Positions 1-36,977 of a DNA stretch of 36,977 nt are shown here, piece by piece. The notes below the pieces were generated by a model that was given only the letters and a program-made list of their open reading frames with translations, made no database searches and was not told where the DNA came from. This DNA comes from Rhodospirillales bacterium. GTDB taxonomy: Bacteria; Pseudomonadota; Alphaproteobacteria; Rhodospirillales; Casp-alpha2. The translations under genes and the position numbers were made by a program. The first letter of the stretch is position 1, and every line of letters begins with the position of its first letter. The stretch spans positions 1 through 36,977 of the forward strand of contig JAFMCK010000004.1 in NCBI GenBank assembly GCA_017857825.1, read 5' to 3'.

Positions 1-282
1 CCAGTGTTATTGGATGGTTACGTCTGTGGCGCGGCGGCGGCGGCGTTGGCGCACGCGGCGCCGGGCGCGCTTGATCACACCGTCGCTGCCCACGTATCCG
101 CGGAACCCGGCCATCAGCGGCTGCTGGATGCGCTCGGTCTAAAGCCGTTGTTGGATTTGAATATGCGCTTGGGCGAAGCGTCCGGCGCGGCGTTGGCGAT
201 AAATATCGTGCGTGCCGCAGCGGCGTGTCATGCGGGTATGGCGACGTTTGCCGATGCCGGCATCAGCGGTAAAGACGCCTGA
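1..282 (+). CDS. cobT: Nicotinate-nucleotide--dimethylbenzimidazole phosphoribosyltransferase, C-terminal part (5' truncated by the window edge)
   Basis: Reading frame open from base 1; protein ...[15 protein letters not shown]...[36 protein letters not shown]... matches the CobT C-terminal motif (SAEPGH...LL..L.MRLGEGSGAALA). Confidence 0.93.
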
Positions 283-292
283 TCGACGTGCC

Positions 293-1576
293 TCAATCCG
301 TTTCCGGCTCGGAGCTCCGTTCAATACGACGTTTCAGGCGCAAAAGCTCGCGACGGCGATTGTCTTCAGCAATCAGGTTTTCCACGAAGCGCCCTTGGAA
401 TTGATTGATGCCCACCGAGCGCCCGAAGTCGATGGCTTCGCGGTTGTCGCAGCGACATAATATCCACTTCTCCGGCCCATCGCGTTCAAGCATGCCGCTC
501 AACTGGTTGTGCACTTCTTCGCCACCATCGACCAGATTCGGATGCCAGACCAATTTCACCATGTCGGTGCCCAGACGCTCGCGGTCGATGACCGGCAAGG
601 TTTCAAGGGTGAGGCCGTCCAGCAACAAACGATAGCCTTTGGTCTGCACAAACTCGCGTGCGAACAAATACGACGATAGGTCCGAGAAGATATCTTCTTT
701 CTGCAATTCGATGACGATGGCGCCGCGTCGCGCTGCCGAAAGGTTGTCGTCGAACACTTGAAACTGGTTGGACAAAAGGGTTTTGACGTTGATGTTGAAG
801 CTGATGTCGCCGGAGATCGACACCGCGTCGGTTTTCATCAGCATCGATAAAACGCGCCGATCCAAAGTCTCGGTCAAATGCTGGAATAGCCAGCGGTTCG
901 ACACCAGGTTGACGCCTGGCAAAATTGTTTCGCGCAAATCTTGAATTGAAATAAACAGTTCGCTGAACCGTTGCTCAGGCACCATTTTTTCATCCACCAT
1001 GCAGATGAATTGACGGCGGACCAAGTTTGAAAGGTCGGCGCGTGACAAGGCGTCTTCGACTTTGGCCAACACGCTGGGGGTCAGCGGCTCGCCCTTTTTT
1101 TGTTTTTCCTTCAGCCGTTGGCGCGCGTCCATGCGACTGCGTGTTTCGGTCTGGCGCTTTTCCTCGGCCTCGGCCAGGCCTTGCGCCAGTTGGACGATTT
1201 CGTCGTACTGCGTCGCAGCGTCATACCAACTGGCGAAAACGCGCCCATCCGTGCCTTCATCTTCTACCAAGGGGTCATCGCCGAATAGGAAACGAATCTT
1301 TTGAACTGTGGTTTCCACCTGCGGCTTTATGGAATTTTTAAAGATAAAGAACAGATCTGAATTCTTCAGCGTGATCAGCTGGCCGCTCATGTCTTTGACC
1401 ATTTGCTCAAAGTGTCCACTGGCCGTCCGGATATGCTGCTCACGCCGATTAAATGGGCGCAGTTGAGACAGGTGCACTTGCACCACGCCGCGTCCGTCCT
1501 TGTGCTTCTCGAGCCGATGAATGTAGTCGACGAGCAGCTTTTCCTGCGACGGCATTTTATCCGGTGGCGTTGTCAT
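293..1576 (-). CDS. Degenerate EAL-domain-like protein (paralogue of the next gene)
   Basis: Long ORF (293..1654); probable start is the ATG at 1576 (MTTPPDKMPSQEK...), which aligns with the N-terminus of the neighbouring paralogue. C-terminal half has an EAL-like layout (ISFNINV, IVIELQKED, YRLLLDGLT, VKLVW, GINQFQGRFVENL). Confidence 0.75.
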   Translation of the reverse strand: MTTPPDKMPSQEKLLVDYIHRLEKHKDGRGVVQVHLSQLRPFNRREQHIRTASGHFEQMVKDMSGQLITLKNSDLFFIFKNSIKPQVETTVQKIRFLFGDDPLVEDEGTDGRVFASWYDAATQYDEIVQLAQGLAEAEEKRQTETRSRMDARQRLKEKQKKGEPLTPSVLAKVEDALSRADLSNLVRRQFICMVDEKMVPEQRFSELFISIQDLRETILPGVNLVSNRWLFQHLTETLDRRVLSMLMKTDAVSISGDISFNINVKTLLSNQFQVFDDNLSAARRGAIVIELQKEDIFSDLSSYLFAREFVQTKGYRLLLDGLTLETLPVIDRERLGTDMVKLVWHPNLVDGGEEVHNQLSGMLERDGPEKWILCRCDNREAIDFGRSVGINQFQGRFVENLIAEDNRRRELLRLKRRIERSSEPETD

Positions 1577-1598
1577 ATGCGTTACTGCCTCCGCCGTC

Positions 1599-2876
1599 TC
1601 ATGCCGAGCCTGCCTTTGCTGCAGGTGCCTTCGGCTTTGCCTTCGGTTTGACATTGGACTTCATCATGGCTTGAACGAGCTTATCGATGAAATATCCCTG
1701 AAAGCGAGATACCCCGAGCCCCAGCCCGAATTTGACGGCTTTTTCACTGTCGACTCTGGCTAACACAATGCTGTCTTTGCCGGCTTGGCGCACCGTCTCT
1801 TTGAACATTTTTATGCGCCCGGCATCGTCAGCATCGTCTTCAAACGCCTTATCCCATGCGATTTTGATGAAATCTGGCTTCAGTGTCGAAGGATCAAAGA
1901 ACTGTATTGCTAAGGGGTTTGCGCCATCCACAATAACGCGATAGCCTCGGTCTTGTAGCATGTCGCGGGCATAGCCATAGGTGTTCATGTCGGCAAATAT
2001 ATCGATAACTTGGAACTCAATCAGCATCTTTGAGGCATGCTCGCCGACCACGCGATTGAAGTTGACAAAATCTCTGGAGAGCACAGTGCCGATATTCAAG
2101 TTCAGACTGATCGGGTCTTTCAACTCGGCAAAGTTCTTACGCCCGATTACGGCGAGTACGCGTTTGTCCAGTGTTTCCGTCAGATATTGAAATAGCCACG
2201 GGCTGGTAAACAGATTAACAGCCGGTGCGACGCGCTCTTTAAGTTCGCCCATCGCAACAAAATGTTCGCGAAATACCAATTCGCCCGCTTTGCCGGGCGA
2301 AATGCGGATGCAGGTCTGCTGGCGGATTAGGTCGGCAATGCGCGTCGACTGGAGCGTTTGATTGATGGCGGCAAGGTTCCGCGCGGTCAACGGATCACCG
2401 GCGTTCTGGCCTTCTTGTTCTGCACGGGTGCGCTTCATCTCATCGATGATTGCTTCGGCTTTAACGACCAGTTCTGAACTGACGGAGAAGAACGCTGCAA
2501 AATCTTCTTTTGAGGCGAGATCGTACCAAGTCGACAGTCGATCTTCGTATTCGTCTTGATCGCTTGCGAGCGGGTCCTCGCTAAATAGCGTGCGGACCTT
2601 CTCAATATACGGATCAATTTCTTCGACCATGACTTCGCGACAGACCAGCACGAGGTCTTGGTTCATCATCGGATAAAGTATCGCATCGGTGCTGTTGATT
2701 AAGTTATCGAAAGCGCGTGTGGCAATATTGATAAAGTGCGGTTGTCGGTTATTCGGCCTGAGTTGCGACAGATGTATATGCACGGCAAAGCAGCCTGTCG
2801 GATTTTCTTCAATCCGAGTAAGCTTTTCCAGGAGGGCAGCCTCCTGTGTCATGGATTTATCGAGTGGTTCGACCAT
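1599..2876 (-). CDS. Degenerate EAL-domain-like protein
   Basis: 425 aa ORF; shares HLSQLRP, PWLFQYLTETLDKRVL, SLNLNIGTVLS, FQVIDIFAD, RVIVDGANP, IKIAWD and GVSRFQGYFIDKL with the downstream ORF and with the general EAL layout. Confidence 0.77.
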   Translation of the reverse strand: MVEPLDKSMTQEAALLEKLTRIEENPTGCFAVHIHLSQLRPNNRQPHFINIATRAFDNLINSTDAILYPMMNQDLVLVCREVMVEEIDPYIEKVRTLFSEDPLASDQDEYEDRLSTWYDLASKEDFAAFFSVSSELVVKAEAIIDEMKRTRAEQEGQNAGDPLTARNLAAINQTLQSTRIADLIRQQTCIRISPGKAGELVFREHFVAMGELKERVAPAVNLFTSPWLFQYLTETLDKRVLAVIGRKNFAELKDPISLNLNIGTVLSRDFVNFNRVVGEHASKMLIEFQVIDIFADMNTYGYARDMLQDRGYRVIVDGANPLAIQFFDPSTLKPDFIKIAWDKAFEDDADDAGRIKMFKETVRQAGKDSIVLARVDSEKAVKFGLGLGVSRFQGYFIDKLVQAMMKSNVKPKAKPKAPAAKAGSA

Positions 2877-3125
2877 CGTTAACTTGTAGTGCGACGTGTT
2901 TCACAAACCGTTAACGTTAACATGGGTATGGACCCGTAATTAATCGCCTAACTATTGTGTCAGCGCATGGGATAGCATACCAGAAATTACCGAATACATG
3001 ATCTTTTGATCGAAATATATGCGTATTTCTACGAGTTAAGTGTTTGGAATAATAGCCTTTCGCCTTGGCCGCACCGGTCGCTGGTGTTAGTTTCCGTTTA
3101 CATCAACGGTGGGGTACTCAACGAC

Positions 3126-4079
3126 ATGAGCGTAAACGCACTTTTAGCAAAAAAAGTCCTGGTGACTGGTGGGGCAGGTTTTATCGGGTCTCACCTGTGC
3201 GAACGCTTGGTGGCGCGCGGGAACGATGTCATTTGTATCGATAATTTTTTTACCGGCAACAAAGCGAATATCTCGCATTTATTGGATGCGCCAAACTTTG
3301 AGCTTATCCGTCACGACGTAACGTTCCCACTTTACGTCGAGGTTGATGAAATCTTCAATTTGGCATGTCCGGCATCGCCTGTGCACTATCAGCATGACCC
3401 GGTACAAACGACTAAAACCAGTGTCCATGGTGCGATCAACGTGCTGGGCTTGGCGAAGCGGACTGGGGCGAAAATTTTACAAGCTTCGACCAGCGAAGTT
3501 TACGGTGACCCCGAAGTGCACCCTCAGCCAGAAAGTTATAAAGGCAACGTCAATCCGATTGGTCCGCGCGCATGCTACGACGAAGGCAAGCGCTGCGCTG
3601 AGACTCTCTTTTTCGACTATCACCGCCAACATGACTTAAACATTCGTGTGTGCCGTATTTTCAATACGTATGGTCCACGGATGCACCCGAACGATGGACG
3701 CGTGGTGTCCAACTTCATCATTCAAGCATTGCGGGGCGACCCCGTAACCCTGTTCGGTGATGGCGCGCAGACCCGTTCGTTCTGTTTTGTAGATGACTTG
3801 GTCGACGGTATGATGCGTTTGATGGATGCCGACGACGAGGTCACCGGGCCGATGAATCTCGGCAATCCGGGAGAATTCACGATTCGCCAATTGGCTGAGA
3901 TTGTCATTGAGCTGACCGAATCGAAATCCGAAATCATATTAAAGCCGCTGCCTGAAGACGACCCGATGCAGCGATGCCCGGATATCACGTTTGCGAAGTC
4001 GACCTTGGATTGGGAGCCGACGATCCAATTGCGCGAAGGTCTTGGACGGACGATCAAATATTTCCAAGACGTGATTTAA
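3126..4079 (+). CDS. UDP-glucuronate decarboxylase / UDP-glucuronic acid decarboxylase family (extended SDR)
   Basis: [28 protein letters not shown]...IDNFFTG...[27 protein letters not shown]...[14 protein letters not shown]... is diagnostic of UXS. The ORF track begins at 3006; the internal ATG at 3126 is the better start. Confidence 0.93.
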
Positions 4080-4108
4080 ACTTAAACAAACTTGGTAAAT
4101 CAGACTCC

Positions 4109-6268
4109 ATGAAGCAGGTCATTCAATCACGTCGGACCGGCAAGCTGGCACTTAAAGATGTGCCAGCACCAGGTGTGCGCGCTGGGCATCTCTTGGTCCG
4201 CACGAAAGCCTCGTTGATTTCGGCAGGCACCGAACGGATGGTCGTCGACTTCGCCAAAAAAAGCTTGGCCTCGAAAGCAAAGGCACGCCCGGATCTGGTT
4301 AAGAAGGTCCTTGAAAAAGCAAAAAAAGAAGGCCTTTGGAATACATGGAAAGCGGTCATGGCACGCTTGGATGAACCGTTGCCGTTGGGCTATTCGGCTG
4401 CCGGTGAGGTGGTCGCAGTTGGTGCCGGTCTTGAAGGCGAGTTTCGCGTCGGCGACCGGGTTGCGATGGCCGGTGCCGGGATCGCCAATCATGCAGAATT
4501 AAATGCCGTGCCGCGCAATCTGGTAGCGCGCATTCCAGATACCGTGACCGACGAAGAGGCATGCTACGGCACGGTTGGCGCCATCGCCATGCACGCGGTT
4601 CGCAATATGCAGGTCGGGCTTGGTGACGTTGTTGCCGTGATCGGGTGTGGCCTAGTCGGGCAGATGGCGATGCGGTTCTTAGCGTTGGCCGGTGCGCGGG
4701 TCGTCGCGTTGGATTATGCCGAAGACCGCTTGCAACTCGCCCAAGGTTTGGGGGTTGAGTTGGCGCTCAAGCCGGATGCCGACGCTGCCAGGGCTGTGAT
4801 GGACTTGAGCGATGGGCGCGGCGCGGATGCGGTGTTGAATGCAGCCGCGACCAGTTCCAGCGAGCCGCTTTCCTTGGCCGCCGATTTGGCCCGCGACCGT
4901 GCACGGATCGTCATGGTCGGCCTGACCGGGACTGAATTTCCGTATCAGACATTTATGCAAAAAGAACTCAATCTAACGGTTTCAAGGTCCTATGGCCCCG
5001 GCCGGTACGATCCTGATTTCGAAGGTCGCGGGGTCAAGTATCCCGAAGGTTGGGTGCGTTGGACTGAAACCGAAAATTTGGCAGAAGTATTACGCTTGAT
5101 GGTGCCGACGCGCGCGTCCCGGTTGGACGTCGGTCTTTTGACGACGCATACGTTTCCGATTGAAACCGCTGAAAAAGCGTATGATCTGGTCACTGGCGGG
5201 ACCGAGCGCTGCCTTGGCGTTGTTTTAAGTTACAGCGGTATATCCGATCAGGCCGACCGCACAATGACCATCAATGCGGTCGCGCGGGCATCGTCGTCGG
5301 GCGCAGGGTCTTGCGTGATTGGCATGATCGGCGGCGGTAACTTTGCCCGCGCGGTTTTGCTGCCGGCGTTAAAATCCGATGGTGCGGTTCGGCTCAAGAC
5401 TCTGGCCACAGCGCGGGGCGTGAATGCGGAGCATGGTGCCGACACATTTGGCTTCGAAGTTGCCAGCAGCGATCCAGATAGTGTCTTCACCGATGCCGAT
5501 ATCAATGCCGTCGTCATCGCCACCCGCCATGACAGTCATGCCGCGTTGACCGCTGCGGGACTCCGCGCGGGAAAGTCGGTTTTTGTCGAAAAACCATTGG
5601 CACTCGATTTGGATCAATTGAACGATGTGATCGCTGCGCTGAACGAAAGCACGGGCTTTGTACAGGTCGGCTTTAACCGACGTTTCGCACCACAGGTCGC
5701 GGAAATGACCGCCCACTTTGTTAAAACCAAAGGTCCCCGCGTGGTCACCCTTCGCGTCAACGGGGGTGCCATTGATGGCGCCCATTGGACGCAATCTGCG
5801 AGCGAGGGCGGTGGGCGCGTGTTGGGTGAAATGTGTCATTTCATTGATTTGGCCCGCCATTTGGTCGGCCAGCGGATCGAAAGCGTTGATGCACAGGCGG
5901 CGACGGTCGCCGGTGGCAGTGGGGATGACGTCGCCGCGCACATCCGGTTCGTAGATGGTAGCCTCGCCAGCATTGTCTATACCGCGCTTGGCGATACCGC
6001 GCTGGCAAAAGAACGGATTGAAATGTTCGCAGGCGGGCGCGCGGCGGTACTTGATGATTTTCGCACATTGACGTTGGTCGCTGACGGAAAATCGTCTGAA
6101 CGATCCGCGACGCAAAACAAAGGTCATGCAGCGCAATTGGCCGCTTTCGTCGCCGCTGTACGTGACGGTACCGTTGCCCCTATTGATGAAGCCGAATTGA
6201 TCGAGACGTCGACGGCAACGATTGCCGTGGTCGAAAGTCTCAGGACCGGCACCCGGATCTCGGTGTAG
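4109..6268 (+). CDS. Bi-domain oxidoreductase: zinc-type alcohol dehydrogenase-like N-terminus fused to Gfo/Idh/MocA-like C-terminus
   Basis: N-terminal part MKQVIQSRRTGKLALKDVPAPGVRAGHLLVRTKASLISAGTER...GDVVAVIGCGLVGQMAMRF; second Rossmann start SCVIGMIGGGNFARAVLLPAL...FVEKPLALD...VGFNRRFAP typical of Gfo/Idh/MocA. Confidence 0.9.
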   Translation: MKQVIQSRRTGKLALKDVPAPGVRAGHLLVRTKASLISAGTERMVVDFAKKSLASKAKARPDLVKKVLEKAKKEGLWNTWKAVMARLDEPLPLGYSAAGEVVAVGAGLEGEFRVGDRVAMAGAGIANHAELNAVPRNLVARIPDTVTDEEACYGTVGAIAMHAVRNMQVGLGDVVAVIGCGLVGQMAMRFLALAGARVVALDYAEDRLQLAQGLGVELALKPDADAARAVMDLSDGRGADAVLNAAATSSSEPLSLAADLARDRARIVMVGLTGTEFPYQTFMQKELNLTVSRSYGPGRYDPDFEGRGVKYPEGWVRWTETENLAEVLRLMVPTRASRLDVGLLTTHTFPIETAEKAYDLVTGGTERCLGVVLSYSGISDQADRTMTINAVARASSSGAGSCVIGMIGGGNFARAVLLPALKSDGAVRLKTLATARGVNAEHGADTFGFEVASSDPDSVFTDADINAVVIATRHDSHAALTAAGLRAGKSVFVEKPLALDLDQLNDVIAALNESTGFVQVGFNRRFAPQVAEMTAHFVKTKGPRVVTLRVNGGAIDGAHWTQSASEGGGRVLGEMCHFIDLARHLVGQRIESVDAQAATVAGGSGDDVAAHIRFVDGSLASIVYTALGDTALAKERIEMFAGGRAAVLDDFRTLTLVADGKSSERSATQNKGHAAQLAAFVAAVRDGTVAPIDEAELIETSTATIAVVESLRTGTRISV

Positions 6269-6277
6269 GATAACTTG

Positions 6278-6856
6278 ATGGATATTGATGCCTTTTTCGC
6301 GAGCGAATTTGACGAGCATGAAGATGTCGTCGCAAAAACCCGTTTGGCGTGCGGCCCGTCGTTTGCGCAGTTGTTGGAACGCGCTGCGGAATGTTTGCGC
6401 CACGGCGGTAAACTGATGTTCTTCGGCAATGGAGGCAGTGCCGCCGATTGCCAGCATCTGGCGACGGAACTCACGATCCGCTACAAGACCGACCGCGCAC
6501 CTTTGGCAGCGATTGCGTTGACCACGGATACCTCGGCGCTGACCGCTGGTGGTAATGACCTCGGCTTCGAGAATATTTTTGCGCGTCAGATCGAAGCTTT
6601 GGGCAAGCCTGGCGATATGGCCATCGGCATTTCAACTTCGGGAAATTCTGAAAACGTTTTGCGTGCTTTGCACGTTGCGAAAAGTATGGACATCACGCCG
6701 GCGGCGCTTGGTGGCAAAGACGGCGGAAAGTTGGTCGGCATTGCCAGCCCGTTGGTGATCGTGCCGAGCGAAACCACGGCGCGTATTCAGGAAATGCATA
6801 TTATGCTTGGTCAGATGCTGTGCGGCGCATTGGAAATCGAGTTGGGATTGGTATGA
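6278..6856 (+). CDS. gmhA: Sedoheptulose-7-phosphate isomerase (SIS domain)
   Basis: GGKLMFFGNGGSAADCQHLATELTIRYKTDRAPLAAIALTTDTSALTAGGNDLGFE...GISTSGNSENVLRAL. Start ATG 6278 (a TTG at 6275 is in frame). Stop overlaps the next start as ATGA. Confidence 0.95.
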   Translation: MDIDAFFASEFDEHEDVVAKTRLACGPSFAQLLERAAECLRHGGKLMFFGNGGSAADCQHLATELTIRYKTDRAPLAAIALTTDTSALTAGGNDLGFENIFARQIEALGKPGDMAIGISTSGNSENVLRALHVAKSMDITPAALGGKDGGKLVGIASPLVIVPSETTARIQEMHIMLGQMLCGALEIELGLV

Positions 6857-8331
6857 CGGATCGCTCCAACCTTATTCCATGGTTTGAAAAGCTTGAGGGT
6901 GCGCACATCCTCGTTGTTGGTGATGCGATGTTAGATCGTTTCGTCAGTGGCGATGTTGAACGAATTTCACCGGAAGCACCGATCCCGATCCTGCGGGTAC
7001 GTCATGAGAGCGCAATGCCGGGTGGGGCAGGGAACGTGGTGCGGAACTTGGCCGCACTTGGTGCGTCGGCGACGTTTATCGGGGTTGCGGGAACGGATGC
7101 GGCTGCCGATGAATTGCAATCCGCGTTGGCGGCGCATGCTGGTGTGTCGGTTGATTTGATCGCTGATACGACACGACCGACGACGATTAAGGTGCGCTAC
7201 CTTGCCGGCAGTCAGCAAATGCTGCGGACCGATTGGGAAGCGAGCGAACCGTTTTCAGAACAGATTGGCGATGCGGTTCTAAGCGCGGCACTGGCGGCGA
7301 TCCCGAACTGCAACGCGGTGGTTTTGTCGGACTATGACAAGGGTGTGCTTGCCGATGGACGCGCCGCGAAAATTATTGCCGCTGCCAATAAAGCGGGCAA
7401 GCCGGTGATCGTCGATCCCAAGGGCGATGATTTCGGGCGTTACCCGGGGGCGGAATTGATTACGCCCAACCGCAAAGAGTTGGAACACGCGGCAAACACG
7501 ACGGCTGGCGATGATGCTGCGATCACGGCAGCGGCGCTTTCGTTGATTTCAAAGCATTCACTCGGCGGTATGTTGGTGACAAGAAGCGCCGATGGTATGA
7601 CTTTGATTGATGCTGATGGCAGCGCCCAGCATCTGGCCGCCGAAAGCCGCGAGGTGTTTGATGTTTCTGGCGCAGGCGACACGGTTGTTGCTGCGGTTGC
7701 GGCGATGATTGGTGCGGGCGCCATGGTCGCCGATGCTGCCCGCGTCGCCAACACTGCGGCCGGTATCGTCGTCGCGAAGGTCGGCACGGCGGTCGCGTAC
7801 GCCTCTGAGGTTATTGCAGCTTTGCATCACCAAGATATCTCGGATGCCGAAGCTAAAGTGCTCACCGCAACTGAAGCCGTGGACCGCATCGCGCGGTGGC
7901 ATCGACAGGGGCATAAGGTCGGCTTTACCAATGGATGTTTTGATTTATTACACCCGGGCCACGTCGCGCTGTTGGCGCAGGCGCGGGCTGCGTGTGACCG
8001 GTTGGTTGTCGGGCTGAACGCGGACGTATCGGTCAAGCGCCTCAAAGGTGACGAACGACCGGTGCAAAACGAAGCCGCGCGCAGCGCCGTGTTGGCCTCG
8101 TTGGGCTCGGTCGACCTAGTGGTGATTTTTTCTGAAGACACGCCTTATGAGTTGATCGGTGAATTACACCCGGATGTTTTAGTCAAAGGGGCCGATTACA
8201 CCATCGACGAAGTCGTCGGTGCGGATCTGGTGCAGGGGTGGGGCGGGCAGGTCGTGTTGGCCGAGTTAAAACCCGGACATTCGACGACCGATACCATCCG
8301 CCGGATGAATACCCCCCCTAGAGAAACATAA
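6853..8331 (+). CDS. hldE: Bifunctional heptose-7-phosphate kinase / heptose-1-phosphate adenylyltransferase
   Basis: RfaE-type PfkB kinase domain (VVGDAMLDRFVSGDVERISPEAPIPILRV...DVSGAGDTVVA) plus cytidylyltransferase-fold domain (GFTNGCFDLLHPGHVALLAQAR). ATG at 6853 overlaps the gmhA stop. Confidence 0.96.
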   Translation: MTDRSNLIPWFEKLEGAHILVVGDAMLDRFVSGDVERISPEAPIPILRVRHESAMPGGAGNVVRNLAALGASATFIGVAGTDAAADELQSALAAHAGVSVDLIADTTRPTTIKVRYLAGSQQMLRTDWEASEPFSEQIGDAVLSAALAAIPNCNAVVLSDYDKGVLADGRAAKIIAAANKAGKPVIVDPKGDDFGRYPGAELITPNRKELEHAANTTAGDDAAITAAALSLISKHSLGGMLVTRSADGMTLIDADGSAQHLAAESREVFDVSGAGDTVVAAVAAMIGAGAMVADAARVANTAAGIVVAKVGTAVAYASEVIAALHHQDISDAEAKVLTATEAVDRIARWHRQGHKVGFTNGCFDLLHPGHVALLAQARAACDRLVVGLNADVSVKRLKGDERPVQNEAARSAVLASLGSVDLVVIFSEDTPYELIGELHPDVLVKGADYTIDEVVGADLVQGWGGQVVLAELKPGHSTTDTIRRMNTPPRET

Positions 8332-8340
8332 GGCTATTTG

Positions 8341-8961
8341 ATGTCGACGCCGTTGCCGCTCATTGACGTTGCCGTGTATGGAGTCATGTGGGCGGCTTTC
8401 GGGTTGGCGCATTCTTTGTTGGCGAGCGAGACCATCAAAGCATGCCTACATCGCTGGCTCGGTGCAGGGTATCGGCTGGCGTATAACGGTTTTGCCATTG
8501 TCACGCTGGTTGTCGTGTTCTGGGGCGGTCACGTAGTATTGGGTGATTTGCCTGCATATGACCTGTCCGGCACATATAAAGTTGTGCTGGGTGTGCTCGA
8601 AATTTCCGGTTGGTTTTTGATGTTTTGGGCGCTCGGTGGGTACGACCTTGGGCGGTTGGCTGGAACCGCGCAGGTACGTGCCGCTGAAGGCGGACGTCCG
8701 TTGGATGAAGACGAGCCGTTGCGCGTGGACGGTTTACATCGATATGTGCGCCATCCGCTTTATAGCGCTGTATTTCTTGTTTTATGGGGTGCCGTTTGGT
8801 CGCCGCTTGGTTTGATGACCGCATTTTTCGGCAGCATATACTTAGTCATCGGTACGTGGCTTGAAGAGCGCCGATTGATCGCACGTTATGGTGATGACTA
8901 TGCTGCATACCGGGCGCGGGTGCCGGCGTTCATACCGTGGCGCGGTCGGGCTCGACTCTAG
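8341..8961 (+). CDS. Isoprenylcysteine carboxyl methyltransferase / NnrU-like membrane methyltransferase family protein
   Basis: Several hydrophobic segments and C-terminal LHRYVRHPLYSAVFLVLWG...LEERRLIARYGDDYAAYRARVPAFIPW motif. Confidence 0.75.
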   Translation: MSTPLPLIDVAVYGVMWAAFGLAHSLLASETIKACLHRWLGAGYRLAYNGFAIVTLVVVFWGGHVVLGDLPAYDLSGTYKVVLGVLEISGWFLMFWALGGYDLGRLAGTAQVRAAEGGRPLDEDEPLRVDGLHRYVRHPLYSAVFLVLWGAVWSPLGLMTAFFGSIYLVIGTWLEERRLIARYGDDYAAYRARVPAFIPWRGRARL

Positions 8962-10985
8962 TTTCGGTCCGACAGGCCTGCTGGAAGCGAGTTGTCGTTT
9001 GCCGGCGCCGAAGTTCCGCGCTGAGGAGCGCTTGTTGCATCCGGCTGGATGGTCTCAAGTTTTTTTACGGCATCTTTTTTTGCATCTTCTATCGTCGCAA
9101 ACAGACGCGAGAAGAAACCAGGATCACTATCGCCTCCGCCGTCGGAGTTGCCTGGCAAAATTAAGTCGCGGGGCGGGAGTCCGGCGTGCGCAGACATCAT
9201 CACACTTTGCCATAGACGTGCAGGCATGCTGCCGCCGGTGACGCCCTTCATGGCTGCGCCATTATCGTTGCCGAGCCAAACGCCTGCGACATAATCCGCC
9301 GTATAGCCCATAAACCAGGCATCGCGATAATTCTGCGAGGTACCCGTTTTGCCGGCAGCGGGCCTGTCGAGTTTTGCGCCACGGCCTGTGCCACCATCAA
9401 TCACGCCTTTCATCATGGCGTTCATCGATGCGATGTAGTTAGGTGCGACAACTTGGCCGAGTCCGCTGCCGCTGCGGCGATAAATAATGGCGCCGCCGCC
9501 ATCGCGAATTTCTTCGATGCCAAAGGGAATAATGCCGTTGCCGCCGTTGGCGAACGCGGCATAAGCCGCCGTAATGTTGAGAAGTGTCGTCTCCGCCGTT
9601 CCCAAGGCAATCGAAGCATCGGGTTTGTCACCCGGGTCGAGGCCGAGTGCGCGGGCGGTTTTGGCGACCCGATCAATACCCGCCGCGAGCGCGATGCGCA
9701 CGGCAACGGTATTTATCGATTTTGCGAGCCCCTGCGCCATGGTGACGTCGCCGATGTATTTGTTGTCGAAGTTGCCGGGCGACCAGGCCCCGATCCTAAC
9801 CGGGGAGTCGCTAATGATATCGCTTGGAGTTATGCCGGACTCCAGGCCCGCTAAATAGACCACCGGCTTAAACGCAGAACCCGGTTGCCGGGAGGCCTGG
9901 GTCGCGCGATTGAATTGGCTGGCCCCGTAATCGCTGCCGCCAACCATGGCGCGCACCGCCCCGTCGAGGGACATCACAAGCACTGCGCCATCGCCCACAT
10001 TACGCCCCTTTGCGGGACCTTTAAGCGTTTGGATCAAGCTTTGCTCGGCATCGTACTGCACTGTTGGCGATAACGTTGTTTTCACGATCAAGTCGCGATC
10101 GCGGGCGCCGACGTAATCGCGCACTTGATCCAATACCCAATCAACAAAGTAAGGGGCGCGGCGGCCAGGGCGGATGTTGTTTGCGGCCATGGTCTTCATG
10201 TGCGCTGCCTTGGCGTCGTTTTCGCTCAAATACCCTGCGGCAACCATATTCGAGAGCACAACCTTGGTGCGCGCATCTGCGCGTTCGTCGCTGCTGTGCG
10301 GGTTGTAACGGCTGGGGGCCTTCAACAGGCCGGCCAACATCGCCGATTGCCAGATGCTGAGGTCAACTGCCGGTACGCCAAAATATTTACGTGCCGCTGC
10401 ATCGACGCCGTAGGTGCCGGCGCCCAAGTAAACCCGGTTTAGATAAAGTTCCAAGATTTGATCTTTGGAAAATCGATTTTCCAGCCAAAATGCCAGCATC
10501 ACCTCTTGGATTTTGCGCTTTATCGTGCGCTCTGGGCTCAGGAATAGATTCTTCGCGACCTGCTGAGTGATGGTGCTGCCGCCCTGCACGATGTAGCCGG
10601 CGCGAATATTGATGACCATGGCCCGCGCAAGACCAATCAAGTCGATGCCGAAGTGGTCATAGAAACGGCGATCCTCTGTTGCCAGCACCGCTTGCGGCAG
10701 CGATGGCGGAAGGTCTTTCAGCCGAACGGGGATGCCATAAAGATCGCCGGCGGCGGCAAGCTCGCTACCGTCACTCGCCATGATCCAAACCGTTGGGCGG
10801 CGCGAAGGGGCGAGGCTGTCTTCGACATCTGGCAGGTCCGTATAAAACCAACCCACGGCGAACAGGCCAAGGATAAACGCCCAAACGCCAAGGGTTGCCG
10901 TCCATTTGCCAAGACGGCGCAATGCCGACGGGCGCGGGGTGTCGGTTTTTGTTGTACGGGCACGTGTGCTTTTACGTTTGGCCAT
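8958..10985 (-). CDS. Penicillin-binding protein 1A-type bifunctional transglycosylase/transpeptidase
   Basis: GT51 motifs (ATEDRRFYDHFGID, GGSTITQQVAKNLFLSPERTIKRKIQE) and transpeptidase motifs (SRQPGSAFKP, SIN, KTGTSQNYRDAWFMGYT). Confidence 0.95.
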   Translation of the reverse strand: MAKRKSTRARTTKTDTPRPSALRRLGKWTATLGVWAFILGLFAVGWFYTDLPDVEDSLAPSRRPTVWIMASDGSELAAAGDLYGIPVRLKDLPPSLPQAVLATEDRRFYDHFGIDLIGLARAMVINIRAGYIVQGGSTITQQVAKNLFLSPERTIKRKIQEVMLAFWLENRFSKDQILELYLNRVYLGAGTYGVDAAARKYFGVPAVDLSIWQSAMLAGLLKAPSRYNPHSSDERADARTKVVLSNMVAAGYLSENDAKAAHMKTMAANNIRPGRRAPYFVDWVLDQVRDYVGARDRDLIVKTTLSPTVQYDAEQSLIQTLKGPAKGRNVGDGAVLVMSLDGAVRAMVGGSDYGASQFNRATQASRQPGSAFKPVVYLAGLESGITPSDIISDSPVRIGAWSPGNFDNKYIGDVTMAQGLAKSINTVAVRIALAAGIDRVAKTARALGLDPGDKPDASIALGTAETTLLNITAAYAAFANGGNGIIPFGIEEIRDGGGAIIYRRSGSGLGQVVAPNYIASMNAMMKGVIDGGTGRGAKLDRPAAGKTGTSQNYRDAWFMGYTADYVAGVWLGNDNGAAMKGVTGGSMPARLWQSVMMSAHAGLPPRDLILPGNSDGGGDSDPGFFSRLFATIEDAKKDAVKKLETIQPDATSAPQRGTSAPANDNSLPAGLSDRN

Positions 10986-11181
10986 GCTGCTTTATGCCCG
11001 GTGGGACGTTAGGATCGTGTTAATACGACAGGCATGTATTAAGGTAAAAATATGGAAGATTTTACACAAACCGTTCTTGGCCTCCCATGGAGAGATATTG
11101 GCGCGTCGACGCTTTTGACCACGATCATCCTGTTGGCCCGCTGGGGACCAAACGCACGATTACACCGGGCACATCATCACC

Positions 11182-11586
11182 ATGCCCAATGGGATGATTT
11201 TGCCCCACAACATCGTTAACTTGAACATCCGCAAGCATTACGTTTTTCATACCTTTGCCATTACGATTGATGCGCTCGATAAATTGCGACCCAAAGAAGA
11301 CTTAGCGTTTCTTTGTGACGAGATTGAGGCCGAATGGACGGCCTATGACGAAGAAGCGACGAAGTATTGGACCGGGGTCCGCCGTCATATGGCGCTTGAT
11401 ATCCGCAAGCCGGATCCGCAGGTGCGCATGCACACGACGGACCTTGCCCACGTCATGTTTGATATTCGACTGCTATGTCCGCGCGAGCAGGCGCTGTCTA
11501 TTGAGCAGCGCGTCACGACGCGGTTTCTTACGCGTGTCCAAAAGCGGATGGATGCGGCAGCCGTGACGAAATCAGACGCGCCATAG
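11182..11586 (+). CDS. MscS-like mechanosensitive channel C-terminal fragment (possibly truncated gene or remnant)
   Basis: MPNGMILPHNIVNLNIRKHYVFHTFAITID resembles the MscS beta-domain IPN...NL signature. The frame extends upstream in similar style (DQTHDYTGHIIT) but meets a stop at 11116-11118 and no channel transmembrane domain is present. Confidence 0.5.
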   Translation: MPNGMILPHNIVNLNIRKHYVFHTFAITIDALDKLRPKEDLAFLCDEIEAEWTAYDEEATKYWTGVRRHMALDIRKPDPQVRMHTTDLAHVMFDIRLLCPREQALSIEQRVTTRFLTRVQKRMDAAAVTKSDAP

Positions 11587-11604
11587 ACCAAACGCGCTGG
11601 CGCT

Positions 11605-13938
11605 TTAGCGATAAATATAGATCGGGCTGGTCCAGCAAAGCGTGCCGTCTTCCTGCGTCAAACGAATGAAGATCGGATTGTCACCCTCGGACTTTAGTTC
11701 AAGGCGTCTGGTAAGTGAAAATGTCCGATGTTTGTTTTCCGATGGCATCCGGAAGATTTTCAAATACCGCGGCAATACATCGCTTTGATCGAACACTTCG
11801 TCTTCAAAGCCAATTTCCTCAAGTGGCACGCCCGCTTTGACCAGCGGGGTTTCGATTTTCAGCGTGCCGGCGTAGGGATCTTTGACCCATACATCAAAGC
11901 CGCCGATGTTGCCGGTCGTGAGTGCGCGCCATGCAAGCTCGGTTTCCGAGACGATATCCAGGGTCTTGTCGCGATTAAAGAAGTTGATGGCTTTGGCTTC
12001 GATGATGGCATTGTCAGATAAATGCGCGGTACCGTCCCAAATTACCTGACGGAAACGACCGCGGTATTCAGCGCCTTCCCACATTACGCGTAAGCGGTTG
12101 CCGAGTTCTTCTTGAGTATAGGGTCGGACGGTCTCGATAAGGTCGAGACCGTTGAAAATGTCGACCCGTTCAATCGGGCTTGCGGCGTGAATGTCGATGT
12201 TAAAGTCAACCTCGCCGCTCGGCAGATGCACGATATCGCCCATCATCGCACTGTCAGATGTCTGGCTGTCTGTGGGGCCGTTCCGAGGGTCATCGTGATA
12301 CAGGGTGCCGGCTTCCGTGAAATTTGCCTTCACGTCGATCATCATGCGGCCGCCGTGCCCGCCGGTGGTGGCATAGTGACGGCGTCGACGCATGCTTTCC
12401 ATAATGGCGTCGCGGCTTAGTTCCGGTGCTAAAAAGCAGGTCAGCCCGCCGACGGCGCCGAACAACGACGCCCCCGGATAACTCGCGCCCGGGCGGCCTT
12501 TGTGGCCGTCGGAGTTGGCGACGATACCGATCCGATAGCCCATTTCAAAGGCATCTTGGACCAGCCATTCAAAAGTGCCCCAACTGGAATGCACTTCCAT
12601 TGATTTCTCGAACCGCCCGTCATGGGCCATTTTGACGTCGGCGTATCTGCCGCCGCAGTGCGCGTAGCCGACTACGTCCCATTCTTTATCGCGGGCGAGG
12701 GCTTCGAACAATTCGGCAGCCGAGTTGCAGTCGGTGCTGATGTCCGAGCGGTCCGCGACCAACGCGTGGGATGAACGCCGCAGCGTGCGGCCTTCATCCG
12801 GGAAGTAAATGTTTCGGTCACCGCCAAGCCCGGTGTTGCCGGACCATTCGTAGCCCGGGATCGCGATGAATTCACCGGTTATGTCATAATGCGCGCACAT
12901 ATCATCAAGTTCGGACCAGAACGGGGATGTGATCTGGAAATCGTTACCCTGGTGGCCGGTGGCATCGACGAATGCGAGATCGCGGGCGAAACGGAAATAT
13001 TCATCCGCGCTGCCGGTGCCGATGGTCTCTTCCGACTGACCGTGCAGGTCGCCCCAATAATGCTTGAGCGCCGGGGCATCGGCAAAGCGGATCGGGTTTG
13101 TGGTGGTCACGACATCGCCGTTTTCATCCAAGAATTCGATGCATGCATCGCCGGCAGCACTGCCGCTGAGCCCACTGACTTCGACGGCGCGGGTGCCGGG
13201 TTGGATGCTGACGCTGGCGGGCATGCCGTCAACCGGACCGTTGGCGCGCAGCTTGAACGTGCGATCACATTGATCAGACGGATTGCCCCATTTGTCTTCG
13301 CCCTTGAATTTGACGGAGAACGTTTCACCCACGGCGCGCAGGGTCGGTGCGACGGCGACATAGGTTTCAGGCGCGCCGGGTACGATGTGGATCGTCGGTT
13401 GGTTCGGCACCGGCTGGTAGCAATAGGTGGCGATCGGATCAATCAGGGTGTGGAATTCGTAGCTTTCTTCGCAGAACGTTTGCAATCGCATGCCGGGCGA
13501 GCCTTGCGACGTGTCGCCAAGCTTGACGGTGATGGTATCGCCTTCACGTAGAAAGCCGCGTACGACCTTGATGTATAACGCACGGTCCCACGGGCGGACG
13601 TTGCCCTTTGGATCGTAGTGATATTGCAGCACGGCATCGTTGGAGGCGGTAATCGTGGTGAAGTTCGGACCGGTCGGGTTCTCGAACTGGGGGCGTGTTT
13701 GATCGCTGGCGAAACGGAAGCAAATGCGGATCGAACCGGAATCGTCGATCCCGAATTTACCGGCGGTGTAAACGAGGGTGAAGGTTTGATAGCTGCCGGC
13801 TTCGAAATCACCGGTTGGACTTAATGCGACCGTGCCGACCTCGTGCATAGGAACGGTGGCATCGATAGGTGTGCTGACCAGGCCGCCGGCCGGCGCGCCT
13901 GCTGCATCGTCCGGGCTGCCAAGCGGTTGCTCCGACAT
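11605..13938 (-). CDS. DUF3604 domain-containing protein
   Basis: 777 aa; ALKHYWGDLHGQSEETIGTGSADEYFRFARDLAFVDATGHQGNDFQIT...FIAIPGYEWSGNTGLGGDRNIYF...VANSDGHKGRPG is characteristic of DUF3604. Confidence 0.85.
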   Translation of the reverse strand: MSEQPLGSPDDAAGAPAGGLVSTPIDATVPMHEVGTVALSPTGDFEAGSYQTFTLVYTAGKFGIDDSGSIRICFRFASDQTRPQFENPTGPNFTTITASNDAVLQYHYDPKGNVRPWDRALYIKVVRGFLREGDTITVKLGDTSQGSPGMRLQTFCEESYEFHTLIDPIATYCYQPVPNQPTIHIVPGAPETYVAVAPTLRAVGETFSVKFKGEDKWGNPSDQCDRTFKLRANGPVDGMPASVSIQPGTRAVEVSGLSGSAAGDACIEFLDENGDVVTTTNPIRFADAPALKHYWGDLHGQSEETIGTGSADEYFRFARDLAFVDATGHQGNDFQITSPFWSELDDMCAHYDITGEFIAIPGYEWSGNTGLGGDRNIYFPDEGRTLRRSSHALVADRSDISTDCNSAAELFEALARDKEWDVVGYAHCGGRYADVKMAHDGRFEKSMEVHSSWGTFEWLVQDAFEMGYRIGIVANSDGHKGRPGASYPGASLFGAVGGLTCFLAPELSRDAIMESMRRRRHYATTGGHGGRMMIDVKANFTEAGTLYHDDPRNGPTDSQTSDSAMMGDIVHLPSGEVDFNIDIHAASPIERVDIFNGLDLIETVRPYTQEELGNRLRVMWEGAEYRGRFRQVIWDGTAHLSDNAIIEAKAINFFNRDKTLDIVSETELAWRALTTGNIGGFDVWVKDPYAGTLKIETPLVKAGVPLEEIGFEDEVFDQSDVLPRYLKIFRMPSENKHRTFSLTRRLELKSEGDNPIFIRLTQEDGTLCWTSPIYIYR

Positions 13939-14070
13939 AGCTGATATCTCTCCAAAATCGCCGACCGTTTATGGCCGATCCCCTCATCATCAGCTATACG
14001 TTACGGCGGCGCTTATCCCCAATCAAGCGAGGGGTTTTCAAGGTTCATGACCGGAACTCATGCTTTTTGC

Positions 14071-14577
14071 CTAATGATTTGGATGTTGCATGGTCGGCAT
14101 GGCATCGCCGCGGTTCAAAACCCCAACGTCGAGCGTTTTTGTATGGCCGGTTTCGAATGTGAAGGTCATTTCAATGTGCGAAGCACTTTTGGCGCCGACT
14201 GTCGGACCAATCAGCATCAAATGCAGGCCGTTTGGTTCAAACGTCACCATCTCACCGGCCGGAATATCAATCGTCGACAATGCGCGCATTTTTGAAACGC
14301 CGCCTTCAAGATAGCTCTCATGAATTTCAACGCGCTCAAACATGGGGCTGGAAACGCGAGTTAAGCGCTGCAACTGATCCGACTGATTGTGTAGCGTCAC
14401 ATAGCCCGCCATGACGCGCGCCGTCGGCGGCGCTGCGCGCACCCATGGTGCCATGATCATGACCGCGTCGTCTGACATATCGTGCGTGTGCTTTGCCGGG
14501 TCGGCGTTCGTCGGTATCGCGAAGACAAAAAGGCTGATCACTGCAAATGCGCGCAATAAGGTTGATGGTCCGGACAT
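14071..14577 (-). CDS. Periplasmic PCu(A)C copper chaperone
   Basis: Signal-peptide-like N-terminus; APWVRAAPPTARVMAGYVTLHNQ, VEIHESYLEGGVSKM and PNGLHLMLIG give the H...M / H-x-M copper-binding layout of the family. Confidence 0.85.
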   Translation of the reverse strand: MSGPSTLLRAFAVISLFVFAIPTNADPAKHTHDMSDDAVMIMAPWVRAAPPTARVMAGYVTLHNQSDQLQRLTRVSSPMFERVEIHESYLEGGVSKMRALSTIDIPAGEMVTFEPNGLHLMLIGPTVGAKSASHIEMTFTFETGHTKTLDVGVLNRGDAMPTMQHPNH

Positions 14578-14855
14578 GATGGGAACTCCTGGTGATGAAT
14601 TGCGCGCACACTAAGCCTGAGACGGGGTTGGGTCCAGCATTGCGGTGGGGTGTCATTTTGAGGGATTTTCTGAGCATTTGATTGACTTTTGGCCGAAATT
14701 AACGCATCATGAAACAACGAGATACATTTGATGCGTGTTACCTAAAATTATGCGGACTACCGCTTAGCTTAGTTATCCCCTGAGAATGTTATCGTTAACA
14801 TGCGTTTGGCTACACGGTGTGGCGCGGCGCAACCAATTGTCAGAGGAATATCGAC

Positions 14856-15065
14856 ATGGCTAAAGGTACCGTGAAGTGGTTCAACACCACCAAAGGTTAT
14901 GGTTTTATTGAGCCGGAAGACGGCTCCAAGGATGCATTCGTTCACATTTCGGCTGTTGAGCGTGCGGGCATGAATTCGCTGCGCGAAGGCCAGAAGGTGT
15001 CTTACGAACTGCAAGAAGGCCGCAACGGTAAGTCGTCCGCCGAGGATCTCGTCGCGCTCGACTAA
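14856..15065 (+). CDS. Cold-shock domain protein (CspA family)
   Basis: MAKGTVKWFNTTKGYGFIEPEDGSKDAFVHISAVERAGMNSLREGQKVSYELQEGRNGKSSAEDL; ATG at 14856. Confidence 0.96.
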   Translation: MAKGTVKWFNTTKGYGFIEPEDGSKDAFVHISAVERAGMNSLREGQKVSYELQEGRNGKSSAEDLVALD

Positions 15066-15087
15066 CACCGCAATGCGCTTTTAAAGG

Positions 15088-15124
15088 AAACCGCCGTCGG
15101 CATCGTTCGATGGCGGTTTTTCTT
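15088..15124 (+). terminator. Rho-independent terminator of the cold-shock gene
   Basis: AAACCGCC...GGCGGTTT hairpin followed by TTTTCTTT just after the csp stop. Confidence 0.75.
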
Positions 15125-15179
15125 TCTGCGCATGGTTTTGATTGCGCTATAGACCACGTTGCGGTTTGTGCGCTTGGGA

Positions 15180-16058
15180 TTATTGGTGCGACGCATCCAG
15201 GATTATCGGTAGCAACGCATTTGGGAAGCGGCGTTCCAAGGTGACCGCGTAGAAAGTTTCAAACACCCCCTTTAAGGGGTAAGCCTCTATCAACTGTCCA
15301 CTCGACAGCTCGTCCTGCACGACAACCGGCGGCAACACGGCGATACCGATATCTTCACGTGCGAGCAAGCGCATCATGGCCATATCGTCTGCTTCTGCGA
15401 CGACGTTTGGCCTCACACCCAGCCTTTGGATCAGTGCGTCAAAGCCGGTTCGTATTGAGCCGTGCGTTGTCGGAAGTATCAGCGGATGCTGGCTGAGCAC
15501 CTCTTTGAGCGAGCCTTTTTTGCCCAGGCGCTTCGGCGTGCCAATGACGCTGACTTGCTGTTCAGAAAGGCGGTGTGATCTGAACGTTGCGGCATGGCCA
15601 CTGCCTGTGGCCGTGTTCAACAACACGACATCGAGCGCAAGCGCCTCCAATTCTTCAAGCAGGTCTTTTGGGCTGCCGGATCTTAGAACAATGCTCGCAT
15701 TGCTCTGTTCCAGAACGGGGCGCAGCAGACCAATCTGAAAGTTCCTGGACAACGTTGCCATTGCGCCGACCCGAAGCACGGGGCGGGTCGCGATATTTCC
15801 TGCCAGGGTGCCAACAAGTTCGTCGCCCGCCGCAAAGATTGCATCCGCATGATCGAGTGCGATCCGGCCCGCTTCGGTTAAATGCAGTCGCCGCCCTTTG
15901 CGGTCAAATAACGAATGGCCGAGCTGTTCTTCAAGTTTGCGGATCTGCACCGACAGTGCCGACTGTGAGATATTTAATTGATCTGCAGCATGCGTCAGAT
16001 TTCCATCATGCGCGACCGCCCAAAAATACCGAAGATGCTTAAAATTGATCTGTACCAT
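15180..16058 (-). CDS. LysR-family transcriptional regulator
   Basis: MVQINFKHLRYFWAVAHDGNLTHAADQLNISQSALSVQIRKLEEQLGHSLFDRKGRRLHLTEAG is a LysR winged helix-turn-helix. Confidence 0.92.
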   Translation of the reverse strand: MVQINFKHLRYFWAVAHDGNLTHAADQLNISQSALSVQIRKLEEQLGHSLFDRKGRRLHLTEAGRIALDHADAIFAAGDELVGTLAGNIATRPVLRVGAMATLSRNFQIGLLRPVLEQSNASIVLRSGSPKDLLEELEALALDVVLLNTATGSGHAATFRSHRLSEQQVSVIGTPKRLGKKGSLKEVLSQHPLILPTTHGSIRTGFDALIQRLGVRPNVVAEADDMAMMRLLAREDIGIAVLPPVVVQDELSSGQLIEAYPLKGVFETFYAVTLERRFPNALLPIILDASHQ

Positions 16059-16177
16059 TGTTCATAAAAATAGAATATTTTATTTCTAATAATCAATTTT
16101 TATTATTTAAATAATGTCACGCGCCCCGCACCTTAGCGTATTAATCGTCAACGGGATTTAGAACGGTCGTATCGGCG

Positions 16178-16771
16178 ATGGACATCATCAGGTTTAGTGA
16201 GCTAACAGAAAGTACCTGGAAGAATGGAGGCGGGATTACCCGCGAAATCGCCTGCGCGACCCTCGGCGAAAACCGAATATGGCGGTTAAGTATGGCAGAT
16301 GTCACATGTGATGGGCCATTTTCCGCGTTCGCTGAATATGTTCGGATTCTCACAGTCGTGAAAGGTCAGGGCATGGTGTTGCAGAATGACGGTGGCAACA
16401 TTGATGCGGATCTTTGGCATCCTGTCCAGTTCAGCGGTGCTTTGAACGTAAATGCGCAGCTAAAATCGGGCCCCTCAACCAATTTAAACCTCATGTTTAA
16501 TCCGGCGTATTGCACCGGGGATGTCACGGCGCTCCATGGCCCGTGCAATAGGTCATTGGCCTTGGCCGAACAGCGCCTATTTGCCGTGCATAGCTTGGCG
16601 GGCGCCTTGGGGGTGAATGGGTGTTCGCCGCTTTTGCCGGGCGATACGGCGATCATCACTTCGGATGTTGGCCAGGTGGACTTGGCCGATGGCGACGCAG
16701 CACTGTTGATCCAAATAGATTTAAGCCGTCACGTCAGTTCCAATTCCGTGGTCTTCACCGCACGCCTTTAG
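16178..16771 (+). CDS. HutD-family (HutD/Ves) cupin-like protein
   Basis: IIRFSELTESTWKNGGGITREIA...ENRIWRLSMADVTCDGPFSAFAEYVRILTVVKGQGMVL matches the HutD/Ves N-terminal signature. Confidence 0.82.
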   Translation: MDIIRFSELTESTWKNGGGITREIACATLGENRIWRLSMADVTCDGPFSAFAEYVRILTVVKGQGMVLQNDGGNIDADLWHPVQFSGALNVNAQLKSGPSTNLNLMFNPAYCTGDVTALHGPCNRSLALAEQRLFAVHSLAGALGVNGCSPLLPGDTAIITSDVGQVDLADGDAALLIQIDLSRHVSSNSVVFTARL

Positions 16772-17472
16772 CCGCGCGCCGGTGGTGCCGTGTCTGCATA
16801 GGCCGAAGAGTCGTATGACTCCGTATCCATCAGCGCATCCAGCCAGTAACCGGAACTGATGACCTCAATCTGCATCGCATCGTCACTCAGCGGATGCGTG
16901 TTGACAATCCACACCACTTCGCTGGCATTCGGAAAAGACGTTCCGACAAGTTCGTCATGATATAAGCGATGCAGGGCCGCTCGGTCATCCATGCCGTCGG
17001 CCAGCAGACGAGCCAGAAATGACTCGTTCAGTGCTGGCGTCAAAAGTGCTTTGGAGCGGGCGTCGTTGGCGGTGACGCTTAAGACAACACGAACTGCATC
17101 GGGCTTCGGGAACGAGCCCGGAAAAGCGGCATAGAGCAAACTGCCGGCGTTGAACATCCGCTCGTGCAGCGATGAGTCTGCATATTCTTCCCATAGCTTT
17201 TCATCAAGCATCTCCGTTGCGGCATTCCGCATCTGCCCGTCGCGAAGAATATCGGACATATCGTGTTTCAACACATGATAAGCCGCGTCCGCAGGTTTGT
17301 GATCCTGCAAAGACATCAGGCACATTTCGCGCTTTTCGTCGTCGCTCAATCCAGACTGATCGCCATATTCCAGGGCGTCGAGGAGGGTTGTATACTGTTC
17401 GGCTGTGCGGGCGCCCTCTATTTCAAGAATGTTCGAGAAACTGAGCACCTGAACATGAAAAGAATTTCCCAA
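16768..17472 (-). CDS. Hypothetical protein (234 aa)
   Basis: Long ORF with plausible amino-acid composition; no family recognised. Convergent with hutD, stops overlapping by a few bases. Confidence 0.6.
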   Translation of the reverse strand: MGNSFHVQVLSFSNILEIEGARTAEQYTTLLDALEYGDQSGLSDDEKREMCLMSLQDHKPADAAYHVLKHDMSDILRDGQMRNAATEMLDEKLWEEYADSSLHERMFNAGSLLYAAFPGSFPKPDAVRVVLSVTANDARSKALLTPALNESFLARLLADGMDDRAALHRLYHDELVGTSFPNASEVVWIVNTHPLSDDAMQIEVISSGYWLDALMDTESYDSSAYADTAPPARG

Positions 17473-17525
17473 TCACTTGGACCTTCAAAGAAGAAATAAG
17501 TTGTACGAATGCATCAGGGCGAAAT

Positions 17526-17602
17526 TGGTGGGCCCGGCAGGACTCGAACCTGCAACCAGACGGTTATGAGCCGTCGGCTCTAACCAGTTGAGCTACAGGC
17601 CC
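17526..17602 (-). tRNA. tRNA with CAT anticodon (elongator Met or Ile2; not resolved)
   Basis: Reverse complement GGGCCTGTAGCTCAACTGGTTAGAGCCGACGGCTCATAACCGTCTGGTTGCAGGTTCGAGTCCTGCCGGGCCCACCA folds as a cloverleaf: 7 bp acceptor stem, anticodon loop CTCATAA, T-loop GGTTCGAGTCC, encoded CCA. Confidence 0.95.
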
Positions 17603-17703
17603 ACCGTGTCGGCACGTATGCGGACCGGGAACAGATACCCAACCGACTGCCTTATGTCACGCGCTTCTATGCTGAATGCAGCCTGGCAGTCACATGTGGA
17701 TAC

Positions 17704-17730
17704 GAAAAAAGGAGATGCCCCGGCATCTCC
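17704..17730 (-). terminator. Rho-independent terminator downstream of rpoD
   Basis: On the minus strand GGAGATGCCGGGGCATCTCC followed by TTTTTT. Confidence 0.85.
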
Positions 17731-17758
17731 TTTTCCAAATTCGGTCGTGACGAGAAGA

Positions 17759-19840
17759 TCAGTAGTCCAAGAAGCTCCGCAGTTTGCGGGACCGGGACGG
17801 GTGTTTGAGTTTGCGCAACGCCTTGGCTTCGATCTGACGAATACGCTCGCGTGTCACCGAAAACTGCTGGCCGACCTCTTCGAGGGTGTGATCGGTATTC
17901 ATGCCGATGCCGAAACGCATCCGCAGCACGCGTTCTTCACGCGGCGTCAGGCTGGCGAGCACGCGGGTCGTGGTTTCGCGCAGATTGGCCTGAATGGCGG
18001 CGTCCAGCGGTTGCACGGCCAGCTTGTCTTCGATGAAGTCGCCGAGGTGGCTGTCTTCTTCGTCGCCAATCGGGGTTTCCAGCGAAATCGGCTCTTTTGC
18101 GATCTTCAACACCTTGCGCACTTTTTCGAGCGGCATGGAGAGCTTGGTTGCCAATTCTTCCGGCGTCGGCTCGCGACCGATTTCATGCAACATCTGGCGC
18201 GACGTGCGGACCAGCTTGTTGATGGTCTCGATCATGTGCACCGGAATACGAATGGTGCGAGCCTGATCGGCAATCGACCGCGTGATCGCTTGGCGAATCC
18301 ACCAAGTGGCATAGGTCGAGAATTTATAGCCACGACGGTATTCAAACTTATCAACGGCCTTCATCAGGCCGATGTTGCCTTCTTGGATCAGGTCCAGGAA
18401 CTGCAGGCCACGGTTGGTATATTTTTTAGCAATCGAGATCACGAGACGAAGGTTTGCCTCGATCATTTCCTTTTTCGCTTTTGCAGCCTCGCGCTCGCCT
18501 TTTTGCACGATACCGACGATGCGACGGAATTCCATGATCGGCAGGCCAACGGCGGAGGAAACCTCAGCGACGTCGGCACGGATTTCTTTGACCTCGTCAC
18601 GATAACGTTCGGCAAAGCGCTGCCAGTTTTTGGTCGGCATCTTGGCGCACCGCTTGAGCCAATCAGGATCAAGCTCGCTGCCGCGGTATTGTTCAAGGAA
18701 GTCATCGCGGCGCACCCGCGACGAAGTCGCCATACGCAACAACTTACCTTCAAGCCCAACCAAGCGACGATTGAGGCCATACAATTGATCGACCAGCGCT
18801 TCGATGCGGTCGTTGTTGAGGTGAACACCCTCCATCAATTCAATGAGTTCTTGGCGCAGCTTGGAATGGCGTTTTTCCTGCGACGATTTAAACTCGCCGC
18901 TGCCCTGCATCGCTTCGATGCGGATGATCTGCAGGCGTTGGAATTTTTTATAGGTCTTTGCGATCTCTTCAAACGTCTCGATGACTTCAGGTTTTAGTTT
19001 TTCTTCCTGAGCCGCGAGCGACATGTTGATTTGATCGTCATCATCTTCGTCATCATCTTCGTCGTCGGGTTTGTCGGTGCTTTCTTCGCCGTCTTCAGAC
19101 TTCGCCTTTTTGTCATCGGATTTGTCATCTGCAGCAGCGGTTTTTTTATCTTCCGGTGCTTTTACCTCAGCGGTTTTCGCTGTCGTCGACTCGCTGTCGT
19201 CGCTGTCATCATCATTATCGGTTGCAACGGGGGGTTGGCCTGGGCCACCGCCCATGGTGGCGTCCAGATCGATCACATCGCGCAGTAGAATTTCTTCAGC
19301 GACCAGCGCATCGTGCCAACGTACGATGGCTTGGATCGTTAACGGGCTCTCGCAGATCCCGCCGATCATCATGTCGCGGCCGGCTTCGATCCGCTTGGCG
19401 ATGGCGATTTCGCCCTCGCGTGACAGCAGTTCCACCGAACCCATTTCGCGGAGATACATGCGCACCGGATCGTCGGTACGGCCTAGGTCGCTTTCATCGA
19501 CGTTTCCGGACGCAGAGGCCGTTTCTTTCGGCTCGTCCTCTTCATCGTCGTCGGTCGCGCTCATCGTTTTGGTCTCGGCGGCAGCGTCTTCCTGCTCTTC
19601 GTTCTCCACGACGTTGATGCCCATTTCGGACAGCATCGCCATGGTATCTTCGATTTGCTCGGAGCTGACCTCTTCGGGCGGCAGTGCGGCGTTCAGTTCG
19701 TCATAGGTGACGTACCCGCGCTCCTTACCCTTGGTCACCATCTTTTTGACGGCGGCGCCCATGGTGTCCAAAAGCGGACCGTCTGCGTTTCCGTCGCGGG
19801 CGTCCCGCGCTTCGCTTGCTTGTGCTTTAGCCAATATCAA
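17759..19840 (-). CDS. rpoD: RNA polymerase primary sigma factor (sigma-70/RpoD)
   Basis: [107 protein letters not shown]. Confidence 0.98.
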
Positions 19841-19888
19841 AACCCCTCAGCGTCCGCGCCGATGATCGGCGTCGGAACCCCGCAAACT

Positions 19889-21718
19889 TCATGTGACTTT
19901 CAATGCTTTAACGCGTTCAAAAGCCATCGCTGACGTATCTTCCCCCAGAGCCGCTTCGACCTTTTGTAACTCGGTCTCGACGGACTTCGCCGTCAATCTT
20001 TCAAACGTATCAATCCAACCTGCCAGCACTTCTTCGATGGGCGTGTCCTCGCGCGCAAATCGCGCATGCATGTACACGCTGCTGCTCAAAAGTGCCTGTA
20101 GGGTCGTTGAAAACCCTTCAGACAGAAGGTGGGCGCGCAGAGCTTCGGAATCAAGTCCGTCGTCCGCAGCGAGGCTGTTTAAGGCCTGCTGGCGTAACTT
20201 GTCAAGCTCAGGCGCTGAAAACTCAACGGTTCCAAGGTGTTCTTCGACCTCATCAAAGATATTGGGATGATTGATCAGCGCTGCCAGCAAGATTCTTTCG
20301 CGGAGTTGATCTGCGGGCGCGGCTTTTGACGTCTCGGCGCGGGCATCCATATCCACGGCGCCTTCTGTTTTACGGTTAAATTTCCCGCCTTTACGCCATT
20401 TGTCCTTGCCCCATTGGCCCTTGTTGCTGTTTTGGCCGACAGCCGCGTTGGGCGGTGGACGGTCCCCCCAAAGTTTTCGGGTAAAATAGTCGGAAAAATG
20501 ACGGCGAAACGTGGCGTCAGAGATATCCCGCGCTTTGTCATCCAGCTTTTTTTGCACATCGGCACGATCTTCGGGGCTGGTTGGCATGCGCCCACCGGTC
20601 ACTTCGCGCCAAATCAGTTCAGAAAGCGGTGCCGCCTGGTCGAGCAATTCATCGAATGCGGCGCGGCCTTGCTTTTGGACCACACTGTCCGGGTCTTCGC
20701 CGGGAGGCAGGAGCGCGAAGCGGAGCGCCATGCCGGCCTGCATGATCGGCAACGCCCGTTCTGCGGCGCGAAATGCGGCGCGTTGGCCCGCCGTGTCGCC
20801 GTCAAAGCACAACACAGGCTCGCGCACCACGCGCCAGAGGTCTTTGAGATGGTCATCGGTTAAGGCGGTGCCGAGTGGGGCCACCGCATAATCCAGCCCG
20901 CCCCGGTCGAGGCCGATGACATCCATATAGCCTTCACACACGATCATCCGGCCTGCTTTGCGGGCGGGGGCGGCAGCGCGATGAATGCCATACAAAGCGT
21001 GACGCTTTTTAAACACCGGTGTTTCCGGGCTGTTGAGGTATTTCGGCTCGCCGTCGCCGATGATCCGCCCACCGAACGCGATCACTTGGCCGCGACGGTC
21101 TTGGATCGGAAAGATTACCCGCCCGCGAAACCAATCATAAGGTGAGCCGTTGTCCGGCACGCGCAGCAGGCCAGCCTCGATCAGCAATGCGTCCGGTACG
21201 TTTTCGCGCGCCATAAACGCTTTCAGTGCGCCGCGCCCATCGGGCGCATAGCCGAGCCGCCATTTTTTGATCAGCGCGTCATCTAAACCGCGACGGCGCA
21301 GGTATTCTAGGCCCGCCTTGCCCTCGGGTGCGCGGAGGGTTCTTTCGAAGAACGCACAGGCCATCTCGTTGACCTCGGTCAGGCCTTTGCGTTTTTCTTG
21401 GCGTGCGCGGTCTTCGGGGGTGTCTTGTGGCATTTCCAGGCCGGCTTCCGCGGCCAGTTGTTCGACGGCCTGCGGGAACGCCAGACCCTCCACCTCAATC
21501 AGCCAGGTAAATATATCGCCTGAATTTTCGGTCGAAAAACACTTATAAAAGCCTTTGTCTTCCATCACGTGGAAGGACGGCGTTTTTTCTTTGGTGAAGG
21601 GGGATAAGCCCCAAAAATCGCCCCGCGCGCGTTCTTTTAAGCGCACAGTTCGCCCGACGACATCGACGATCGAGACGCGTCTGCGAATTTCGTCAAGGAA
21701 TTCGGGACTAAAATTCAT
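19889..21718 (-). CDS. dnaG: DNA primase
   Basis: MNFSPEFLDEIRRRVSIVDVVGRTVRLKERARGDFWGLSPFTKEKTPSFHV...SGDIFTWLIEVEGLAFPQAVEQLA...VCEGYMDVIGLDRGG (zinc-binding and TOPRIM regions). Confidence 0.95.
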   Translation of the reverse strand: MNFSPEFLDEIRRRVSIVDVVGRTVRLKERARGDFWGLSPFTKEKTPSFHVMEDKGFYKCFSTENSGDIFTWLIEVEGLAFPQAVEQLAAEAGLEMPQDTPEDRARQEKRKGLTEVNEMACAFFERTLRAPEGKAGLEYLRRRGLDDALIKKWRLGYAPDGRGALKAFMARENVPDALLIEAGLLRVPDNGSPYDWFRGRVIFPIQDRRGQVIAFGGRIIGDGEPKYLNSPETPVFKKRHALYGIHRAAAPARKAGRMIVCEGYMDVIGLDRGGLDYAVAPLGTALTDDHLKDLWRVVREPVLCFDGDTAGQRAAFRAAERALPIMQAGMALRFALLPPGEDPDSVVQKQGRAAFDELLDQAAPLSELIWREVTGGRMPTSPEDRADVQKKLDDKARDISDATFRRHFSDYFTRKLWGDRPPPNAAVGQNSNKGQWGKDKWRKGGKFNRKTEGAVDMDARAETSKAAPADQLRERILLAALINHPNIFDEVEEHLGTVEFSAPELDKLRQQALNSLAADDGLDSEALRAHLLSEGFSTTLQALLSSSVYMHARFAREDTPIEEVLAGWIDTFERLTAKSVETELQKVEAALGEDTSAMAFERVKALKVT

Positions 21719-21848
21719 GCGGGCTCCGGGTACGGCATGCACGCAAAGCTGCGCACAGAGGACGACCTAACATAGCACATGTAATGTAGTCTGCCCGGCC
21801 CGCTTCGCAAAGCGTCTAGGCATGAGGGTTATCCCGAGATTTTGCAGT

Positions 21849-21857
21849 TTATCCACA
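21849..21857 (+). promoter_or_regulatory. DnaA-box consensus (TTATCCACA)
   Basis: Exact 9-mer between yqeY and dnaG; a weaker TTATCCCGA lies at 21829-21837. Confidence 0.45.
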
Positions 21858-21881
21858 GGCCGCCCTGCGGCGCGCGGTGGA

Positions 21882-22340
21882 TTATGCCGTCAGACGTTCT
21901 TTGACGTTACCGGATACCCGTGAAAAGTCCATGCGCCCGGCGTAGTTCTCTTTTAAGAAGCTCATCACCTTGCCCATGTCTTTGATGCAGTCAGCACCGC
22001 TTTTGCTGATTGCTTCGTTGATTGCCGCATCGACTTCGTCCGCAGACAGCTGTTTCGGTAAAAACGTCTCAATACATGCAATTTCTTCGGCTTCTTGCTG
22101 CGCGAGATCGGCACGACCGCCCTTCGAATAGGCTTCGATGCTGTCGCGGCGCTGCTTTACCATGGATTGCAGAAGGCCGAGGATCTCAGAATCCGGGATG
22201 CCATCTCTGTTGCCGTTGCTGCGTGCCTGGATATCGCGATCCTTGAGGGCCGCGTTGATCAGGCGAATGGTCGAAACCTTGCGCAATTCTTTGGCGCGCA
22301 TGGCGGTTTTGAGCATGTCATTTAACTGCTGGCGGAGCAT
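21882..22340 (-). CDS. GatB/YqeY domain-containing protein
   Basis: MLRQQLNDMLKTAMRAKELRKVSTIRLINAALKDRDI...QLSADEVDAAINEAISKSGADCIKDMGKVMSFLKENYAGRMDFSRVS is the YqeY signature; ATG at 22340. Confidence 0.92.
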   Translation of the reverse strand: MLRQQLNDMLKTAMRAKELRKVSTIRLINAALKDRDIQARSNGNRDGIPDSEILGLLQSMVKQRRDSIEAYSKGGRADLAQQEAEEIACIETFLPKQLSADEVDAAINEAISKSGADCIKDMGKVMSFLKENYAGRMDFSRVSGNVKERLTA

Positions 22341-22458
22341 GGAATCACCTATCAATCTAACGAAGCGGCGGACGATAACGTAAAAGCATTCAAATAACAA
22401 CGCGAATTAGTCTTGTAACCCATTGTTTTTAAATGATAAAAATAATCGGCTGTGGCGC

Positions 22459-22487
22459 TTGACTGATCTCCAGTGTTTGCTTATACC
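22459..22487 (+). promoter_or_regulatory. Candidate sigma-70 promoter for carA
   Basis: TTGACT (22459-22464), 17 bp spacer, TATACC (22482-22487). Confidence 0.5.
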
Positions 22488-22523
22488 CCGTCCAATCTCA
22501 ACCAGACCGGGTTGGCCATTACC

Positions 22524-23750
22524 GTGAGCGATCAAATAGACACCTCCGCACCCAAAAACAAGGGTGCGGAATCTTTGTGCGCGCCAGAGTCTCCCTCTGA
22601 GCTTGCTGAAGCCCCCAAGGGTGCTACCGCCGTCATCGTGCTCGGCGACGGCACCATTATTTGGGGCCGTGGCATCGGCGCTGCGGGATCATCCGTCGGC
22701 GAGGTGTGCTTCAACACCTCAATGACCGGCTATCAGGAAATCCTGACCGATCCCAGTTACGCCGGTCAAATCATCACCTTCACGTTTCCGCACATCGGCA
22801 ACGTGGGCACCAATCCCGAAGATATCGAAACCATCACACCGGTAGCGCGCGGCCTTATTCTCCGTGCCGATATCACCGAGCCTGGGAACTGGCGCGACAC
22901 CCAGCATTTGGATGGCTGGTTGAAGTCGCACAATTTGGTCGGTGTGTCCGGCATCGACACCCGGCGCCTGACGCGGCGTATTCGCGACGGTGGCGCACCC
23001 AATGGGGTGATCTGTCATGCACCGGACGGCGTGTTTGATATTCCGGCGTTGCTCGCCGAAGCCCAGGCGTGGCCCGGCCTTGAAGGCATGGACCTGGCCA
23101 AAGACGTGACCTGCCGGCAAAGCTACGGTTGGGATGAAACCCGCTGGGTGCTGGGCTCCGGTTTCGGCAAGCTGGAAAATCCGAAATACAACGTCGTCGC
23201 CATCGACTACGGCATCAAGCTTAACATTCTGCGCTGCTTGGCGAGCGCCGGCTGTAAAGTCACGGTCGTGCCGGCATCTGCCAGCGCCGAAGACATCATG
23301 AGCCACAATCCGGACGGCATCTTTTTGTCGAACGGTCCGGGCGATCCTGCCGCCACCGGCGAATATGCGGTGCCTGTGCTGCAAGATCTTCTTAAGACCG
23401 GCAAGCCGATCTTTGGCATATGCTTAGGCCACCAATTGCTGGCCCGCGCGCTCGGCTGCACGACATCGAAAATGCATCAGGGCCACCGCGGCGCCAATCA
23501 ACCGGTGCAGGACCTGGAAACGCGCCGCGTCGAAATCACCAGCCAAAACCACGGCTTCGCGGTTGACGGCAAAAACCTGCCAAAAGGCGTCTCCGAGACC
23601 CACGTATCGTTGTTCGACGGTTCTAACGAAGGCATCAAGTGGGACGGCCATCCGGTATTTTCTGTCCAATACCACCCGGAAGCGTCCCCGGGCCCCACCG
23701 ACAGCCACTATTTATTCGAACGCTTCACCAAACTGATGGACGAGGCGTGA
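22524..23750 (+). CDS. carA: Carbamoyl-phosphate synthase small subunit
   Basis: ATAVIVLGDGTIIWGRGIGAAGSSVGEVCFNTSMTGYQEILTDPSYAGQIITFTFPHIGN...GICLGHQLLARALG...SVQYHPEASPGPTDSHYLFERF. ORF track begins at 22473 but that codon is inside the candidate promoter; GTG 22524 (or TTG 22512) is more plausible. Confidence 0.95.
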   Translation: MSDQIDTSAPKNKGAESLCAPESPSELAEAPKGATAVIVLGDGTIIWGRGIGAAGSSVGEVCFNTSMTGYQEILTDPSYAGQIITFTFPHIGNVGTNPEDIETITPVARGLILRADITEPGNWRDTQHLDGWLKSHNLVGVSGIDTRRLTRRIRDGGAPNGVICHAPDGVFDIPALLAEAQAWPGLEGMDLAKDVTCRQSYGWDETRWVLGSGFGKLENPKYNVVAIDYGIKLNILRCLASAGCKVTVVPASASAEDIMSHNPDGIFLSNGPGDPAATGEYAVPVLQDLLKTGKPIFGICLGHQLLARALGCTTSKMHQGHRGANQPVQDLETRRVEITSQNHGFAVDGKNLPKGVSETHVSLFDGSNEGIKWDGHPVFSVQYHPEASPGPTDSHYLFERFTKLMDEA

Positions 23751-24484
23751 TGATCTCCCGACCGACCGTCGATTACGAAATCGCCGAAAAGTTAATTTTA
23801 TTTCGCCTTCATCTCGCTTTGGTGAAATTTGAAAATATCAATACGGAAATTGGTATGTTGGGGACTAAAGTAGGTGTCCCAACGCAGCTTTCGAATATTT
23901 GTGCCCAAAGATTAGTTCAGAGATCTTTTGTTGATATTGAGAGTGTTTCAAGTCTAATGGAGCATCCTCAAACGGGAGATCTTGTTGACTATGAAGAGAA
24001 GCGATTGAGTATTACTGAGGAAGGTATCAAAGAAGTTGAGGGGTGGTCGGATGATAGCTATCAGGCGATTGCATATCGAGCTTTGTTGTCGCCAGACGAC
24101 ACTGAGGATGAAGTTAATCAAAAACTAGAAGACAATATGCTTTCTAGTTTGAGGGGCATTGCACCGGCAGCAAATCGGTTCGTTTTAAAATCAGATAATG
24201 AAGACGTATGGAATGAAGCGAAGGCTTCGTTAAATGACGTTATTAATGCCCTAGAGAGTGAAAAATCATTAGATAATGAATTGGGCTCAGAAAAGCCCGC
24301 TGTTTTGAATGCGCTCAAATCAGCAAGAGCCCTTTTTGACGATACGAAAATGAAAATTGATATCGCGGTAGCGCTCATGGTTGAGCCATTGAAAGTGCTT
24401 GCTGTGCGTTATGAACAAACGGCTGCTGGTGCAGTGCTTACGACAGCTTTGGCAGTTATCGCGAAGTTTCTAGGATTATTATGA
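23750..24484 (+). CDS. Hypothetical AT-rich accessory protein with hydrophobic C-terminus (ORFan inserted between carA and carB)
   Basis: ATG 23750 overlaps the carA stop (TGATG). Codon composition is visibly AT-rich relative to neighbours. C-terminus AAGAVLTTALAVIAKFLGLL looks like a single membrane anchor. Confidence 0.72.
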   Translation: MISRPTVDYEIAEKLILFRLHLALVKFENINTEIGMLGTKVGVPTQLSNICAQRLVQRSFVDIESVSSLMEHPQTGDLVDYEEKRLSITEEGIKEVEGWSDDSYQAIAYRALLSPDDTEDEVNQKLEDNMLSSLRGIAPAANRFVLKSDNEDVWNEAKASLNDVINALESEKSLDNELGSEKPAVLNALKSARALFDDTKMKIDIAVALMVEPLKVLAVRYEQTAAGAVLTTALAVIAKFLGLL

Positions 24485-24497
24485 CTTTTTCCTCACG

Positions 24498-24571
24498 CTC
24501 GTTATTTCTGCGCAGGCGTGAATCCATGCTCCGGGTAGCGATAGATTTCCGCCTACGGGAGAATGGCGACG
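24498..24571 (+). repeat. Imperfect REP-like inverted repeat
   Basis: cgttatttctgcgcaggcgtgaatccatg...gatagatttccgcctacgggagaatggcgacg; the two arms are imperfect reverse complements, with a layout like GTCATTCCCGC-AGGCGGGAATCCA repeats. Confidence 0.6.
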
Positions 24572-24608
24572 TTGGTGTGCGAAGTAATAACGGGGATTTC
24601 AAAAAATT

Positions 24609-24631
24609 CCCTCCCCCCTCGAGTGGGAGGG
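24609..24631. repeat. CTCGAG-centred G/C-rich palindrome, copy 1
   Basis: CCCTCCCCCCTCGAGTGGGAGGG. Confidence 0.8.
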
Positions 24632-24697
24632 TTTGGGTGGCGGGGCTTTGGGCGCGTTGCTTGGTGGCTTTCTTTTTGGACTCCCCTCCTCCTCAGT

Positions 24698-24718
24698 CCT
24701 CCCCCTCGAGGGGGGAGG
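24698..24718. repeat. CTCGAG-centred G/C-rich palindrome, copy 2
   Basis: CCTCCCCCTCGAGGGGGGAGG. Confidence 0.85.
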
Positions 24719-24755
24719 CTTTTCTTTTGGCGGCTGACGCTGATAGCATTTATGC

Positions 24756-25088
24756 ATGGCCAACGAGAATGCGTGCAGCTTACGTTAGAACCCGACCGAA
24801 GCGGAAAAGCGGCCTGGGGCGCGGGTGCGGCGTAAGCAAGTGGACGGTGCGCGGTTCCAACGCCAAGTCCCGATGGGACCATATATCGTCGATTTCTTCT
24901 GCCCAGATGCCAAACTCATCATTGAACTTGATGACGGGTAATACGCCGAGCAAGCCGATGCCGATGCGCGCCGCACCGATTGGCTGCAGGTGCGCCGCTA
25001 CACAGTTGTCCGGTTTTGGAACAACGACATTTTCGAAGACATCGAGGGCGTCTTGGCGTCGATATCCAGCCATCTTCGGGACGGTTGA
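24756..25088 (+). pseudogene. DUF559-type endonuclease-like pseudogene (two in-frame stops)
   Basis: Frame from ATG 24756 reads MANENACSLR*NPTEAEKRPGARVRRKQVDGARFQRQVPMGPYIVDFFCPDAKLIIELDDG*YAEQADADARRTDWLQVRRYTVVRFWNNDIFEDIEGVLASISSHLRDG*. This is the DUF559 pattern with stops at 24786-24788 and 24939-24941. Confidence 0.85.
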
Positions 25089-25113
25089 TCGTGCGACGCA
25101 GGCCCCCTCCCTA

Positions 25114-25135
25114 GCCCTCCCCCTCGAGGGGGGGC
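25114..25135. repeat. CTCGAG-centred G/C-rich palindrome, copy 3
   Basis: GCCCTCCCCCTCGAGGGGGGGC; preceded by ccccctccctag, similar to the cccctcctcctcag preceding copy 2. Confidence 0.85.
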
Positions 25136-25157
25136 GTGACTGAGTCGGGAATCAACA

Positions 25158-28100
25158 ATGCCTAAACGTACAGATATTAAATCGATCATGATCATCGGCG
25201 CGGGGCCGATTATTATCGGTCAGGCGTGCGAGTTTGATTATTCGGGTGCACAGGCGTGTAAGGCGCTGCGTGAAGAGGGCTATCGGGTGATCTTGGTGAA
25301 CTCCAACCCGGCCACCATCATGACGGACCCGTCGATGGCGGACGCGACCTATATCGAGCCGATCACGCCGGAATTTCTGGAAAATATCATTGCCAAGGAA
25401 CGTCCGGACGCATTGCTGCCGACGATGGGTGGGCAGACCGGCCTGAACGCGGGCATGGCGCTGGCGGAGCTCGGTGTCTTGGAAAAATACGGCGTTGAGC
25501 TGATCGGCGCCAATGCCGAGGTGATCGCCAAGGCCGAAGACCGGCTGCTGTTCCGCGATGCGATGACGAAAATTGGTCTCGGTACGCCGAAGTCGGAAGT
25601 CTTCACGGGCGAGTACGAGTTGATCGAAATTCCCGATCAAGGCGGCAACACCAAAGAAATGACTGTGCTGTCGTCGGCGTCCAAGCAAAAGGCGCTGGTC
25701 GCATTGCAGTCGGTAGGCTTGCCGGCTGTTATTCGCCCGGCCTTTACCTTGGGCGGCACCGGTGGGGGGATTGCCTACACCGCTGAAGAATATGAGCGCA
25801 TCGTCACGTCCGGCGTGTTGGCGTCGCCGATCAACCAAGTATTGATCGAAGAAAGCGTGCTCGGCTGGAAAGAGTTTGAGATGGAGGTCGTCCGCGACCG
25901 TGCGGACAACTGCATCATCATCTGTTCCATCGAAAACGTCGATCCGATGGGCGTGCATACGGGGGACTCCATTACCGTCGCCCCGGCGCTGACGCTGACC
26001 GACAAAGAATATCAAATCATGCGCGATGCCTCGATTGCGGTGTTGCGTGAAATTGGCGTCGATACCGGCGGCTCGAACGTGCAGTTCGCCGTCAACCCGG
26101 AAGATGGCCGCTTGGTCGTGATCGAAATGAACCCGCGTGTGTCGCGCTCGTCGGCATTGGCGTCAAAAGCGACCGGCTTCCCGATTGCCAAGGTGGCGGC
26201 GAAGCTGGCCTGCGGCTATACGCTGGATGAATTGCAGAACGATATCACCGGTGTGACGCCGGCATCGTTCGAACCGACCATCGACTATGTGGTCGTCAAA
26301 ATCCCGCGCTTCACGTTTGAAAAATTCCCGGGCACCGAAGCCTTGTTGTCGACGTCGATGAAGTCTGTCGGTGAAGCGATGGCGATGGGTCGGACCTTCG
26401 AAGAAGCGCTGCAGAAGGGCTATCGGTCGATGGAGACCGGCTTGAACGGCCTCAATGAGATCGAGATTGAAGGCGGCGTCAAATCCGACGGCAGCATGGA
26501 CAAAGACGTGATCAAAGCAGTGCTCAGTGAAGCACGTCCGGACCGTTTGCGTTATTTGGCGCAAGCGATGCGCTTAGGCATGTCGCTCGAAGACATTGCT
26601 GCGGCCAGCCATTACGACATGTGGTTCTTGCAGCGCATCGAAAACATCGTCAATGCCGAGGCCGAGGTTCGCGCCAATGGTTTGCCCGTTGACATGCAGG
26701 GCATGGCACGATTGAAGAAAATGGGTTTTTCAGACGAGCGTTTGGCCGAGTTGGTCGACGTTCAACCGACGGACGTTGCTAAGGCACGCCGCGCACTCAA
26801 TGTGTTGCCGGTCTATAAACGGGTCGACACCTGTGCCGCCGAATTCGCCTCGCAGACGTCGTACATGTACGGCTGCTATGAGGGTGATGGCCTAAATGCG
26901 CCGGAGTGCGAGTCCAATCCGACCGACCGTGAAAAGGTTGCGATTTTAGGCGGCGGGCCGAACCGCATCGGGCAGGGGATCGAATTCGATTACTGCTGTG
27001 TGCACGCGGCCTATGCGCTGAAAGAAGCCGGTTACGAGACCATCATGATCAACTGCAATCCGGAAACCGTGTCGACCGATTACGACACGTCGGATCGTTT
27101 GTACTTCGAGCCGCTGACCGCCGAAGACGTAATCGAGGTTTTGCGTAAAGAACAAAGCAACGGCACGCTCAAGGGCGTGATCGTGCAGTTGGGCGGGCAG
27201 ACGCCGCTGAAACTGGCGGCGGCCCTCGAAGAAGAAGGCATCCCGATTCTCGGTACTTCGCCAGACGCTATCGACTTAGCCGAAGACCGTGAGCGCTTCC
27301 AGGTACTGCTTCAGGAAACTGGGCTCTTGCAGCCTGCCAACGGTTTGGCGCGTTCCATGTACGAAGCCAAAGCGGTGGCGCAAAAAATCGGCTATCCGCT
27401 GGTGATCCGCCCAAGCTATGTGCTAGGCGGCCGCGCCATGGAGATCGTTCACGACGACACAGCGCTCGATCGCTATATGCGCGAAGCCGTGGTGGTATCC
27501 GGCACCAGCCCCGTGTTGTTGGACAGCTATCTGCAAGATGCCATCGAAGTTGACGTGGATGCGTTGTGTGACGGTGAGAATGTTTATGTTGCCGGCATCA
27601 TGCAGCACATCGAAGAAGCCGGCATCCATTCCGGTGACAGCGCATGCTCGTTGCCGCCGTTCTCGCTCAGTGACGCGATCATCGAGGAGCTTGAGGTGCA
27701 GGCCAAAGTGTTGGCCAAGGCGCTCAGCGTGGTCGGCTTGATGAACGTGCAGTTCGCCATCAAAGACAACGATATTTATATTCTCGAAGTGAACCCGCGC
27801 GCCTCGCGTACCGTACCGTTCGTTGCCAAAGCAACCGGCGTGCCGATTGCAAAAATTGCGGCGCGCTTGATGGCAGGCGAGAAGCTCTCGTCGTTTACGT
27901 TGCCGGTGTTGGGGGCGTTGGACCACATTGCCGTTAAAGAAGCCGTGTTCCCATTCTCGCGCTTCCCAGGTGTCGACACGTTGCTCGGCCCGGAAATGAA
28001 ATCCACCGGCGAGGTGATGGGCATCGACAAAGACTTCAGCTTGGCGTTCGCAAAGTCGCAGTTGGGCGCAGGCATGGTTTTGCCGACATCGGGCACCGTG

Positions 28101-28505
28101 TTTATCTCGGTCCGTGACCACGATAAGGACAAAGCGCTCGTCGTCGCGCAGACATTAGCCGAGATCGGCTTTAAGGTGATGGCGACGGGCGGCACGCAGC
28201 GGTTTTTGGAAGAAAACGGGGTGCCGGCGTCTAAGGTGAATAAGGTTTTAGAAGGCCGTCCGCATTGCGTTGATGCACTTAGCAATGGCGACGTGCAGCT
28301 GGTCATCAACACCACCGACGGCGCGCAATCGATTGCCGATAGTTATTCGATCCGTCGTACGGCGCTGGTTCAAGCGGTGCCGCACTACACGACGATGACG
28401 GCCGCGCTGGCTGCCGCACAGGCAATTGCAGCCATTCGTGCTGCCGGTGGTAGCGGCGGGCTTGAAGTTGCGCCCCTGCAAGCGTATTTTAAAGCCTCGT
28501 ATTAG
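25158..28505 (+). CDS. carB: Carbamoyl-phosphate synthase large subunit
   Basis: 1115 aa; [58 protein letters not shown]...; duplicated ATP-grasp halves and C-terminal MGS domain. Confidence 0.98.
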
Positions 28506-28613
28506 GGCTTTCCTGAAATGAGAACTGGTGGCTGGTCACCTTTTAGGTGACGGGCTTAGTTTTAGTTCGGCTTTTTGAGTGACGAGGAGGGCTGCACACG
28601 CAGCCAAGACGCT

Positions 28614-29090
28614 ATGGAACGTGTACCGATGACCCGGGAGGGCTTAACTGTCCTCGAACATGAACTGCGACGCCTCAAGTCTGAGGAGCGCCCCGCCGTG
28701 ATCAAAGCGATCGCTGAAGCACGCGAACACGGCGACCTGTCTGAGAATGCTGAATACCATGCGGCCCGTGAACGTCAGAGCTTCATCGAAGGCCGCATTG
28801 CTGAACTCGAAGACGTTACCAGTCGCGCCGAGGCAATTGATACGTCTGAGATGTCGGGCGATACCGTGCGCTTTGGCGCGCATGTGTTAGTTGCCGACAC
28901 GGATACCGACGAAGAGACCGAATACCGCATTGTTGGTGCCATGGAAGCGGATTTGGAACTCGGCAAGATTTCCGTGACCTCGCCGTTAGCCCGCGCCTTG
29001 ATCGGCAAGACCATCGGCGACGTCGTCGAAGTGGCGACGCCGGGCGGCGGCAAATCCTATGAAATCTGCAAAGTCCTTTGGAAAAACTAG
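28614..29090 (+). CDS. greA: Transcription elongation factor GreA
   Basis: MERVPMTREGLTVLEHELRRLKSEERPAVIKAIAEAREHGDLSENAEYHAARERQSFIEGRIAELED; internal ATG 28614 is the probable start. Confidence 0.95.
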   Translation: MERVPMTREGLTVLEHELRRLKSEERPAVIKAIAEAREHGDLSENAEYHAARERQSFIEGRIAELEDVTSRAEAIDTSEMSGDTVRFGAHVLVADTDTDEETEYRIVGAMEADLELGKISVTSPLARALIGKTIGDVVEVATPGGGKSYEICKVLWKN

Positions 29091-29113
29091 GCTTTTAGCG
29101 GCTTAGTTTCTGG

Positions 29114-29614
29114 TCACGCTTCGTCATCTTCATCATGCAGCACGTCGGTGTTGATCGGCACGCCCGGCAGGTTTTTCGATGTCCGGATGGTTTCCAGCGT
29201 CGATACGGTGGTGACGTGGGGGGCTTCGGTAATGCCCATGGTCAGCTTGTCGCGATGTTCTTTGTCGCGCGCCACAATCTTCAATAAAAAGTCGCCGCCG
29301 CCGCGAATCATGTGGCATTCGCGGATTTCCGGCCAGTCGGCCATGAGATCTTCGAAACTTTTGAGGACGGCCTGTGATTGGCTGTCGAGCCCGACCAAGG
29401 CAAAATAAACTTCCTTGAAGCCCATCAGTGCGCCGTCGATCTCGGCATGATAGCCGTGGACGTAGCCGGATTCTTCGAGTGCGCGGACGCGGCGTAGGCA
29501 CGGCGGCGCGGAAATGCCGGCGCGTTGCGACAGCTCGACATTGGTCATGCGACCGTCATCTTGAAGATCACGGAGAATCCGTAAATCGATGGCGTCGAGT
29601 TTCACCCGTTGCAC
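29114..29614 (-). CDS. Lrp/AsnC-family transcriptional regulator
   Basis: KLDAIDLRILRDLQDDGRMTNVELSQRAGISAPPCLRRVRALEESGYVHGYHAEID plus RAM domain; probable GTG start at 29614 (ORF track extends to 29716). Confidence 0.92.
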   Translation of the reverse strand: MQRVKLDAIDLRILRDLQDDGRMTNVELSQRAGISAPPCLRRVRALEESGYVHGYHAEIDGALMGFKEVYFALVGLDSQSQAVLKSFEDLMADWPEIRECHMIRGGGDFLLKIVARDKEHRDKLTMGITEAPHVTTVSTLETIRTSKNLPGVPINTDVLHDEDDEA

Positions 29615-29773
29615 AGAACACCCCCATTGTTTAGATGCTATCTCGTTACACCAAGGCGGCTTCACGCGCAATATCCTTGCGCAACATAATTCCCCGCTTT
29701 GATTATCCGCCTCCATCGTTGCGTCCAGCAGCGGAACGGCTTATTTAGGGAGGCTCACGCATTTAATGGTTAA

Positions 29774-30775
<1,002 letters not shown>

Positions 30776-30806
30776 TCGGCGCAGCTAACAGCCAAAAGGG
30801 GGCACG

Positions 30807-31703
30807 ATGCCGATCGATTGGGATAAGCTTCGTGTCTTTCACGCGGTCGCGGAGGCGGGTAGCTTCACCCATGCGGGTGAGAAGCTGAATCTCAGCCAGT
30901 CTGCGATCAGCCGTCAGATCAGTGCCCTCGAACAAAGTCTCGGCACGCCGCTGTTTCACCGTCATGCGCGTGGTTTGTTGCTGACCGAGCAGGGCGAGAC
31001 GCTACTTGAGACCGCGCGGAGCGTGTTCTCGCAGTTGGCGCGCGTGCAGGCGCAACTAGCTGAAAATAAACAACGTCCGCAAGGGCCGCTCAAGGTTTCG
31101 ACGACGGTCGCTTTCGGCTCGGTATTTCTGGCGCCACGGATGAAGGAATTTGTCACCCAGTATCCGGAAATCGATGTGTCGTTGGTGCTGGCCGATACCG
31201 AGCTGGATCTGTCGATGCGCCAAGCCGACGTGGCGATCCGCCTGACCCCGCCGACACAGCCGGATCTCGTGCAACGCCATTTGATGACGCTGCGCTACCG
31301 CGTTTATGCCGCCCCCGAATACCTGCAGCAGAACGGGATGCCGAAATCGCCGAAAGACCTGGATAAGCATAAGATTGTCGTCTATGGCGACGATGCTAGG
31401 CCGCCAGCGATGAATTTGAACTGGCTTTTGGCAGCGGGTCGTAAAGACGGATCGGTCCGAAACCCCGTGCTCAGGCTGAATTCGATCTATGGTATCTTGC
31501 GTGCAGTGCAGAGCGGACTGGGTGTCGGCGCGCTGCCGGAATACATGGGGCGCGAGCTTGGCAGCCTCGTTGAAATCATGCCTGAACTCGAAGGACCTGA
31601 GTTGGATATGTTCTTCGTTTACCCGGAAGAACTGAGAGAATCTGCCAGAATCGGCGCATTTCGCGATTTTATTGTCGCGAAGCTTGCGGCGGTAAAACGC
31701 TAA
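30807..31703 (+). CDS. LysR-family transcriptional regulator
   Basis: MPIDWDKLRVFHAVAEAGSFTHAGEKLNLSQSAISRQISALEQSLGTPLFHRHARGLLLTEQGETLLETA. Confidence 0.93.
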   Translation: MPIDWDKLRVFHAVAEAGSFTHAGEKLNLSQSAISRQISALEQSLGTPLFHRHARGLLLTEQGETLLETARSVFSQLARVQAQLAENKQRPQGPLKVSTTVAFGSVFLAPRMKEFVTQYPEIDVSLVLADTELDLSMRQADVAIRLTPPTQPDLVQRHLMTLRYRVYAAPEYLQQNGMPKSPKDLDKHKIVVYGDDARPPAMNLNWLLAAGRKDGSVRNPVLRLNSIYGILRAVQSGLGVGALPEYMGRELGSLVEIMPELEGPELDMFFVYPEELRESARIGAFRDFIVAKLAAVKR

Positions 31704-31849
31704 ATCTATTGGTGACCTTTGGTTTGCGTTAGATATGCGTGAAATGCATGGCTGGGTTGCCGCTTTGGCTCTGGTGTGCAGCCACAACAAATCTATATAC
31801 CCTATGTAGTCGATGTTGCATTGCAGCAAGACGTAAGGTTTTGAGGCGT

Positions 31850-32020
31850 CGTTACAGATCGATTGATCGCAGATAATTCGCTGATCTTGATCCGCCTCCA
31901 GCAGTTTCCGGGCTCCCTGTCCGGAATGAGGGACCGGTTTCCGGCCCCTCGCGTCTCCCAGACGTGAAACCTCCCTGTTTAAACTCGCCCCCGGGGTTTG
32001 TCCCCGGGGGATTTTTCTTT
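31850..32020 (+). ncRNA. Candidate structured small RNA (or long 5' leader) ending in a strong intrinsic terminator
   Basis: Intergenic region with several hairpins (CGTCT-CCC-AGACG; AAAC-CTCCCT-GTTT) followed by CCCCCGGGG-TTTGT-CCCCGGGGG-ATTTTTCTTTT. 5' end not defined. Confidence 0.4.
31987..32020 (+). terminator. Strong Rho-independent terminator
   Basis: 9 bp perfect stem CCCCCGGGG/CCCCGGGGG, 5 nt loop, then ATTTTTCTTTT. Confidence 0.85.
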
Positions 32021-32240
32021 TCTGGGAACAGCAAGCGCCTTTATAGCGGCACCCGGCTTGTCGTGACGAACCCGCGGATAGATGCTATCGTACCTATCGG
32101 TTTTAGAAGGAACTGGGTTTCTTCTGTCCGAACCGTTCATTTTCGCAGCAAATCTGCGCGCGGGGTCTTTAAATCCGTGTGCGTGGGCTTACCTGCAGTG
32201 TACCCAGAAAAATGTGACCAGGAAAAAGGAGCTCCAGCGC

Positions 32241-32957
32241 ATGGCTGACAGCAAACGTATTCTCATTATCGCAACCTCGCACGCCGATCTCGGTGAGACC
32301 GGCAAAAAGACCGGCTTTCATTACGAGGAGTTGGCGACCCCGTATTTTGCCTTTACCGACGCAGGCTACCGGGTCGATTTCGCCTCGCCCGAAGGCGGCA
32401 TGATTCCGTACGACCCGAACAGCTACGCAGAGACCGAGGCTGACCGCCCGGACAGCGTTAACCGCTTCGTCACAGATATGGACGCACTGACAAAAGTGCA
32501 GGTGACCAAACGGATCGAACATGTGAACGCCGAAGACTACGACGCAATTTATCTGCCAGGCGGCCACGGCACCATGTGGGACCTGCCGGAAAACGAGCGC
32601 CTCGGCCAGCTTATCGTCGATGCGATGGAACGTGATATTCCTGTCGCCGCCGTCTGCCACGGCCCGGCCGGCCTGATTGCGGCCACCTACGCCGACGGCA
32701 CGCCCGTCGTCAAAGGTCGCAAGGTGAACAGCTTTACCGATGCCGAAGAGCACGCGGTCGAGCTCGAGGAAGTTGTGCCGTTCCTGCTCGAAGCCAAACT
32801 CCGTGAGTTGGGTGCCGAGTTCGAAGGCGGCGAAAACTTCACGCCGAAGGTTGTCGTCGACGGCAATCTGATCACTGGCCAAAACCCGATGTCGGCAGCC
32901 CCGCTTGCTGACGCCGTGTTGACGGCCATCGACGCACGCCGCAAAAAAGCCGCGTAA
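32241..32957 (+). CDS. Type 1 glutamine amidotransferase-like DJ-1/PfpI family protein
   Basis: MADSKRILIIATSHADLGETGKKTGFHYEELATPYFAFTDAGYRVDFASPEGG...IYLPGGHGTMWDLPEN...AVCHGPAGLI; ATG 32241 with AAAAAGGAG upstream. Confidence 0.92.
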   Translation: MADSKRILIIATSHADLGETGKKTGFHYEELATPYFAFTDAGYRVDFASPEGGMIPYDPNSYAETEADRPDSVNRFVTDMDALTKVQVTKRIEHVNAEDYDAIYLPGGHGTMWDLPENERLGQLIVDAMERDIPVAAVCHGPAGLIAATYADGTPVVKGRKVNSFTDAEEHAVELEEVVPFLLEAKLRELGAEFEGGENFTPKVVVDGNLITGQNPMSAAPLADAVLTAIDARRKKAA

Positions 32958-32975
32958 GCGTCGCGATCAATCGAC

Positions 32976-33007
32976 GAAAAAGGCCGGCAATTTGCCGGCC
33001 TTTTTTT
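32976..33007. terminator. Bidirectional Rho-independent terminator
   Basis: GAAAAAGGCCGGCAATTTGCCGGCCTTTTTTT between convergent genes. Confidence 0.88.
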
Positions 33008-33024
33008 GTGCTGAGTTCGCTTGC

Positions 33025-33315
33025 TCAGTGTCCGCCCGTGATCGGACCTTCTTTGTACAACCATTCTTTGAGTTGGCCGGCGAAGTCTTCGTTGTTGCGG
33101 CGCATCCATTCCAGGACCATGCAGGCGTGTTCCATTTCTTCGCGCATGTTGTGCAGCAGGATTTCTTTGAGCTCTTCGTTTTCGCAGTCGTCGGCGCGCT
33201 GACGGTACCAGTCCACGGCCTCCATTTCTTCCATCAGTGAAACGATGGCGTGGTGAAGTTCGAGCGTTTCTTTGCTCAGGCGTTCGCGTGGTGCGTGCAG
33301 ATTGTCGCTGGCCAT
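33025..33315 (-). CDS. EncFtn-type (encapsulated-ferritin-like) ferritin-like protein
   Basis: MASDNLHAPRERLSKETLELHHAIVSLMEEMEAVDWYRQRADDCENEELKEILLHNMREEMEHACMVLEWMRRNNEDFAGQLKEWLYKEGPITGGH; matches the EncFtn pattern (HRAIVS.MEELEAVDWY...LAHNRDEEKEHA.MTLEWLRRN...EGPIT) with metal-ligand E..E and ExxH motifs. Confidence 0.88.
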   Translation of the reverse strand: MASDNLHAPRERLSKETLELHHAIVSLMEEMEAVDWYRQRADDCENEELKEILLHNMREEMEHACMVLEWMRRNNEDFAGQLKEWLYKEGPITGGH

Positions 33316-33404
33316 GGGTATTTAACTCCTAAAACGGTGGGTCCTCTCATATGCATTATGGTGATCGGTGCCCTGGCCTGCAACCGGCGGCTCTAGCAGA
33401 ATAC

Positions 33405-33587
33405 TTACGCGGCGACAGCGACCATGGCTGGCAGGCGTTTCTTCTGCCACGCGCGCACCACATCGATCACGTCAACAACCTTGAGTCCATCGCGCGCCAG
33501 CAGTTTATGCATCAACGGATCGTTCAGCAGTTCGGTGAGGCAGGGCTCGATCCCGGCTTCGGCGGGAAAAGGATAGGGACGGGGCAT
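33405..33587 (-). CDS. Small hypothetical protein (60 aa)
   Basis: MPRPYPFPAEAGIEPCLTELLNDPLMHKLLARDGLKVVDVIDVVRAWQKKRLPAMVAVAA; preceded by a strong Shine-Dalgarno (CTAAAAGGAGACCACCATG). Confidence 0.65.
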   Translation of the reverse strand: MPRPYPFPAEAGIEPCLTELLNDPLMHKLLARDGLKVVDVIDVVRAWQKKRLPAMVAVAA

Positions 33588-33738
33588 GGTGGTCTCCTTT
33601 TAGGGCACATGCGTGGGTGGTCTCGCAGGGTGGGTATACGCACGAAGCGTGTCAGGAATATGACGCTGGTTTGACCTTTTACCGTCGCGTGCAGATGCCC
33701 TAGTCTCAGATCAGCAACAGCAACCATTGCGAGGTATC

Positions 33739-34722
33739 ATGAGCGACGGCAAACACGCCTTTTATCGTCCGCGTTCGGGCGCAGACCTGCCGCGCTTCGC
33801 CGGTATTCCGACGTTCATGCGCCTGCCCCACGTTGATCTGCCGAAGGCCACCGCTGAGGTCGACATCGGCCTGATCGGCGTCCCGTGGGATGGCGGCACA
33901 ACGAACCGCCCGGGCGCACGCCACGGGCCGCGTCAGATGCGGGATCTTTCAACAATGATGCGAAACGTGCACCATGTGACCGGCACCATGCCGTTTAACA
34001 TCGCAAGTTGTGCAGACCTGGGCGATACGTCGGTCAACCCGGTGGATCTGTTGGATACGTTAGCGCGTGTCGGGGCGTTCTATAAAGATCTGAAAGCCGC
34101 CAATATCATGCCGCTGACTGCGGGGGGCGATCATCTGATCACACTGCCGGTGATGCGCGGCATTGCCGAACCGGGGCAACCGCTCGGCATGGTTCATTTT
34201 GATGCACACACCGATACCTGGGACCGTTACTTCGGCGGCCATGAATATACCCACGGGACCCCGTTTCGCCGCGCCATTGAAGAGGGGCTGTTGGACCCCA
34301 AGCGCGTGATCCAGATCGGTATTCGCGGCGCGCTCTATACCCCCGATGATAAAGATTGGGGCTTGGAGCAGGGCATTCGTGTAATCGAGATCGAGGAATA
34401 TTTTGATCTGGGCCCGGAAAAAGTCGCCACTGAAGCGCGCCGCGTGATCGGGGACGGTCCATGTTATGTGAGTTTTGATGTGGACGGTTTGGACCCGGTA
34501 TATGCGCCCGGCACCGGCACGCCCGAGATCGGCGGCTACACCACCCACGATGCGCAGGTGATGCTGCGCGGCCTTCGCGGTTTGGATATCGTCGGCGGCG
34601 ATGTGGTCGAGGTCTCGCCGCCATTTGATATGTCGGGCAGCACAGCCCTGGTCGGGGTCACTTTGATGTTCGAGATTTTATGCTTGATGGCCGAGCGGAT
34701 CGAGATGCGGGGGCGGAAGTAG
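33739..34722 (+). CDS. Agmatinase / arginase-family ureohydrolase
   Basis: IGLIGVPWDGGTTNRPGARHGPRQMR...TAGGDHLITLPVMRG...VHFDAHTDTWD...SFDVDGLDPVYAPGTGTPEIGG; ATG 33739. Confidence 0.93.
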   Translation: MSDGKHAFYRPRSGADLPRFAGIPTFMRLPHVDLPKATAEVDIGLIGVPWDGGTTNRPGARHGPRQMRDLSTMMRNVHHVTGTMPFNIASCADLGDTSVNPVDLLDTLARVGAFYKDLKAANIMPLTAGGDHLITLPVMRGIAEPGQPLGMVHFDAHTDTWDRYFGGHEYTHGTPFRRAIEEGLLDPKRVIQIGIRGALYTPDDKDWGLEQGIRVIEIEEYFDLGPEKVATEARRVIGDGPCYVSFDVDGLDPVYAPGTGTPEIGGYTTHDAQVMLRGLRGLDIVGGDVVEVSPPFDMSGSTALVGVTLMFEILCLMAERIEMRGRK

Positions 34723-34730
34723 AATCACGC

Positions 34731-35459
34731 TCAAGATTGCGGCGGGAACATGACCTTCGCGGCGCCGAGGATGCGGCCGGTCTTGGTTGATTGCACCAAG
34801 ACGGCACAGCCGTTGCGGCCGGTCATCTCGATTTGTTGCTCGGTCACTTTGAGCGACAGCGCGTCACCCGACCACACGCCGATGTCGACCATGTCGCGAA
34901 CCACATTGTAATACGCCAAGTCGCGTCCGGCGTTTTCACCGCGTTGAACATCTGTCACATGTTTCGAATCAAACGCGGCGACCAGGATGCGGGCGTCTTC
35001 GTTGTCAAAGGTGCCGCCGGGGATTTTGATGTTAAGCGCATCGCCGGCATGGGTGACTTCGACATCCAAGCGCTTGGCGCCGCGCAGATCATTGATCAGA
35101 TTTTCCACAGTGTCTTTGTTCGAACCCGTGGTGTGCGCCATGCCTTGCACGACCATTTGCGGGGTATAGACGTACCCCATGCCGAGATTGCGGGCATAGG
35201 CGCGCTGGCGCACGGTGTTGGCGGGGAATGCGAATTTGTCTTTCCAGCCGATGTAATCCCAGTAATCCACGTGCAACGAAAGCGCCAGGATGTCATCACG
35301 CTCAGCCAATTTGCCGAGATAGGCATCCGCCGGCGGGCACGACGAGCAGCCCTGGCTGGTATAAAGCTCGACCACCGTTAACGGCTTGTCTGCGGCTTGC
35401 GCGTTTGCTGCGATCAGCGCGACAACCAGCACAGAAAATATGTAAGCGATCCGTTTCAT
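34731..35459 (-). CDS. DUF1223 domain-containing protein (secreted, thioredoxin-like)
   Basis: MKRIAYIFSVLVVALIAANAQAADKPLTVVELYTSQGCSSCPPADAYLGKLAERDDILALSLHVDYWDYIGWKDKFA. Confidence 0.9.
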   Translation of the reverse strand: MKRIAYIFSVLVVALIAANAQAADKPLTVVELYTSQGCSSCPPADAYLGKLAERDDILALSLHVDYWDYIGWKDKFAFPANTVRQRAYARNLGMGYVYTPQMVVQGMAHTTGSNKDTVENLINDLRGAKRLDVEVTHAGDALNIKIPGGTFDNEDARILVAAFDSKHVTDVQRGENAGRDLAYYNVVRDMVDIGVWSGDALSLKVTEQQIEMTGRNGCAVLVQSTKTGRILGAAKVMFPPQS

Positions 35460-35616
35460 GCCTACAGTCATAGCGAAAACCCGTATCACGGCCAAATCAC
35501 AACGAGGTGATGGTTTCGTGTGACCGGCACCGGCAGACTGAAACGACGTTCATGATCGACGTTTTAAGCGGACCCGAGATGCGCTATGCAGGGGCCGAAC
35601 TTTTTCGGAGAGCCAG

Positions 35617-36432
35617 ATGATTGAGACCGTCGGCGCAATGGTCGCGGCGAAAGCCTTGGTGTCGATTGGCATCGTCGTAGCGCTGTCGCTGATTGCCGAA
35701 CGCGTCGGACCGAGGGCCGCGGGCCTGCTGACCGGGCTGCCGTTGGGCGCCGGCATGGTGATTATTTTTACCGGCATTGAACAAGGCCCGGTGTTTGCGG
35801 CCGAAGCCGCACATCACATGGTGCCGGGGTTTTCCACGACGCTCGTTTTCATCGTCATTTATGGGGCCGTGGCCGCCAGCCGAAATGAAGGCGGCCTGAA
35901 AGCGATCATCGCGCCGTCGACTGCGGCGATCTTGGGGTATGCCTTGGCGGCTTATGCCGTCAGCCTGACCCAGATTCCATTGATCTTCTCGTTGCCGGGG
36001 ATCGCTGTGCTGTTGATTGCAACGTCAAAGCTGATGGCGTATTTGCCCAACACACCGATTGTCACGCGGGTGCGGTTCGGCTGGGGTGTGTTGATGTTTC
36101 GGGCGTTGATGGCGGCGACGTCAATCGTCATCATCAGTGCCGCTGCGCGGGCCATCGGCCCGCAATGGACGGGCATTCTGACCGCGTTTCCGATTACGCT
36201 GTATCCACTGATCTTGGTCATTCATATCACCTATCGGGGCGAAGAAATCGCCGCCGTCCTAAAACATGTGCCGCTGGGCTTGGGCGGTGTGATCTCGTTT
36301 TGTTGGGCGGTGACCTGGGGGCTGCCGACCTTGGGCTTGTTTTGGGGCACGGTGCTGGGCTACAGCGCGGCCGCCGCGTATCTGTCCGCCTTTGCCTGGG
36401 TTAGCCGGGCTTGGCGGCAGCGCGCCCGCTAA
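35617..36432 (+). CDS. Integral membrane protein with internal repeat, function unknown
   Basis: 271 aa, about 8-10 hydrophobic segments; two similar segments around IAERVGPRAAGLLTGLPLG and AARAIGPQWTGILTAFPIT. Confidence 0.8.
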   Translation: MIETVGAMVAAKALVSIGIVVALSLIAERVGPRAAGLLTGLPLGAGMVIIFTGIEQGPVFAAEAAHHMVPGFSTTLVFIVIYGAVAASRNEGGLKAIIAPSTAAILGYALAAYAVSLTQIPLIFSLPGIAVLLIATSKLMAYLPNTPIVTRVRFGWGVLMFRALMAATSIVIISAAARAIGPQWTGILTAFPITLYPLILVIHITYRGEEIAAVLKHVPLGLGGVISFCWAVTWGLPTLGLFWGTVLGYSAAAAYLSAFAWVSRAWRQRAR

Positions 36433-36433
36433 G

Positions 36434-36470
36434 AAAAAAAGGGCGCCCAGCCGAAGCCGGACGCCCTTTT
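36434..36470. terminator. Bidirectional Rho-independent terminator
   Basis: AAAAAAAGGGCGCCCAGCCGAAGCCGGACGCCCTTTT between convergent genes. Confidence 0.82.
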
Positions 36471-36490
36471 CGTCACGTCTCGCAGATCGT

Positions 36491-36977
36491 TTACGCTGCC
36501 TGCAGTTTCGTCAGCACGTACTGCAAGATGCCGCCGGCGAGGTAGTAATCGACCTCGTCCACGGTATCGATGCGGCACAGCAGATCGGTTTCTTCGGTCG
36601 AGCCGTCTTTGCGGGTGATCGTCAGGTGCACGTCCATGCGCGGCTTGATGCCGTCTTTGAGGCCGGTCAGATCAAACGTCTCGGTGCCGTCCAGTTTCAA
36701 AGTTTGGCGGGTTACGCCGTCTTTGAACTGTAGCGGCAAAACGCCCATGCCGACCAGGTTGGAGCGATGGATACGCTCAAAGCTCTCCGCCACGACCGCT
36801 TTGACGCCGAGCAGACGCGTGCCCTTGGCGGCCCAGTCGCGGCTGGACCCGGTGCCGTATTCGGCGCCAGCAAAGATCACCAGCGGCACATTGTCTTGTT
36901 TGTAGCGCATCGCAGCTTCATAGATCGACAGCACTTCGCCGCTCGGCTGAAGCGTGGTCCAACCGCCTTCGGTGCCC
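36491..36977 (-). CDS. acnA: Aconitate hydratase, C-terminal part (continues past the window edge)
   Basis: [84 protein letters not shown]. Confidence 0.96.

What the first reader, a model, noticed from the sequence alone, without database searches (positions are those of the whole stretch)
31704..32025. Candidate sRNA or regulatory leader between a LysR gene and a DJ-1/PfpI gene
A very strong intrinsic terminator sits about 280 bp after the LysR stop and about 220 bp before the PfpI start, too far from LysR to be an obvious gene-end terminator. Just upstream are small hairpins with C/U-rich exposed segments (loop CTCCCT in AAAC-CTCCCT-GTTT; CGCCTCC; loop CCC in CGTCT-CCC-AGACG). CU-rich loops recall alphaproteobacterial anti-Shine-Dalgarno sRNAs (alpha-r14 / cuckoo types), an analogy only.
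Basis: inference. Interest (0 to 1): 0.6.

Follow-up and report, generated by a model that had tools for sequence, protein, structure and literature searches.

The report
Conserved small RNA beside LsrB regulator
The stretch is a real small-RNA gene, kept in the same place behind the redox-linked regulator gene lsrB across much of the Alphaproteobacteria, whose RNA most likely pairs with the ribosome-binding sites of nutrient-uptake mRNAs and blocks their translation; it fills the slot that the known AbcR RNAs fill in rhizobia.

Summary
Window ~31807-32018 (+) is a stand-alone sRNA gene. Its core (hairpin CGUCU-CCC-AGACG, unpaired GAARCCUCCCUG, terminator) is matched in most of 61 order-level genomes, with strong covariation across the class. 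The gene order trxB-lsrB-sRNA is the AbcR1 locus of Agrobacterium: the window LysR is an LsrB/VtlR orthologue. Of 100 class-wide LsrB genes, 61 have the RNA within 700 nt downstream. The promoter carries the published LsrB box at the published distance, plus a PhaR-type operator; the genome encodes PhaR and Hfq. By sequence and structure the RNA is closer to SorX (RF02784) and alpha-r8/MmgR (RF00519), but below both Rfam cut-offs. It is not detectable as ar15/AbcR, and alpha-r14 gave no match. It is not a pfpI leader: pfpI is absent beside the RNA in relatives. Best model: an LsrB-activated, PhaR-repressed, Hfq-assisted anti-Shine-Dalgarno sRNA acting on transporter mRNAs. Existence and locus are shown computationally; expression, regulation and targets are inferred.

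The parts
29807..30775 (+). trxB, thioredoxin reductase (conserved neighbour upstream of lsrB)
   Evidence: TIGR01292 416 bits, above cut-off; conserved beside lysR in relatives
30807..31703 (+). LysR regulator, orthologue of LsrB/VtlR; predicted activator of the sRNA
   Evidence: PDB 9hh1 (A. tumefaciens LsrB) E 3.1e-95, next best 2.1e-35 (9hh1 is named in PMC11975290); operon order trxB-lysR as in PMC7486931
31746..31758 (+). LsrB/VtlR box GCAT-GGC-TG-GGT-T (consensus GCAT-N3-TG-N3-T), second half of inverted repeat ATATGCGTgaaaTGCATGG
   Evidence: consensus and position -61..-49 from PMC8844928; in 24 of 34 order-level upstream regions, 1.2 expected
31793..31798 (+). predicted -10 element CTATAT; transcription start predicted near 31807
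   Evidence: alignment of promoters, including Rhizobiaceae abcR1; consensus CTATAT from PMC8844928; inference
31817..31825 (+). PhaR-type operator core TGCATTGCA (palindrome YGCRNYGCR), predicted +11 to +19
   Evidence: TGCRNYGCA in 27 of 34 order-level upstream regions, 0.8 expected; motif from PMC12542648; similar palindrome GTATTGCAGTGCAATAC upstream of this genome's own phaR
31807..32018 (+). predicted full-length sRNA transcript (about 212 nt; 5' end not mapped)
   Evidence: promoter elements plus terminator; model matches R1 96 bits and R2 79.4 bits on 31909-32018
31906..31926 (+). hairpin a (UUCCGGGC-UCCCU-GUCCGGAA)
   Evidence: centroid; similar stem with other letters in relatives
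31928..31950 (+). hairpin b (GAGGG..CCGG-UUU-CCGG..CCCUC)
   Evidence: its three modelled pairs all show changes on both sides, 96.7% of cells paired
31951..31965 (+). hairpin c GCGUCU-CCC-AGACGU, containing CUCCCA (31955-31960), the same letters as AbcR motif M1
   Evidence: M1 = CUCCCA in PMC5461406
31966..31977 (+). unpaired seed GAAACCUCCCUG, anti-Shine-Dalgarno core CCUCCCUG 31970-31977
   Evidence: letters invariant except A/G at one position in nearly all rows of the 32-sequence alignment; median unpaired probability of CCUCCCU 0.78 over 83 homologues
31988..32020 (+). Rho-independent terminator
   Evidence: all 7 modelled pairs covary, 98.7% of cells paired

Best explanation
An independent sRNA gene of the lsrB locus. 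LsrB (the adjacent LysR protein) binds upstream of a weak -35 and activates transcription. PhaR, the PHB-sensing repressor, binds just downstream of the start and holds it down until PHB accumulates. The transcript (about 140-210 nt depending on species, possibly processed to a ~75-nt 3' part as SorX is) exposes CCUCCCUG between a CUCCCA hairpin and the terminator. With Hfq it pairs to Shine-Dalgarno regions of nutrient-uptake (ABC/TRAP) and carbon-metabolism mRNAs and blocks translation. Shown computationally: the gene, its structure, the synteny, the box motifs, and the presence of LsrB, PhaR and Hfq. Inferred: transcription, binding, processing and targets.
For: Homologues: 54 of 61 order relatives have a DNA match at E<=1, most of the best ones on the core; model R1 matches 96 of 190 class genomes. 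Covariation: 97.2% of cells paired, 16 of 17 pairs with double changes, score 0.515 against 0.173 in shuffles and at most 0.135 in slid controls. Synteny: LsrB found in 100 of 190 genomes, 61 with an R1 hit within 700 nt downstream on the same strand, median gap 189; trxB-lysR beside nearly all order loci. In Rhizobiaceae the same slot holds ar15/AbcR1-2 and the promoters align. LsrB box and PhaR motif far above shuffle expectation. PhaR 157 bits, Hfq 108 bits. Published parallels: LsrB activates abcR1 (PMC8844928); PhaR binds and represses mmgR (PMC12542648); SisA represses through the same kind of 10-mer (PMC12559287).
Against: No expression data. Genome-wide, AGGGAGG-N4-9-ATG is not enriched (14 against 15 for the reversed pattern), so no target set is shown; one LivK-like mRNA (L255) and one TRAP-like binding-protein mRNA (L211) pair well but not beyond some control genes. 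Outside the order the exact LsrB-box consensus is less frequent (9 of 51). The window LsrB has no cysteine, so redox sensing as in Agrobacterium cannot be assumed. A -35 box is not evident. The homologue models were built from the same relatives that match them best.
Confidence: 0.8

Rival explanations
1. It is a 3'-UTR-derived RNA cut from the lysR transcript, as SorX is cut from the RSP_0847 mRNA, without a promoter of its own.
For: Same strand, mostly 120-300 nt behind lysR; SorX, the nearest Rfam family, is made this way by RNase E (PMC6238624).
Against: Between lysR and the RNA lie conserved regulator boxes and a -10-like element that align with the abcR1 promoter; in some genomes the same RNA lies 2-6 kb from lysR or elsewhere.
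Confidence: 0.12
2. It is a cis-acting leader or attenuator of the downstream pfpI gene.
For: Terminator 220 nt upstream of pfpI on the same strand.
Against: No relative's locus read carries pfpI beside the RNA, not even those of the same genus, while the RNA is kept; no anti-terminator was seen in the fold.
Confidence: 0.03
3. It is simply a lineage-specific extra copy of alpha-r8 (MmgR/Sis), with function defined by that family rather than by the lsrB locus.
For: Sub-threshold match to RF00519 (29.9 bits); model R2 recognises alpha-r8 loci weakly but significantly; shared CCUCCCU seed and PhaR operator.
Against: The genome has a separate, better alpha-r8 candidate (C274, 39.9 bits), many genomes carry both at different loci, and the RNA is fixed to lsrB across families.
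Confidence: 0.25

Closest known systems
AbcR1/AbcR2 (alpha-r15, Rfam RF02345), Rhizobiaceae
   Same: Gene order trxB-lsrB-sRNA, LsrB box, spacing and -10; CUCCCA in a hairpin; single-stranded C/U-rich anti-SD; terminator
   Different: RNA body not alignable: R1 finds no ar15, R2 gives only noise-level scores there, and ar15 gives no match to the window; AbcR motif M2 (GUUCCC) is absent; PhaR operator absent from abcR1 promoters
SorX (Rfam RF02784), Rhodobacter sphaeroides
   Same: Best Rfam match; same order of hairpin, ACCUCCCUGUU and terminator; its sub-threshold hits coincide with R1 hits in dozens of genomes; in one genome that also has a strong SorX (G213) an above-cut-off SorX match lies 149 nt behind LsrB
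   Different: 32.3 bits, below the 46.6 cut-off; SorX itself comes from the RSP_0847 3' UTR, not the lsrB locus; the window RNA has two further 5' hairpins and LsrB/PhaR boxes
MmgR / SisA-D (alpha-r8, Rfam RF00519 'suhB')
   Same: CCUCCCU seed after a weak hairpin, terminator, PhaR control of mmgR
   Different: 29.9 bits, below the cut-off of 41; the better alpha-r8 candidate lies at another locus of the same genome

Membership tests
ar15 / AbcR (RF02345) | Match to the Rfam covariance model at or above 40 bits | tested here: not met
   No match to the window at E <= 10; 0 of 190 class genomes over cut-off, own genome none; Rhizobiaceae loci 59-122 bits as positive control
ar15 / AbcR (RF02345) | Located behind trxB-vtlR/lsrB with a VtlR/LsrB box in the promoter | tested here: met
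ar15 / AbcR (RF02345) | Motifs M1 CUCCCA and M2 GUUCCC | tested here: not met
   CUCCCA at 31955-31960 is present; GUUCCC is absent from the predicted transcript (motifs)
SorX (RF02784) | Match at or above 46.6 bits | tested here: not met
   32.3 bits, E 6.3e-06 over the full model length
SorX (RF02784) | RNase E release from an mRNA 3' UTR | not testable with these tools
   needs RNA 5'-end mapping
alpha-r8 / MmgR (RF00519) | Match at or above 41 bits | tested here: not met
   29.9 bits
alpha-r8 / MmgR (RF00519) | Conserved 10-mer UUUCCUCCCU unpaired before the terminator | tested here: not met
   Window reads GAAACCUCCCUG: shares CCUCCCU, differs in the 5' letters
alpha-r14 / cuckoo anti-SD RNAs | Match to the alpha-r14 Rfam model | tested here: not met
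   All 4227 families scanned at E <= 10, no alpha-r14 match; cuckoo RNAs beyond Rfam not tested
Trans-acting Hfq-dependent sRNA (mode of action) | Expression, Hfq binding, target repression | not testable with these tools
   Hfq gene present; nothing else measured

The most novel reading that the evidence does not exclude
An ancestral LsrB-controlled anti-SD sRNA runs through the Alphaproteobacteria, unlisted as a family, from which SorX arose by copying and which was replaced at the same promoter by the unrelated-looking AbcR body in Rhizobiaceae. Outside Rhizobiaceae it joins a cysteine-less LsrB to the PHB sensor PhaR, so that one RNA sets nutrient uptake by both inputs.
Probability: 0.4. 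Interest if true: 0.72.

Novelty: new variant of a known kind. Interest (0 to 1): 0.55.

Why it matters
AbcR RNAs have been studied mainly in rhizobia, Agrobacterium and Brucella. This locus suggests that the LsrB-sRNA circuit is much older and class-wide, with a different RNA body and an added PHB-sensing input. That links three separately studied RNAs (AbcR, SorX, MmgR) and gives a concrete test in many harmless species of how uptake and carbon storage are tied together. A family model for Rfam could be made from the alignments here.

Tried and rejected
Leader of pfpI: rejected by synteny. Alpha-r14 membership: no Rfam match. AbcR/ar15 homology at RNA level: models R1 and R2 do not find AbcR, R2 even with filters off. 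Coding ORF over the region (e.g. 31964-32248): rejected because spacing between core elements varies by one or two bases in relatives. Operator as RNA hairpin: the 'loop' letters keep an R-N-Y rule that fits two half-sites, not base pairing (inference). Target search by AGGGAGG before ATG: no enrichment; duplex energies of LivK-like genes not clearly above controls. The genome-wide count of TTGCRNYGCA is uninformative (219 against 205 for the reversed pattern). Papers on SorX (PMC5056773) and alpha-r8 phylogeny were not held, so an earlier listing of these loci as alpha-r8 copies cannot be excluded.

Full report
WHAT IS THERE. The region 31880-32020 folds at -61.9 kcal/mol against -46.9 +/- 4.1 in shuffles. 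The centroid shows hairpin a (31906-31926), hairpin b (31928-31950), hairpin c (31951-31965), an unpaired stretch with CCUCCCUG (31970-31977) and the terminator (31988-32010). The proposed AAAC/GTTT hairpin is not in that structure and is not kept in relatives.

IT IS A CONSERVED RNA. BLAST of 31800-32060 finds a match at E<=1 in 54 of 61 genomes of the same order; the best of these lie on the core. In the 32-sequence alignment the letters AGACGUGAARCCUCCCUG are invariant or nearly so, while the hairpin a, b and terminator letters change. A covariance model (R1) finds 96 of 190 genomes across the class at E <= 0.01. On 85 aligned homologues 97.2% of cells pair, 16 of 17 pairs have changes on both sides, and the covariation score is 0.515 against 0.173 in shuffles and at most 0.135 with slid partners. 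The alignment was fitted to this structure, so the figures lean towards it, but the terminator and hairpin b changes are many. CCUCCCU has a median unpaired probability of 0.78.

THE LOCUS. The window LysR matches PDB 9hh1, the A. tumefaciens LsrB structure of PMC11975290, at E 3.1e-95, with the next PDB entry at 2.1e-35. Upstream is trxB. In A. tumefaciens the order is trxB-vtlR(lsrB)-abcR1-abcR2 (PMC7486931). With the A. tumefaciens LsrB as query, 100 of 190 class genomes have an orthologue-grade match. For 61 of them an R1 hit lies within 700 nt downstream on the same strand, median gap 189 nt. In 80 named Rhizobiaceae loci, the six scanned with Rfam all have ar15/AbcR copies in that same slot.

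THE PROMOTER. PMC8844928 reports for S. meliloti abcR1 a CTATAT -10 and an LsrB box GCAT-N3-TG-N3-T at -61 to -49, needed for activity and bound by LsrB. The window has GCATGGCTGGGTT at 31746-31758 and CTATAT at 31793-31798; a start at 31807 would put the box at -61 to -49. The box is upstream of the RNA in 24 of 34 order-level copies (1.2 expected), but only in 9 of 51 other copies (1.4 expected), so it drifts with distance. Window-type and Rhizobiaceae abcR1 promoters align from box to -10 to GATG. Just downstream of the -10 lies TGCATTGCA, matching the PhaR palindrome YGCRNYGCR of PMC12542648. It is present in 27 of 34 order-level copies (0.8 expected) and 17 of 51 others (2.2 expected), but not in abcR1 promoters. 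The genome encodes PhaR above the curated cut-off beside a PHA-synthase-like gene (by reading), with GTATTGCAGTGCAATAC about 45 nt before the phaR start. S. meliloti PhaR binds and represses mmgR.

RELATION TO KNOWN RNAs. Against Rfam the window scores 32.3 bits for SorX (cut-off 46.6), 29.9 for suhB/mmgR (41) and 25.5 for anti-hemB (49.5); alpha-r14 and ar15 give nothing. In the class sample, SorX sub-threshold hits fall on the same places as R1 hits, whereas RF00519 hits above cut-off are mostly elsewhere in the same genomes. In G213 a SorX match above cut-off lies 149 nt behind LsrB. R2, built on 85 homologues, recognises alpha-r8 loci at 14-31 bits but AbcR only at noise level. So by RNA body it belongs near SorX and alpha-r8, and by locus and promoter it is the counterpart of AbcR1. 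It is filed under none of them.

MECHANISM. Parallels with tested function: AbcR1 represses livK by anti-SD pairing (PMC3712013); AbcR M1 is CUCCCA (PMC5461406), the same letters as in hairpin c; SisA represses through its CCUCCCU seed (PMC12559287); SorX acts on a polyamine-transporter mRNA and is cut by RNase E. Hence the model: LsrB turns the RNA on, PhaR holds it down when no PHB is stored, and the RNA, with Hfq (gene present), blocks SD regions of uptake and metabolic mRNAs. None of these steps was measured. Target support is weak: no genome-wide enrichment of AGGGAGG before ATG. The LivK-like gene of L255 (AAACAGGAGGUUCCC, near-full complement of the seed, -16.7 kcal/mol) and the TRAP-like binding protein of L211 (named by reading its sequence only; -19.6) are candidates only.

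CAUTION. The window LsrB has no cysteine; the functionally important C273 of A. tumefaciens LsrB is V in 25 of 26 order orthologues read and C in 80 of 80 Rhizobiaceae. The signal sensed here is therefore unknown, and oxidative control should not be assumed. The organism's name was not determined.

Noticed in passing
G000 contigs C196:8970-9068(-), C69:16113-16214(+), C274:993-1066(-) (loci L221, L222, L220): Three sibling anti-SD RNAs in the same genome; C274 is the best alpha-r8/MmgR candidate (39.9 bits) and has a PhaR-type palindrome upstream, the other two have neither PhaR nor LsrB box.
   Followed up: partly
window 30807-31703: LsrB orthologues outside Rhizobiaceae mostly lack cysteines (0 Cys in 22 of 26 order proteins read), so the published thiol redox switch looks like a Rhizobiaceae feature.
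   Followed up: partly
L025, L030, L031, L101: Tandem copies of the sRNA behind lsrB in several relatives (two, in L101 three), like abcR1-abcR2 in rhizobia.
   Followed up: no
L222:6357-6469 (-): Sub-threshold ROSE thermometer match (38.8 bits, cut-off 45), just upstream of an ORF that looks like a small heat-shock protein.
   Followed up: no
window 33025-33315 (-): Encapsulated-ferritin-like (EncFtn) gene convergent with pfpI; also near the sRNA in some relatives (L003, L007, L020).
   Followed up: no
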